64,000 nt of DNA from Nitrospirota bacterium. Lineage in GTDB: Bacteria; Nitrospirota; Nitrospiria; SBBL01; JAADHI01. The stretch's first letter is position 1. Each line of letters opens with the position of its first letter. Both the position numbers and the translations under genes were made by a program. The stretch is from contig JAJDBX010000006.1 of NCBI GenBank assembly GCA_029261135.1, positions 1 to 64,000 of the forward strand, in the 5' to 3' direction. Under the pieces are notes generated by a model, which saw nothing but the letters and a program-made list of their open reading frames with translations, was not told where the DNA came from and made no database searches. Shown piece after piece: positions 1 through 64,000 of the stretch.

Positions 1-31
1 ACCTCAATCTTTGAATACATTGAGGTCTTTT
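1..31 (+). terminator. intrinsic terminator of an upstream + strand gene
   Basis: ACCTCAAT-N10-ATTGAGGT perfect 8-bp stem followed by CTTTTAT. Confidence 0.6.
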
Positions 32-44
32 ATAACCAAAGACG

Positions 45-101
45 AAAACACTCTGCGATCAATTATAAAGCACCCATGGTATTTGAGAAACAGAGTGTTT
101 T
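45..101 (-). terminator. possible (bi)directional terminator downstream of hemW
   Basis: AAAACACTCTG (45-55) / CAGAGTGTTTT (91-101) perfect 11-bp inverted repeat with T-tract on both strands. Confidence 0.45.
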
Positions 102-150
102 AGCTTAACATGGTGTCCGTGAAAACAGGGGAAGGTCAGAAGTCCATCCT

Positions 151-1272
151 TTAAAGATAGGCTATGGCTACTTCATCTGCCAGATGTATTCCAATGGGGG
201 TTAATTGAATGCGTCCCGCTTTTTTTTGCAGCAAGTTTTTTTTGATGAGATGATTGGTTGTTTTGACGAATTCAGGATTGTTTTCGATGTCTCTAAAAGG
301 AATGCCTTCGGTTTTCCTTAAACCAAAAATGACATGGTCTATTTCTACTTGTCGGGTGTCCATGTCTTCGACTTCGATGCAAGGAGATAAGCCCGCTCCT
401 ATTTTTTCAATATAAGACGGAATGTCATGGGTATTCTCCCGCCGCTCTCCATTAAAATAGGAGTGGGCGGCCAGTCCAAGAGATAGGACATCGTTTTGAT
501 TCCAATAAAAAAGGTTGTGGCGGCAAGCATGATCCGGTAAGGAAAAATTTGAAATCTCGTAGTGCACATAACCTGCATTTCGCAATACCGCACGAGCGAT
601 CTCGTAACATTCAATTTGCGTCTCTTCGGAAGGGAGGGAAATTTGTCCTGCTTTTTCTTGTTTGGCAAAAAGTGTTCCTGCTTCGATGGAGAGACCATAA
701 ATTGAGATGTGATCGGGTGAAAGGGCGATGGCATGTTCTAGGTTTTGAACCCAATCTTCCGGGCTTCGCTCTGGCAAGCCATAAATCAAATCGATGGCGA
801 TGTTGGTAAAACCGGCAGCCCGTGCAGCATAAAATCCCTCATCGGCTTCTTTTGCCGTGTGATGTCTTCCCAATCGCTTTAAATCCTTATCCGAAAAAGA
901 CTGGATACCTAAAGAGAGTCGATTGATCCCGCCTTTTAAGAACTGTAAAAGATTATTTTGATTGACCGTTGCGGGGTGGGCTTCGAGTGTGATTTCCGCA
1001 TCATCGCTGATCTGAAACTGCTCCCGGCAACGGAGGATGAGATCAGCCAAGATTTCACTTGAATAAAGGCTGGGGGTTCCCCCTCCGAAATAAAGAGTGG
1101 TGAAGTGGTGGTCTTTAAGTCCGGAATGGCCGGCGTATTGTTTGATCTCCTGATGGAGAGCATTCAGGTATTGCATTGCCCAGCGAGAACGAAAACCTTC
1201 AACATGAAAATCGCAAAAAGCACAACGGGCGATACAGAAGGGCATGTCGATATAGAGTCCCGTTTCCTTCAT
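151..1272 (-). CDS. hemW: radical SAM heme chaperone HemW-like (coproporphyrinogen III oxidase-like)
   Basis: CIARCAFCDF (CxxxCxxC), YFGGGTPS, RLSLGIQSF, DLIYGLPE, HYEISNF motifs. Confidence 0.93.
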   Translation of the reverse strand: MKETGLYIDMPFCIARCAFCDFHVEGFRSRWAMQYLNALHQEIKQYAGHSGLKDHHFTTLYFGGGTPSLYSSEILADLILRCREQFQISDDAEITLEAHPATVNQNNLLQFLKGGINRLSLGIQSFSDKDLKRLGRHHTAKEADEGFYAARAAGFTNIAIDLIYGLPERSPEDWVQNLEHAIALSPDHISIYGLSIEAGTLFAKQEKAGQISLPSEETQIECYEIARAVLRNAGYVHYEISNFSLPDHACRHNLFYWNQNDVLSLGLAAHSYFNGERRENTHDIPSYIEKIGAGLSPCIEVEDMDTRQVEIDHVIFGLRKTEGIPFRDIENNPEFVKTTNHLIKKNLLQKKAGRIQLTPIGIHLADEVAIAYL

Positions 1273-1958
1273 GATTGATCCGATTCGCTTGTGGTAAATG
1301 AGGAGAGAATTTTAAAAGTTGCATGAGCGATATCTTCATTGGGAGTATTAAGATACTCTAGATGTTCCTTTAAAAAAGAAAGATCTTGTGGTCGGTCGAT
1401 ATCATACCAAAACGGCAATAGATGGAATGGGATCTTTTCTGTATTCAATTTTTCAAGGGTCTGGGTCAGCACCGTTTCTGTCCCCCAGGCAAAACCTGAA
1501 AATAGGGTAGGGATTACAGTGATGCCCCCAATCAAATAATACCCACCATCTAAACTGGGGCCGAGAACCACATCATTTTTAGAAAGAGCCTCAAAAGCAT
1601 CAGCGATAAACTGAGCCGGTAATGTCGGTGAATCACTGCCGATGATAACGACCTTTTTGAATCCCTTTTTCAATCCCCATTGAAGCGAATTTTTCATGCC
1701 TTCGCCCAAATCTTTTCCTTCTTGTTGAATTAATTCAAGGGAATGCTGTGTTTTGCACGCTTGAAAAAAAGGATGATCCGTTGTCGGTCTACAGGCGATT
1801 ACACGTTCAATATTTTTAATTTCCGTGGTTTGGAGTAGATCTTCTAAAAAGGCTTTTTGGAGTTCTGCCGCCTGGGTTTTTGAAAGAAAAGGGGAGAGGC
1901 GGGTTTTGACGGCCCCAGGCTCGGGAGCCTTGGCAAAAATGATCAGGAGATTCGACAT
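1269..1958 (-). CDS. DUF2064 / TIGR04282-type glycosyltransferase
   Basis: MSNLLIIFAKAPEPGAVKTRL, IIGSDSPTLP, GPSLDGGYYLIG motifs; 4-nt overlap with hemW start. Confidence 0.85.
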   Translation of the reverse strand: MSNLLIIFAKAPEPGAVKTRLSPFLSKTQAAELQKAFLEDLLQTTEIKNIERVIACRPTTDHPFFQACKTQHSLELIQQEGKDLGEGMKNSLQWGLKKGFKKVVIIGSDSPTLPAQFIADAFEALSKNDVVLGPSLDGGYYLIGGITVIPTLFSGFAWGTETVLTQTLEKLNTEKIPFHLLPFWYDIDRPQDLSFLKEHLEYLNTPNEDIAHATFKILSSFTTSESDQS

Positions 1959-2041
1959 AAACAACACTATTTAGGGCTGAGGGTGTAATTATCGTCTTTT
2001 GTGCTGAGCGGGTCAAGGTTGTTGAAGTCTCTAAAAAAAAT

Positions 2042-2070
2042 TTGACAAGGTTTGTCATTATCGCTAGAAT
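2042..2070 (+). promoter_or_regulatory. sigma70-like promoter
   Basis: TTGACA-N17-TAGAAT. Confidence 0.6.
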
Positions 2071-2081
2071 GTTTTTATTGA

Positions 2082-2102
2082 TATTGATAATGATTATCAA
2101 TA
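2082..2102. promoter_or_regulatory. Fur box
   Basis: TATTGATAATGATTATCAATA: perfect 10-1-10 palindrome containing the Fur core TGATAATnATTATCA, directly downstream of the promoter. Confidence 0.88.
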
Positions 2103-2236
2103 ATTTTCCAAGCAAGTGGGTGGATGTGAAAAACCGATCCCCGAAAATAAGTGGCCAGAGATCCATGGAGAACCCGCGCCAGAAATATTAACATGAAACA
2201 ATACTTCAAAACGAGAATGAGAGGAGATAGTTCAAG

Positions 2237-3358
2237 ATGAAGAAAGGATTAATTTTGGCCCTGTTTTTCACTGTCACCATGGTCTTTGCAATGAAGGGAT
2301 GGGCAATGGAAATGGAAACCGAGTCCGCCGAAGGCGGGACTTCCAAACTAGATATGCACGGATACGGTGAACTGCACTACAATATTCCGCGTGATGGGGG
2401 CAACTCAAACATGGATTTGCATCGCATGGTGTGGGGTGTGAGTTATGAGTTTAGCGACCGGATTAGCCTACACACGGAGGTTGATTTTGAGCACTCGGCG
2501 CAGGCAATGGAACTTGAGTTTGCTTACGTCGATTTTTTGATGAATCCTGCGGTTAATGTCCGTGCCGGCTTGATGTTGATGCCGGTTGGCCCATTGAATG
2601 AGTATCACGAGCCAGTGCTGTTTTACAGCGTTGAACGACCGACGGTTCAAAAGGTGATTATTCCGACAACCTGGCAAGAAGGGGGCGCAGGCATCTTTGG
2701 TTCGCCGGTGGAAGGTTTGCAGTATCGTATTTATATGGTCTCCGGTTTAGCGGGAGAAGGCTTTCGTGCAAAAGACGGTTTGCGAAAAGGACGTGGAAAG
2801 GGAGATGGCGGAGAAAAAAACCCCCAGACCGGAGAAAAACTGGCCATCGTGGCCCGTCTAGAATATACGCCCGCTGCAGGATATGATCTGGGTGCGTCTT
2901 ATTACAATGGCAAAGTGGATCAAGTGAATAATATTGCCGGAGATCCTTCTGTTACCATTATGGAAGGGGATATTCGTATGCGCATGTCGGGACTTGATTT
3001 TCAGGCACTTTATGCCAAGGTGGATATTGACGATGCCAATCAGATCAACGCCGCTTTTTCAAAAAACATTGCGGAGGAAATGGTGGGATGGTATGTCGAG
3101 CTGGCCTATCATCTCGGTCATTTATTGCAAACGGAATGGGATCTGGTTCCTTTTTACCGAATAGAAGAGGCGAATACGCAGGATGTCATGCCTGCTGGGA
3201 CAACGGCAGACTTGCAGTATGATCAGGAAATCACGACCTATGGTCTTGCTTTTTTTCCCGATCCCCAAGTCGCCATTAAGGTGGATTTTCAAAACGTCGA
3301 GGATGCAGCGGGTGGAGACAAGGATCAATATGATCTCGCCGTCGCCTACATGTTCTAA
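2237..3358 (+). CDS. outer-membrane porin-like beta-barrel protein
   Basis: signal peptide, alternating beta-strand pattern, C-terminal aromatic (AVAYMF). Confidence 0.75.
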   Translation: MKKGLILALFFTVTMVFAMKGWAMEMETESAEGGTSKLDMHGYGELHYNIPRDGGNSNMDLHRMVWGVSYEFSDRISLHTEVDFEHSAQAMELEFAYVDFLMNPAVNVRAGLMLMPVGPLNEYHEPVLFYSVERPTVQKVIIPTTWQEGGAGIFGSPVEGLQYRIYMVSGLAGEGFRAKDGLRKGRGKGDGGEKNPQTGEKLAIVARLEYTPAAGYDLGASYYNGKVDQVNNIAGDPSVTIMEGDIRMRMSGLDFQALYAKVDIDDANQINAAFSKNIAEEMVGWYVELAYHLGHLLQTEWDLVPFYRIEEANTQDVMPAGTTADLQYDQEITTYGLAFFPDPQVAIKVDFQNVEDAAGGDKDQYDLAVAYMF

Positions 3359-3377
3359 AGACTGGGATGCGCTGATC

Positions 3378-3548
3378 ATGCGAAAAAAAATTGTACCCAA
3401 TACCTTGGATCTGAAATCGGATGAAACAGAAGTTCGTTGCTTCTGTGGGAGTCTGATCGCCCGTATTTGTGAAACGGGGGTGGAATTGAAATGCAGGCGC
3501 TGCAAACGCTTTCACCTCATCCCCATCCTTTCGGAGAAAAATCAATAA
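3378..3548 (+). CDS. Com-like small zinc-finger protein
   Basis: MRKKIVPNTLDLKSDETEVRCFCGSLIARICETGVELKCRRCKRFHLI: CxC..CxxC layout resembling Mu Com family. Confidence 0.6.
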   Translation: MRKKIVPNTLDLKSDETEVRCFCGSLIARICETGVELKCRRCKRFHLIPILSEKNQ

Positions 3549-3569
3549 ACGAAAGAGCGTTCAAAAAAA

Positions 3570-3640
3570 AGGGCGTGATGGTGAAAATAACTCGCCATCA
3601 CGTCAGGAAAGCGGCTAGAGGTCTTTTTACCCCACGCCCT
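3570..3640 (+). other. intergenic region with two mutually exclusive hairpins
   Basis: CGTGATGG (3574-3581)/CCATCACG (3595-3602) versus AGGGCGTG (3570-3577)/CACGCCCT (3633-3640) share one strand. Confidence 0.4.
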
Positions 3641-3711
3641 AAGCCGAATGGTTCCGGGCATAGGACTCATGTGCTGATCCTCTGTCTGGACGATTTTTAT
3701 GGAGGGGAGTT

Positions 3712-3996
3712 ATGTTTAAAAAGTCTTGCAGGAAAGAGATCTTGGTGTCTACGCCGTATGGCACGATTTGCCGATGCCCTTGCGGCACTTTTTATGTCCG
3801 TATGGGGGAGATGAACATTTGTTTTCCTACTTATGAATTTGAAGAATTGGCGCGGCTTTTTAAACTGTCTCTCGGCATGATTTCGGCAGAAAAATTGGCC
3901 GAAACCGAATCCAATCCATTTTGGAAAAAAGCTGGGAGAAAGCGAGCGCGTGGGGAGAGCACAGGCATTTTTTATGTAAAAGGAGTGAGTGTATGA
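3712..3996 (+). CDS. small Cys-rich hypothetical protein
   Basis: ICRCPCGTFYVRMGEMNICFPTYEFEELARLF; ATGA overlap with next ORF. Confidence 0.65.
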   Translation: MFKKSCRKEILVSTPYGTICRCPCGTFYVRMGEMNICFPTYEFEELARLFKLSLGMISAEKLAETESNPFWKKAGRKRARGESTGIFYVKGVSV

Positions 3997-4286
3997 AAAA
4001 GCAGGAAAATAAATCTCCGGTGATATTGGCACAGTCTGATTTCGGAAAAGTGCATACTTGCCGTTGTGGTGGATACCACGTGAGCTGTCAGCAGACGACA
4101 TTGCATTTCTCCAAGGAAGGATTCAATGCCCTGAGGGATTTGTTGGTGCAGGCGCAACAGCGCGAACACGAAGCGTGTCTCTCCCCTCAAAAAAAACAAG
4201 GCGGCAGAGATGTCGGAACAGGGAAGCGGAGGGGTTTATATCTTGTTTATGATGAGGGCCACCGGGAAGCTGAGGAGGGGTCATGA
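3993..4286 (+). CDS. small Cys-rich hypothetical protein, apparent paralogue of the preceding ORF
   Basis: HTCRCGGYHVSCQQTTLHFSKEGFNALRDLL aligns with preceding protein; ATGA overlap with 4283 CDS. Confidence 0.65.
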   Translation: MKKQENKSPVILAQSDFGKVHTCRCGGYHVSCQQTTLHFSKEGFNALRDLLVQAQQREHEACLSPQKKQGGRDVGTGKRRGLYLVYDEGHREAEEGS

Positions 4287-4774
4287 CACCGTTTATGAAA
4301 CGATGCTGCCCGATGGTTGTCAATATACAAAGGATTCCTCTTCTGGTAGTAGGGTTTTTGTTGTTGATGATTTCATTCATGCCAGCCGATGCCGGGAGTC
4401 AGGAGCCGGTTGCTTCCGGGATTATACAGGTGGAACTGAGAGAATGGGAGATCCTGGTTGACGAAACGATCTTGAAACCGGGGAAGGTGACTTTTTATGC
4501 GGAAAATCAGGGCAGCTTCATGCATGAGATGGTGGTGATTCGAACCACGCTTTCTGCAGATGCCTTCGAGGTGGCAGGGAGCAGAGTGCAAGAAGAAGTC
4601 ATTGGCACGGTGAGGGGTGAGATCGAAGGATTGCCTGCCGGAAAGTTAGGGGAAATCACCCTAGATCTTCCCGAAGGACATTATGTCCTTTTCTGTAATA
4701 ACCGGGAAAAGGGTCATGCCGAAGGGCATTATCAAAAAGGGATGCGTGTCTCTTTCAAGGTGGGCTCTCCCTGA
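4283..4774 (+). CDS. secreted cupredoxin-like protein
   Basis: hydrophobic N-terminal signal; MHEMVV ... YVLFCNNREKGHAEGHYQKGM has His/Cys/His/Met cupredoxin-like ligand pattern. Confidence 0.75.
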   Translation: MTPFMKRCCPMVVNIQRIPLLVVGFLLLMISFMPADAGSQEPVASGIIQVELREWEILVDETILKPGKVTFYAENQGSFMHEMVVIRTTLSADAFEVAGSRVQEEVIGTVRGEIEGLPAGKLGEITLDLPEGHYVLFCNNREKGHAEGHYQKGMRVSFKVGSP

Positions 4775-4788
4775 AAAAATCATATTCT

Positions 4789-6324
4789 ATGAAGGTTCAA
4801 ACGCAGAAAAGATTCCGGATTTTGATGGGTGCGCCTTTTGAAATCATCGCCACAGGAGAGGCAGACCACTGTTCTGAAGCAATTGAAGCGGCCTTTCAAG
4901 AAGCTGCCCGGATTGAAGGCCTTTTTACGATTTATCAGCCGGAGGCCGCGCTCGCCCGCTTCAACCGTGCTGACAAAAAAGACCCTACTTTTTTAGAGCG
5001 GGAAGTCCTTGAGGTGCTTGCTGAGGCTGTCCGTTACGCGGGAAAAAGCGGCGGGGCCTTTGATCCGGCGGCGGGCCGTCTGGTGGATCTTTGGGGCTTT
5101 GGCCCCGGCGGTGAGGTGAAGCGCCAGCCCTCAAAGTTATCGGTGGCGAGAACGCTTCAATCGTCTGGATATACATATTTAAACATTGATCTCGAATCAG
5201 GCTGTGTAAGATCTTCTTGTGAGAGCCTTCATCTCAACCTGGGAGGAATTGCAAAAGGCTATGCCATCGACCGGGCCGTCTCGGTTTTAAAAAAATACAG
5301 CATTCAGAGAGGATGGGTCAGTTGTGGTAGCACACTCTATGGATTCGGCAAGCCTCATTGGCGGGTTGCCATTCAGCATCCCCGGGATGAAACAGCAGAA
5401 ATCGAAACCTTGAATTTCTCGGATTATGCCTTGGCTACATCGGGGGATTATGAACGTTGTTTTGTGGAACAAGGACGGCGCTACAGCCATCTCATTGATC
5501 CGAGAACGGGCTATCCGGTTTCTGGTATGGCAAGTGTAAGTGTGATTGCCAAAACCGCAATGGCAGCCGACGCCCTTTCGACCGCGGCCTTCGTTTTGGG
5601 AGTGGATCATGGACAAGGCCTTTTGGAGACCGAGCCGGGCGTGGCCGGATTTTTAATTTCGGAAGATAAAAAAGGTGCGCTACAGTTTCACCGGACGGCA
5701 GGATGGTCTTCGTTCTCCGTATCCTGTGCGCAGCCTGTTTTGAGCCGGAGACGTTTTCTGAAGACCGCGGGTATGATCGCTGTCGGACTGATGTTGCCTG
5801 GAGGGTTAATGAGACCCGAACGATCGGAGGCCGCAAAGATTCGTTTCACTACGGAAAAAGAGGCTCTGGCGCGGATGATCCCCGAAGCAGGTCATTTTGA
5901 GATTGAGTCGGTGCACTTGAACGACGATCAACTTTCAATCGCTCAGCAGATGGCTGGAAAGGGATTCCGAAAAAGGACCTATGATTTTTGGGTCGGTCGG
6001 AAGGGAGAGAAGGTGGCCGGTTATGCTCTCAAGTTGAATGTCGTTGGGAAAAAACAGCCGATTACTTTTTTAATCGGCATCGCGCCGGAAGGTACCGTCA
6101 AGGGGGTAGAAGTGTTAATATATCGAGAATCAAAGGGTTCAGAGGTGCGTTACCAACGGTTTATGAAACAATTTCATCAAAAAACAGCGGAAGACCCTTT
6201 ACGGCTGGGCCGTGACATTCGTCCCATAAGCGGGGCGACGCTTTCATCACGTGCTGCGGCTTACGCGGTTCGTAAGTCTTTGGGCCTTTTTGAAGTGGTG
6301 TACAAAGGAGCGGAGCCGTCTTGA
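4789..6324 (+). CDS. ApbE-type FAD:protein FMN transferase fused to a twin-arginine segment and an FMN-binding domain
   Basis: ApbE motifs (LNLGGIAKGYAID, SGDYERCF, YSHLIDPRTGYP, AMAADALSTAAFVLG); SRRRFLKTAGMIAVGLMLPGG; C-terminal DIRPISGATLSS flavinylation-type motif. Confidence 0.9.
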   Translation: MKVQTQKRFRILMGAPFEIIATGEADHCSEAIEAAFQEAARIEGLFTIYQPEAALARFNRADKKDPTFLEREVLEVLAEAVRYAGKSGGAFDPAAGRLVDLWGFGPGGEVKRQPSKLSVARTLQSSGYTYLNIDLESGCVRSSCESLHLNLGGIAKGYAIDRAVSVLKKYSIQRGWVSCGSTLYGFGKPHWRVAIQHPRDETAEIETLNFSDYALATSGDYERCFVEQGRRYSHLIDPRTGYPVSGMASVSVIAKTAMAADALSTAAFVLGVDHGQGLLETEPGVAGFLISEDKKGALQFHRTAGWSSFSVSCAQPVLSRRRFLKTAGMIAVGLMLPGGLMRPERSEAAKIRFTTEKEALARMIPEAGHFEIESVHLNDDQLSIAQQMAGKGFRKRTYDFWVGRKGEKVAGYALKLNVVGKKQPITFLIGIAPEGTVKGVEVLIYRESKGSEVRYQRFMKQFHQKTAEDPLRLGRDIRPISGATLSSRAAAYAVRKSLGLFEVVYKGAEPS

Positions 6325-6812
6325 AAAATTTTACACGCCGGGGGAATTGGCTTGATCAGGCCACAGTTGAAATTCGGGCCATTTATACCCTCTTTTTGGT
6401 CTTCGCCCTTATCGGGCATCTCACCTTCGTTTTGATGGTGGTGAGCAGGGTAGGGCCGGGTTATGAGAAAGTCGTTGAATATTACCTCGGAGGCGAGGGA
6501 GAAGATGAAATGACCTTCCCAAAAGAATTTCAAGAACTATTAGAGGTTACACATTTTCATGCCTATATCGAAGGGGTGGTTCTCCTGGTTTTGACGCACC
6601 TCTTTGTGGTTGTTCCGATTCCACAGGGTCTGAAACGGGCGATTATCGGCCTTGCCTTTGGCAGCACCTTGCTTGAGCTACTCTCTCCTTGGATGATCCG
6701 CTACCTCACACCCTACGCTGCTTTCGCACAGATGGCTGCCTGGATCGGCATGTGTGTCGGCTATTTCCCGCTGACGCTGATCCCAGTCTACTATATCTGG
6801 CGAAAAATTTAA
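6321..6812 (+). CDS. four-TM membrane protein with TM-adjacent histidines
   Basis: hydrophobic segments; GHLTF, THFHAY, THLFV; start overlaps preceding stop. Confidence 0.75.
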   Translation: MKNFTRRGNWLDQATVEIRAIYTLFLVFALIGHLTFVLMVVSRVGPGYEKVVEYYLGGEGEDEMTFPKEFQELLEVTHFHAYIEGVVLLVLTHLFVVVPIPQGLKRAIIGLAFGSTLLELLSPWMIRYLTPYAAFAQMAAWIGMCVGYFPLTLIPVYYIWRKI

Positions 6813-6920
6813 AAGTCATGATTCATCCCACCTGTACTTTTCTCCGTGGGTACATGTTGTCGGTTTTGTCCTTTATTGAGAAAAGAATTGAAAAACCTTC
6901 TCTCATTGCCTATCCTTCTT

Positions 6921-6945
6921 GATGATTATGATAATGAGTTGCAAT
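6921..6945. promoter_or_regulatory. degenerate Fur-box-like site upstream of fur
   Basis: GATGATTATGATAATGAGTTGC contains NATWAT-like hexamers. Confidence 0.4.
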
Positions 6946-6989
6946 TCCCTTTGCTTTCCGTTCTTGGAAAGCACGCGAAGAGAAAGCCG

Positions 6990-7430
6990 ATGATGAAAGA
7001 AGAAGAACTTCTAAAAAGCCATATCTCAAAACATAACCTGAAAGTGACAAAAGAGCGGTCTTTGGTCTTACGGGTCTTTTTGGATTCGGAGCCGCATATC
7101 ACGGCGGAGGAACTTTATCGAAAGATGAAGAATGACGGATCCTCAATCGGTTTGGCGACGATCTATCGCACATTGAACCTTTTTTGTGAAAGCGGACTGG
7201 CCGAACAGCGTCAGTTTGGGGATGGTCAAGCCCGCTACGAATTGGTCTACAACGTGAAGCATCATGATCATCTCATCTGTAAACAATGCAGCCGCATTAT
7301 TGAGTTTGAAAATCAGGAAATTGAAGCGTTGCAAGAAAAGGTGGCCAAAAAAAACAATTTTAAGATTTTTAGCCACAAGCTTGAATTGTATGGCATTTGT
7401 GGTAATTGCTCCGAAAAAAATGATCAGTAA
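6990..7430 (+). CDS. fur: Fur family transcriptional regulator
   Basis: HITAEELYRKM, SIGLATIYRTLNLF, HHDHLICKQCSRIIEFEN, GICGNC. Confidence 0.92.
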   Translation: MMKEEELLKSHISKHNLKVTKERSLVLRVFLDSEPHITAEELYRKMKNDGSSIGLATIYRTLNLFCESGLAEQRQFGDGQARYELVYNVKHHDHLICKQCSRIIEFENQEIEALQEKVAKKNNFKIFSHKLELYGICGNCSEKNDQ

Positions 7431-7459
7431 ACAACAACCCTAAGAAAGGATTTGATCCA

Positions 7460-8632
7460 GTGAAAATATTGTCAGAATACATGCAATTTATTCTTTCTAT
7501 GATTGATGCGAGTGGAAGAAACAAGTTGTATCTAGCTATGGCGATTGGTGTTTCAGTGACCGCTCTCAGTACAGGATCTACGGCACTGGCAAAAGACAGC
7601 GTCTTGTCTCTTCGAAATTCAAAGTTTGAAATTGGGGGAGAGCTGGAACTTGAGATTGTCGATTCTCAATCCAATAATGACGCTGAAAATAATCCCAATC
7701 CCAGAATGTCTCTTGATAAGATTGTGATTACCCCAAAAGTACAAGTTGCTCCAGATATTTTGTTTAAAGCAGATATCGAGTTTGGCCCTGATAAAGCAGT
7801 CAAATTGGACGAAGCCTGGGTGAAGTTCTCTGGTTTTCCAATGAATGCCTGGGTGACATTGGGACAAGAAGATCCTTTTATTCATGTGAGCCGAAAAACA
7901 GAATCCTATCCGATATTAGGACATGCATTCTGGCAGGATGAAGATTTGGGTGTTTTTATGGGTGGAGATGCAGGCCCACTTTATTGGCGCCTCTCTGCGA
8001 CCAATGGTCGACGTTTAAAAGACCGTCAAATTGGTGAGGATAGCACTTATAAAATCACGACCGATGATGACGATAATGGTGAGCCCAATGCCAATAAACA
8101 GATTGGTATTGGCTTAGGGGTGAATCATCGCTTCAAAGAAGGGCACAAGGTTGACATATTGCCTTTCTGGTATACTTCAGATTTGACGATGCTTGATATC
8201 ACTTATTTGAACGGCATTAGTGGGTACGGTGCCTTACCTACTAGCGCAAGCAATAACGATCAGACACGTTATGGTGTGAATTTGGATTACGTTTTAAGGC
8301 AATTTTCTTTTTTTGCACAATATATGATGGCTGAAGATGGTGTGATGGATCGTGATGGTTGGTACGTGCAACCGTCATACAAGCATAAACTCGGCATGAA
8401 CCGACTCCAGTCCGTTGAATTTTTACTGCGTTATGAACAATATAATGTAGATTTAACAAATGTAGCCACGGATTCCAGGACTTGGGATCGACAAACCACA
8501 ACCCTCGCGCTTGTCTCTGAAATCGTCAAAGGGCTTAAAGTCAAAACAGAGTACTACATCAACGATGAAGATACGGGCGGGGCAGAGGTGGATAACAATG
8601 AACTTCTCTTGCAGCTTGAAGTGAAGTTTTAA
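7460..8632 (+). CDS. outer-membrane porin (phosphate-selective porin O/P-like)
   Basis: signal region, GGELELEIVD, repeated beta-strands, C-terminal LLLQLEVKF. Confidence 0.78.
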   Translation: MKILSEYMQFILSMIDASGRNKLYLAMAIGVSVTALSTGSTALAKDSVLSLRNSKFEIGGELELEIVDSQSNNDAENNPNPRMSLDKIVITPKVQVAPDILFKADIEFGPDKAVKLDEAWVKFSGFPMNAWVTLGQEDPFIHVSRKTESYPILGHAFWQDEDLGVFMGGDAGPLYWRLSATNGRRLKDRQIGEDSTYKITTDDDDNGEPNANKQIGIGLGVNHRFKEGHKVDILPFWYTSDLTMLDITYLNGISGYGALPTSASNNDQTRYGVNLDYVLRQFSFFAQYMMAEDGVMDRDGWYVQPSYKHKLGMNRLQSVEFLLRYEQYNVDLTNVATDSRTWDRQTTTLALVSEIVKGLKVKTEYYINDEDTGGAEVDNNELLLQLEVKF

Positions 8633-8638
8633 TTCTCT

Positions 8639-10273
8639 GTGACACCACTTTCTTCTATAACAAAGGCAAGCCCTCATCGCTCTGTTGATCGGTGGGGCCT
8701 TGCTGTTTTTTTGATCGCTGCGATTGTTTGTATCCCGCTGGGTGTTGTCCTTTCCTCTTTGTTCACGGTTCATGATGAAGTTTGGACGCACCTCGTAGAA
8801 ACGACATTGTCCCATGTCCTCATCAATACATTTTTCTTGACCTTAGGCGTTGCCATAGGAACTAGCTTGATCGGTGTGGGGCTTGCCTGGTTGACCGCGG
8901 CGACTGATTTTCCAGGACGTCGATTTTTTGATTGGGCGCTGATGCTTCCGATGGCGATTCCATCCTATGTCACGGCATTTGTTGCCATCGGACTCCTCGA
9001 TTTTACCGGTTCCATTCAAACAATGCTTCGCGCAGCCTTTGGAAAGCATTTACCTTGGTTCCCTGAGATCCGATCGACTGGCGGGGTGATTTTGGTCATG
9101 ACCTTGACGCTCTACCCTTACGTGTATCTTTTGGCACGCAATGCTTTTTTAAGCCAAGGACGTCTCGCCTTGGAAGCGGCGCAATCCCTCGGTCACGGTC
9201 GATGGTCTGGTTTTTTTCGTGTGGCCCTTCCAATGGCGCGTCCCTGGATTGTCGGTGGGGTCATGCTGGCTTTAATGGAAACTTTGTCTGATTTTGGAGC
9301 AGTCTCTATTTTTAATTATGATACTTTTGCGACAGCGATCTATCAGGCATGGTTTGGATTTTTTTCAATCTCTGCGGCATCCCAATTGGCCTCATTGCTT
9401 GTTCTGCTTGTTTTTGTCCTTCTATTGATCGAACAAAGGGTGACTGCACGAGTACGTTATACAACGGATGTGCGTGGTGCTGACCATGGTATTCGCATTA
9501 AGCTGGGTTCAGTTCATCAAGGCCTTGCTTTGAGTTTTGCTTCACTTGTTTTTTCTATTGCTTTTTTGATCCCAGTTTTGCAGTTGCTCATTTGGAGCTA
9601 TGCGATAGTAAAAGAAGATCTGGATCTGCGATATCTGGGTTATTTGGGACATTCCCTGTCTCTGGCGGCTATGGCAGCCCTGTTGACTGTTTCAGCCGTT
9701 CTCGTCTTGGTTTACGCAAAGCGTTTGCACAATACTGCAGTGCTTCGATGGCTGGTTCGTTTTGCAACCTTGGGTTATGCGCTGCCGGGCTCTGTATTGG
9801 CTGTGGGTGTTTTTATTCCGCTTGCTTGGTTTGATAATCAGCTAATTACTCTTTTCAAAAGTCCTGTTATTTTGAAAGGAACCTTGCTGGCAATGCTCTT
9901 GGCTTACTTGGTGCGTTTCCTTACCGTGGCGCACAATCCGGCAGAAAGCGCGATAAAACGAATTTCGCAGCATATTGATGAATCGGCGAGAAACTTAGGC
10001 TGTAGCGGTGTCGATATGTTGCGGCGTGTGCATCTTCCGATGATGAAAGGGGGCGTTTTAACCGCATTCGTCTTAGTGTTTGTCGATGTCATGAAAGAGA
10101 TGCCGATTACACTCATGACGCGTCCTTTTGGATGGGATACGCTTGCCATTCGGATTTATGAAATGACCTCAGAAGGGGAGTGGGAACGCGCCGCCTTACC
10201 CGCCATCGCCATCGTCTTGGCAGGACTGCTTCCTATTTTTTTCCTCATGCGAGATCCTGAAAAGAAATTTTAA
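8639..10273 (+). CDS. iron(III)-type ABC transporter permease (FbpB-like, double permease)
   Basis: about 12 TM helices; two EAA-like loops (LEAAQSLGHGRWSGFFRVALPMARPW; DESARNLGCSGVDMLRRVHLPMMKGG). Confidence 0.88.
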   Translation: MTPLSSITKASPHRSVDRWGLAVFLIAAIVCIPLGVVLSSLFTVHDEVWTHLVETTLSHVLINTFFLTLGVAIGTSLIGVGLAWLTAATDFPGRRFFDWALMLPMAIPSYVTAFVAIGLLDFTGSIQTMLRAAFGKHLPWFPEIRSTGGVILVMTLTLYPYVYLLARNAFLSQGRLALEAAQSLGHGRWSGFFRVALPMARPWIVGGVMLALMETLSDFGAVSIFNYDTFATAIYQAWFGFFSISAASQLASLLVLLVFVLLLIEQRVTARVRYTTDVRGADHGIRIKLGSVHQGLALSFASLVFSIAFLIPVLQLLIWSYAIVKEDLDLRYLGYLGHSLSLAAMAALLTVSAVLVLVYAKRLHNTAVLRWLVRFATLGYALPGSVLAVGVFIPLAWFDNQLITLFKSPVILKGTLLAMLLAYLVRFLTVAHNPAESAIKRISQHIDESARNLGCSGVDMLRRVHLPMMKGGVLTAFVLVFVDVMKEMPITLMTRPFGWDTLAIRIYEMTSEGEWERAALPAIAIVLAGLLPIFFLMRDPEKKF

Positions 10274-10281
10274 GGTATATT

Positions 10282-11343
10282 GTGATGATTATTGAACTCA
10301 TCCATGTGTCCAAATACTACCCTCAGAGCACCTCTCCTGCGGCCTTTGATATTTCCCTGAAGGTCAAAAAAGGAGAAATCCTCGCACTCTTGGGTCCCAG
10401 TGGCAGTGGCAAAACGACTGTACTTCGGCTCATCGCAGGGTTTGAATCCCCGGACGAAGGAACGATTCTTCTTAAAGAAAATGAAGTGAGTCAACCCGGT
10501 GTTTCTCTTCCCCCAGAGAGAAGAGGGGTCGGCATGGTTTTTCAAGACTATGCCTTGTTTCCTCATCTAACTGTAGAAAGGAATATCTCTTTTGGTTTGA
10601 TTCATATGTCTCATGACGATCGGAAGAAAAAAGTATCAGACATTCTCGCTTTGGTTGGTCTTTCCGACTATCGCAATCGTTATCCTCACGAGCTTTCAGG
10701 AGGACAACAACAGCGTGTCGCCTTAGGGAGGGCTTTGGCACCAGATCCGGCAGTTATTCTTTTGGATGAACCCTTCAGCTCTCTTGACCCGGATATGTGC
10801 GTGCGTATGCGTGAGGATGTGTCTTCGATTTTGAGAGAAACAGGAAGTACAGCCATCTTGGTCACACATGATCATGAGGAGGCCTTTAGCATGGCCGACA
10901 AAGTTGCGCTTCTCAACAATGGCCGTCTTGAGCAACACGGTACACCGGAAAATATTTATCACACTCCCTTAACCCCCTTTGCTGCTGATTTTGTCGGAAA
11001 GGCAGATTTTATTCCGGGTGTTGTTCAAGGTGATAAGCTGATGACCGAGATTGGCTGCTTAGAAAATAAGACTCAGTTCACAGAGGGAGATGAGGTGATG
11101 GTGATGATTCGCCCTGACGATATTGATCTGAGACCCGAGGAAGAAGGAGAAGCCATCATTCTTGATCGCCAATTCAGGGGATCGGAAAACCATTATCGTG
11201 TGCGGCTTTCATCAGGACAGATTGTGCATAGTAGCCAGCATTCTGTTGCAGTTTACCCGAATGGCTTGAAGGTAGATCTCCAGATACAAATGACGCATAT
11301 CGTTGCTTTTGATAAAAAGGAAATGGATGCCTACCTCGATTAA
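10282..11343 (+). CDS. ABC transporter ATPase (FbpC-like)
   Basis: Walker A LGPSGSGKTT, LSGGQQQR, Walker B VILLDEPF, TOBE-like C-terminus. Confidence 0.92.
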   Translation: MMIIELIHVSKYYPQSTSPAAFDISLKVKKGEILALLGPSGSGKTTVLRLIAGFESPDEGTILLKENEVSQPGVSLPPERRGVGMVFQDYALFPHLTVERNISFGLIHMSHDDRKKKVSDILALVGLSDYRNRYPHELSGGQQQRVALGRALAPDPAVILLDEPFSSLDPDMCVRMREDVSSILRETGSTAILVTHDHEEAFSMADKVALLNNGRLEQHGTPENIYHTPLTPFAADFVGKADFIPGVVQGDKLMTEIGCLENKTQFTEGDEVMVMIRPDDIDLRPEEEGEAIILDRQFRGSENHYRVRLSSGQIVHSSQHSVAVYPNGLKVDLQIQMTHIVAFDKKEMDAYLD

Positions 11344-11408
11344 GGCGCTAGCTCAATCGAGTTTCTTTCTCCGTTTTTATTGCGGAATCGTTGTAAAAAT
11401 TACAGGCT

Positions 11409-11636
11409 TTACGCACACATTTTTTTCATCATGCGCCGTTTTTTGAGGATCGGTGTAATCACTTGGGAGCCAACAGCCTTTTTATTCTTTTTTGAGGTCT
11501 TGCTGCGAATTTTAATCCCAATGCCTGCCTGGAAGCTGATATTCCCGCAATTGATACACCGTTCAACGGAAATGGATCGTCCATTCTCTTCGACGTCATC
11601 TACAATGCAGAGTCCTCTACAACGTTGGCATTTCAT
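11409..11636 (-). CDS. small zinc-ribbon protein
   Basis: MKCQRCRGLC ... ERCINCGN, basic tail. Confidence 0.65.
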   Translation of the reverse strand: MKCQRCRGLCIVDDVEENGRSISVERCINCGNISFQAGIGIKIRSKTSKKNKKAVGSQVITPILKKRRMMKKMCA

Positions 11637-11853
11637 TTTCTCCTCCTTAAACTCTAGTTCCCTCCTACTGCGTAGATATATCGAAAATACAGATATTCAA
11701 GATGTATGAGCAGATTTATCTGATTCTGTTAGGCAAATCTTACCTTTCTTTTTTAGTCGTATTTTTGAAATTGACACTCAGCCCTTTCCCTTTAAAATCA
11801 TAGCGATATGTTATAATGTAAAGGTGTAAATACCTCCTTTGGGTTTAGAAAAT

Positions 11854-13038
11854 ATGCATAAAGTCGTGATCGCAAGTGCTGTTCGTACTCCGATTGCCCG
11901 ATTTCAGGGTGGACTTGTTTCTCAATCAGCAACGCAGTTGGGTAGCGCCGTGATTCTTGAAGCCGTCTCACGTGCAGGAATTTTACCTGAGAAGATTGAT
12001 GAAGTGTTTATGGGAAATGTTTTATCCGCAGGCTTGGGCCAAGCACCGGCGCGTCAAGCTGCCATTGGCGGCGGTTTGCCCAATCGAGTGCCTTGCACGA
12101 CGATTAATAAAGTCTGCGGTTCGGGTTTGAAAGCCGTGATGATGGGGGCGCAGGCTATTGCTCTAGGCGATGCAGAAATTGTTGTAGCAGGAGGCATGGA
12201 GAGCATGAGTCACGCGCCCTACTTGCTTGATCGTGCGAGAGATGGCTATCGCCTGGGTCATGGAAAATTGATCGATAGTTTGATTCATGACGGTCTTTGG
12301 GATGTTTATAATAATTTTCACATGGGGACTGCAGCTGAACAGTGTGCACAAAAATATCAATTGTCACGGGAGGCTATGGACGATTTTGCCCTCGAGAGTT
12401 ACAATCGGGCGCAGACGGCTCAAAAACAGGGTGAGTTCAAGCGAGAAATCATCCCCATCTCCGTGAAGAATCGTAAAGGAGAAAAAGTCCTTGTTGACGA
12501 CGAAGAACCGGGCCATGTTGATTTTGATCGCTTCCGTCAATTGAAGCCCGCATTTGCATCGGATGGCCGAATCACTGCGGGCAGTGCTTCTCCTTTAAGT
12601 GACGGCGCTTCAGCCTTGGTGTTGATGTCTGAAGAGGCTGCGGAAAAATGGCACAGCCCACAGCTAGCCTCCATCGCTGGATATACCTCCACTGCAACTG
12701 AACCCGCTCTATTTACGACTGCCCCTGTCGAGGCGATTTCTGCATTGCTCAAAAAACAGGCCCTTTCACTTTCCGACATTGATTTATTTGAAATCAATGA
12801 GGCGTTTGCGGCATCGTCTATCTCTGTGATGAAGGAATTGGAGCTTACTTCAGAAAAGATTAATGTCCGTGGTGGCGCGATTGCTTTGGGGCACCCGATA
12901 GGAGCCAGTGGAAGCCGTATCTTGACAACACTGGTACATCTCTTAGAAGATCAGCATTTAAGTCGGGGGATTGCCTCGCTTTGTATCGGTGGCGGTGAAG
13001 CTGTTGCGCTCTTGGTGGAGCGGAATGATAAAAATTAG
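11854..13038 (+). CDS. acetyl-CoA acetyltransferase (thiolase)
   Basis: VVIASAVRTPIARFQG, NKVCGSGLKAVMMGAQ, GGMESMS, NEAFAAS, GGAIALGHPIGASG. Confidence 0.95.
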   Translation: MHKVVIASAVRTPIARFQGGLVSQSATQLGSAVILEAVSRAGILPEKIDEVFMGNVLSAGLGQAPARQAAIGGGLPNRVPCTTINKVCGSGLKAVMMGAQAIALGDAEIVVAGGMESMSHAPYLLDRARDGYRLGHGKLIDSLIHDGLWDVYNNFHMGTAAEQCAQKYQLSREAMDDFALESYNRAQTAQKQGEFKREIIPISVKNRKGEKVLVDDEEPGHVDFDRFRQLKPAFASDGRITAGSASPLSDGASALVLMSEEAAEKWHSPQLASIAGYTSTATEPALFTTAPVEAISALLKKQALSLSDIDLFEINEAFAASSISVMKELELTSEKINVRGGAIALGHPIGASGSRILTTLVHLLEDQHLSRGIASLCIGGGEAVALLVERNDKN

Positions 13039-13046
13039 GAGATCGA

Positions 13047-13898
13047 ATGGATTTTAGTTTAGTGGGTGTTGTCGGCGCAGGGCAAATGGGACGTGGGATT
13101 GCACAAGTCGTCGCAACAGCGGGTTTTCGTGTGGTCCTGTATGATTTCGATGGCCATGTGCTTGAGGATGCGCAAGAGCTGATTACAGAAGGATTGAACA
13201 AGGCGATTAAAAAAGAAATATTAACGGAATGGGTGCGTGAAAAGACCCTTAAAAATATCAAATCGACGCCAAAATTTGAAGATTTAGGCCCTTGCGATCT
13301 CATTATTGAGGCTGTTCCGGAAAAGGAAGAAATGAAGCTAGAGGTTTTTGAAGGGCTGGACGAACTGTGTGGGAAAGACACGATTTTTGCAACGAATACC
13401 TCTTCGTTACCCGTGACACGGCTGGCCTCCAGTACAGATCGCCCCGAGCAGTTTATCGGTATTCACTTCATGAATCCTGTCCCGCTCATGCCTTTGGTTG
13501 AGCTCATGCGGGGTTGGCGAACCTCGGATGAAACCTTTGAGCGTGTTCAGAAATTTATTAAAAAATTAGGGAAGACGGCCATCGTTTCCAAAGACTACCC
13601 TGGTTTTATTGTGAATCGCATCTTGATGCCCATGATCAACGAGGCCGTATTTGTTTTAACCGAAGGCGTTGGATCTGCGGAAAACATTGATCTCGCAATG
13701 ACGCTCGGTGCTGGACATCCGATGGGGCCGCTTGCCCTGGCGGACATGATTGGGCTCGATGTCTGTCTAGATGTGATGGAGATTCTTTACAGTGAATTTG
13801 GCGACAGCAAATATCGTCCTGCGCCCTTACTTCGAAAATATGTTGAAGCGGATATGCTGGGACGAAAAACTGGCAAAGGATTTTTTGAATACGAATAA
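13047..13898 (+). CDS. 3-hydroxybutyryl-CoA dehydrogenase
   Basis: GAGQMGRGIAQ, NTSSLPVT, GIHFMNPVPLMPLVE, FIVNRILMP. Confidence 0.95.
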   Translation: MDFSLVGVVGAGQMGRGIAQVVATAGFRVVLYDFDGHVLEDAQELITEGLNKAIKKEILTEWVREKTLKNIKSTPKFEDLGPCDLIIEAVPEKEEMKLEVFEGLDELCGKDTIFATNTSSLPVTRLASSTDRPEQFIGIHFMNPVPLMPLVELMRGWRTSDETFERVQKFIKKLGKTAIVSKDYPGFIVNRILMPMINEAVFVLTEGVGSAENIDLAMTLGAGHPMGPLALADMIGLDVCLDVMEILYSEFGDSKYRPAPLLRKYVEADMLGRKTGKGFFEYE

Positions 13899-13921
13899 GT
13901 CGTCTGTCTCAGGTTAGAAAA

Positions 13922-15064
13922 ATGGATTTTAAATTCTCCGAAGAACAAGACATGGTGGTTCAAATGGTTCGGTCGTTCACCGAAAAAGAGGTGAATCCGG
14001 TGGCCTCAAAAATGGATCATGCCTGTGAGTTTCCCGTCGCCCTTGTCAAAAAACTGGGTGAAATGGGTTTGATGGGGGCTTTCATCCCGATGGAAGAGGG
14101 CGGTTCTGGGATGGACATGGTGACTTATGTGCTGGCGATGGAAGAAATTTCAAAAGCCTGGGCGTCTTTAGGCGTCATCATGACGGTGAACAATTCGCTG
14201 GTCTGTGACCCCATCCATCGTCATGGGAATACCGCACAAAAGGAAAAATATCTCAAACCGCTGGCACAAGGGAAGCAATTGGGTTGTTATGCTTTAACTG
14301 AACCCGAAGCCGGTTCTGATCCGGGTGCCATGACGACCCGCGCAAGCTTAGAGGGCGATGACTATGTTTTAAATGGTACGAAGCGTTTTATCACGAATGG
14401 GAGTCATGCCGATATTGCCATTGTGTATGCTGTGACAGATCCAAGCCTGGGGAAAAAAGGGATTTCTGCCTTTATCCTTGAAACAGCGACGCCGGGTTTT
14501 GTTGTCGAAAAGGTGGAAGAAAAATTGGGCTTGCATGGTTCTGATACGGCGGAATTGGTTTTTCAAGATTGCCGTGTGCCCAAAGAAAATCTACTTGGTG
14601 AGCTGAACAAAGGATTTAAAATCGCGCTCGCCACACTTGATGGCGGTCGTATCGGCATCGCCTCTCAGTCCCTCGGCATTGCGCAAGCTTGTCTTGAAGC
14701 CTCCATCAATTATGCCAAAGCGCGACAGCAGTTTGGCCAGGCGATTTCCAATTTTCAGGCCATTCAATGGATGCTGGCAGATATGAAAACAGAGCTGGAT
14801 GCCGCGCGGCTCCTCACTTTTCGGGCGGCATCTCTGCGGGATGAGGGAGAGCCCGCTTCCATCGCGGCCTCTCAGGCGAAGCTTTATGCCTCTGAAATGG
14901 CCAATCGCACAGCCTACAAGGCGATTCAAATCTTCGGGGGTTACGGCTACATGAAGGAATTTCCCGTCGAACGCTATTATCGTGATGCGCGTGTGACCAC
15001 CCTTTACGAAGGGACCTCTGAAATCCAGCGCTTGGTTATTGCAAGAGATTTACTTAAATCCTAG
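13922..15064 (+). CDS. acyl-CoA dehydrogenase (short-chain)
   Basis: CYALTEPEAGSD, KRFITNGSHADI, QIFGGYGYMKEFPVERYYRDARVTTLYEGTSEIQ. Confidence 0.95.
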   Translation: MDFKFSEEQDMVVQMVRSFTEKEVNPVASKMDHACEFPVALVKKLGEMGLMGAFIPMEEGGSGMDMVTYVLAMEEISKAWASLGVIMTVNNSLVCDPIHRHGNTAQKEKYLKPLAQGKQLGCYALTEPEAGSDPGAMTTRASLEGDDYVLNGTKRFITNGSHADIAIVYAVTDPSLGKKGISAFILETATPGFVVEKVEEKLGLHGSDTAELVFQDCRVPKENLLGELNKGFKIALATLDGGRIGIASQSLGIAQACLEASINYAKARQQFGQAISNFQAIQWMLADMKTELDAARLLTFRAASLRDEGEPASIAASQAKLYASEMANRTAYKAIQIFGGYGYMKEFPVERYYRDARVTTLYEGTSEIQRLVIARDLLKS

Positions 15065-15076
15065 AGAGTCCTTATT

Positions 15077-16666
15077 ATGGGAAAAAAGCGATCAGGATCC
15101 AAAAATAGTTTTACCAATCTCTCCGGGACTGAGATCGATCTCCTTTATTCCGAACCCTCAAAACGCTTGCTCGGCAAGCCCGGAAAATATCCCTATACTC
15201 GTGGGGTTTATCCCTCAATGTATCGGGGCCAACTTTGGACGATGCGGCAATTTTCCGGTTTTGGTTCTGCGAAGGACACCAACACACGCTTTCATTACCT
15301 GCTGAAAAACGGGCAAACAGGTCTCTCCGTCGCCTTCGATATGCCCACCCTCATGGGCTATGATTCTGATGACCCTAAATCTTTAGGAGAGGTCGGAAAA
15401 TGCGGCGTGGCCATCGACTCCGTTGAAGATATGGCAGGGCTTTTCGACAAGATTCCGCTTGATCAAGTCAGTACCTCGATGACCATCAACGGGCCGGCGA
15501 TTGTCTTATTCGCGATGTACTTGTCTGTGGCCGAACGACAGGGGATCCAGTTCAAGGCCCTGAGAGGCACGCTACAAAATGATATTTTAAAAGAGTACAT
15601 CGCGCAAAAAGAATGGATTGTTCCTCCGGCGCCGTCTCTTTCGCTCATTAATGACACGGTTCGTTTCTGTGTTGAAGAAGCACCGCTTTTCCACCCCATC
15701 AGCATTAGCGGCTACCATATTCGGGAAGCGGGATCGACGGCCATTCAAGAATTGGCCTTTACGCTCTACGATGGTCTGACTTATGTCGAAAATGCGATCC
15801 AGTCTGGATTAAATGTGGATGATTTTGCGCCGCGACTTTCCTTTTTCTTTAACGCACACAACGATTTTTTTGAAGAGATTGCAAAGTATCGCGCGGCCCG
15901 GCGCATTTGGGCAACGGAGATGAAAAAACGCTTTCATCCTAAAAATCCAAAGTCCCTGCTCATGCGCTTTCACACACAAACAGCAGGATGTTCTCTCACC
16001 GCGCAACAGCCCTACAACAATATTACCCGCGTCACACTTCAGGCTTTGGCAGCCGTATTGGGTGGCACACAGTCCCTGCATACTAATTCGATGGATGAAA
16101 CCTTGGCTCTACCTTCGGAGGACGCCGTCTCGATCGCCTTGCGTACGCAGCAGGTGATTGCGCATGAGAGTGGGGTGACCAATACCGTTGATCCGCTCGG
16201 CGGTTCCTATTATGTCGAGTCGATGACGGATTTGATGGAAGCCGGGGTAAAGAAATATTTTAAGCGTTTGGATACGATGGGCGGCATGGTCTCTGCCATT
16301 GAAAAAAGCTTCCCGCAATCCGAAATTCACCGTGCTGCCGTGTGCTATCAACAGGAAATTGATCGGAAAGAGCGGATTATTGTCGGGGTGAATGATTATA
16401 TTGAAAAAGAAGACAAAGCACTTGAGACCCTCAAAGTCTCCGAATCCGTCGAACGAAGTCAGATCCGTCGTCTCAAAAAATTCAAAAAGAATCGGGATGC
16501 AAAAAAACTAAAACGTGCCTTGGCTCGCTTAAGCAAGGGCGCAAAAGCACAAGCCTACCTCATGCCCTTGGTGCTTGAAGCCGTTCGGGCCAATGCCACG
16601 GTCGGTGAAATCACAGCTATTTTCAAAAACGTCTTTGGCACTTACCAAGAAAAAACCGTCTTTTAA
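15077..16666 (+). CDS. acyl-CoA mutase large subunit (methylmalonyl-CoA mutase family)
   Basis: [70 protein letters not shown]; lacks B12-binding domain. Confidence 0.93.
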
Positions 16667-16784
16667 TTTTTTTTCTTTTACCCCACTTTAACAAAGAAGG
16701 TCAAGGAAGGATTTCAAGTCCCTTGACTCTCGGCAAACTGCCCGTTATCCTTTCATCCCATCCATTTTAAATAAAGGAGTTGCC

Positions 16785-17708
16785 ATGCCCGATCCACTTC
16801 CCACCGAAAAGCAATTTTCTCTCATCCGTCTGCTCATTGCATTGGCTTGGGCGGATGGCGAAATCAACACGCACGAATTGAATTTTCTGAAAGATTTCTT
16901 TTTCAAGCTCGACCTGAGCGGTGAAGACTGGGCCAAAATCGAAGTCTATTTAGAAGACCCCATCCCACCGGAAGAAGCAGAGGTCTTGATTCAAGATTTT
17001 GTGAAGCTCATGGGGGGATCAAAGGAGCGGGAGGCGGTGATCGCCTCGATGGAGAAAATGATTTCGGCGGATGGCAGAAATTCTCCAGAGGAGGAAGCAT
17101 TTTTAAAGCAGTGCACCGAGATGTTTCGAAACAGTGGCCCTGCTTCCTCCCTCATCGGTGGGCTTCGTGGCCTTTTCCGAAACACTCTGATGAAACCGGC
17201 GGCTGTTTCAAAACGCGCCGAGGAAATCGATGATTTCCTCAACAACCGTATTCTGTTTAAAGTACGCCGAAAACTCGAACGGGATAAACTGAGTTTGGAG
17301 GCTGATCCCGAGGCCCTGGCCTATGCCTCCCTTTTTGCGGGTCTACTGGGTTTTGTGGCTGCTGCCCAGGATGGTGTTTCCGAGGTGGAACTTCAGGTGT
17401 TGAAAAAAAGTTTAAAAGATATGGCGGGTTTTGATGAAGAGGGGCTTGCGATTATTACCTCTGTTGTAGAAGATGCTGCCGCAAAAGGTTTGGATGCTTT
17501 TAGTATGGCGCGCCGGTTTTATAATCACAGCAGCAAAGCCCAACGGGAACAATTGCTGGATTGTATGTTTGATGTGGCGGGCGCGGATGATGATTTGTCG
17601 CATGTAGAGCATGAGGCCACTCGTACGATTTCCGACAGTTTAAAGTTTTCAAATCGGGAGTTTATTGCGGCGAAGTTGCGGTATCGGGAACGGGCGAATG
17701 GCGGGTAG
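16785..17708 (+). CDS. protein with two TerB-like domains
   Basis: two copies of LLIALAWADGEIN.../FAGLLGFVAAAQDGVSEVE... helical acidic pattern. Confidence 0.7.
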   Translation: MPDPLPTEKQFSLIRLLIALAWADGEINTHELNFLKDFFFKLDLSGEDWAKIEVYLEDPIPPEEAEVLIQDFVKLMGGSKEREAVIASMEKMISADGRNSPEEEAFLKQCTEMFRNSGPASSLIGGLRGLFRNTLMKPAAVSKRAEEIDDFLNNRILFKVRRKLERDKLSLEADPEALAYASLFAGLLGFVAAAQDGVSEVELQVLKKSLKDMAGFDEEGLAIITSVVEDAAAKGLDAFSMARRFYNHSSKAQREQLLDCMFDVAGADDDLSHVEHEATRTISDSLKFSNREFIAAKLRYRERANGG

Positions 17709-17769
17709 GTTGATGTGGTAATTGGATCGTGTCGACTATGTTCTCTTCTGAAATATTTTCTGGATGTAG

Positions 17770-17796
17770 AGCAGTAATTACATTATAATTACTGCT
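17770..17796. promoter_or_regulatory. palindromic operator upstream of mazEF
   Basis: AGCAGTAATTA-CATTA-TAATTACTGCT, perfect 11-bp arms. Confidence 0.75.
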
Positions 17797-17824
17797 CCTG
17801 GATTAAAATCAAAAGGTGATGTTT

Positions 17825-18079
17825 ATGGCCCAGATTGTAAGAATCGGAAATTCTAAAGGCGTAAGAATCCCCAAAGCGCTCATTGAGGAAGCGCAGCTTG
17901 AAGGAAAAGAGCTCAAATTTAGACTGGTTAAAGGGGGGCTAATGATTTCGCCATCAGAGAACCCTAGAGAGGGTTGGGCTGAAGCGATTCAAATTTCTCA
18001 GTCAACGCGTGGGCTTGAACCGATTGACGGTGAATGGTTGGACGCTCCTCTCGTATCCGATGATGAGTGGCAATGGTAA
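17825..18079 (+). CDS. mazE: MazE/AbrB-type antitoxin
   Basis: AQIVRIGNSKGVRIPKALIEEAQL swapped-hairpin motif; overlaps toxin gene. Confidence 0.9.
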   Translation: MAQIVRIGNSKGVRIPKALIEEAQLEGKELKFRLVKGGLMISPSENPREGWAEAIQISQSTRGLEPIDGEWLDAPLVSDDEWQW

Positions 18080-18402
18080 AACCCTTCATTAGCCGCTTTC
18101 AAGTGTGGCTTGTCCAACTTGATCCTAGCAGGGGGAGAGAAATAAAAAAAACGCGGCCTTGTGTTGTCGTATCTCCTGATGAATTGGCTTCATTGTCAAC
18201 CATATTAGTCGCTCCAATGACAACGAAGGGCTTTGATTATCCTTGCAGAATAAAGTGTCAATTTCAAAAAAAACAAGGAAAGATACTCCTTGATCAAATT
18301 CGGTCCGTAGATAAAACAAGACTAGTGAAAAAATTGGGGTCAATCAGTAAACCGACACAAATTGAGATATGTGCACTTTTACAAGAAATGTTTTCATATT
18401 AG
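18067..18402 (+). CDS. mazF: MazF/PemK-type toxin
   Basis: VWLVQLDPSRGREIKKTRPCVVVSPDE, VAPMTT, LLDQIRSVDKTRL. Confidence 0.93.
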   Translation: MAMVKPFISRFQVWLVQLDPSRGREIKKTRPCVVVSPDELASLSTILVAPMTTKGFDYPCRIKCQFQKKQGKILLDQIRSVDKTRLVKKLGSISKPTQIEICALLQEMFSY

Positions 18403-18507
18403 GTAATCGTGAAGCGAATCCATCCTTCAACCTGACCACATAATACCTTGCTTGTTTCTAAGTTGAGTCGTGGCCCAGCAAATTTTCTTGGTTGTCGGAA
18501 ATCAAGG

Positions 18508-19008
18508 ATGGCAATACTGAATAATATGACTTCTACAGAAATTGCTGCATGGTGGGGTGCAATTATTGCGTCGGTTGTTCTGATATGGGACATGTATAAG
18601 TGGAAAATACAGGGCCCACGATTGCTTATGGTGTTGTCGCCGAACATGCTGGTACTTGGAGATCCATCGCGTGAAGGGAAGACATGGGTATCGGTAGTCG
18701 TGACGAATATTGGGGATCGTCCAACGACGATTAAAGGTGTTGGGATGGAATACTATACCAATTGGTATAAGCGACTTCGGAACCAAGCCGATAAAGCTGC
18801 TACATTTCCTAATCCGAGTGATAGGTTTCCGCTTCCTCGGGTTCTTACTCCTGGGGACGAATGGAATGGCCTTATTCCTCAAGAGCGCCAAGGTAAAGTA
18901 ATGAATCTCGAAGAAATGTCTCAATCTGGCCACCTAATGATTTGGCTCTCGAGATCAGATAGAAAACAAGCGCTACGAAAAAGAATTATTATAATAAATG
19001 ATTCCTAA
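18508..19008 (+). CDS. hypothetical protein with single N-terminal TM
   Basis: ORF with TM helix AAWWGAIIASVVLIW and beta-rich C-terminus. Confidence 0.5.
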   Translation: MAILNNMTSTEIAAWWGAIIASVVLIWDMYKWKIQGPRLLMVLSPNMLVLGDPSREGKTWVSVVVTNIGDRPTTIKGVGMEYYTNWYKRLRNQADKAATFPNPSDRFPLPRVLTPGDEWNGLIPQERQGKVMNLEEMSQSGHLMIWLSRSDRKQALRKRIIIINDS

Positions 19009-19088
19009 AAGGAAACTGTGCTCAGGCGTCAAAAATCGTATTTCGAGCTTTGTTCTGACGGATATGGGGAATTTTATAATCTACTTAA

Positions 19089-19562
19089 ATGATTATGCAT
19101 AAAATAATTCCAATAGTATTTCTTTTTATTTTCATTTCGGGTTGTGGTGATATCGAAGAAGATAAAATTGATAACACTCCCTTGAAAGTCACTTTGATTC
19201 TTAGAGACCGCTTGAAAGCGGAATCCAGTACTTTTGCACAAGGCGATACGATTGAGTTTTTTCTAACAGTGACGAACGATAGCACTGAAGCAAAAACTTT
19301 AGATTTTAGCACCGGGAAACAAGTCGATTTTTATATCACATTATCATCAGATCCCACGGTATTATGGCGCTGGTCGGATGATCAAGCATTTATTCAAGCC
19401 GCAACAACATTAGTGGTTGCGGCACAATCTACCATTACTGTTACAGGAACCTGGGATCAAGTGCTCTCAGATGAAACGAATCTAAGCACTGGAACTTATA
19501 CGGCCTTTGCTTCACTCTTAGATCAGTCTCCGACAGATGAATTTAATTTTTCGGTTCAGTAA
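19089..19562 (+). CDS. lipoprotein with BsuPI-like domain
   Basis: lipobox FISGCG; LDFSTGKQVDFYITLS, LWRWSDDQAFIQA, GTYTAFASL. Confidence 0.72.
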   Translation: MIMHKIIPIVFLFIFISGCGDIEEDKIDNTPLKVTLILRDRLKAESSTFAQGDTIEFFLTVTNDSTEAKTLDFSTGKQVDFYITLSSDPTVLWRWSDDQAFIQAATTLVVAAQSTITVTGTWDQVLSDETNLSTGTYTAFASLLDQSPTDEFNFSVQ

Positions 19563-19658
19563 GGATGTATAATAAATGAATCATTTAGGATCTTTGTGTC
19601 CTTGATCTCCATAAGGATAGAGAAAACCCTCACTTGACTGAGTTCGACCAAATATCCC

Positions 19659-19688
19659 TTGACATCTTTCTATCGAACTGAATAATAT
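19659..19688 (+). promoter_or_regulatory. promoter of pyr operon
   Basis: TTGACA-N18-TAATAT. Confidence 0.65.
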
Positions 19689-19704
19689 GTCTTGTTATTT
19701 TGTT

Positions 19705-19735
19705 CCTTTAAACTGGTTCTGTGAAGCCGGAAAGG
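19705..19735 (+). promoter_or_regulatory. PyrR-binding anti-antiterminator
   Basis: CCTTT-AAA-CTGG-loop-CCGG-AAAGG; GGTTCTGTGAAGCC resembles PyrR consensus ARUCCNGNGAGGYU. Confidence 0.75.
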
Positions 19736-19763
19736 GGAGATCGTGTGGCATTGCACAAAGTCT

Positions 19764-19806
19764 AAACCTTCTTCGGCATTTTACCCCGGGAGAAGGTTTT
19801 TTTTTG
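19764..19806 (+). terminator. attenuator terminator upstream of pyrR
   Basis: AAACCTTCT ... AGAAGGTTT followed by T run. Confidence 0.85.
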
Positions 19807-19857
19807 AAATAAACCCCTTATTTACTGCACTTTTATTGTAGGATTATTGCCGGAATT

Positions 19858-20397
19858 ATGGGAACGGTTATTTTAAATTCGCATGAAATTCTGCGCGTAC
19901 TCACGCGTATTGCGCATGAAATTCTTGAGCGAAACGAAGGCGCGAAAGAGATCATATTGGTGGGCATCCAAACAGGTGGGGTCCACCTCGCAAAACGGAT
20001 TGCGCACTTCATTGGAAAAATTGAAGGGACAACACCGCCGACCGGCACACTGGATATTACCTTGTATCGAGATGATTTAGCGGCGCGGAAGGAATACCCG
20101 ACCCTAAAAAAAACAGACATCCCAGTGGATATGAACGATAAAAAAGTGGTCCTCGTGGACGATGTCCTTTTTACGGGACGCACAATTCGGGCGGCGATGG
20201 ATTCCCTCATTGATTTGGGTCGTCCGAAAGAAATTCAGTTGGCGGTCTTAGTGGATCGCGGTCATCGGGAACTTCCCATCCGGGCCGACTATGTGGGCAA
20301 AAACCTTCCGACCGCATTTCACGAAAAAGTGGAAGTGCTCCTTGAAGAAGTGGGTGAAGAAGATCGTGTTCTGCTCAATCGAGGACAGAAAAATTAA
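19858..20397 (+). CDS. pyrR: bifunctional pyr operon regulator / uracil phosphoribosyltransferase
   Basis: [35 protein letters not shown]. Confidence 0.96.
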
Positions 20398-20423
20398 GAC
20401 CAAATTTAAACTTAGGTTGTACT

Positions 20424-21350
20424 GTGGAACTTAAACGGAAAGATATTCTTTCACTTTCCGACTTGGATCGGGAAGAGATTGATTTGATTCTGCAAACTGC
20501 GGATTCCTTTAAGGAGGTTTCCACCCGCGAGATCAAAAAAGTACCTGCCCTTCGAGGAAAAACAGTTATTAACCTCTTTTTCGAACCGAGCACGCGGACA
20601 CGCACGTCTTTTGAATTGGCCGGAAAACGCCTTTCCGCTGACGTGATCAATATTTCATCAACTGGAAGCAGCACGGTAAAAGGGGAAAGCCTGCTTGATA
20701 CGGCACGAAATATTGAAGCGATGCATTCTGACTTTATCATTGTGCGACATGCCTCATCCGGGGTGCCACAGTTTTTAGCGAAATCCCTCCAAAGTGCTGT
20801 GATTAATGCCGGTGACGGGGCACATGCGCATCCGAGCCAAGGGCTCTTGGATTTGTTGACCATTAAAGAAGCCAAAGGCACACTCGAAGGCTTGAAAGTC
20901 GTGATTGTGGGCGATATCCTGCACGGCCGTGTGGCACATTCGGATATTCATGGGCTGTTGAAATATGGCGCAGATATTCACTTGGTGGCTCCGCCCACTT
21001 TAATTCCAATCGGCATCGAGCTTTGGGGCGTCACGGTTCATTACCACTTGGATGAAGCCTTGCACGACGCTGATGTGGTCATCTTACTGAGATTACAATT
21101 AGAACGACAGAACACCGCTTATTTCCCGACACTCAGAGAATATGCAAAATTGTACGGTCTGGATCGACGGCGTTTGTCCTTAGCCAAAGAAGATGCCTTG
21201 GTCATGCACCCGGGCCCGATTAATCGCGGTGTGGAGGTGACCTCCGAGGTGGCAGATGGCCTTTCTTCTGTCATTCTAAAACAGGTTTCAAATGGAATCG
21301 CCGTTCGCATGGCGCTCCTTTTTTTACTTTCAGGGGGAAAGAATGACTGA
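20424..21350 (+). CDS. pyrB: aspartate carbamoyltransferase catalytic subunit
   Basis: [45 protein letters not shown]. Confidence 0.96.
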
Positions 21351-22632
21351 ACACGCAGCATCAATATTAATTAAAGGCGGCCGCATTATTGACCCTGCAC
21401 AGGGCAGAGACGAGATTGGAGACTTGCTGGTCGAAAATGGTGTCATTCTAGAAATCGCCTCATCTATCCCCTTACCGAATGCCGCTTGTTTAGAAATTGA
21501 TGCCGTCGGGAAAATTGTGAGCCCTGGACTGATTGATCTCCATTGCCATGTGCGTGAGCCGGGTTTCGAATATAAGGAAACGGTTGCATCCGCGACTGCC
21601 GCCGCCGCTGCAGGCGGATTTACGACCATCTGTTGTATGCCGAATACGAATCCTGTGAATGATAATCAATCGGTGACCGAGTTTATCCTCGAAAAAACGG
21701 CAAGTGAAGGAAAGGTGCGCATCTTACCCATTGGGGCGATCACAAAAGGACAAAAGGGCAAAGAGCTGGCGGAAATGGGGGAGTTGGTCTCGGCGGGTTG
21801 TGTCGCTGTATCCGATGATGGTCTTCCCGTGATGAACAGCCAGGTTATGCGACAAGCCATGTCTTATGCAAAAATATTTGACATTCCTGTCATCGACCAC
21901 TGCGAAGATTTAAATCTGACGAATAACGGGGTCATTTTCGAAGGTGAGGTCTCAACCCGACTGGGCTTGAAGGGGATTCCCGCTTCATCTGAAACGGTGA
22001 TGGTGGCTCGGGATATCGCCCTGGCCGAGTTGACGGGGGCCCGTGTGCATCTCGCACATATCAGTACGGCAAGCTCTGTGCACTTGATTCGAGAAGCAAA
22101 ACGGCGCGGCATCACCGTAACCGCCGAAACCTGCCCCCATTATTTTACGCTGACAGATGAAGCCGTGGGTTGTTACAGCGCCAACGCAAAAATGAAACCG
22201 CCGTTGGCCCAAGAGTTGGATCAGGCCGAAGTCCGCGCGGGTTTGGCCGATGGCACGATTGACCTCATTGCAACGGATCATGCCCCGCATGCGGCCGATG
22301 AAAAAGAACAAGCCTTGGATTGCTCACCCTTCGGCATTATCGGGCTTGAAACGGCTTTACCCCTTTCACTGGCTTTGGTCGAAAAAGGGATCTTGAGTTT
22401 ACCGGAAGTGATTCAAAAACTGACGTCTGAACCAGCAAGAATTCTTGGGAAAAAGATTGGACACTTGGGCATCGGTGGCATTGCAGACATTACCATCATC
22501 GATCCAGAAGCGGAATGGCTGGTGAAAGAGCAAGACTTTAAGTCCTTGAGTAAAAACTCACCCTTTATAGGATGGACTTTAAAAGGACGTGCCACTGCGG
22601 TCATTGTGGGTGGCAAGTTGATTAAAAATTAA
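21343..22632 (+). CDS. pyrC: dihydroorotase
   Basis: [37 protein letters not shown]. Confidence 0.95.
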
Positions 22633-22635
22633 AAT

Positions 22636-23748
22636 ATGACAAATCAAGCCATACTATTATTAGAAGACGGCACCGTATTTCGAGGCAGATCTTTCGGTGC
22701 TGAAGGCGAATCAGTCGGTGAGATTGTATTTAATACCAGCATGACGGGTTACCAAGAAATTTTGTCTGATCCCTCATACAAAGGCCAGCTGATCACCATG
22801 ACCTATCCCCTCATTGGAAACTACGGCGTCAACTCAGAAGATTTTGAATCTGAGAAGCTTTGGCTGGAAGGTTTTATCGTCAAAGAATATACCGGCTTCT
22901 CTAGCAACTGGCGTTCAGACGAAGCCCTCGATTTGCTTTTAAAACGCCGTGGCATTGTCGCAATTGATCAAATTGATACACGTGCCCTGACCAAGAAAAT
23001 TAGAGAGCGGGGTGCCATGCAGGGCATTCTTTCGACAAAGTCAGATGATATCGATGCGCTTCTTCAAAAACTGAAAGCGGTGCCATCATTGGTGGGGCAA
23101 GATCTGGTTTCTCAAGTCACATGCACTGAACCCTATGTTTGGGAGAATGGCAAAAAATTAGAAGTCGGGCAGGGCGGGGAGGCGGCAACCCAATTTCACG
23201 TGGCTGTTTATGATTTCGGGGTGAAATGGAATATTTTAAATAGGCTCAATGCTTTAAATTGTCGTGTGACCGTCGTGCCTGCCAATACCACAGCCGAAAC
23301 AGTTTTGGCAATGGATATCGACGGGATCCTTTTATCCAACGGGCCGGGAGATCCTGAAGGTCTACCTTATGCCGTCAAAAATATTAAGACGCTGCTCGGA
23401 AAAAAACCAATTTTTGGGATCTGTCTCGGTCATCAACTATTGGGACTGGCCTTGGGGGCAAAGTGCAGCAAAATGAAATTCGGTCATCACGGCGGCAACC
23501 AGCCTGTGAAGGAGCTGTTAACAGGCCGCGTACAAATCACGGCTCAAAATCACGGCTTTGCCATTGATCTTTCTGAGATTGAAGATGAAGTCGAGGTGAC
23601 ACACATTAATCTCAATGATCGATCCGTCGAAGGCTTGCGTCATCGCTCCCTGCCTGCTTCCTCAGTTCAATATCATCCTGAAGCCGCGCCGGGGCCGCAT
23701 GATGCCGCGTTTTTCTTTAAAGATTTTGTCGATTCTTTTTCAAAATAA
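22636..23748 (+). CDS. carA: carbamoyl-phosphate synthase small subunit
   Basis: [20 protein letters not shown]-like start, [29 protein letters not shown]. Confidence 0.96.
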
Positions 23749-23758
23749 GGGAGACAGT

Positions 23759-24733
23759 ATGATTAAGAAAACACATCAGGTTTTGTTTCTCCTATTGGTA
23801 TTTCTATTATCGGGATTATCCTCCGGCTGCATTTACAACATTTCTCTTTTACCCAAACCGGGACCGCTGAAAGAAATGGTGCTGAGTGGAGAAGGGATTC
23901 ATAAGATTGCCTTGATCGATATTTCTGGTTTTATCTCAAAAGAAAAACCGCAAGGATTGATTCAAAGTCCGGACATGGTATCCCGCATTAAAGAAGAACT
24001 GACCGTCGCGGAAAAAGATGAGAATGTCAAGGCCGTACTCTTGCGCATTAACAGCCCCGGCGGAACCATTACAGCCTCTGACTTGATTTATCATGAAGTG
24101 ATGCAATTCAAAAAAAAGACGGGCAAAAAGGTGATCGCCTCGATTATGGATGTCGGTGCATCCGGAGCATACTACATTGCTATGGCGGCCGATAAGCTTG
24201 TTGTGCATCCAACTTCTGTCACCGGTAGCATTGGTGTGATTATGATGCACATGAATCTCGAAGGTTTGATGGAAAAGGTCGGCATATCGGCAGAATCGAT
24301 TAAATCCGGGCCATTAAAAGATATGGGTTCTCCGGTGAAAGCACTCTCCACTGAATCCCGCGCGGTGCTTCAAGGCGTGATTGACGATATGTATCAGCGA
24401 TTTTTGAGTGTGATCAAAACAGGAAGGAAAAATTTGACTGCGGATCAAATTGAAACATTGGCGGATGGAAGGATTTATACATCCTCTGAAGCGCTTGAAG
24501 TGGGTCTTGTCGATCAAATTGGCTACCTTGAAGAGGTCATTGAGCTGACCCAGTCGGAAGCCGGAATCAAAGAAGCAAAAGTCGTCGTATACAGCCGCTC
24601 CGGAGGCATTAAAAATAATATCTATTCTGAGATGTTTGTGAAACCGGAACGCCCTTTCTCTGTTTGGGGGATTGATCCAAAACACTTGCTTCAAGGCGGC
24701 TCCGCACAGTTTCTTTATCTTTGGATGCCATAA
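23759..24733 (+). CDS. sppA: signal peptide peptidase SppA-like (S49) lipoprotein
   Basis: lipobox-like [49 protein letters not shown]. Confidence 0.92.
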
Positions 24734-24735
24734 AA

Positions 24736-27700
24736 ATGCCGAAAAGAACGGACATCAAAAAAATTCTTATTATCGGTCCGGGTCCAATTGTCATCGGACA
24801 AGCCTGTGAATTTGACTACTCAGGCACACAGGCCTGCAAGGCATTGCGGGATGAAGGCTATCAGGTTATTTTGGTCAATAGTAACCCTGCGACGATTATG
24901 ACCGATCCTGATGTGGCAAACCGAACCTATATCGAACCGATTACCGTCGAATTTTTAAGAGAGGTGATTAAACGGGAAGATCCTGATGCCATCCTCCCGA
25001 CTATGGGAGGACAAACTGCATTGAACATCGCACTCAAGCTTGCCGATGCGGGCATACTGGAAGAATTTGGCGTGGAACTGATCGGGGCCAATTATGAGTC
25101 GATCAAACGGGCAGAAGACAGAGAATCTTTTAAGCGTGTAATTGAAGAAGCAGGCTTACTTTATACTGAAAGTGAGACTGCAACAAATATTGATGAAGCC
25201 ACTGTAACTCTTGAGAAAATAGGTTTTCCAGCGATCATACGTCCTTCCTTCACTCTCGGAGGCACAGGCGGCAGCATTGCTTACAATATCGAAGAATTTA
25301 AAAAAGGTGTGCAATCCGCATTGGCAAGTTCTCCAATTCATGAGGCTTTAATCGAGCAGTCGGTGATCGGATGGAAAGAATTTGAACTGGAGCTGATGCG
25401 AGACAAAAATGACAATGTGGTCGTCGTCTGTTCGATTGAAAATCTTGATCCGATGGGGGTACACACCGGGGATTCCATCACAGTCGCCCCGATTCAAACT
25501 TTGACTGATAAAGAGTATCAGATTATGCGGGATGCCGCGATTAAAATTATTCGCGGTGTCGGAGTGGACACAGGGGGATCCAATATTCAATTTTCTTTGA
25601 ATCCCCAAAATGGAGATATGCGTGTCATCGAAATGAATCCGCGGGTCTCTCGTAGTTCGGCATTGGCCTCAAAAGCCACGGGTTTTCCCATTGCAAAAAT
25701 TGCGGCCAAACTTTCTGTGGGAATGACGCTTGATGAAATACAAAATGATATTACTTCAGTGACCCCGGCTTCTTTTGAGCCGACACTCGATTATGTCGTG
25801 GTGAAGGTCCCCCGCTTTGCTTTTGAAAAATTCCCACACATGGATCGGACCCTTTCGCTTCAAATGAAGTCTGTGGGGGAAGTCATGGCGATCGGACGTA
25901 ATTTTAAAGAAGCATTTTTAAAAGCCTATCGTTCACTGGATGTCAATCGACATGGGATGGAATCCCAATACACCAGAGAAGACCTCGCTGAACTCAAGAA
26001 GCGGCTTGCACGTCCGACCTTTAATCAAATTTCTCAAGTGCTGGACGCCATGCGGCTCGATGTTTCAATGGATGAAATCTTTCAAATTACCCGAATCGAC
26101 CGGTGGTTTCTCAATCAACTTAAAGAAATCCTTGAAGTGGAATCTCAACTTAAATTAGAAGGGGAGGGTAATGTCGCACTGCTCCGAGTTGCAAAAAGAT
26201 CCGGTTTTTCAGACCGACAAATTGGAAAATTGATACAGAAAAAAGAAAAAGAAGTGACTGCATGGCGAAAGAAAGAGGGGATTTTGCCTGTTTATAAACG
26301 GGTGGATACTTGCGGTGCAGAGTTTGAAGCCTTGACACCCTATCTTTATTCGACCTATGAAAGCGAATGCGAAGCGAATCCCACAGATATTAAGAAGGTG
26401 GTGATCTTAGGGAGCGGCCCCAATCGGATCGGGCAGGGAATCGAGTTTGACTATTGTTGTGTCCATGCGGCACTGGCCTCAAAAGAAGCGGGGTATGAAA
26501 GTATTATGATCAACTGTAATCCCGAGACGGTCAGTACCGATTACGATACCTCGGATCGACTTTATTTTGAACCCTTGACCTTGGAAGATGTCACGCACAT
26601 TCTGGACTTGGAGAAGCCACTCGGCGTTGTCGTGCAATTTGGTGGGCAAACACCCCTGAAATTGGCCGAAGTTTTGACAAAACAAGGGATCAAAATATTG
26701 GGAACCTCTTCAGACGCAATTGACCGGGCAGAAGACCGCGAGCGTTTCAAAGCCTTGATTGATAAGCTCGGTTTGACACAACCTGAAAATGGTCTCGCAA
26801 ATTCTGTTCTTGAGGCAGAGCGGATTGCAGAGGCCATTTCCTATCCTGTCATGGTACGTCCATCCTATGTCTTGGGTGGGCGGGCGATGGAAATTATATA
26901 CGACCGCGCCAGCCTTAAAACCTATATGGAATATGCCATGAATGCATCCCCGGATCATCCTATCTTAATTGATGAGTATATCCAGGATGCGATTGAGATT
27001 GATGTGGACGCTATTTCTGATGGCACCGATGTTTTTGTGGCAGGCATTATGGAACATATTGAAGAAGCGGGGGTGCATTCAGGTGATTCTGCCTGTGCCT
27101 TGCCCCCATTTTCCCTCAGCGAATCAGCCTTGAAATCCATAAGGAAGCAAACCATTGCTTTAGCGAAAGAACTCCATGTGATTGGCTTGATGAATATCCA
27201 ATTTGCTGTCAAAAATAAAGCCGTTTATATTATAGAAGTCAATCCGAGAGGCTCAAGAACAGTGCCTTTCGTGAGTAAAACCATCGGCCAACCTTTAGCA
27301 AAAATCGCAATGAAGGCCGTGTTGGGTATCACACTGAAAGAACAAGGTATTTCAGAGAAACCGCTCCATCATGTGGCAGTCAAAGAGGCGGTCTTCCCTT
27401 TTAAACGTTTTAAAATGGACTCAATTTTAGGGCCTGAAATGAAATCGACAGGGGAGGTGATGGGAATCGATTCTAATTTTGGCGGAGCTTTTGCCAAGGC
27501 AGAAATTGCTGCTGAAAATGCTTTGCCCACCTCTGGAACCGTATTTTTAAGTGTAAAAGATCAAGACAAGGTTATGCTTTCGCCCATTGCCAATCGGCTA
27601 CATGAAATCGGTTTCAAGTTACTGGCAACTTCAGGAACAGCTGAATATTTACAGCAGCTTGGGCTTAGCGTGGACTCCGTTAAAAAAGTACAGGAAGGCC

Positions 27701-27930
27701 GTCCCAACATTGTTGATACTTTAAAAAACAAAGAGATCCAGCTCGTGATCAACACCGTTGGCGATAAAATGTCTCAAACGGATTCTTATGAAATTAGACA
27801 AATGGTGCTTCAAGATAGCATCCCTTATTTTACGACAATTGCCGGGGCCCGGGCGGCCGTTCGTGGCATTGAATCCTTGCTAAAAGAAGATCTTAAAGTG
27901 AAACCCTTACAAGCCTACCATGCTTATTAG
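24736..27930 (+). CDS. carB: carbamoyl-phosphate synthase large subunit
   Basis: [25 protein letters not shown], duplicated ATP-grasp halves, MGS domain. Confidence 0.98.
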
Positions 27931-27936
27931 GAGGAA

Positions 27937-28413
27937 ATGTTGAAAATACCCATGACAAAAAATGGCTACGAACAGCTGCAAGCAGAACTCCAGCACCTTA
28001 AAAAGGTGGAGCGACCCAAAAATATTGCGGATATTGCAACAGCGCGCGCACATGGCGATCTTTCAGAAAATGCAGACTACAGCGCGGCAAAAGAGCGACA
28101 AGGTTTTATAGAGGGTCGCATTCAGGAAATTGGCGGTAAAATAGCCGAAGCCAATGTGATTGACACCACAAACCTTTCGGCAGACAAAGTGGTTTTCGGG
28201 GCGACGGTTGAGCTACTTGATATTGACACAGATGAATCAAAAAAATACCGAATTGTCGGTGTGGACGAAGCAGATTTGAAAAATGGGACAATATCCGTCC
28301 ATTCTCCTGTCGCAAAAGCCTTGATTACGAAAGAAGTGGGCGATTCTGTCGAGATAAAAACCCCTGCGAAGCGCATTAAGTACGAAATACTCGATATCTT
28401 TTTCGAGAATTAA
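27937..28413 (+). CDS. greA: transcription elongation factor GreA
   Basis: [46 protein letters not shown]. Confidence 0.96.
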
Positions 28414-28420
28414 TCTTTAG

Positions 28421-29224
28421 ATGGTTGTTGAAGACGCCACAAAAACTCCCATTGTCACCCTGACCACTGATTTTGGTTTAAATGATTATTTTGTCGCTGT
28501 ACTAAAAGGCGTTTTGCTACAAGAGCTTCCTTCAGCCAGACTCATTGATGTGACCCACAATCTTTCGAGGCACGATATCATCAGCGCTGCTTTTGTGATT
28601 AAGGAAGTTGTCGCTTATTTTCCTGTGGGGACGATTCACCTAGTTGTCATTGACCCCGGGGTTGGGACATCGCGAAAGAAAATGATTGTGAAACACAAAG
28701 GACAGACCATCGTCGCACCGGACAACGGGGTTCTGACTTATCTTTTAAATGAAGCGGGGAGTCAGGCCTTTGAGGTCTTAGATTCCTCTAATTTAAAATT
28801 TAAGATAAGTCCGACTTTTGCGGAGAGAGATCATTTCGCGCCGATTGCTAGCGCATTGGCGAAAGGAATTTTCCCCGAAGATATCGGAGAAAAAATGAGT
28901 GATGCACATCAGCTTAATGATCTTTTTTGCCGTCAAAAAGAAAGTGAAGTGCTTGGAAAAATCGTTTACTTTGACCATTTTGGAAATGCCATTACGAATT
29001 TAACCCGTGAATCTCTAGGGGAGAAATTACAAAATTCCCATAATCTTTCAGTCCTATACAAAAAAATACGATTTGTTGGTCTTAAGAAAAATTATGTGGA
29101 AGGCCTAAAAGATGAAGGCAATCTTATTATCAACAGCTCTGATCATTTAGAGATATTTGTACCTGGAAAGAGTGCAAAAAAACAATTCAAGTTTCAGTTG
29201 ATGGAAGATATTTTAACGATCTAA
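28421..29224 (+). CDS. SAM hydrolase / SAM-dependent chlorinase-fluorinase family (DUF62)
   Basis: LTTDFGLNDYFVAVLKGVL, VVIDPGVGTSRKKM, APDNGVLTYL, DHFGNAITN. Confidence 0.92.
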   Translation: MVVEDATKTPIVTLTTDFGLNDYFVAVLKGVLLQELPSARLIDVTHNLSRHDIISAAFVIKEVVAYFPVGTIHLVVIDPGVGTSRKKMIVKHKGQTIVAPDNGVLTYLLNEAGSQAFEVLDSSNLKFKISPTFAERDHFAPIASALAKGIFPEDIGEKMSDAHQLNDLFCRQKESEVLGKIVYFDHFGNAITNLTRESLGEKLQNSHNLSVLYKKIRFVGLKKNYVEGLKDEGNLIINSSDHLEIFVPGKSAKKQFKFQLMEDILTI

Positions 29225-29245
29225 TTTTAAAGAGATTTTTGACTT

Positions 29246-29545
29246 ATGGGTATATTGTTTATTTTTTTAAGCGTGATTGCTTTGATTATATTAATTGCGC
29301 GATTTGGATCAAAGCTACGACCCGCTTCAGAGCTTGGAGATATAAAAAAGAAAGGCTTGTATTCAGTCAAAAAGATTGAACCAGAAAACCATCAAGCGGA
29401 GGTACTTGAAGCACTGATTTCTTTGCTGATTCAGAAGGAAATTTTCTCAGAAGAAGAAGTGTTTTTAGAAGTAAAATCCATTTTAGAGAAAAAAAATAGC
29501 TCAAAAGAGAGGGGCGTGCAGAATTCGGAAAAAATCGTAGGCTAA
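29246..29545 (+). CDS. small single-TM hypothetical protein
   Basis: ORF with N-terminal TM, adjacent and co-directional. Confidence 0.5.
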   Translation: MGILFIFLSVIALIILIARFGSKLRPASELGDIKKKGLYSVKKIEPENHQAEVLEALISLLIQKEIFSEEEVFLEVKSILEKKNSSKERGVQNSEKIVG

Positions 29546-29928
29546 GCTTCAACAGATCCCACGATGACTTTGTTCTCACAGTATTAGTTTTTGATGATCT
29601 CCTCTCGAATTTGGGCGAGTCGGTTGAATGTGGTAGTCGATAAATTATGAATTAGACATTCTGATGTATACTTTTCTACGGTTATTCGGTTTTTTTCTCT
29701 CGATATTTGAAGAAACACGGTATATTTTTTACTCAACTAGAAAGGGCAACTGGGATGCGCAGGTTTTCGTGTTTTATTCTGGCTGTTCTTATTTTTTGTG
29801 AGTAGAATATTCGTGTATGGCCTATCAGTTTTTTCTCCGTTCCTTTCAGCATAATCGAACATCTATCTAGTGGGTTTTATCTCCATTATCCTTTAATTTT
29901 AGATGCAAAAAGAGGAGTTGAGACTTTC

Positions 29929-30020
29929 ATGCAAGAACAAATTGATTTCAGCCCCTGCCAATCATTGGATGGCGAGAATGGCTTTCTCTTCCTAAATTAA
30001 AAATTGATGCAATTAGGGTA
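29929..30020 (+). pseudogene. 5' remnant of retropepsin-like zinc protease gene (paralogue of 58221-58697)
   Basis: ATGCAAGAACAAATT...GGATGGCG.GAATGGCTTTCTCTTCCT...AAATTGATGCAATTA nearly matches 58221-58315. Confidence 0.8.
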
Positions 30021-30386
30021 GGGGAAGAGATTCAATAAAAAAATTATCGAGTTGTAGTATCGCCGCAAAGGACTTCCCGTTTTCCATTAGCCGTGGAACC
30101 TGGCTGACGCTTGGTCTGTTCACAACCGCTTGCTTTCGTAGCTGTATTGCCTTCTTTAGAAAATATGTTTAGAAAAAATCGGATTACGCTTAAAAATAAT
30201 TGCAGGAAGCCTTTTCGAAAATTTCTTTTTTAAGGACAAGACGCGGCTTGTTCATTTATGATGGCGGAAGTGATCTTATTCTGGGCAAAAATGTCGAGAG
30301 AGGTTCTCACACCTTGAACGTCCATCAACGAATATTTATCGTCATTTTTAATGAGATCTTTCAAAGATGTTTGATGTAATAAGAAA

Positions 30387-30959
30387 ATGAGGATAGCCGC
30401 CTTTTTCCCTGCCCTCACGGCCGCCTTTTTCGCTGCACAAACTCGGGCAGCCGATGTGACGTCTGCGCAGAAGGAAGATCTTCCAAAACAGCTCGTCGTG
30501 GGATGGGTCGAACGTGTGAAGATCTATCCCGGAGAATTTGTGTTGAAAGCGCGGATTGATACGGGCGCAAAGAGTTCATCCATCAATGCCCCGCATGCTA
30601 CAACCTTTCAGAAAAATGGGGAAACTTGGGTGCGTTTTGAATTGAGCGGACCAAAAGGAAAAGAGACCGTCCTGGTCGAAAAAAAAGTCGAACGCCGGGT
30701 CAAGATTAAGCGAAAAGGAGGGCCACCAAAGGAGCGCGTGGTGATCCGTTTAGCGGTTTGCCTTGGGAACCTGTTCAGAGAAATTGAGGTGAATTTGGCC
30801 GATCGGCGAGGCTTTAACTACCCCGTCCTTATCGGGCGACTCGATCTTGCAAATACATTTGATGTCCTGGTAAATTCACGCGTGAAGAATAGTCTCGCCC
30901 CAAGCTGTACTGCCCCTCTTCAAGCTGAGGCATCCACGGAAGCAGGCCCTCCTGAATAA
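30387..30959 (+). CDS. secreted ATP-dependent zinc protease family / retropepsin-like protein (PF05618-type)
   Basis: signal peptide; LKARIDTGAKSSSINA, FNYPVLIGRLDLA. Confidence 0.88.
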   Translation: MRIAAFFPALTAAFFAAQTRAADVTSAQKEDLPKQLVVGWVERVKIYPGEFVLKARIDTGAKSSSINAPHATTFQKNGETWVRFELSGPKGKETVLVEKKVERRVKIKRKGGPPKERVVIRLAVCLGNLFREIEVNLADRRGFNYPVLIGRLDLANTFDVLVNSRVKNSLAPSCTAPLQAEASTEAGPPE

Positions 30960-30975
30960 TCGACATCTGTATGTA

Positions 30976-32475
30976 TTGGTTTTCATCCTGCTCTCTGCAG
31001 GATTGGGTTTGTTCTTTTTTAAGGTCGCTGTATTAGGTTTTCCGACCACGCCCGACACAGAGTCTGAAATATGGGATATTGAGGCCTCGATTTCCTTTGT
31101 TGCCAAAGACAAGCCGGTCAAACTTTCCCTCTATTTACCCCGAAATACCGAACACAATACGGTGGTCAATGAACAATTTCTATCCCGTGGCTACGGTTTG
31201 ATTTCCCGTCATGAACGTGGCAATCGACAAGCGGTCTGGTCCATTCGACAAGCCGTCGGAGAGCAAAACCTTTATTACCACGCGACAGTGCAACGTGAAG
31301 GGGCGCAGGGACGCCGCGTGTTCAAAAAGGTGCCTAAGATTGAACCTCCCAATTTTGAGGGGCCATTTTTAGAGGCGGCAAATGCCTTGGTCGCAGAAAT
31401 CGTTTCCGAATCGGCCGATGTCGACATTCTCGTGGCGGGACTTTTAAAACGGCTTCATGCAGATCAACCCAGTGACCATATCTCCTTGCTGCTAGGAAAA
31501 AAAGCAACCCTCGAAAAAAAACTACAGATCGCTGTGCGGATTTTGTCTTTACAAGGTTCGCCTGCCCGTGTGGCACACGGCATTCAGTTAAAAGAACAAG
31601 CACGGGATTTACCTTTGGTCCATTGGTTACAGGTGTTTAATGAAGGGAGTTGGTCCAATTATCACCCTGAGACTTACCAGTCCGAAATTCCAGAGGACTA
31701 TCTTTTGTGGTGGCATGGAGAAGATCGCATGTTCATTGCCAAAGGCGCAGACCAAACACGCGTGAAAATTTCGGTCAGTCTCAGCCTCGAGTCCGCAATC
31801 AATGCGCTTGTGGATCGGGGACAAGTTTTAACACCACAGCTCATGGCCTTCTCTCTTTTTAGTCTGCCCATTCATGCACAAACGACTTATCGCATTTTAT
31901 TGATGATTCCAATGGGAGCCTTGTTGCTCGTGTTTTTACGCAACATCGTCGGGGTCAAAACCTTTGGCACCTTTACCCCCGTCTTGATTGCCCTGGCTTT
32001 TCGAGAAACCGAACTCTTTTGGGGGCTTTTCTTTTTCAGCATGATGGTGGCCTTGGGTCTGAGTGTGCGCTTCTATTTGGAGCATTTGAAGCTCTTATTG
32101 GTGCCGCGCATTGCCTCTGTGTTGATTGTGGTTGTGCTCTTCATGGTGGGCTTCAGCATTGTTAGTCATAAACTGGGTCTGGTGCGAGGCTTGTCTGTGG
32201 CCATTTTCCCGATGGTGATTCTTACTATGACCATTGAGCGCATGTCTATTGTTTGGGAAGAACGCGGACCAAGCGAAGCCATGTCTCAGTGTTTTGGTAG
32301 CCTGATGGTGGCCTCTGCAGCCTATCTGCTCATGAATGTTAAAGTGATTGAACACTTACTGTTTGTGTTCCCCGAATTGCTCCTTGTTTGCCTTTCGGGT
32401 ACTTTGTTGATTGGCCGCTACAACGGCTACCGATTGACCGAATTAATTCGCTTCAAGGTTTTTACAAGGGCCTAA
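30976..32475 (+). CDS. inactive transglutaminase-like periplasmic domain fused to 7-TM domain
   Basis: N-terminal TM, periplasmic region, C-terminal 7 TM (GTFTPVLIALAFRET...); start may lie upstream. Confidence 0.82.
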   Translation: MVFILLSAGLGLFFFKVAVLGFPTTPDTESEIWDIEASISFVAKDKPVKLSLYLPRNTEHNTVVNEQFLSRGYGLISRHERGNRQAVWSIRQAVGEQNLYYHATVQREGAQGRRVFKKVPKIEPPNFEGPFLEAANALVAEIVSESADVDILVAGLLKRLHADQPSDHISLLLGKKATLEKKLQIAVRILSLQGSPARVAHGIQLKEQARDLPLVHWLQVFNEGSWSNYHPETYQSEIPEDYLLWWHGEDRMFIAKGADQTRVKISVSLSLESAINALVDRGQVLTPQLMAFSLFSLPIHAQTTYRILLMIPMGALLLVFLRNIVGVKTFGTFTPVLIALAFRETELFWGLFFFSMMVALGLSVRFYLEHLKLLLVPRIASVLIVVVLFMVGFSIVSHKLGLVRGLSVAIFPMVILTMTIERMSIVWEERGPSEAMSQCFGSLMVASAAYLLMNVKVIEHLLFVFPELLLVCLSGTLLIGRYNGYRLTELIRFKVFTRA

Positions 32476-32476
32476 T

Positions 32477-33421
32477 ATGCTTAAAACCCTGCAAGCCCTC
32501 AGAGAAAAAGGCGTGATAGGCATCAATCAACGCAATGCCGATTTCATTCTGCCCTACAACCCACGCCATCTTTATCCTCTGGTTGACGACAAACTCCGCA
32601 CAAAAAAGCTGGCTGCTGAAAAAGGCTTGGGGGTGCCAGAGTTGTACGGTGTGGTGGAGATCGTTCGACAAACACAGGATTTGCCGCAAGTGCTCGCGCC
32701 CTACGACGACTTTGTCATCAAGCCAGCGCATGGCAGTGGCGGGTCGGGCATCTTGATCGTATCGGGGCGACGAAAAAAACTCTTCCGAAAACCGAGCGGT
32801 GCCTTGCTGAAAGAAAGTGAAGTCATTCACCATGTCATCAATACTTTAAGTGGCATGTACAGCTTGGGCGGACATCCTGATTCGGCTTTGATCGAATATC
32901 GCATCCAAGTCGATCCGCTCTTGGAATCTATTTCATTTCAGGGTGTACCTGATATTCGGATTATTGTTTTCTTCGGCGTCCCTGTATTGTCGATGGTCCG
33001 CTTGCCCACGCGCCTCTCGAACGGCAAAGCCAATTTGCATCAGGGCGCCATTGGCGCGGGCGTGGATATTCCCAACGGTGTCACGCTCGATGCGGTTTCT
33101 TTCAATGACGTGGTCACAGAGCATCCCGACACAGGAAACCCGATTGCAGGCGTTTCCATTCCAGAATGGGACAAGTTATTGTATTTTGCCTCTCAATGTT
33201 ACGAATTGACCGGCCTCGGGTATCAAGGCATCGACATCGTTTTAGATAAAGACAAAGGCCCGCTGATTTTGGAACTGAATGCTCGTCCCGGCCTCAACAT
33301 TCAAATCGCAAATATGACGGGCCTCTTGCATCGACTGCGCTTGGTCGAAAAACACCGACACGAACTGGGCAGCGCAAAAACGCGCGTCGATTTCGCGAAA
33401 ACACAGTTTGCTCGAAAATAG
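32477..33421 (+). CDS. alpha-L-glutamate ligase-like ATP-grasp protein
   Basis: FVIKPAHGSGGSGI, DIRIIVFFGVPVLSMVRLPT, LILELNARPGLNIQIAN. Confidence 0.88.
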   Translation: MLKTLQALREKGVIGINQRNADFILPYNPRHLYPLVDDKLRTKKLAAEKGLGVPELYGVVEIVRQTQDLPQVLAPYDDFVIKPAHGSGGSGILIVSGRRKKLFRKPSGALLKESEVIHHVINTLSGMYSLGGHPDSALIEYRIQVDPLLESISFQGVPDIRIIVFFGVPVLSMVRLPTRLSNGKANLHQGAIGAGVDIPNGVTLDAVSFNDVVTEHPDTGNPIAGVSIPEWDKLLYFASQCYELTGLGYQGIDIVLDKDKGPLILELNARPGLNIQIANMTGLLHRLRLVEKHRHELGSAKTRVDFAKTQFARK

Positions 33422-33525
33422 AATCCAACTTTGGTACTGATTTTATGGCCTTTTGTGATCAAAACTTTTTCCTCTTTTTTCGATGATCGCGGCAAGACTG
33501 CCTTAATTTCACATCAAGACACAAT

Positions 33526-35418
33526 ATGGAAAGTCCCCACACCAGTTTTATTTTTGCCATCGCACTGGCCGCCGGCGTTTTTGCACAAAGCATCGCGCGT
33601 CATCTTCGTATTCCCGGCATCGTCATCCTGCTCGCTTTTGGAGTAATTCTCGGACAAGAAGGACTCGCTTGGGTGGTTCCGGAGTCTCTCGGAGCGGGTC
33701 TTTTTGCCATTGTGGATTTTGCGGTGGCAATTATTCTTTTTGAAGGGGGATTGAGTTTAGAAATCTCTCGGCTCCGACGTGAAGAATCGGCCATTCGCAA
33801 ACTGATCACCCTCGGGGCCCTGGTCACCTTGTTTGGCGGATGTGTGGCCGTCTTAGTTTTTCTGCAATGGTCTTTTAGTCTGGCGCTACTTTTTGGGAGC
33901 CTGGTGGTCGTCACTGGCCCCACTGTCGTGTCCCCGCTCGTGCGAAACCTTCGCCTTAAAACTAAAGTCAAAACTATTCTCGAAGCGGAAGGGGTCTTGA
34001 TTGATCCCATTGGCGCGATTCTAGCGGTACTCGTATTGGAAATTGTAATTACTCCCGACTTTTTGACTGTTGCCAGCGCCCTGGGCAATGTCGTCATTTG
34101 GCTTATTGTGGGGGCGCTCTCCGGGGTGGCCGGAGGACTTTTAGTCGGATGGCTGTTACGCCTGGGCACACTCATCCCCAAGGGATACGAAAATATTTTT
34201 ACCTTGGCATCTGTTCTATTGCTTTTCGAAGGCTCAAATCACCTGGTCTCACAGAGCGGAATTCTCGCGGTCACCATTTCCGGTGTCGTGGTGGGGAATA
34301 TGAAAACCTCGGTCGGACGGGAGCTTCGCGAATTTAAGGATCAGCTCACCGTGCTCCTGGTGGGACTGCTGTTTATTTTGCTTGCTGCGGATGTGCGTTT
34401 AGATGATATTCGCAATCTCGGATGGGCGGGTGCAGGGGTGATTGTCGTGCTGATCCTTATTGTGCGCCCGCTCAATGTTTGGGTTTCGACACGAAATTCG
34501 GATCTGAGTTTTCGGGAAAAGATTTTTATCGCCTGGATCGCGCCCAGAGGGATCATTGCTGCAGCCATTGCATCTCTGACAAGTGCAACCATGAATAACA
34601 TGGGGATTGATGGCGGAGATGACCTGAGGGCACTCGTTTTTTTAACCATCGCTTCTACAGTCTTCCTTGCAGGATTGACAGCCGGACCGCTGGCCATGCT
34701 ACTTGGCATTCGGCTTCCCGGCAGGGATCACATCGCCATTCTTGGCGCACGAGGCTTGGGCCTGCTTTTGGGAGAAGAATTTCGAAAATACAAGCGCACC
34801 GTCGTCTTTCTTGATTCTGATCCCAAACTTTGCGAGCAGGCCGAAGCAGCAGGTTTTCGTGTCGTTTTCGGAAATGCCTTAGAAGAACGGACGCTGCTTC
34901 GCGCGCGTTTCGAGTTGGTCGGCACCGTCATCGGGGTAACCTCTAACAACCACCTGAACAGCTCTTTTGTGAGCCAGGCGAAAAAGCTTTTTAAAGTCCC
35001 AAAATCTTATATCGCGGTGGATAAATTGAAGGAGGAACTCACCCCGGACTACATCCGAGGGCAAGGGGAAGATGTACTTTTTGAAGGACCGCATGACACG
35101 GAACGCTGGGATGTGCGTTTTCGCCACAAAGACTTAGCCGTCGAGCTTTTTTCTTTTTTCCCGATCATGAAGGGAGAGAGGAGCGAAAATCGGACCGAAC
35201 AGGAAAAACAGACAAAGGCCCTGAAAAACAGCGAGCAATTTGTCATGCTGACCGTCGAGCGTGGCGAGCTTATCTTTCCCATGTCGCTCGGTTTTAAAGC
35301 CAAGGAAGGGGATATTGCCTCCGTCGCGATTTATATGCCAGAGCGGGACACTGCATTACAGATGCTGCTTGAACTGGGTTGGCGCTTGACTACCAGCCCG
35401 CAGGAGGAGGATCAATGA
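33526..35418 (+). CDS. CPA1-type Na+/H+ (cation/proton) antiporter with TrkA-N/C domains
   Basis: about 12 TM, LFEGGLSLEISRLRR, VVTGPTVVSPL, EAEGVLIDPIGAI; C-terminal Rossmann HIAILGARGLGLLLG. Confidence 0.92.
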   Translation: MESPHTSFIFAIALAAGVFAQSIARHLRIPGIVILLAFGVILGQEGLAWVVPESLGAGLFAIVDFAVAIILFEGGLSLEISRLRREESAIRKLITLGALVTLFGGCVAVLVFLQWSFSLALLFGSLVVVTGPTVVSPLVRNLRLKTKVKTILEAEGVLIDPIGAILAVLVLEIVITPDFLTVASALGNVVIWLIVGALSGVAGGLLVGWLLRLGTLIPKGYENIFTLASVLLLFEGSNHLVSQSGILAVTISGVVVGNMKTSVGRELREFKDQLTVLLVGLLFILLAADVRLDDIRNLGWAGAGVIVVLILIVRPLNVWVSTRNSDLSFREKIFIAWIAPRGIIAAAIASLTSATMNNMGIDGGDDLRALVFLTIASTVFLAGLTAGPLAMLLGIRLPGRDHIAILGARGLGLLLGEEFRKYKRTVVFLDSDPKLCEQAEAAGFRVVFGNALEERTLLRARFELVGTVIGVTSNNHLNSSFVSQAKKLFKVPKSYIAVDKLKEELTPDYIRGQGEDVLFEGPHDTERWDVRFRHKDLAVELFSFFPIMKGERSENRTEQEKQTKALKNSEQFVMLTVERGELIFPMSLGFKAKEGDIASVAIYMPERDTALQMLLELGWRLTTSPQEEDQ

Positions 35419-35431
35419 TGACTTGCCTTAA

Positions 35432-35535
35432 CTCGGGAATGTGACACTAGGAATGATCCGAATAAAAACTCTGGATGGTCTGCCAGGCGTCTTTCGCCGT
35501 TTCGACATACTGAAATAGTTTCAGATCTTCGGGAT
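35432..35535 (-). pseudogene. C-terminal remnant, possibly LOG/TIGR00730 family
   Basis: minus-strand reading DPEDLKLFQYVETAKDAWQTIQSFYSDHS*. Confidence 0.4.
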
Positions 35536-35537
35536 CA

Positions 35538-35640
35538 GTGGGCATCGCCCTGATTACGGGCATGGATCGGATGCTGGATATGAGCCGGACGGCCATTAAC
35601 GTCAGCGGTAATTTGGTGGCGGCCAATCTGAATGGGCTGT
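35538..35640 (+). pseudogene. C-terminal remnant of dicarboxylate/glutamate:cation symporter (DAACS)
   Basis: GIALITGMDRMLDMSRTAINVSGNLVAA resembles the DAACS motif; no N-terminal transporter. Confidence 0.65.
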
Positions 35641-35817
35641 TTTATTGTTTAAAAATCGCTTCACAGCTGGGTAAGGATTGGAGGCATTGTTTAGGCATTG
35701 AAAAGACCATCACAGAGCAAGAACCTATTTTTTTGAGTACCTCGACTTTTTTTCTGTTATGCTGCTTTTTAATTTTCTATGGCCTTAGGCTGAGCCCTTG
35801 GATGGAGAGAATCAGGA

Positions 35818-36645
35818 TTGAATGATTTGAAAAACGAGGTTGTGAGCACACAACAGGTGGAGATCAAACCCTGGTGGGGTGGGTTTTCCATGCCCCAAAA
35901 TCAAACCGGGTACTGGCAAATCGGCCCATTGAATCTATATATTCGTCGTGTCCGTCAGGAATGGCATGTCGCATCCGAATGTTTGCGAGATGTATTGGAT
36001 CGCACGCTTGATGTCTCTTTCAATGCCGAATTTCCCAACCGTCCCGACTTGGTGTTCTCTCGCTTTGCTTTTCGGGAAACGACAAAGAATCTGTCGATTT
36101 TACCGCAATTGTCAGACCGGGCTGTGGTCATTCGCCCCGAAGCCCCCCTCTACATTCCCGCCGGGGAAGAGGTCACTTTGTTTGTGAGTCTTCCCGTGTG
36201 GATTCGCATTGAAGCTGGAAACCCAGCCAAATTCCTACAGGAGCTCCCCATTTATCGGCCTTCAGATACCTGGTTTGGCCCCTCGACGCGTGAAGGAGAC
36301 TTGTGTTATGCCAGCCGGACCAGTGCACGTTTGAATGTAAACGATGTGCCTTTTCGTCCGCATCGTGCGGTGGCTTCCGTTGTGATTCGAAACGCCGCAG
36401 AGGATCCTTTATTTGTTGAACGACTCAATGTGACGGCCCAACACCTTTCACTCTTTGCGACCCCGGATGGCTACCTCTGGACGCAAGGCATGATTTTGGA
36501 GCGGGAAGAAGATGGAGAAGCCGTGCAAGTTCACTTTGAAAAGACCGCCCCCGCGGTTGCGAAAGACGCTGTCTTGCTCTCCGGTCCGCGCATTGATTCG
36601 GAAGACAATTTGCTGACACGCGCCTTTCACAATTTTTTTGCTTGA
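35818..36645 (+). CDS. DUF432-type protein
   Basis: WWGGFSMPQNQTGYWQIGPLNLYIRRVRQEWHV ... RPEAPLYIPAGEEVTLFVSLPVW; followed by mscS. Confidence 0.75.
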   Translation: MNDLKNEVVSTQQVEIKPWWGGFSMPQNQTGYWQIGPLNLYIRRVRQEWHVASECLRDVLDRTLDVSFNAEFPNRPDLVFSRFAFRETTKNLSILPQLSDRAVVIRPEAPLYIPAGEEVTLFVSLPVWIRIEAGNPAKFLQELPIYRPSDTWFGPSTREGDLCYASRTSARLNVNDVPFRPHRAVASVVIRNAAEDPLFVERLNVTAQHLSLFATPDGYLWTQGMILEREEDGEAVQVHFEKTAPAVAKDAVLLSGPRIDSEDNLLTRAFHNFFA

Positions 36646-36667
36646 AACCTGACTGGAGCATCTTGAG

Positions 36668-37546
36668 ATGAAAATGGTCATGGAGTTTTTGCAATCTGAT
36701 CAGGCCGCACTCGTGATTCGCGCAGCCATTATTTTTGTGCTCGGTCTTATTTTGGCCAAACCCATGAGTTCCGCAGTCGCGCGTTTATGCCTGAAACATG
36801 TCACCCCGCAGCAAGACATGCTGATCAAGCGTTTTTCTTATTACGCCATCGTGCTCATGGCGATCATCTCCGGTCTCAATGAGCTGGGCTTTCAATTGAG
36901 TGTGCTCTTGGGGGCAGCCGGTGTGCTGACCGTCGCGGTGGGTTTCGCGGCGCAAACTTCCGTGTCGAATTTGATCAGCGGTTTGTTTTTGATTGTGGAG
37001 CGCCCTTTCGGTGTGGGCGATGTGATTACGGTGGGGTCCACCACGGGAGAGGTGCTTTCGATTGATCTTTTATCCGTTAAGTTGAGAAAATTCGACAATC
37101 TTTTTGTGCGTATTCCCAACGAAACGCTTGTGAAGTCGGAAATCACCAACATCACCCAGTTTCCCATCCGTCGCATTGATCTCATTTTAGGCGTGGCTTA
37201 CAAAGAAGACCTCGAACGTGTTCAAGACATTTTATTTAAAATAGCGGATCGTAATCCCCTCTGTCTGGAAGAACCCGTGCCACTTTATATTCTTCAAGGA
37301 TTTGGTGATTCTGCTGTGAATATGCAGTTTTCGGTATGGGTGGCGCGTGCAAATTTCTTGGCGGTGAGAAACACGATCCAAACTGAAATTAAAAAAGTGT
37401 TTGACGCCGAAGGCATCGAGATTCCTTTTCCCCATCGCACACTCTATGCGGGCAGTGTCACCGAACCTTTTCCGGTGTGTGTTGTGGATCCTGCGTCGCT
37501 CACTTCTCCCGCTGTCCCACGGACGAAAAAGTCAGAATCAGACTAA
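36668..37546 (+). CDS. MscS family mechanosensitive channel
   Basis: AAGVLTVAVGFAAQTSVSNLISGLFLIVERPFGVGDVI, IPNETLVKSEITN. Confidence 0.93.
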   Translation: MKMVMEFLQSDQAALVIRAAIIFVLGLILAKPMSSAVARLCLKHVTPQQDMLIKRFSYYAIVLMAIISGLNELGFQLSVLLGAAGVLTVAVGFAAQTSVSNLISGLFLIVERPFGVGDVITVGSTTGEVLSIDLLSVKLRKFDNLFVRIPNETLVKSEITNITQFPIRRIDLILGVAYKEDLERVQDILFKIADRNPLCLEEPVPLYILQGFGDSAVNMQFSVWVARANFLAVRNTIQTEIKKVFDAEGIEIPFPHRTLYAGSVTEPFPVCVVDPASLTSPAVPRTKKSESD

Positions 37547-37576
37547 GATCTGTGTTACGCAAATACTTGGACGTGC

Positions 37577-37969
37577 TCAGGACTTCACCACAAATGCCTT
37601 GTAGATCCACGCGATGCCAAGTCCCGCCAACACCAACCAGATGACAACAATCACCGCGCCTGCAACGCGGCTCACGGGTTTTCCCTTCTGTATGTTTTCC
37701 TGCACCTGTGCTCGGCATTCCGCCAACACTTGATGAGGAACGCACTTGATCGACAGAGCGATGCCTATTGGAATCAGGATGAGATCATCCAAATAGCCCA
37801 AAACCGGCACAAAGTCCGGGATTAAATCAATGGGGCTGAAGGCATAAGCGACGATGGCAGCCACGAGGAGTTTCGCATACCAAGGCGTTCTGGGGTCACG
37901 CGCAGCAAGGTAAAGCGCAAAGCTCTCGGCCTTAAGATGACATACGCGCTGTTTTAGTTCTTCGAGCAA
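37577..37969 (-). CDS. YkvA/DUF1232 membrane protein
   Basis: TPWYAKLLVAAIVAYAFSPIDLIPDFVPVLGYLDDLILIP. Confidence 0.9.
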   Translation of the reverse strand: MLEELKQRVCHLKAESFALYLAARDPRTPWYAKLLVAAIVAYAFSPIDLIPDFVPVLGYLDDLILIPIGIALSIKCVPHQVLAECRAQVQENIQKGKPVSRVAGAVIVVIWLVLAGLGIAWIYKAFVVKS

Positions 37970-38041
37970 TATCTTACCGTTTCAAGTCAGGTTCTACAAA
38001 CCTTCGCCAATGACTGCAGGGCAGCGTCTATCCGCTGTCGG

Positions 38042-39349
38042 CTACAACATGCCCGAGAGTGCGGTTGCGATGCTGAGGAAGGCAAAAAAGCCGACAACAT
38101 CGGTGACGGTCGTTAGAATGATTGAAGACGATTGCGCGGGGTCTTGCCCCAAGGACGAGAGCACGATGGGGATGATGACGCCAGAGAGTGCGGCGGCCAA
38201 CATGGCAATCACCATCGAGACACCAATGACCAACATGAGCCCCACCGAACGGCTCCACACATAAACCCCTGCAGCGGTCATGAGCGCGATGGCAAGCCCA
38301 TTGATCGCGGCGGCACCGACCTCTTTTCGAACCACACGCAGCCACTGACTGCTTCCGATTTCACGCAATGCTAATCCGCGCATGGTTACCGCCAGGGCCT
38401 GGGCGCCGGTATTGCCGGATTGCCCCGCCACAACTGGAAGCAATACGGCTAAAGCCGTAAATTGGGCGATGAGGGCCTCAAACCAACCCACCACCGCAGC
38501 AGCGAGAAAAGCCGTAATGAGATTGATCGAAAGCCAAGGCAGGCGTTTTTGGACGACAAAGCACACACCAGAAAGCGCATGTTCGTCGCGGCTGGCCCCA
38601 ACCATGGTCAGCATGTCTGCGCTGCTTTCTTCCCGGACCGTGTCCATCAAGGCATCGTAAGGGATGATGCCAATGAGGCGGTTTGAAAGATCCACAACAG
38701 GCAGGTCGGTCACGTGGTGCTGCTTTAAGAGCTCACCAACTTCTTCCCGTGTGGCGGTTGCCGTGACCCGCGTCCGCACAGGTTTAGACAGAGACTGAAG
38801 GGATTCGGCGCCGTCGGCCATGGCCAGTTGATTCAGCTCGACCATGTGCTGCAATACCCCCGCGTCATCGATGATATAAAGCTGCCGCGTAAATCGGGGC
38901 CGGTATTTTCTAATCTGGTGCATTGCTTCACGCGCGGTCAGGGATTCTTGCAAAGGCAGAAAGTTGGTGTCCATCAAGCCGCCTGCACTTTCTTCCCGGT
39001 ACTGAACGAGGGATACTAATTCGCGCCGTCGTAGGCCATCCACCGAGGCCAGGGCCTGTTCGCGCAGCGCCTCAGAAAGACGGACCAGGACGCGGGCCGT
39101 CAGCACCGGATCGCCCCGATTCAAGAGGAATCGCGAGGCCGGTTCCGGTAGTTTTTTTAAAACTTCCGTGGCCACTTCCAAGGTTAGGCCGTCCCATAAG
39201 GCTACCATTTCTGCGACGGGTTGCAGGGTGAGTAGTACAACAATTTCGGTGATCGGCAAGGTGTTAATCGCCTGTTGCGCTTTTTCGGGATGAAGACGGA
39301 TGTAGGCTTGATTTAAGCTCTGAACCGCGTGCGTGGACTGGCCCGTCAC
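38042..39349 (-). CDS. mgtE: MgtE magnesium transporter
   Basis: MgtE_N repeats, CBS pair, VLLPVVAGQSGNTGAQALAVTMRGLAL TM domain. Confidence 0.93.
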   Translation of the reverse strand: MTGQSTHAVQSLNQAYIRLHPEKAQQAINTLPITEIVVLLTLQPVAEMVALWDGLTLEVATEVLKKLPEPASRFLLNRGDPVLTARVLVRLSEALREQALASVDGLRRRELVSLVQYREESAGGLMDTNFLPLQESLTAREAMHQIRKYRPRFTRQLYIIDDAGVLQHMVELNQLAMADGAESLQSLSKPVRTRVTATATREEVGELLKQHHVTDLPVVDLSNRLIGIIPYDALMDTVREESSADMLTMVGASRDEHALSGVCFVVQKRLPWLSINLITAFLAAAVVGWFEALIAQFTALAVLLPVVAGQSGNTGAQALAVTMRGLALREIGSSQWLRVVRKEVGAAAINGLAIALMTAAGVYVWSRSVGLMLVIGVSMVIAMLAAALSGVIIPIVLSSLGQDPAQSSSIILTTVTDVVGFFAFLSIATALSGML

Positions 39350-40179
39350 TGTACTTCTCCTTTTTGAGTGCGTTCGTTACTCAGGATTCCGTCCAAAAGT
39401 TTCGCCAAGGTCAACCAATAGAGGCCCGTGAGCGAAAGCAGCCCATCCAAGCCGTCTTGTTGCACCACGGGATTTTCGCCCGTGCTGGCTTTTAAGCGCG
39501 TAAATTCCAGAACGCCGAGTAAAACGTTGTCTTTTCCAACGACAGGCAAATCGCGATGTGCCTCCCAAGCGGGTAGGGACAGCAGTTGATCCGTGCCCGT
39601 GTTGACGGAGATGGCATGGGTTTTTGGCGTCACTATTTCTTTAAGATTGGCCTTCGGATTGCAACTGAGCAAGGTGCCGACTAAGACAAAACCCTTCAGG
39701 CGATGGGCATCGTCCACTACATAAATTTCATTGCGGATCCGATAACGAAAACGCTTCACGCGCCGAAGCGCGTCGGATAGACTCAATCCCAGAGGCAACA
39801 TGTTAACTTCGATATTCATTAAATCGCCCGCGCACAAGCTTTCATAGTCGAGGAGGGATCGCATGCGACGACGTCTTTTTGTCGACAGGACCTCATCCAA
39901 GCACGTCTGTTTTTCAGGCGCGAGCAGCGCATAAATGCGTGCGGCCTGCTCAACGGGGACCTCAGTTAACAGTTTGGCCGAGAGGTTGTTTTCTAGTAAA
40001 GCAAGGGTCGTGCTTGCGGCTCCGGGCAGCATCGCCGCCAGCACGGGAACGACGTCTTTGGATGGCAGTTCAGAAAATAGCGCAGCGACATCGACCGAGG
40101 AAAGCAATTCCAAACTCCGGGCCGCTTCACTGGGGTAGCGAGAGAGAAATTCCAAGGTCAGTGGATTTGCGGTTTTCAT
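39346..40179 (-). CDS. MgtE-like N-domain + CBS protein lacking the TM domain
   Basis: MgtE_N-like helices and CBS motifs, ends without TM; 4-nt overlap with mgtE. Confidence 0.78.
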   Translation of the reverse strand: MKTANPLTLEFLSRYPSEAARSLELLSSVDVAALFSELPSKDVVPVLAAMLPGAASTTLALLENNLSAKLLTEVPVEQAARIYALLAPEKQTCLDEVLSTKRRRRMRSLLDYESLCAGDLMNIEVNMLPLGLSLSDALRRVKRFRYRIRNEIYVVDDAHRLKGFVLVGTLLSCNPKANLKEIVTPKTHAISVNTGTDQLLSLPAWEAHRDLPVVGKDNVLLGVLEFTRLKASTGENPVVQQDGLDGLLSLTGLYWLTLAKLLDGILSNERTQKGEVQ

Positions 40180-40180
40180 T

Positions 40181-41035
40181 TTAGAGACCTTTGTCCGTTA
40201 ACATCGTGATGCGCTCATCGAACAGTTTTGCCGGCACATCCACGATATCGGAGGCTGACTCGATGATCACGCGCGACACGCCAATTTCAGTAATCCGCCC
40301 CTCCATCTCACCAATTTTGACTTTATCTCCGACGCGATAGAGTTTTCGCAGTTGATTCGCGGCAATGATGTTCGCGACATGGGTGCGTGCACCCAGGCCA
40401 AAAGCCAGCGCGATGCTACCCAAAAAGGCAGCCAGCACAATGCCGGTGACCAGCGACAGAAATTTGATATCAATCCCGATTTGATCAATGCCAATTACGG
40501 CCGCTGTGAACAAAATGGCCACTTGCGCAACCCGACCGAGCAGGTCTCCGTGGGCTGAATTTGCAGAGACCGCGGCAGATCGAACCAGGTCTCGCACCAG
40601 AAATCCCACGACAAAACCAGCCAACACAATCAGGACACCTGCGGCCGCGATCGGTAGGAAGTTCACCATTTCCCGGATCCACAGCCCGAAGACATCAAGG
40701 CCCAAAATTTCGGTCGCCAGCGTAATGGAAACAAGGATCACGAGCCAAAAAAACAACTCACCCAAAATAAAAAATGGTGGTCGGCGTGACTGGAGTTGTT
40801 CTAGCCCGCTTTTGGACATGAGCCGTTGCCACAATTGGTCGAGTCGCGCAATGACACGGACAAGCAGCGTGCGAATCAGCCGAGCGATCAGCCAGCCAAA
40901 GACCAATACAAGCAGCGCGATCGCCACGCGGGGAAGATAGGCAAATAACTTCGGGGTGAGGCTTTGTAGTCCTTCGTTCATTTCGTTCATTTCGTTCATT
41001 TCAAATCTCGATGGCACATATGCATTTCTCTCCAT
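40181..41035 (-). CDS. MscS-like / conserved TM-helix mechanosensitive protein
   Basis: VLVFGWLIARLIRTLLVRVIARLDQL, FLGSIALAFGLGARTHVANIIA, YRVGDKVKIGEMEGRITEIG. Confidence 0.85.
   Translation of the reverse strand: MERNAYVPSRFEMNEMNEMNEGLQSLTPKLFAYLPRVAIALLVLVFGWLIARLIRTLLVRVIARLDQLWQRLMSKSGLEQLQSRRPPFFILGELFFWLVILVSITLATEILGLDVFGLWIREMVNFLPIAAAGVLIVLAGFVVGFLVRDLVRSAAVSANSAHGDLLGRVAQVAILFTAAVIGIDQIGIDIKFLSLVTGIVLAAFLGSIALAFGLGARTHVANIIAANQLRKLYRVGDKVKIGEMEGRITEIGVSRVIIESASDIVDVPAKLFDERITMLTDKGL
40973..41001. repeat. 9-bp tandem repeat, 3 copies, encoding (MNE)3
   Basis: TTCGTTCAT x3 + TTC. Confidence 0.9.
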
Positions 41036-41270
41036 TTCCAGATGTCTTTATAGCATATTCTGAGTTGTATTTGACTATATTGTTATTTCTGGGAACTTGT
41101 ACATCATCGACCCTACTTGACTACGATTTATTTTCCAACGAGTCACCAGATTCTAGCACCCATTCAAGAACGCATTATCTTATTGACTTCAAAGTCTTCA
41201 TGGGACTATATGCTTGTTGATTTGATCGTTTCTTGACAATATAAGCCCTGAAAACAAACCAAATCTCTTA

Positions 41271-42645
41271 ATGAGGCAGACCATGAATTTAGTTGAACAT
41301 GAGTACGATCCGAGTAAGCATCTCCATGAACGTCCGAAAAAAATATTTGAAGAACGCTTCGATTTTCCAGCCCATGTCCAGTATTTTTCTTATTTTATGA
41401 CCGATCCTCCTTCGGATCGAATTAAGAGTCAAGGTGAATTTAAGTCCCTTTTAGATCGGCTTGGAGTCCCAGAGCACTACCGGACTTTTTCGGAGAAGTT
41501 TGGTTTCGGTGTGAAAACCGCAAACAACGGCGACCAGCTGTATGTCATTTGGGAAGCGCATACGGAATATTATAGCCACCAAATTTGGCATATTCCGGAC
41601 GACAAATTGTTATACATCGAATACGGGCCCATTACTTTTCCCGGCTATGACTATCTCCCCGAGACTTTGGGGGTCAGGGTCAACGCTCTCGACATTCTTG
41701 TTTTGTCTGATACTCAGATGACAACCGAAGAAATTCAAAACCTCATGCCTGAGCAGCATATCTATGGCAGCCAAGTCTTCGGAAAAGAAATTACGGTACT
41801 CACGAGTTTTACCGCTGATGCACACCATGCAGAACGCTACTTGGTTTTTTCCGCTGACCCCGAGGCCTTGAGCCGGCACTTGACCCAGGCGATTGACGGT
41901 ATCGTCACAACAGAGACTTACTATCACTTACTCATGCGTCCTTTTCCAGATTTTTCCAAAGCCATTGATCAGGTTCATCAACTGGAGCAAATTCTGCTCC
42001 AACACAGCCAGGTTCTTTCGGCAGACATTTCAAAAGTCGATGCCGAAACGGCAAAGCAGTGGCTCAAGGCATTGACCAGTGATTTTATGACTGTCGGGCA
42101 ATTTGGAGAACAAATGCGGCTTCGGCTTTCCTCTTCCTTGCCCTATTATGCCATCGTGCAAGCCACCGTACGCGCGCAGCAAGAAACAGCCTTTCCCTCC
42201 ATTTCTTCCGCTCTATGACTCAATGTTGGGCAGCGTATCGGGTGTCGCCGATGGCTATCAGCAACTCTTAAAACGCATCAATGTGTTAATCGCCGATTTT
42301 CAGAGCATCATTTCCGTAATTCGAGCACGAGTAAACCTCATGTTGCAGGAACAAAACCTCGTTCTGGAAGACCAGAACTTTAAGCTACTTGTCAGCATGG
42401 ATAAAACAACCAAGAGTCAAGCCATCCTGCAACACACGGTGGAATCGCTCTCAGTTATTGTAATTGCCTACTATCTATCCGGCTTGGGAAGCTATCTGTT
42501 TAAAGCACTTGAGAAAATGGGGTGGATAGAAAGCGCGACGCTGGCCTCGGGAATTTTTGTGCCCACTTCGCTCGGACTTTCGTTGGGACTGACCCTCGTG
42601 GGAAGACGTATCATTCACAAAATGATGTCCTCGGAAGAACATTAA
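41271..42645 (+). pseudogene. DUF3422 family membrane protein gene, frameshifted
   Basis: two overlapping ORFs (41271-42218, 42103-42645) carry consecutive parts of one DUF3422-like protein. Confidence 0.72.
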
Positions 42646-42646
42646 C

Positions 42647-43069
42647 TTAGCGAAGGGTTTCTAGTAAATCCCTACCATCCTGGTCTCGAAAACCATTGTA
42701 TTCGATGATGAATTTCTTTTTTTTCCCCACACGCCACTGAAACTTTCGGACCCCTTTTTCATCTTTTTGAACAAAAGCGCAGTGCTCTTGTGCGCTTTCT
42801 TCCCATTTCAGACAATGTTGTCCCAGTTCATTGATACGCCAATGGCCCAGTCTCCCGGCATTGGGTTTGATTTCCTTGACTTCACCTGTACTTTGGTACT
42901 CCCGAAGAAACTTTATATCTGATTTTTCTGAGAGAAGATGCCCTTCGACGGTCGTGTCTTCATACAGGGTTTTAAGTTGACTTTCTGAGAGAAGATCTTC
43001 AGCCCATAAAGTTGAGGATAGTAGACAAAACGTCAATATTGAGTATAGGGTCAGTGCCTTAATGTGCAT
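42647..43069 (-). CDS. secreted hypothetical protein
   Basis: signal peptide; GHWRINELGQHCLKWEESAQEHCAFV. Confidence 0.6.
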   Translation of the reverse strand: MHIKALTLYSILTFCLLSSTLWAEDLLSESQLKTLYEDTTVEGHLLSEKSDIKFLREYQSTGEVKEIKPNAGRLGHWRINELGQHCLKWEESAQEHCAFVQKDEKGVRKFQWRVGKKKKFIIEYNGFRDQDGRDLLETLR

Positions 43070-43313
43070 TGCGGTCTCCGAATGTAAGGACTAAGGCTCG
43101 TACTCTGAAAGGTGAGCCTCACTTCTTCCTGGAGTGTACTAGAGTTGTAGGGATATTTAAAGGGGGGGGTCTGTTTAATCCTTGGGATATCCCTCCTGTC
43201 TGTAGTCAATCCAGATGCTTTCTTGCTCCCGGAAAAATTCCAAACTTTCTTAGGGTTTCTGTCTTCAGGTATACTCTCAGATATGATCAACAATCCTCCC
43301 AATAGCCCCCGGA

Positions 43314-43540
43314 TCAAAACAGGAGCTTCGCAATTTTCTTGGTCTTAAGAAAAGTCGTTTCCTTACGATCATTTCCACGCGCATGCTACCTGTGGCGCCC
43401 TTTTCAATGATCAATTTGGTTTGCAGGTGTCTTCCGGATTCGCTTATGGAATTTTACGGTCGGCACCTTGATTGGGATGACTCCCGGCATTTTAGCCTAT
43501 GCCATTCTGATCCATCATCTCAAATCCGGAGTGTGGTAAC
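43314..43540 (+). pseudogene. VTT-domain (TVP38/TMEM64-type) protein remnant with frameshift
   Basis: RNFLGLKKSRFLTIISTRMLPVAPFSMINLV | AGVFRIRLWNFTVGTLIGMTPGILAYAILIHHLKSGVW* across two frames. Confidence 0.8.
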
Positions 43541-43740
43541 CGAGCATCGGACGCTTTGCCCTGATATCCGGTATATTGGCGTCACTGGTGATTGCAGCAC
43601 TCATCTTGCGAGCATGCTTGCTTAAATTGAAAGATAAACAGGAGGAACAAAAAGAATGACTGCCAACATCATTTTCTCACTGAGAAAAAAATCGTGGTTG
43701 TGTTCTTAAGCAGTTTTTTCTCAAACTTACGGGCACCTCG

Positions 43741-45075
43741 ATGGCCATAAAAATATCGCTTTCAAAAATCACCCATTTTCTAAAAACAGATATCTGGAGA
43801 ATGCGTGAACGGGATCTTCCTTTATCTAAATTGATCTTGATTCGACCTCTTAGGATTCTTGTGCTGTCTTTCCGAGGGTTTTCCAAGGATAAATGTCAAC
43901 TCAGAGCCTCGGCACTCACCTTCTATTCCTTGCTCTCCATTGTGCCGATTGTCGCGATGGTATTTGGAATCGCAAAAGGTTTTGGTCTTGAAGCAACCAT
44001 TGAACACCGACTTTACGAACAATTTGAAGCACAAAAAGAAGTCATTGACCATATCGTCGAATTTTCCCGCAGGCTGCTTGAAAACACGAAGGGCGGCGTT
44101 ATTGCGGGGATAGGGGTGGCCATTTTGTTTTGGGCCATCATTAAAGGCCTTTCAAATATTGAAGAATCATTCAATGAAGTGTGGGGTGTGCAAAAACCAA
44201 GGACACTCATACGAAAAACCAGCGACTACCTTTCGCTTTTACTGGTTGCCCCAGTTTTCCTGGTGATGTCGAGCACGGTCACCCTCGCAGTCACGGGCCA
44301 GATTACTACCCTCATGGAAAGAATCACGCTTTTAGGTCCACTGACCTCCGTCGTTTTTTTATTGTTGAAGCTAATGCCTTATGTTGTGCTCTGGGGTCTG
44401 TTCACATTCATTTATATCTTCATGCCAAACACAAAAGTTCAACTGAAATCAGCCCTGATTGCCGGAATCATCTCCGGAAGCTTATTCCAGATCTTTCAGG
44501 TGCTCTACATCGATTTTCAAATTGGGGTCTCAAAATACAACGCAATATACGGCAGTTTCGCCGCACTGCCGCTATTTCTGTTATGGCTTCAGATCAGCTG
44601 GCTAATTGTCCTTCTGGGAGCAGAATTGTCATTTGCCCATCAAAATGTCAGGACTTATGAATTTGAGCCGGATTATTTAAGAGTCAGCCATGCGTTTAAA
44701 CGGTTGCTGAGTTTAAAAATCGTGAAAATGATGATTGAACGTTTCTTAAGAGGCAAACCGCCTTTGGATGAGATGCAAATCTCTCATGAACTGGAAATTC
44801 CCATTCGACTGATCCGATTGATTTTATTTGAATTGACAAACGCGGGCCTTATTTCCCAGATTAAAACGAAGGATGATCGCATTGCCTCCTACCAGCCTGC
44901 TGTTGGCTCAGATTCCTTAACCATTAAATATGTACTCGACACACTCGACCAACATGGAACCGATAAAATCCCACTCGCACAATCGAAAGATCTTGAGCAG
45001 CTATCTATTTCCCTTAACGCTTTTGGCGAATTGATAAAAAAATCCCCTTACAACAAACCACTCAAGAACGTTTAG
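43741..45075 (+). CDS. YihY/UPF0761 family membrane protein with C-terminal winged-helix region
   Basis: ASALTFYSLLSIVPIVAMVFGIAKGFG, ISWLIVLLGAELSFAHQN. Confidence 0.92.
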   Translation: MAIKISLSKITHFLKTDIWRMRERDLPLSKLILIRPLRILVLSFRGFSKDKCQLRASALTFYSLLSIVPIVAMVFGIAKGFGLEATIEHRLYEQFEAQKEVIDHIVEFSRRLLENTKGGVIAGIGVAILFWAIIKGLSNIEESFNEVWGVQKPRTLIRKTSDYLSLLLVAPVFLVMSSTVTLAVTGQITTLMERITLLGPLTSVVFLLLKLMPYVVLWGLFTFIYIFMPNTKVQLKSALIAGIISGSLFQIFQVLYIDFQIGVSKYNAIYGSFAALPLFLLWLQISWLIVLLGAELSFAHQNVRTYEFEPDYLRVSHAFKRLLSLKIVKMMIERFLRGKPPLDEMQISHELEIPIRLIRLILFELTNAGLISQIKTKDDRIASYQPAVGSDSLTIKYVLDTLDQHGTDKIPLAQSKDLEQLSISLNAFGELIKKSPYNKPLKNV

Positions 45076-45120
45076 CACATTAAAACCAATAAGGTATCCT
45101 CAATTTTTTGAAAGCCCATG

Positions 45121-48100
45121 CTAATAGTCCCACTCCCAAAATAAACCGATATCTGACTCACCGTTTTGTTTAGCCTTACTTTCCAAAGAAACATTCGGAG
45201 TCATTTCTATTTCGACGGAAGCGACACCGGATGAAGCCGCTGTTCCTTGCTCTACTTCTAAATAAACTTTATCTGAAATATATTTCCCGGCCCCAAGTCT
45301 TGTATTCTCTGAACCGACACCTTCGACACGAAGATCATCTAATCCTACGAGAGATTGGATATAGTTCAAGGGATGAATCCCCGCACTACTTTTTCCGGAA
45401 AATTGACGTAAAGTGTTGGCAAGCTGAATCGCCTGAAACGGTGAAATTTGGTGAATGTTTTTGCCAAACAAAATCAGGGAAAGCACTTCGTCTTCAGGTA
45501 AAGCCGGTGTGGAGGCGAGACCAACCCCAAGGGAATCAATGGAACTTGTGATGAGAATTTTCCCTGTAATACCCTCGACTTTTGTAGAGGCTTCAATATC
45601 AAGATAAGGAGAAGGCGGGACAGCGCCTTGAAAACGGAAAACTGCCTTATCCAGAATAAATCGTCGGCCAAATGCCTCATAACGGCCACGCAGCATTTTT
45701 AGATCACCCATGACCCAGGGCGTTTTTAAATCACCTGTGATATCAAGTTCGCCTTGTAATTCACTATTGAGTCCTCGACCACTTACGAAAATTTGATTGT
45801 CCGCTTTAAATTTGATATCGAGTTTTATTTTTTTAAACAGTGTATCCGTTTGTTTTTTCTGATGCTTTGCTTCAACAATATTGAGTTTAGGAATCGAGAC
45901 TCCAAAGCGTTCCGGTAATCGAATGGACACTTCTTTTGGAGAAAGTATCCCTGAAATTATATATTTGTGATCTTCTCCTTTTAGGGTAATATCCGTATTT
46001 AACCATGCATCATAATTTTGATTCCTTAAGAGGTGCATCTCATTTAGATTTAAGGAAGCTGAAATATCAGGATTGAAAATATTATCCAAACCAATCGTTG
46101 CTGATGCCCTCAATGACCCTGTTTTTTCACTGTCTTTCGCCGTTAAAGAAACAATTTTTAATAAACCTTCCTTAAATTCAGCATCAGCTTCAATATCGAC
46201 CAGCTGTATATTGTTGTATTCATCAACGAAGATGCCTTTACGTAATGTTGCTTTCCCATTGATAATAGGTTTGGATAGGGTACCCATAATTCGTGCAGCG
46301 GCATTCAAATCACCATTGATCACATAACCTTCATCTAAAAACGACCGGGATACAACGGTTAAATCTGAGCTTGCATTTAAAGTACCGTCAAGTGAAGTTT
46401 CTTTAGAAATATCAAACACAAACGGTTCGAGAGAAAATCGCAGCGGAAGACTAAAGTCTCCCTGAAATTCCTTCACTCCCTTTCCTTTCCCGGTGAGTTT
46501 GTTTGTCAGTTTTCCGGACAAAAATTGGGTCTTCCCCACAAAAGATGCGGCATATTGTTCTTCAATTGTGGGGTGAAATGTGTATAAAATGCCGAATTCC
46601 GGTTTTTCAAAAGACCCTGCCCCGTGCCCCGAAATTTCATCGACAACCACGGGGATCGAAGAAAGATCAGCAAAAGGAAGATCAGCCAAAACAAGATGTT
46701 TTCCCTCAAAATCGAGCTGAATTTTCGTTTTTTCAAAACGGCCTGAAAACTTGATTATCCCTTTTCCTGCCGTAAGTTCTGCTTCAGAAACTGAAATGAG
46801 AAAAGGATCAAGTCGATGCACACGTCCTGTGGCACTCACAATAAAGGGCCTGTAGCTATGTGCTTTCCCTGAAACGACTACATCGTATTGCTCCGCTTTT
46901 GAGGATATATTCATATCCATATTTTTGATGTCAACGGTGTCAATTTTTCCACCTAAAAGCCGGATTTCTGCGTTCACATTTTTGATGTTTTTTATGTCTT
47001 CAGCATGAAACCTTGCTTTAATCTTTTCCGCAGTGTAATCCTGATACTTCATTTGACTTAAATGCGAGTTGAGTGAAGCGGATTGTGTGCCATTTTCTGA
47101 TGACAGCTTTAATTCTGCAGAACCCGAACCGGAAAGATCTACGATATTGATAAATTGCCTCAAAAAGGTAAAATCTTGCAATGTTGCATCAATAAAGCCT
47201 TCTGCGAAGGTAGTTTCAATATTATAATTCAGCTTACCTGTTATTTCGATTAGCCCGCCGTGGCCTTTAATATCGGACAAGATTACCAACTCATCCTTCC
47301 AGCGTGTTTTTGACTGGATAACCATCTCATGTCCTTGATACCTTGTTGATACTCTAAATTTACCCGATAAGTCTTTCATTTTCCCTTCGATATCTCCCTT
47401 CAAGGTCACCACTTCTTTTAAATGTGCAGCAAAGTTCTGAGGCGCAATCCATTCAGTAAGGATATTTGTTTTGATCCTGCTATCTTGAAATCCAAATTGA
47501 CCACTTAAGGCAATAAGATTATTTTCTTTTTTTGCAATAATTTCGTCAAAATAAAGGGTCTGGTTCTGCGGATTAAATTTAAGCCGGTTATCAATACGAT
47601 CGGGAATATATTCTGAAAAACGATGCTGCACATTTTGCAACAAAATGGTTCCCGTAAAAACAATGTTCTCCTTGATGATTTTAAGATCTTGTTTGATTTT
47701 GAAATGTGAACGAAAACCACCTTCGAGCAATGTTTCAGAAAGATAAAAATCTTTAAGGTCAATATTTATTTTTATTGTTTTGAAATATAGATTGGGTAGC
47801 GCAATCGATTGAGTGCCCATACTTTTTTTATCACTTTTGGATTCGGGAAGGTTTTTTACACTCAAAGATGAGGCGCTTAAATCAATATCAAGATGTTTCA
47901 GTCCCAGACTTAAAAGACCAATACGCAGTGATAGGTTTTCGCTTGCGGCTAAAAGCTGATCGTTGTCCAAAATTTTAAGACGGCCGGCCTTAAGACCCCA
48001 AATACCGGATAAGCTAAAATCATGTGTCTGGATCGTATAAGAGGTCTCACGCAACGCTGTGTTGATTTGTTTTGTAATCCACTTTCCGCCTTTTTCTGTA

Positions 48101-48201
48101 TTGAGCCAGATCACAAAGCTTTGCAATGCCACCGTGATTATGATTGTCACGGCGAGAAAAACTAATAGAAATACAGCACAATGTTTAAGTAGAATCCGCA
48201 A
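45121..48201 (-). CDS. tamB: TamB translocation/assembly module protein
   Basis: 1026 aa, N-terminal TM, beta-helical AsmA/TamB repeats, C-terminal DUF490-type GRYEAFGRRFILDKAVFRFQG. Confidence 0.88.
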   Translation of the reverse strand: MRILLKHCAVFLLVFLAVTIIITVALQSFVIWLNTEKGGKWITKQINTALRETSYTIQTHDFSLSGIWGLKAGRLKILDNDQLLAASENLSLRIGLLSLGLKHLDIDLSASSLSVKNLPESKSDKKSMGTQSIALPNLYFKTIKINIDLKDFYLSETLLEGGFRSHFKIKQDLKIIKENIVFTGTILLQNVQHRFSEYIPDRIDNRLKFNPQNQTLYFDEIIAKKENNLIALSGQFGFQDSRIKTNILTEWIAPQNFAAHLKEVVTLKGDIEGKMKDLSGKFRVSTRYQGHEMVIQSKTRWKDELVILSDIKGHGGLIEITGKLNYNIETTFAEGFIDATLQDFTFLRQFINIVDLSGSGSAELKLSSENGTQSASLNSHLSQMKYQDYTAEKIKARFHAEDIKNIKNVNAEIRLLGGKIDTVDIKNMDMNISSKAEQYDVVVSGKAHSYRPFIVSATGRVHRLDPFLISVSEAELTAGKGIIKFSGRFEKTKIQLDFEGKHLVLADLPFADLSSIPVVVDEISGHGAGSFEKPEFGILYTFHPTIEEQYAASFVGKTQFLSGKLTNKLTGKGKGVKEFQGDFSLPLRFSLEPFVFDISKETSLDGTLNASSDLTVVSRSFLDEGYVINGDLNAAARIMGTLSKPIINGKATLRKGIFVDEYNNIQLVDIEADAEFKEGLLKIVSLTAKDSEKTGSLRASATIGLDNIFNPDISASLNLNEMHLLRNQNYDAWLNTDITLKGEDHKYIISGILSPKEVSIRLPERFGVSIPKLNIVEAKHQKKQTDTLFKKIKLDIKFKADNQIFVSGRGLNSELQGELDITGDLKTPWVMGDLKMLRGRYEAFGRRFILDKAVFRFQGAVPPSPYLDIEASTKVEGITGKILITSSIDSLGVGLASTPALPEDEVLSLILFGKNIHQISPFQAIQLANTLRQFSGKSSAGIHPLNYIQSLVGLDDLRVEGVGSENTRLGAGKYISDKVYLEVEQGTAASSGVASVEIEMTPNVSLESKAKQNGESDIGLFWEWDY

Positions 48202-48323
48202 GATTTAAACCCAATAAAGACCAATGGAATGAGGCGGAAAGATAGGGAGCAAGGCATCTCGTGCCTTATCAAAATGCATTGTCATTCCTTTGAGATATTG
48301 AAAATTTCTGGAGAGGCGGTTCA

Positions 48324-50057
48324 TTAAAATGCTTGTCCGATGCTAATATAAATTTGAAAACTTTCATCGGTGTTGTCTTTTTCGTTTAGGGGGACAGCGA
48401 CATCAAGCCGTATGGGCCCAAAGCCTGTGTAATACCGCATACCCATTCCTGCGCCGATAAAAAAACTTTCTTCCAAATCCGGAAACACATCTGCATAGAC
48501 TCCGCCCCCATCTACAAATGCCACAAGGCCGATATGGTCTGTGAATTTCAATCTCAATTCTATGCTTGTCTCCAGCAATGATTGTTCACCCCGGGGCACG
48601 CCGTTTTCATTGATAGGTCCAGCCTCTTGAAATCCAAAACCACGGATGGATCCGCCACCGCCGGCGTAAAACCGCTTGGACGCAGGAATATTAGAGGCAT
48701 CAGCACCTAAAATACTGCCAACCGAAACACGCGAAGCCAGAACGGGATCGTATGTGGACGTACTCAGATCAAAATAACTGGTGCCTTTGATACGATTTTT
48801 TAAAAAAGCGTCGGACGTTCCAAATGCGTCAAAAAAAGGCTCAGTTCCAAACACAAAGCTTAGGCCTTGATGCGAATCCAGCACGTCATCACGATTATCA
48901 AAATTCAATCCTCCGGGAAAAGAAACCAGATCAAAGGTATTTTCTTGCGCGTCATGCTCTGTGATTTTTGATGTTTCAAAAGCGACACCCAAGTGACCCA
49001 TCCAATGAATGGAAAGTTTTCGACTCAAGGAAGACTGTAGATTTAAACTCATTTCTTCAAAAGCATCTGTGTCCCTTCTTTCAAGAATGGCAGATACATT
49101 CAGGCTTTGTTTCTTTGATAAAAAGAAAGGTTTTCTGAAACTTGTTTCAAGAGACTGGCGCAACGTAGAGAACTGCGTGAGGATGGAAATTTCTTCACCG
49201 GCCCCCAAATAATTATTGTGCCGCCAATTTGCACTGACACCGGGCCCTTCCCAAGTGCTGTATTTTACGCCGAGCCTAATTTTTCGGGGCGCACGCGTTT
49301 TCAAAACAAAAGAGACCGGTACGAATTTTGATTCAGGCAGTTTTTCGGGTAAATCAGAATTCGCTACACTTAACAAACCTGTTTCCAGTAAATCAGTTCT
49401 GGTGGCTTCAATTTTATTGAGATTCCAACATTCTCCTTCCTTATATCGCAAAAAATAAGAAAGAAATTCACGCTCGATATTATTTCCGCCACTGAAATTT
49501 GTTTTTCCAAATTTTGCATCCTCTTCACCCGCTACGATAAATTTGATATCAGCAATATGACGATTATGATCCAATAAAACTTCATGGCTCACAAATAAAT
49601 GGTAAAAACAGTGTTCTTTCGATATTTTTTTATAAAGTTGGTTTTGGGCATCCAGAACTGTTTCGGCATCCAGAATATTCCCGGATTTTAAGACAATTGA
49701 ATTAGATTTTTCGTACCCGGTAATATTAATTTTGTTTATTTTATAGACTGGTCCGGGTTTTATTTTTAAATGATCTTCCTCATCCTCCCGCCTGTAAGTA
49801 ATCCTGGGGCGATAATAGCCTTTTGCATTGAGGGCTTTCTCCAGATCGGCCTTCACCTTTGTGAAACGAATGGGCTGATCAGATTTTTTCTGGTATTGAA
49901 TTAAAACATTTTGATCGATGTATTGCGCAAGATCAGTATGGTTTTCAAGACCAGTCACCTTAATCTGTGCCAGTAAAACCCTGGTTTGAAAAAAAATACC
50001 GAGAAATACAAAGTATGAGATGCATAAAACCCATATTCTTTTCACGCAAAATTCCAC
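48324..50057 (-). CDS. tamA: TamA/Omp85 family outer membrane protein
   Basis: POTRA-like N-terminus, RFYAGGGGSIRGFGFQEAGP, GIGPIRLDVAVPL-type end. Confidence 0.9.
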   Translation of the reverse strand: MEFCVKRIWVLCISYFVFLGIFFQTRVLLAQIKVTGLENHTDLAQYIDQNVLIQYQKKSDQPIRFTKVKADLEKALNAKGYYRPRITYRREDEEDHLKIKPGPVYKINKINITGYEKSNSIVLKSGNILDAETVLDAQNQLYKKISKEHCFYHLFVSHEVLLDHNRHIADIKFIVAGEEDAKFGKTNFSGGNNIEREFLSYFLRYKEGECWNLNKIEATRTDLLETGLLSVANSDLPEKLPESKFVPVSFVLKTRAPRKIRLGVKYSTWEGPGVSANWRHNNYLGAGEEISILTQFSTLRQSLETSFRKPFFLSKKQSLNVSAILERRDTDAFEEMSLNLQSSLSRKLSIHWMGHLGVAFETSKITEHDAQENTFDLVSFPGGLNFDNRDDVLDSHQGLSFVFGTEPFFDAFGTSDAFLKNRIKGTSYFDLSTSTYDPVLASRVSVGSILGADASNIPASKRFYAGGGGSIRGFGFQEAGPINENGVPRGEQSLLETSIELRLKFTDHIGLVAFVDGGGVYADVFPDLEESFFIGAGMGMRYYTGFGPIRLDVAVPLNEKDNTDESFQIYISIGQAF

Positions 50058-50274
50058 TCATGCCAGACCATATTGGGGTCATGATTTGGGATTAAATTCA
50101 AGTGAAGATATACAGACGATGCAGAAATTAGAGAATATCGTATGGTTTTTTCCGTTTTTAAGAACGCGTAAATTATCTCAGGGTGACGAAAAAAAACGTA
50201 ATATATCACACAGTTCTTCTAGAGAAAAGTTCTGTCTCTAGATCTATCAAATCCGAAAAGTACACAAAAAACCT

Positions 50275-50550
50275 TTAAACGGAATTGCTGGATGATAGCG
50301 AAGAAAATGCTTGTTTTAGTGTTGATAAAGTGAGTCTAAATGCCTGCCACAATAAAGAACGATATCGTCGACAAGATAAAAGGGATTGCAGTTGCACCCG
50401 ACTGAGAATATAGCCGCCGATTAAAGCAAAAACTACCGCCTGCCGCGGATGCCGTTGTGTCAAAATGAATGGGCTAAGGTCTAGAGCAATCGAGCGCAAG
50501 CGGGTTTTGGCTTCTTCAGGGGTTAACGCATGAGACGTTTTACTTGCCAT
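50275..50550 (-). CDS. YqjK-like small envelope protein
   Basis: position in YqjD/YqjE-like trio; FALIGGYILSRVQL. Confidence 0.45.
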   Translation of the reverse strand: MASKTSHALTPEEAKTRLRSIALDLSPFILTQRHPRQAVVFALIGGYILSRVQLQSLLSCRRYRSLLWQAFRLTLSTLKQAFSSLSSSNSV

Positions 50551-50798
50551 GTCAACACTCCGGAGAAAAATAGGATAAGCAAACCACAAACCAGTGCGGC
50601 GATGATCGGGTCTGAGCGCACGAGCAGGTATTGGTATCCTGCCCATGCGCAGAAACCGAAACCCACCCACATGAACATAAAGAGGGTTCCCACACATCCC
50701 ACGGCAAGGGCAGTGCGTACCGTAGCATGCCTCAGTGCCCGACCTTCCGCCTCCAGCAAATCAGCCAGAGCAATAAACACTTCAATCAGACTATTCAC
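50523..50798 (-). CDS. YqjE / 'phage holin family' membrane protein
   Basis: two TM helices, overlapping gene order with DUF883. Confidence 0.55.
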   Translation of the reverse strand: MNSLIEVFIALADLLEAEGRALRHATVRTALAVGCVGTLFMFMWVGFGFCAWAGYQYLLVRSDPIIAALVCGLLILFFSGVLTWQVKRLMR

Positions 50799-51133
50799 TA
50801 TTCAGATCGACGGCCACCCATACTGATCAGTTTAGCAATGATAAACCCCAGACCTAAGGCTGTCGCCAAACTAGTTCCCGGATACTCGGAAATTTTCTTC
50901 TCTGTGGTCTTCATTGTTTTCGACCCTTTTTTCAATAAATCTTCGAGTTTTTTTTCAAAATCCTCCAGGATACTGCTGGCCTGATCTTTCATACGACTCT
51001 TGGTTTCGTCGACTTTTTCACCGGAGGCCGATTTTACGGAATCCGTCAAATCCGAGATATCTTTGCGAAGCTGGTTGAGATCCTTTTTGAATGCATCCAT
51101 TTCCTTGCGCATTTGTTCTTCAGACATATCCAT
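50798..51133 (-). CDS. DUF883 (YqjD/ElaB-like) protein
   Basis: coiled coil then C-terminal YPGTSLATALGLGFIIAKLISMGGRR. Confidence 0.8.
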   Translation of the reverse strand: MDMSEEQMRKEMDAFKKDLNQLRKDISDLTDSVKSASGEKVDETKSRMKDQASSILEDFEKKLEDLLKKGSKTMKTTEKKISEYPGTSLATALGLGFIIAKLISMGGRRSE

Positions 51134-51239
51134 TCTCCTTATATATATTCAATAGGATTAAAGTACGGTTCCATAAATCCGAGCTACTCAGGGAATATTC
51201 ATTTGCTCAGGTTCAGTCAAGCTCAAAGCCTCCGCTTAA

Positions 51240-51440
51240 TTACTCTTGGAGAGCGTCTCGTCAACAGTGATATTATTGATAATACTTCTCACACACCGCG
51301 GACGTCATTCACAATCTTCTCCGTGAAGTCTCTTTGGCCTCGCTCTTGACTTTGTCTGCCAGCTTGACAATGTCCTTATTCGTTTCGACTTCAGTGTTGT
51401 TCGCATCGGTCGAAGGCTTAACAAGCAAAGTCATCTTAAC
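51240..51440 (-). pseudogene. decayed BON-domain gene fragment
   Basis: collinear with 52035-52215 of the intact BON gene. Confidence 0.72.
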
Positions 51441-51478
51441 GAGTCAATCCCAAAGTTAATTGAAAATTGAACGATGAC

Positions 51479-51667
51479 CTATGCTGCTTTTGATTGGTTT
51501 TTATCTTGTGTAAATTTCTCCATATTGTTTTTCAGTAGTGGAAGAAACCGATAAGCTTTGACTTTTCTCAGTGAAGGCTCGATCTCCAACAAAGCCGTTG
51601 CGACCCATCGCCACCGCAGATTGCTAAAACCTACAATACGGACTCGAAGGTCACTTCTCAATTTCAA
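51479..51667 (-). mobile_element. possible transposase C-terminal remnant
   Basis: NLRWRWVATALLEIEPSLRKVKAYRFLPLLKNNM. Confidence 0.35.
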
Positions 51668-51795
51668 CTAAGTTTAGTAGATCCTCTCTCCTTCCAATAT
51701 TGATACGATTTAGGTCTCGCTAAATTTTGAGTGTGTTTCTTTTTATATAGCTAAACCCTTTCTGAACTTAATGGCATTGAAGCCCTTCGGAAAAA

Positions 51796-51945
51796 TCACA
51801 CGATTCTGCGGCCTTGAATGATCCTGACCAGTACGGTGACCACTGCAAGCACCAGAAGGATGTGAATAAACCCGCCCATTGTGTAGCTGCTCACCAAGCC
51901 CAGCGCCCAAAAAACGATGAGCACGATAGAAATTGTCCACAACAT
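51796..51945 (-). CDS. lmo0937-family small membrane protein
   Basis: MLWTISIVLIVFWALGLVSSYTMGGFIHILLVLAVVTVLVRIIQGRR. Confidence 0.85.
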   Translation of the reverse strand: MLWTISIVLIVFWALGLVSSYTMGGFIHILLVLAVVTVLVRIIQGRRIV

Positions 51946-51968
51946 CCGATCCTCCTTTCCCTTTATTT

Positions 51969-52012
51969 CGACTGACGACTGGCGAACACGAAGGATCGCC
52001 AATCGTCAGTCG
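51969..52012. other. intergenic hairpin between BON gene and lmo0937-like gene
   Basis: CGACTGACGACTGGCGA / TCGCCAATCGTCAGTCG, 17-bp arms with one G-T pair; no clear T-tract. Confidence 0.7.
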
Positions 52013-52017
52013 CCTGT

Positions 52018-52797
52018 TTAATTGTTTTTAGATAAGGCCTTGTCGACGGTCATGTTGTTGACTACGCTTTTCACGCCGTGGATGTCTGCGACAAGTTTTT
52101 TGGCCAGATCCTTTTCGGCTCCGTTGTGGGCCTTTCCACTCAGCTTGACGATGCCGTCCTTCGTCTCAACTTGGGTGTTGTTGGCGCTGGTCGCCCGATT
52201 AAACAACAAGGTCATCTTGGCTTGGGCAGTGATGGAGGCATCATCAATCTTTTCCCCCACTGTTTCGCCCGGTTTTTTAGAGATTTTGGCGACAGTCATC
52301 TTGTTATTAACGCTTTTGACTCCTTCAACGTCTTTGGCAAATTCGGTTGTCAGATCTTTTTGGGCTTGGCTATCGGCCTCACCTTTCAGAGTCACAATGC
52401 CGCCCTTGGAATCAACTTCTGTTTGAATGGCGCTCACGTTCCGATGAAACAAAAACGCAGTTTTCACTTTCGTGGTGAGCCATGCATCCGAATTTTTTTC
52501 TGGGAGTTTACCCTCTACTTTTATTTGATTCACCACACTTTTGACGCCGGGTAATCCAGAGACCGTATCTGCTGCCAAGGCTTCGTGGTGTTCTTTGTCG
52601 ACCGTACCCGTTAAAGTCACAATGCCGTCCTTGGATTTAATCTTAACCTGGTCATCCTTGAGAAAGGTTCTAAAAACAAAGGACTCTTTGGCGGATGATT
52701 CGATCCGATCATCTGTGACTGAGGCAAAGACTGCCCCGCCGCTCATCAATAAAACAGCCGCAGCGGCCATAAACATTCGTGCATATTGTATTTTCAT
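52018..52797 (-). CDS. OsmY-like protein with three BON domains
   Basis: three repeats of V..GIVTLTG.VDKE..A..A...PGVKSVVN. Confidence 0.9.
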   Translation of the reverse strand: MKIQYARMFMAAAAVLLMSGGAVFASVTDDRIESSAKESFVFRTFLKDDQVKIKSKDGIVTLTGTVDKEHHEALAADTVSGLPGVKSVVNQIKVEGKLPEKNSDAWLTTKVKTAFLFHRNVSAIQTEVDSKGGIVTLKGEADSQAQKDLTTEFAKDVEGVKSVNNKMTVAKISKKPGETVGEKIDDASITAQAKMTLLFNRATSANNTQVETKDGIVKLSGKAHNGAEKDLAKKLVADIHGVKSVVNNMTVDKALSKNN

Positions 52798-52886
52798 TGT
52801 CAGTTCTCCTTGTGCTTGGTTGTTGGTTCTCTTTTTCCGCGATATGTTGGAACGTACCCTGTCGAATGACAGGAGTACGTTCGTTT

Positions 52887-54545
52887 TTATTCATTAACGA
52901 TTTGAATCTCTATGCGACGGTTTTCTGCACGACCTTCCGGGGTTTCATTGGAAGAAACGGGCTTACTTTCGCCAAAACCACGCGACATGATGTGATCCGG
53001 CACCACACCACCCACTTCTTTTAAGAATTTGGCGACTTTTTCGGCCCGCAGTTCCGAAAGTTTTTGATTTCTGATGTCAGTTCCGCTCGAATCAGAATGC
53101 CCGGCCACCTCAATACGTGCATTGGGAAATGTCCTAATTGCCTTCACGATTTTATTCATCATCGGGAAGTTATTCGCCTCGATTTCACTCTGCCCAGATG
53201 GAAACTGAAAACCATGTGCAGAAATTAGAATATTTTTTCGCTGCCGATAGACCTTGGCTTCATTACCAGAAAACATGGCCTGTACCGTTTCAAATTTTTG
53301 TTGCTCGGCAAGATCCTTTTGCTTAAAAGCCAGGCGCTCTTTTTCGGTACTCGCCAATTGTTTTTCTTGCTGAATCCGTAGTTTTCCGAGTTCTTCCTGG
53401 TTGGCAGACTTCAGCGCAGCAATCTGACGATCCGCGTTTTGTTGCGCGACAAGATCCTTTTGTACCAAGGCCAGCTGCTTTTTTTCTGTTCTAACCAACT
53501 GCTCTTTATGCTGAGCACGTAGTTTCTGTAGCTCTTCTTGGTTAGCAGACATCAGAGCGCTATTCTTGCGCTCTGCATCCTTAAGCCGGACTTGTGATTC
53601 GCGCTCTACTTCTTCCAACTGATTACGCGCCACATCTCTCTCATCCATCACCCTGCTCACAGCACCTTTTAAACTAAGTACGGCCTTGTCGCTGGGTTCG
53701 TTAAACGGAAGTTGGCCGCCTAAGGGTTGATTGACTGTGCCAAGTTGTTGTTGATGCCAAAGCACCACATCTTCCATGCCGTAATCACGCCGATCAAAGT
53801 CTTTGACCGTTTCGGAGATTGAAGCGCTTTGTTCTGCCAGCCACTTTGTCTTTTTGGCATGTCGATCGGCCTTTTCGATTTGGGTCCGATCGGCATCCAA
53901 AATTGAAATGGCAAGCGCCATTTCCTCTTGGGCCTGAGCAAAGGTTTTGGAGGCATATTTCTCAGCACCTTGCTTTTTGGCATTGGCAATGGCGGACTTC
54001 GCCTGCTCGACGGTGCCTTGTTTCAAAGCCACCAATTCAAGTTGTGCATAATCTGAGATCAGTTTGGGGCGGCGCTGTTTTGCCTCTTCGATATTGCCCT
54101 TTTCGACCAGTGCAGCGGTTTCTTTCAGATCTTTGTCCAAGGCTGAGATTTCCTCATCCTGTAAGGTTTTGGCCCCGGCGACATAAGCGCGCTTACGTGT
54201 ATTTAAGACTTCAGCCAGGATTTCTCGGCTGCTCTCAGTATCACGATTAAGTTTTTCCATTACATGAAGGCCTTCATTCGCCGCCGTTTTTGCAACTTCA
54301 GTCTTGTTGTTGCGAGCTGCCTTCATGGCACGGTCTAGGGAAATACTGACCTTGGTAAAGCTTTTTGGTGCAAGCAGTTCAGCATCTTTGATTCTTGCAT
54401 CCTGAAGTACAGACTCAAGTTGACCCACCTCTTTATATTGAGTCAGAATTTGTTGGTGTGTCAGTTTCGGTTGTGACGCGCAGCCGCTTACAGCGGTCAC
54501 TGCCATCGCGAGACCGATGGAAAACAGCTTGTTTTTTATTTTCAT
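52887..54545 (-). CDS. OmpA-family lipoprotein with DUF4398-like N-terminus
   Basis: VSGCAS lipobox, coiled coil, NARIEVAGHSDSSGTDIRNQKLSELRAEKVAKFL. Confidence 0.9.
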   Translation of the reverse strand: MKIKNKLFSIGLAMAVTAVSGCASQPKLTHQQILTQYKEVGQLESVLQDARIKDAELLAPKSFTKVSISLDRAMKAARNNKTEVAKTAANEGLHVMEKLNRDTESSREILAEVLNTRKRAYVAGAKTLQDEEISALDKDLKETAALVEKGNIEEAKQRRPKLISDYAQLELVALKQGTVEQAKSAIANAKKQGAEKYASKTFAQAQEEMALAISILDADRTQIEKADRHAKKTKWLAEQSASISETVKDFDRRDYGMEDVVLWHQQQLGTVNQPLGGQLPFNEPSDKAVLSLKGAVSRVMDERDVARNQLEEVERESQVRLKDAERKNSALMSANQEELQKLRAQHKEQLVRTEKKQLALVQKDLVAQQNADRQIAALKSANQEELGKLRIQQEKQLASTEKERLAFKQKDLAEQQKFETVQAMFSGNEAKVYRQRKNILISAHGFQFPSGQSEIEANNFPMMNKIVKAIRTFPNARIEVAGHSDSSGTDIRNQKLSELRAEKVAKFLKEVGGVVPDHIMSRGFGESKPVSSNETPEGRAENRRIEIQIVNE

Positions 54546-54703
54546 GTTTACTCTCCTTTAAATTAGGGGGTGATTTCTTTAAGTACCCATTATGAGAGAA
54601 AAAACTTTAATCCCCCTATGCTGTTACAAACAAAATTTAAAAATAAAAGAGACCTCCCTGTATTTTAAAAACACAGGGAGGTCCGACTTAAGTTCCTGCC
54701 GCC

Positions 54704-55816
54704 TTAAGGTGCCGTGATGGCGTTGGCATCCAATGTAATGGCGGTCTGCGCAAAGGCCCTGCCATTCATCGTTGCGCCAGTATTCAGCGCAATCAAGGTC
54801 TGCGACAAGAGTATTCCCTTGAAATCGGATGTCGTTCCAAGTGTCACCTGTCCGGCGACTTGCCAGAAAATATTCTTGGCCTGTGCGCCTCCGCTTAAGG
54901 TGACAATCGCACCGTTTCCAATAATCAGGTCTTGCGCGATCTGAAAAATCCAGATGTCGTTGGCTCCCCCAGATAGGGTTACCCCAATCGGAACAGTCAC
55001 ACCAGTTCCCCATTTGTAGAGACCCGGAACAAGCGTCAAGCCATCGATATTACCGGCACCCAGTTCGGTGAAGTCAGGTAAAACCCGACCGGCGGCGTCT
55101 GTGTAAGCAGTTTGCATATCGAGGACGGCCGTGGTCAGTTTAGAGGGGCTTGGCGGACTATAGTCGGCCGCGAATAGATTGCCAGTAACTTGAGCCGCTG
55201 TCGAAAAGGTACCCGTGGCATCAAGGGTTTCTGAAAAGCCAGTCAAGGAACTCGCTGCGGATGGACTAAGTCCGATATCTCCCACGACTGTGGTGGTTCC
55301 CGTGGTGGAAACCCCTGTTTTCGCCAAAAGGACATAATTTTTAGCCGTTCCCAGCATAAGAGGGTCGGGTCCCAACGCGGTTGTGGCGCTGGTCGTAAAA
55401 CTCCAGGATTTATTCACTTCTAGCGCCTTGCCTGATGGATCTTTAATCCCAGTACTCAGGTTGGCGGTAAAGGAAGTATTGGAAGCCAGATTGTTGACGG
55501 GGCTAAAGACCGCTGTGGTACCTGTATAGGTCACAATGCCCGATACCGGTGTTGTGCCTTGCACCAAGGTGAAGGTCGCAGAAGTGATCGTGGCCGCATC
55601 CATTTCTTTATTGAAGGTCGCCGTGATTTTCCGATTAATTGCAACATCGGTGTCTGTGTCGTCTGGGTTTGTGGCACTTACGCTTGCGATAATCAGATTT
55701 GCGCCAGCTCCAGGGGTATTATTGTCACTACTGCATCCTGAAATAAAAATAACCGATAGCAAAGCCAACAACCTCATCTTTGAATTCTTCTTCTTATTCA
55801 CTTTAGATCCACACAT
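54704..55816 (-). CDS. lipoprotein with Big_5 Ig-like domain and ice-binding (DUF3494) fold
   Basis: FISGCSS lipobox; AINRKITATFNKEMDAATIT; VVGDIGLSPS ... GLYKWGTGVTVPIGVTLSGGANDIWIFQIAQDL ... KNIFWQVAGQVTLGTTSDFKGILLSQTLIALNTGATMNGRAFAQTAITLDAN. Confidence 0.92.
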   Translation of the reverse strand: MCGSKVNKKKNSKMRLLALLSVIFISGCSSDNNTPGAGANLIIASVSATNPDDTDTDVAINRKITATFNKEMDAATITSATFTLVQGTTPVSGIVTYTGTTAVFSPVNNLASNTSFTANLSTGIKDPSGKALEVNKSWSFTTSATTALGPDPLMLGTAKNYVLLAKTGVSTTGTTTVVGDIGLSPSAASSLTGFSETLDATGTFSTAAQVTGNLFAADYSPPSPSKLTTAVLDMQTAYTDAAGRVLPDFTELGAGNIDGLTLVPGLYKWGTGVTVPIGVTLSGGANDIWIFQIAQDLIIGNGAIVTLSGGAQAKNIFWQVAGQVTLGTTSDFKGILLSQTLIALNTGATMNGRAFAQTAITLDANAITAP

Positions 55817-56074
55817 TTTTTTCCCTCCATTTTAATTTAATTTTTTCTGACACGGGGTATTATAGGGACAGTATCAATCGCGGTATGGTCAATATTGCTC
55901 ACATTGGAAGAATAAGTGGCGTGTCAGGGATAAAAGAAGTAAAGGTTATGTTTTTTAAAGTCGTGAGACAAAAATAGGCTTTTTTAGAATCGCCTTTAAC
56001 GGTTCTATCTCGAGAACCTGCCTCTCAAGAACAGGTCCTCAGTCCACCTGGTATTGATATGGGATTTGCTTCAT

Positions 56075-56593
56075 CTATTCCATTGTTGGCTTCATACCGG
56101 GATCGGGTTCAGACTCAGACCTCTCGTCGGTCATAAAGCTCCAGGTTTTATTTGTCACCGACGACTTGCCTGCTAGATCTTTAACCTCGTTGCTCAGGTT
56201 GGCGGTAAAGGTGGCATTCGGATCCAGATTCTCTGAGGGAGTAAAAACCGCAGTAGTCCCTTCGTAAGTCACGGTGCCAGAAACGGGGGGTTTCTCTTGT
56301 AATAAGGTGAAGGTTGCAGGAGTAATGGTCGCCGCATTCGTCTCTTTACTGAAAGTCGCTGTGATTTTCGGGTTCATTGAAACCTTTGTGGCGGCGTCCT
56401 CGGGTATTGTGGAGCTCACACTCGGGAGGTACACGTCTGCTGCGCTTCCAGAGCGATCGTTTTTACTGTTACTGCATCCAGGAATAAAAATGGACATCAG
56501 CAAGATCAGCCACCCCATCTTTAAAACATTCTTCTTGTACATGTTAAACATAGGTATTTTGCTCTCCTTTATTTGATCGAAATTCGTTCGCAT
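56075..56593 (-). CDS. truncated paralogue: Big_5 lipoprotein without ice-binding domain
   Basis: VSMNPKITATFSKETNAATITPATFTLLQ... near-duplicate of 54704-55816 N-terminus, ends after Ig-like domain. Confidence 0.8.
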   Translation of the reverse strand: MRTNFDQIKESKIPMFNMYKKNVLKMGWLILLMSIFIPGCSNSKNDRSGSAADVYLPSVSSTIPEDAATKVSMNPKITATFSKETNAATITPATFTLLQEKPPVSGTVTYEGTTAVFTPSENLDPNATFTANLSNEVKDLAGKSSVTNKTWSFMTDERSESEPDPGMKPTME

Positions 56594-56653
56594 GACCGAG
56601 ATACAGGGAGGAGTGAAGCGTCGTGGATTGATACTGTAAGAACGAAAAGAAAA

Positions 56654-57310
56654 TTAATCGTGAAGAATGACATTCATGAGGGAGCTGTGAATGCGCAATT
56701 CACCATTGTACTCAATCAGACCAAGCTTTTTGAACTTGTTCATAAAGAAACTGACCCGCGATCGGGTAGTGCCAATCATTTCCGCCAGCGTCTCCTGGCT
56801 GACCTTCGGGATGACGATCTTCTCTGTGTATCCTTCTTTCCCGAAGCGGGCGAGGAGGAGGAGAATCCGGGCGAGACGCTTCTCGCTCGAATTAAAAAGC
56901 TGGTCGATGAGATCTTCTTCAATTCGTATATTTCTGGAGAGAAGATAGGCCATGAAGAGCTCCGAAAAGACGGGTTCGTCATGAAGGACGCGGATCATCG
57001 CCGCCTTTTCGATACGAACAACGGTAGAGTCTTCTACCGATAAGGCGGTGGCCATGCGAAGCGGTTGCCCGGCCAGGCACCCTTCCCCAAAAAAGTTGGC
57101 GGGCTCAATCATGCCAACGACTGCTTCTTTCCCCTGAGGGGATACGACGGTGAGCTTAACCTTCCCCGCTTTGACATAGAGAACAGCATCGGCAGGGTCT
57201 CCTTGCGAGAACAGAACCGTTTTCGTTGGGGCTTTCAGAATTGTTTTTCCGCTGCCGACGATTGAAAGGAAGAAATCGGGGGTAAAAGTAGGAGGCTGTT
57301 TATTTTTCAT
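56654..57310 (-). CDS. Crp/Fnr family transcriptional regulator
   Basis: cNMP-like fold FSQGDPADAVLYVKAGKVKLTV, HTH VSQETLAEMIGTTRSRVSFFMNKFKKLG. Confidence 0.93.
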   Translation of the reverse strand: MKNKQPPTFTPDFFLSIVGSGKTILKAPTKTVLFSQGDPADAVLYVKAGKVKLTVVSPQGKEAVVGMIEPANFFGEGCLAGQPLRMATALSVEDSTVVRIEKAAMIRVLHDEPVFSELFMAYLLSRNIRIEEDLIDQLFNSSEKRLARILLLLARFGKEGYTEKIVIPKVSQETLAEMIGTTRSRVSFFMNKFKKLGLIEYNGELRIHSSLMNVILHD

Positions 57311-57622
57311 TCGTCACCTTATATAATACCCCTGATTCATGTCAATGCCTTTACCTATCACCCTATCCGTCTTCTGATCAAGAAGCGAATGCTCAGTGGA
57401 ATCTCAAGAATGATCTTCTATTCGGAGATGAACTCTCCATTCCTAGACTGTTCGGGTATAACTTGAGGAAATCGTTTGGTGTGAAAAATTGATATATCCC
57501 GATGGTTTCAGATTAAAGTTTCCATCAGCAATTTTGCAGAAATTTTAGAATTGGAACCCCAATAAGAGACAAAGGGATAAGTGAAAATTCTGAAGTATTC
57601 TACGCAAGCACAGGAGACTCAC

Positions 57623-58015
57623 ATGAAAAGAAAATACAGAAACCAATTGCCTCCATTTAAACTTAAAGTCCTGTCCGCGATAAAAGGGGATCAGCTCTTG
57701 GCCGAGCTTTCAGAGCGATTTGATGTTCGCCCGAATAAAATTCAGAACTGGAAGAAACAGCTACTTAATCAGAAGTTCCTTTACTGAGGAATTCAGAGAT
57801 CAGTCAAGTCAACCCAGCGATGGTTTTGCAGGTGTCTTCAAGGACAAGCGCATAAAGATCAGCATGTATGGGAAAGCGTTGGATCAACAAGGTCACCATA
57901 GAGCGCCTATAGCATACATAGCCTGAAATACGAGGAGGTTTACCTTAAGGTCTATGGTACGAATCGCACAAGCAAAAAAGAGTATTAGCATTTGCTTGGC
58001 AAATTATAATCAAGA
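57623..58015 (+). mobile_element. degenerate IS3-family insertion sequence remnant
   Basis: orfA-like MKRKYRNQLPPFKLKVLSAIKGDQLLAELSERFDVRPNKIQNWKKQLL; orfB-like scraps (YGKALDQQ; SLKYEEVYLKVYGTN). Confidence 0.82.
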
Positions 58016-58220
58016 CAGGTAATATGTCGACCTGAAAATAACGATACCAGACCAGGTTTATTATCAGCTGCCTTCCAAGTTGCCAGAAACCGCATGACAA
58101 TGTCCCAGGATTTCATTTATAAAAGCAAATTCACTGTATCATGTTTCAGGTTCACTTCTCTTACACTAGACTTTTCCTGGATGCTTATTATAGGATGTCA
58201 CTAGATTGTATAGGCTCTTG

Positions 58221-58697
58221 ATGCAAGAACAAATTAATTCCCAACAACCTCGTCCAACACTCGGATGGCGTGAATGGCTTTCTCTTCCTGATTTAAAAAT
58301 CGATGCCATTAAAGCAAAGGTGGATACGGGGGCACGCACTTCTGCACTTCACGCCTATTTTGTAGAAGAATTCAAAAAAGATGGTGAAGCCTATGTGCGT
58401 TTCAGCATCCATCCAATGCAAAAAGACAGTACTTCTTCCGTCAGCTGCGAAGCTAAAATCATTGACACGCGCCAAATCAAAGATTCCGGTGGACATGAAG
58501 AACAACGCATTCTCATTGCCACCCCGGTTCGGGTCGGCGAAGTCGAGTGGCTGGTCGAAATGACGCTCACCAATCGAGAAACGATGGGCTTTCGTATGCT
58601 TTTAGGGCGTACTGCCATCGAAAACCGATACTATGTGGATCCGGGTCGCTCCTATCTAAGTCGCCCCGAACCACTACTATCCCTCACATCCGAATAA
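58221..58697 (+). CDS. ATP-dependent zinc protease family / retropepsin-like (RimB-like)
   Basis: IKAKVDTGARTSALHA, MGFRMLLGRTAIENRYYVDPGRSYL. Confidence 0.9.
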   Translation: MQEQINSQQPRPTLGWREWLSLPDLKIDAIKAKVDTGARTSALHAYFVEEFKKDGEAYVRFSIHPMQKDSTSSVSCEAKIIDTRQIKDSGGHEEQRILIATPVRVGEVEWLVEMTLTNRETMGFRMLLGRTAIENRYYVDPGRSYLSRPEPLLSLTSE

Positions 58698-58706
58698 GGA
58701 CAATCT

Positions 58707-59612
58707 ATGAAAATTGGCGTTTTATCGCGTAATGCAAAACTATATTCAACCTCCCGGCTTGTAGAAGCCATCAAAGCAGCGGGTCACGAAGCACAGGTCA
58801 TTGACGTCACTCGATGTTATATGAATATTACTTCTCATAATCCGAGTATTCTTTTTAAAGGGAAAAAATTGGAAGGTTTTGATGCCGTCATTCCTCGGAT
58901 CGGCGCGTCAATAACATTTTATGGCACATCCGTTGTCCGTCAATTTGAGATGATGGGTGTCTACAGCGTCAATGAGTCGGTGGCGATCTCCCGGAGCCGA
59001 GACAAACTGCGCTCACTTCAATTGCTTGCCAGAAAAGGCGTCGGACTACCGGTCACCGGCTTTGCCCGCCGGCCGGATGACGTAGAAGGGGTTATCTCAA
59101 TGGTCGGAGGCGCACCCCTCGTGATCAAGCTGCTGGAGGGGACTCAAGGGATCGGGGTCGTCCTGGCCGAAACGGAGAACGCTGCGAAAAGCGTCATCGA
59201 AGCCTTTATGGGCGTCAAAACAAACATTTTGGTACAAGAATTCATCAAGGAAGCCGGGGGAGCCGATATCCGTTGTTTTGTCATTGGCGACAAAGTTGTC
59301 GCTGCCATGAAACGGCAGGGGGCAGAAGGCGACTTTCGTTCCAACCTGCACCGAGGCGGTTCCGCAGTCTTGATTAAACTGACGCCGGAGGAACGTAGCA
59401 CGGCCGTTCGCGCAGCCAGCATCATGGGACTCAACGTTGCCGGCGTTGATCTTTTAAGATCGAACCACGGACCCGTCGTGATGGAAGTGAATTCTTCTCC
59501 CGGCCTTCGCGGCATCGAAGCGGCAACAGATAAAGATGTCGCAGGCATGATTGTCTCCTTCATTGAAAAGAATGCAAAACCCTTCAAAACGAAAACGAGG
59601 GGACGTGGCTAA
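58707..59612 (+). CDS. rimK: RimK alpha-L-glutamate ligase
   Basis: [56 protein letters not shown]. Confidence 0.95.
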
Positions 59613-60690
59613 AAAAACAAGCCCGACCCCGATGAGCATTAATGGTCACGACATCCCAGTCGGTCGTCGTACCGTGCTCGACCTCACCCTGACGAAGCTC
59701 TACACACAGGCAGATATCAGATTGCCCGTGCATGTCATTCGGGGTCGAAAACCGGGTCCCAAACTTTTTGTGAGCGCAGCCATTCATGGTGACGAAATCA
59801 ATGGCGTCGAAATCGTTCGCCGTCTATTGAGGATGCAGATGGTTAAACGTCTGCGAGGTGTGCTTATCGCCGTACCTGTGGTGAATGTGCACGGACTCAT
59901 TCATCAAAGTCGTTATTTGCCCGACCGAAGGGATCTCAATCGGAGTTTTCCAGGCTCCTCCGAAGGCTCCCTCGCTGGCCGCATGGCGAAATTTTTTGTG
60001 GATCATATCGTCAAAAATTCCACCCACGGCATTGATCTGCACACGGGTGCGGTCCACCGCGAAAACCTGCCGCAAATCCGGGCGAATTTAAAAGACCCCG
60101 AAACGAGGCGATTGGCCGATGCCTTCGGTGTGCCGGTCTTAATCGATTCTGAGTTGCGGGATGGTTCACTCCGGGAATATGCGAGCGAATGTGGTGTGCC
60201 CATGCTGCTTTACGAAGCCGGAGAGGCCCTTCGTTTCGACGAGCTTTCAATTCGTGCGGGTATTCGTGGCATCATTCAAGTCATGCGGGCGCTCGAGATG
60301 CTTCCTCCCGCGAAGGAAGTCAAAAAACAAAAAAAATTAGCATCACCCTTTGTGGCCAATACGAGTTTTTGGGTCAGGGCACCCGAGAGCGGCGTCCTGA
60401 GAGTGGAGGTCCCTTTAGGAGGACAAGTCCAACCCGGAGATCGCCTCGGGACCATCAGCAACCCTTTTGGGGAACAAGAAATAGGCGTCTTTTCAAAAAA
60501 GGCGGGCGTGGTGATTGGGAAAACGAATTTACCGCTGGTGAATGAAGGCGAAGCCCTCTTCCATATTGCCTGTTTTTCAAAACCGGGAGAAGTGGCCCAG
60601 CAATTGGGTGCCTTTACCGACCTGCACGACCTGAACGAACCCTTGCTGCCCCAACTTGAAGACAAAGATAAGGTTGGTCCGGGTGCCTAA
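59605..60690 (+). CDS. succinylglutamate desuccinylase/aspartoacylase family (M14)
   Basis: [37 protein letters not shown]; overlaps rimK end. Confidence 0.9.
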
Positions 60691-60744
60691 TTTGGGGTCG
60701 AATGCAAATCGTTAGCCCCGGAGAAGCACTTAGCACAAAGGCGT

Positions 60745-61764
60745 CTACTTCCGTTTTACAATGCCTCTGAGTAACCTGCCCAAAATGTCGGCGCCCGTTA
60801 CAATCCTTTTTTCCTCATTCCAATACAAGATGATGTCGTTATCCACCACGTCGTCTTCGGCATGCTCCGGGTGCACTTTAAACTTAAGCAGCACTTCACC
60901 CAGTTTTGTGTCCGGATCAGTGACAACGATGGGCCGATGGCAGTAGAGGTAAGTACTTTTGACTTCCTTTGCGTACATTGCGTCGCGTAGAAACTGGTCT
61001 GCATTTAAAACAAGCAAGGGTTCTCCGGACTCATTCGTGATCACAACCCACTTCTCTTGTGAATGGTGAACCTGCTGCAAAAAAGCGTTGTCCTGCTCCC
61101 GGTCAATGTGTGGAAACAGCGGAAGACCTTTTTCATTTTGCGGCAGCTCAATGATGCTCGTAGGATTCAGTACCTCGCCTTCGTCGACGATTTCGACATC
61201 ATCCATCTTTAAAAAATTCACGGCACCGGTGCTTTCAAGCCGCTCAAGGTCAGTGACATCGGCATGCGCATGCTGCTCCAATAACACCTTGATTTCACTT
61301 TCTTTAAAATAGCCCACCTCTTCTTTGCCCAACCAGAAATCGAGTAGAAGACCTGTCGGCTTAGCGATCGGGTAGAGCAAGAACTGATAAAAGCGAATCA
61401 CCGGAACGAGAATGTTACTCGTTTTTAGCGCATGCCGTGCAAAATAGGCTTGCGGAATCACCTCACCGAAAAAAGTGATGCCCACGGTCGAAAAAAGAAA
61501 GGCCCCGACCCCGGCAAGAATCGATTCGCTCAGCAAGGCTAATAACACATTACTACTGACATTTCCCCACAAGAGCGTCGCTAAAAGGAGATGTGCATCT
61601 TCTCTGAGCTTGAGAATCCTTGAGGCCCCGGGATCTCCCATTTCAGCCTGGACTTCCAAGCGTAGGCGTGAGAGTCCAAAAAAGCCCAAATTAAGCCCTG
61701 AAAAAATAGCTGATTGCGTGATGCAGATAAAAATTCCAAGCCAACTAAGTGCGAGCAATGTCAT
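60745..61764 (-). CDS. CNNM/CorC-like (DUF21 + CBS) membrane protein
   Basis: SAIFSGLNLGFFGLSRLRLEVQAEMGDPGA, NVLLALL, FFGEVIPQAYFARHA. Confidence 0.88.
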   Translation of the reverse strand: MTLLALSWLGIFICITQSAIFSGLNLGFFGLSRLRLEVQAEMGDPGASRILKLREDAHLLLATLLWGNVSSNVLLALLSESILAGVGAFLFSTVGITFFGEVIPQAYFARHALKTSNILVPVIRFYQFLLYPIAKPTGLLLDFWLGKEEVGYFKESEIKVLLEQHAHADVTDLERLESTGAVNFLKMDDVEIVDEGEVLNPTSIIELPQNEKGLPLFPHIDREQDNAFLQQVHHSQEKWVVITNESGEPLLVLNADQFLRDAMYAKEVKSTYLYCHRPIVVTDPDTKLGEVLLKFKVHPEHAEDDVVDNDIILYWNEEKRIVTGADILGRLLRGIVKRK

Positions 61765-62644
61765 TTCCTCCTTTTTGTCCGACGAGCTTTTCGAGAGAAG
61801 GACTGGGATATAAATGCACATCCCTTTGCGGAAAAGGGATCGTAATCTCATTTTCTCGAAAGGCCTCAGCGATGGAAAAATTAATCTCGCTACGCAAGTT
61901 TTTTTGATTCTCAGGGTCTCCGGTCCAGACCAGTAGATCAAAATTGAGCGAAGAATCTCCGAATTCCAAAAACCGGACAACGGGTTTGGGCTGTTTTAAT
62001 ACCATTCCATTGGCGTGGGCCACCTCGATCAGCACATTCCGCACCTTTTTTTCGTCGGAACCATAGGCAACACCGACGGGACAATGGATTCGGATGCGCG
62101 GATCACCGACCGTCCAATTGGTCACCTCACCTTCGATAAATTTAGAATTGGGCACGATAATGGTGAGATGGTCGAAGGTTCTGACCGTCGTGGAGCGCAT
62201 GTTGATGCTCATCACTTCGGCTGTGCGATCATTGAGTGTCACCAAATCACCAACACCGATGGGACGTTCGACGAGCAAAATGACCCCCGAGATAAAGTTG
62301 GACGTCAGGTTTTGCAAACCAAAGCCGATGCCGACACTCAAAAAGCCAAAAATGATGGCGAGGCTGCTGAGTTTCAGACCCATTGATTCAGAAGCAATCA
62401 GGATGCCCACAACAATAAAAAAATAGTTGATGATGCGATTCATTGCATAAATCACCGATTTCGAAATTTTTTCTTTTTTTGAAAGCTGCTTAAACATAAT
62501 CCGTTGCACAATCTTGGAAAGTACAAGGGTCAGCATTATGATCAAGAACGCAGCTCCGATACCCCCTAAAGTCACTGCGGTCTCACCGATGCGAAAAAGT
62601 GGTACATTTAGCCACTTGACTTGGTTTTGGATTTCAGTTTTCAT
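61745..62644 (-). CDS. MscS family mechanosensitive channel
   Basis: FLSVGIGFGLQNLTSNFISGVILLVERPIGVGDLVTL, PNSKFIEGEVTNW. Confidence 0.93.
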   Translation of the reverse strand: MKTEIQNQVKWLNVPLFRIGETAVTLGGIGAAFLIIMLTLVLSKIVQRIMFKQLSKKEKISKSVIYAMNRIINYFFIVVGILIASESMGLKLSSLAIIFGFLSVGIGFGLQNLTSNFISGVILLVERPIGVGDLVTLNDRTAEVMSINMRSTTVRTFDHLTIIVPNSKFIEGEVTNWTVGDPRIRIHCPVGVAYGSDEKKVRNVLIEVAHANGMVLKQPKPVVRFLEFGDSSLNFDLLVWTGDPENQKNLRSEINFSIAEAFRENEITIPFPQRDVHLYPSPSLEKLVGQKGGNDIART

Positions 62645-62922
62645 AAGGCACCTCTTATATGGTACGCAATTTTTTGGGGCTAAACGGCGGTTCTAGCCAC
62701 AAAGGGATCACGTTTTTTTTTTTTAAATAAGCTCCAAACGCAGAATTAATCTGTCTTTTTCTGTGCTCGTCATGGAGAAAGAGAAACCCGAAGACATTCA
62801 TAAGAGCAGAATGGGGTAGGGGCTGTACCGCTCAAGCGAAAAAAAAGAGTTGATAGAATACTGATAAATAGTTCGCTTCGTTTTTTCAGAACTGGATCAC
62901 CCGAAAAGAAGGTCATTTCATA

Positions 62923-63611
62923 TCAAGCGGACGGCTCTTTGCTTTCAATCTCAGGTTGAGAAAAACCATTGCCCGATTCCCCAAAATAAACCATGCGATG
63001 CGGAAAAGGAATCTCGATACCGCTGGCATCAAAAGCCAGTTTAATTCGACGAAGGTATTCAGAACCCGTTTCCCATTGTTTGATCTGTTTGCTTTTAATC
63101 CGTCCCTTAATCAGCACCGCAGAGTCATAGAATTTATCCAAACCCATGATCTACGGCACTTCTAACATGTGTTTTCTTTATAGCTGGTTCCATTCAATGC
63201 GGCGACATCACCGACCCGGACTTATTTTTCCATGATGATAAAAAATCTAGAGATCACATCCCACATCAAGTTTTGCGTGCCAAATCCGACCGCGAGCCCA
63301 ATAATACCGGCACTGGCGATGAGTGGCGCTATCTCAATGCCGAGTTCCTTAAAAATCATCAAGCCGATTACAATAGATATTGCCTGCCGAAACAGAACCG
63401 ATATCGTCTCAATTCGCTTTGCGGACTTGGTAATGGGTTCCCCTTCGGCTTGCGCTTCCTGCTGAATCAAACGTTTCTGAAGTCGGGTCAGTACTTTTTT
63501 GATTACAATGGTCAAGCCGCCGCCGAAGATAAGGATCAAGATAATGCGAAATCCAGCATAAGCGACCCTTGAGCAAGGGAGAAGATTGAGATATCCGGAG
63601 AGAAAGTTCAT
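62923..63611 (-). pseudogene. MscS family gene with stop and internal deletion
   Basis: N-terminal part (63222-63611: GIIGLAVGFGTQNLMWDVISRFFIIMEK*) and C-terminal part (62923-63147: FDASGIEIPFPHRMVYFGESG) separated. Confidence 0.8.
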
Positions 63612-63632
63612 TCTACTGCCTGAGATTAAGAG

Positions 63633-64000
63633 CTAAAACCATTTTTTCCAACGAAAAAGCATCAGCACAAAAAAGACAATGCCAAGTAGAATAAGCAGAA
63701 AAATTGAAAAGGCCCAAGGGTGATTTGCGCCAGGAATACCACCGACATTAATGCCTAACAAGCCCGTCAAAAAACCCAGAGGGAGGAAAATCGCAGCGAT
63801 GATGGAAAGCACATACATGCGACTGTTTAACTGTTCTGAAGCATGACTCAATAGCTCTTCTTGTGCAAGGGCCTGCCTTTCGCGGATCGCATCCAAATCT
63901 TCCACGTGACGGATGAGTCGGTCGCTGATTTCTCTTATCTGCGACCGATGGGACTCATCGAACCAGGAGACTTTTTCGATTAAAAGCCGAGACAGTGCAT
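63633..64000 (-). CDS. CorA/ZntB-family cation transporter C-terminus (truncated by window edge)
   Basis: ISDRLIRHVEDLDAIRERQALAQEELL ... IFLPLGFLTGLLGINVGGIPGANHPWAF (GIN motif). Confidence 0.88.
   Translation of the reverse strand, partial: ALSRLLIEKVSWFDESHRSQIREISDRLIRHVEDLDAIRERQALAQEELLSHASEQLNSRMYVLSIIAAIFLPLGFLTGLLGINVGGIPGANHPWAFSIFLLILLGIVFFVLMLFRWKKWF

Follow-up and report, generated by a model that had tools for sequence, protein, structure and literature searches.

ApbE flavin transferases and FMN_bind substrates are normally separate proteins, with ApbE usually exported or lipidated and located in the periplasm. In the window analyzed here (64,000 nucleotides of a Nitrospirota genome, contig JAJDBX010000006.1), a leaderless ApbE and an FMN_bind domain instead lie in one chain, with an export-like signal between them. 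This arrangement raises the question of where the FMN_bind half would receive its flavin and by which route it would leave the cytoplasm. An earlier note on this DNA had proposed cytoplasmic flavinylation before Tat export, an internal membrane anchor or an internal translation start.

An ApbE domain, a Tat-like signal and an FMN_bind domain in a single frame

The gene and its parts lie at the following positions:
4789..6324, + strand: ApbE - internal Tat-like signal - FMN_bind fusion gene, 511 aa in a single stop-free frame
4825..5646, + strand: leaderless ApbE flavin transferase domain (PF02424; similar in sequence and fold to ApbE/FmnB structures of the PDB)
5707..5742, + strand: linker from W306 to residue 318, fast-evolving (mean majority frequency 0.32 for residues 307-317)
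5740..5742, + strand: TTG codon two codons ahead of the RR pair (a start codon here in 9/17 copies; no Shine-Dalgarno sequence)
5743..5836, + strand: internal Tat-like signal SRRRFLKTAGMIAVGLMLPGGLMRPERSEA with the cleavage-type site SEA|A (RR in 17/17, hydrophobicity, small residues at -3/-1)
5839..6321, + strand: FMN_bind substrate domain, RnfG/NqrC-like (PF04205; rnfG models; RnfG 7zc6_G by sequence and fold)

The frame from 4789 to 6324 (+) was open throughout, as the earlier note had claimed. Its first part matched the Pfam ApbE family (PF02424) over residues 13-286 (E 1.6e-75, 254 bits against a cut-off of 25.6), and a Foldseek comparison brought the ApbE half to FmnB/ApbE structures with an E-value of about 1e-22. 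The window protein carries the ApbE motifs GGIAKGYAID, TSGDYE, HLIDPRTG and DALST, and the corresponding patterns G-x-x-x-K-G-Y-A-x-D, T-S, D-P-R-x-G and D-x-x-S-T-A are invariant across the fused homologues. The absence of an N-terminal signal ahead of ApbE, also part of the earlier description, was borne out in the window gene and in its homologues, where we found no hidden leader. In L008, the N-terminus is long and overlaps the upstream porin gene, with no leader-like stretch inside.

The proposed C-terminal FMN-binding domain was recovered as Pfam FMN_bind (PF04205) at residues 420-498 (E 1.2e-8, 35.9 bits against a cut-off of 22). It contains a flavinylation motif, D476-IRPISGAT484, which fits D-x(4)-SGA[T/S], and the C-terminal half resembles RnfG/NqrC by sequence and by fold comparison. 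Only FMN_bind was found in this half by Pfam, and a C-terminal fumarate reductase domain is absent from the fusion. In the structure model, two ordered domains are separated by low-confidence residues 312-354. Judged from its sequence, the gene carries an ApbE flavin transferase and an FMN_bind substrate domain, and the transfer of FMN to Thr/Ser is inferred. The fusion shares its domains, motifs, RnfG-like substrate and ApbE fold with the known pairs of ApbE and RnfG/NqrC-type FMN_bind proteins.

The fusion is conserved in seven families of class Nitrospiria

We searched for the same three-part order in 58 relatives and then in 271 genomes of class Nitrospiria. It was present as one gene in 17 genomes from seven families (f1, f2, f3, f5, f10, f11 and f12), four of which (f1, f2, f3 and f5) belong to the order that includes Manganitrophus/Troglogloeales. 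The linkage of an enzyme to its probable substrate through an export-like signal is therefore a kept arrangement, and the objection that homologues might always be encoded as two genes fails. The fusion was uninterrupted in 15 genomes; the G008 copy ends at a contig end and the G017 copy is frameshifted in its ApbE part. This last frameshift (L055) is the one observation that would fit a fusion or frame error of the assembly, or a decayed gene. Such an artefact is ruled out, with practically no room left for it, by the same fusion in independent assemblies from seven families, with catalytic and substrate motifs intact. For the G017 frameshift itself (L055 / L016, Manganitrophus GAC4), sequencing error and decay were not distinguished. 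In the fusion homologue L018 of G023, SGAS replaces SGAT, which puts a Ser at the flavinylation position.

The fused sequences formed one clade in the FMN_bind tree (94/86) and one clade in the ApbE tree (97/89). The fused FMN_bind was the only one of its genome in 16/17 genomes, and the fused ApbE was the only one in nine, including the single-contig genome G013; the pair therefore looks dedicated. Among the best 80 loci of a genome-contig scan with patterns from the ApbE part, no fusion appeared outside Nitrospirota. On plasmids, no place covered 80% of the fusion query.

Other ApbE genes were seen in some of these genomes. The second ApbE of the window genome G000 (L045; contig C72, 77951-78715) is leaderless and very distant from the fused ApbE, and its neighbours, named by eye, are a DUF3570-like and a thioredoxin-like protein. 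In G017, a separate ApbE (L214) has an apparent Tat leader of its own (MNRREVLKLLGLTVVNLSFGG).

The segment between the two domains has the features of a Tat signal at an internal position

A twin-arginine motif had been reported near residue 320. We located RRRFLK at this position, and column conservation among the fused homologues showed R320 and R321 to be invariant (17/17), with F323 and L324 at 0.94 each, against a mean majority frequency of 0.32 for linker residues 307-317. Profile support is weak: Pfam TAT_signal matched residues 318-337 with an E-value of 0.006, below the Pfam cut-off, and the TIGR01409 TAT model gave 17.0 bits for a cut-off of 16.7. Since an RR motif appears in about 1.2% of shuffles of the window protein, the single match is only moderately surprising, and its significance comes from the conservation in 17/17 copies rather than from the lone match. 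In all 17 copies, hydrophobicity peaks, at modest values, in the segment that follows RR, and small residues at -3/-1 stand directly ahead of the mature domain in every copy. The fusion thus shows the RRxFL motif, the weakly hydrophobic h-region and the AxA-type site expected of a Tat substrate, with RR, the h-region and small -3/-1 residues each kept in 17/17 copies. Tat signals usually sit at free N-termini, whereas the RR pair of the fusion lies at residue 320 of a single frame. Ahead of RR we found no hydrophobic window as strong as the h-region, and the ApbE domain is soluble by its fold. TatC was found in the window genome (E 3.4e-67) and in 14/17 of the genomes with the fusion; the three without a match are 69-85% complete.

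The same stretch could be read as an uncleaved anchor inserted by Sec/YidC, which would leave ApbE in the cytoplasm and FMN_bind outside. Every homologue has its hydrophobicity maximum here, and an N-in/C-out topology with a single anchor is common. However, RR and RRxFL are conserved far beyond what an anchor needs, and a stretch that is only modestly hydrophobic, as Tat signals are, and has a small -3/-1 site in 17/17 copies makes Sec insertion less likely. We consider the anchor improbable. It would in any case require the attachment of FMN before insertion, because ApbE and its substrate would end on opposite sides of the membrane.

Alternatively, a cytoplasmic protease might cut between the domains, after which the C-terminal part would leave through Tat with a free N-terminus. 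The linker at residues 307-319, mostly unordered in the structure model and poorly conserved, would be a suitable place for such a cut, but it has no conserved cleavage motif and the operon encodes no protease partner, which leaves this route very doubtful.

The TTG codon ahead of RR is probably a relic start codon

The earlier note had also raised an internal translation start at TTG 5740. In that case two products would be made, the full-length protein and a shorter Tat-FMN_bind protein on which ApbE would act in trans. The codon exists, and a product that began with MSRRRFLK would have the usual N-terminus of a Tat substrate. Two codons ahead of RR, seven copies have TTG, one has ATG and one has GTG; the Leu codons at this position are all TTG (7/7), compared with about 22% of the Leu codons in the same genes. 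However, a start codon is missing there in 8/17 copies, a good Shine-Dalgarno sequence precedes it only in G022 and is lacking in the window copy, and a stop codon between the two halves has arisen in none of the lineages. Moreover, the TTG pattern also fits a relic of the fusion event, and the related genomes are not independent. With a start codon in only nine copies, a ribosome site almost never present and a fusion that was never lost, TTG 5740 is unlikely as the main route. Its codon pattern points to a probable relic start codon of a formerly separate Tat-FMN_bind gene; a minor product from an internal start in some species is not excluded.

Overall, of the export options first considered, cytoplasmic flavinylation followed by Tat export is the best supported.

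Split relatives carry exported ApbE proteins and Sec-like FMN_bind leaders

In the sister Nitrospirales and related families, ApbE and FMN_bind are separate genes of one locus. Nearly all the separate ApbE proteins of the class that we compared have a leader, an anchor or a lipobox, the exceptions being the leaderless and distantly related ApbEs of L045, L222, L224 and L225. The separate FMN_bind homologues have Sec-like leaders, and a consensus Tat motif was found in 0 of the roughly 35 separate FMN_bind loci examined. In three separate FMN_bind loci (L187, L191 and L040), an RR pair lies near the leader. Among the loci read in a phylum-wide search, we did not find a Tat-FMN_bind half with the consensus motif outside the fused clade. 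The single-clade trees and this contrast in leaders indicate that the fusion, the leaderless ApbE and the Tat signal arose together, once, in one branch. Folded, cofactor-bearing proteins are carried by Tat and not by Sec, and in view of this the joint appearance is the strongest indirect argument that flavinylation has moved to the cytoplasm. The co-appearance of fusion and Tat is a correlation with n = 1, that is, a single evolutionary event.

A leaderless ApbE also occurs without a Tat-type substrate. On two alphaproteobacterial plasmids (L230 and L231), it lies beside an FMN_bind protein with a Sec-like leader, and the same pairing was seen at the Nitrospirota locus L192. Therefore, an ApbE that looks cytosolic does not by itself demand Tat, and a general rule that leaderless ApbE always goes with Tat is ruled out. 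The plasmid modules (L230 1311-4772 and L231 1129-4652) run porin-like protein - FMN_bind - leaderless ApbE - small TM protein, similar to the fused operon but unfused and in reverse order. Locus L192 (4440-6519, G489), from another Nitrospirota class, has the order FMN_bind - leaderless ApbE - FMN_bind.

The fusion lies in an operon beside iron genes, with an upstream Fur box

The following features surround the fusion:
2080..2098, + strand: Fur box upstream of the operon, 17/19 consensus matches, the best in the 64-kb window
2237..3358, + strand: outer-membrane porin (Porin_O_P-like), first gene of the operon (Pfam match just under the cut-off; synteny)
6321..6812, + strand: membrane protein whose gene overlaps the stop codon of the fusion (four TM helices modelled)
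6846..7430, + strand: Fur-family regulator (PF01475, E 4.8e-39)
8639..11343, + strand: permease (FbpB-like) and ATPase (FbpC-like) of an ABC importer of the ferric-iron type (profile matches; Troglogloeales neighbours)

Shuffles gave no Fur box above 14 matches, and Fur boxes stand at comparable places in most of the relatives examined; the scoring covered only the window and the relatives' loci. A second box at 2086-2104 (15/19) overlaps the 2080-2098 site. Syntenic homologues of the porin are present at nearly every fused or split locus. With few exceptions, the fused loci keep the order porin - (ApbE-)FMN_bind - 4-TM protein, which is shared by split loci of other classes. Fur and FbpBC lie nearby in the Troglogloeales loci, and the f10 loci have Fur with a cupredoxin and FTR1. 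Between the porin and the fusion, three ORFs (3712-3996, 3921-4286 and 4283-4774) encode two small homologous proteins and a secreted protein that is possibly cupredoxin- or EfeO-like; they were seen in the window's genus and are absent from the loci of other families compared.

The 4-TM protein adjoins FMN_bind in the Nitrospirota loci compared. It gave no Pfam family above the cut-off, and a fold search of its model gave no PDB match. Within the fused clade, E75, H78, H80 and H93 are invariant (ExxHxH...H), and the three His could bind haem. The protein is likely the membrane electron partner of FMN_bind, with electron transfer being inferred, and is a candidate for a new haem/quinol partner of flavinylated proteins.

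Flavinylation-linked iron assimilation systems of the PepSY-like, MsrQ-like and P19/FTR1-associated types have been described (PMC8238504). They resemble the fused locus in having a flavinylated extracytosolic protein and a membrane electron partner, both of which are inferred for the fused locus, as well as iron genes and, for some, Fur control. Unlike in those systems, the likely membrane partner at the fused locus is a small protein with four TM helices that belongs to no known family. By analogy with the flavinylated PepSY-, MsrQ- and P19-linked systems (PMC8238504), the role that we infer as the best fit is the reduction of ferric iron in the periplasm for its assimilation.

Comparison with known fusions and internal Tat signals

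In the literature available to us, we found no description of the ApbE - Tat signal - FMN_bind combination. The flavinylation survey of Meheust et al. left out genes without a predicted signal peptide (PMC8238504), and the fused form may have escaped it for this reason. The fumarate reductases of trypanosomatids (T. brucei, L. pyrrhocoris) have an N-terminal ApbE domain and are flavinylated intracellularly (PMC12052999). As in the Nitrospirota gene, ApbE stands N-terminal to its own substrate, although cis action is only inferred for the latter. The trypanosomatid proteins have no export signal, their product is intracellular (in the glycosome for T. brucei) and their ApbE domains are under 25% identical to bacterial ones. 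A cytosolic ApbE of Klebsiella pneumoniae serves a soluble fumarate reductase (PMC12052999); it is leaderless like the fused ApbE, but the genes are separate and the substrate is not exported.

Internal Tat signals are known from Dual Sec-Tat membrane proteins, namely the actinobacterial Rieske protein Sco2149, Sco3746, polyferredoxins and the YkuE type (PMC5449189). In membrane proteins of the Rieske type and related ones, such signals come after segments inserted by Sec (PMC5449189, PMC13186574). These proteins resemble the fusion in that an internal RR precedes a weakly hydrophobic segment and, beyond it, a cofactor domain. In contrast, their signal comes after Sec-inserted TM segments and is kept as an anchor, whereas that of the fusion comes after a soluble enzyme and has a cleavage-type site. 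We found no internal Tat signal behind a soluble domain of about 300 residues in the literature.

Cytoplasmic flavinylation before Tat export as the proposed explanation

The best explanation, which we hold with somewhat more confidence than doubt, is that FMN is attached in cis within the cytoplasm and that Tat export, cleavage and periplasmic Fe(III) reduction come afterwards. The ApbE domain would stay in the cytoplasm and use cytosolic FAD as the source of FMN, which would be attached to Thr484 of FMN_bind in the same chain or in a neighbouring copy. Once FMN_bind is folded and loaded with its cofactor, the internal RRxFL signal would be recognised, Tat would move the FMN_bind half to the periplasm, and signal peptidase would cut at SEA|A. 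The released FMN_bind, with the adjacent 4-TM protein, would form a periplasmic electron carrier that most likely reduces Fe(III), and this reduction would serve the Fur-controlled iron-import locus around the fusion. The computation shows a conserved fusion in an operon with an upstream Fur box, and a conserved signal with a cleavage-type site; compartment, order of events, cis action, cleavage, flavinylation and ferric reduction are inferred. Against this mechanism stand the Tat models, which score only around their cut-offs, and G023, with a Ser at the flavinylation position. The internal place of the signal, the pairing of leaderless ApbE with Sec-like substrates at other loci and the unordered linker of the structure model also count against it. 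Our judgement is evenly divided on the broader idea of a self-modifying precursor, in which a soluble enzyme loads its own cargo and an internal Tat signal without any prior membrane segment exports the finished half.

The fusion and the conserved Tat signal between its two halves together point to intracellular attachment of the cofactor, on one and the same polypeptide, ahead of the export of the finished half. The internal Tat signals known from the literature that we found all follow membrane segments, and the fusion makes it possible to test in a natural protein whether Tat recognises a signal that lies behind a folded soluble domain. If true, internal Tat signals would gain a new class, and an exported FMN_bind protein would be flavinylated in the cytoplasm rather than in the periplasm. 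Surveys that require an N-terminal signal peptide would miss this architecture. The locus further suggests a Fur-controlled iron operon that has not been described and that includes a new membrane partner. Finally, one phylum offers a paired contrast between split loci, with an exported ApbE and a Sec-type substrate, and fused loci, with a leaderless ApbE and a Tat-type substrate, which fits the idea that the site of cofactor insertion dictates the export route.
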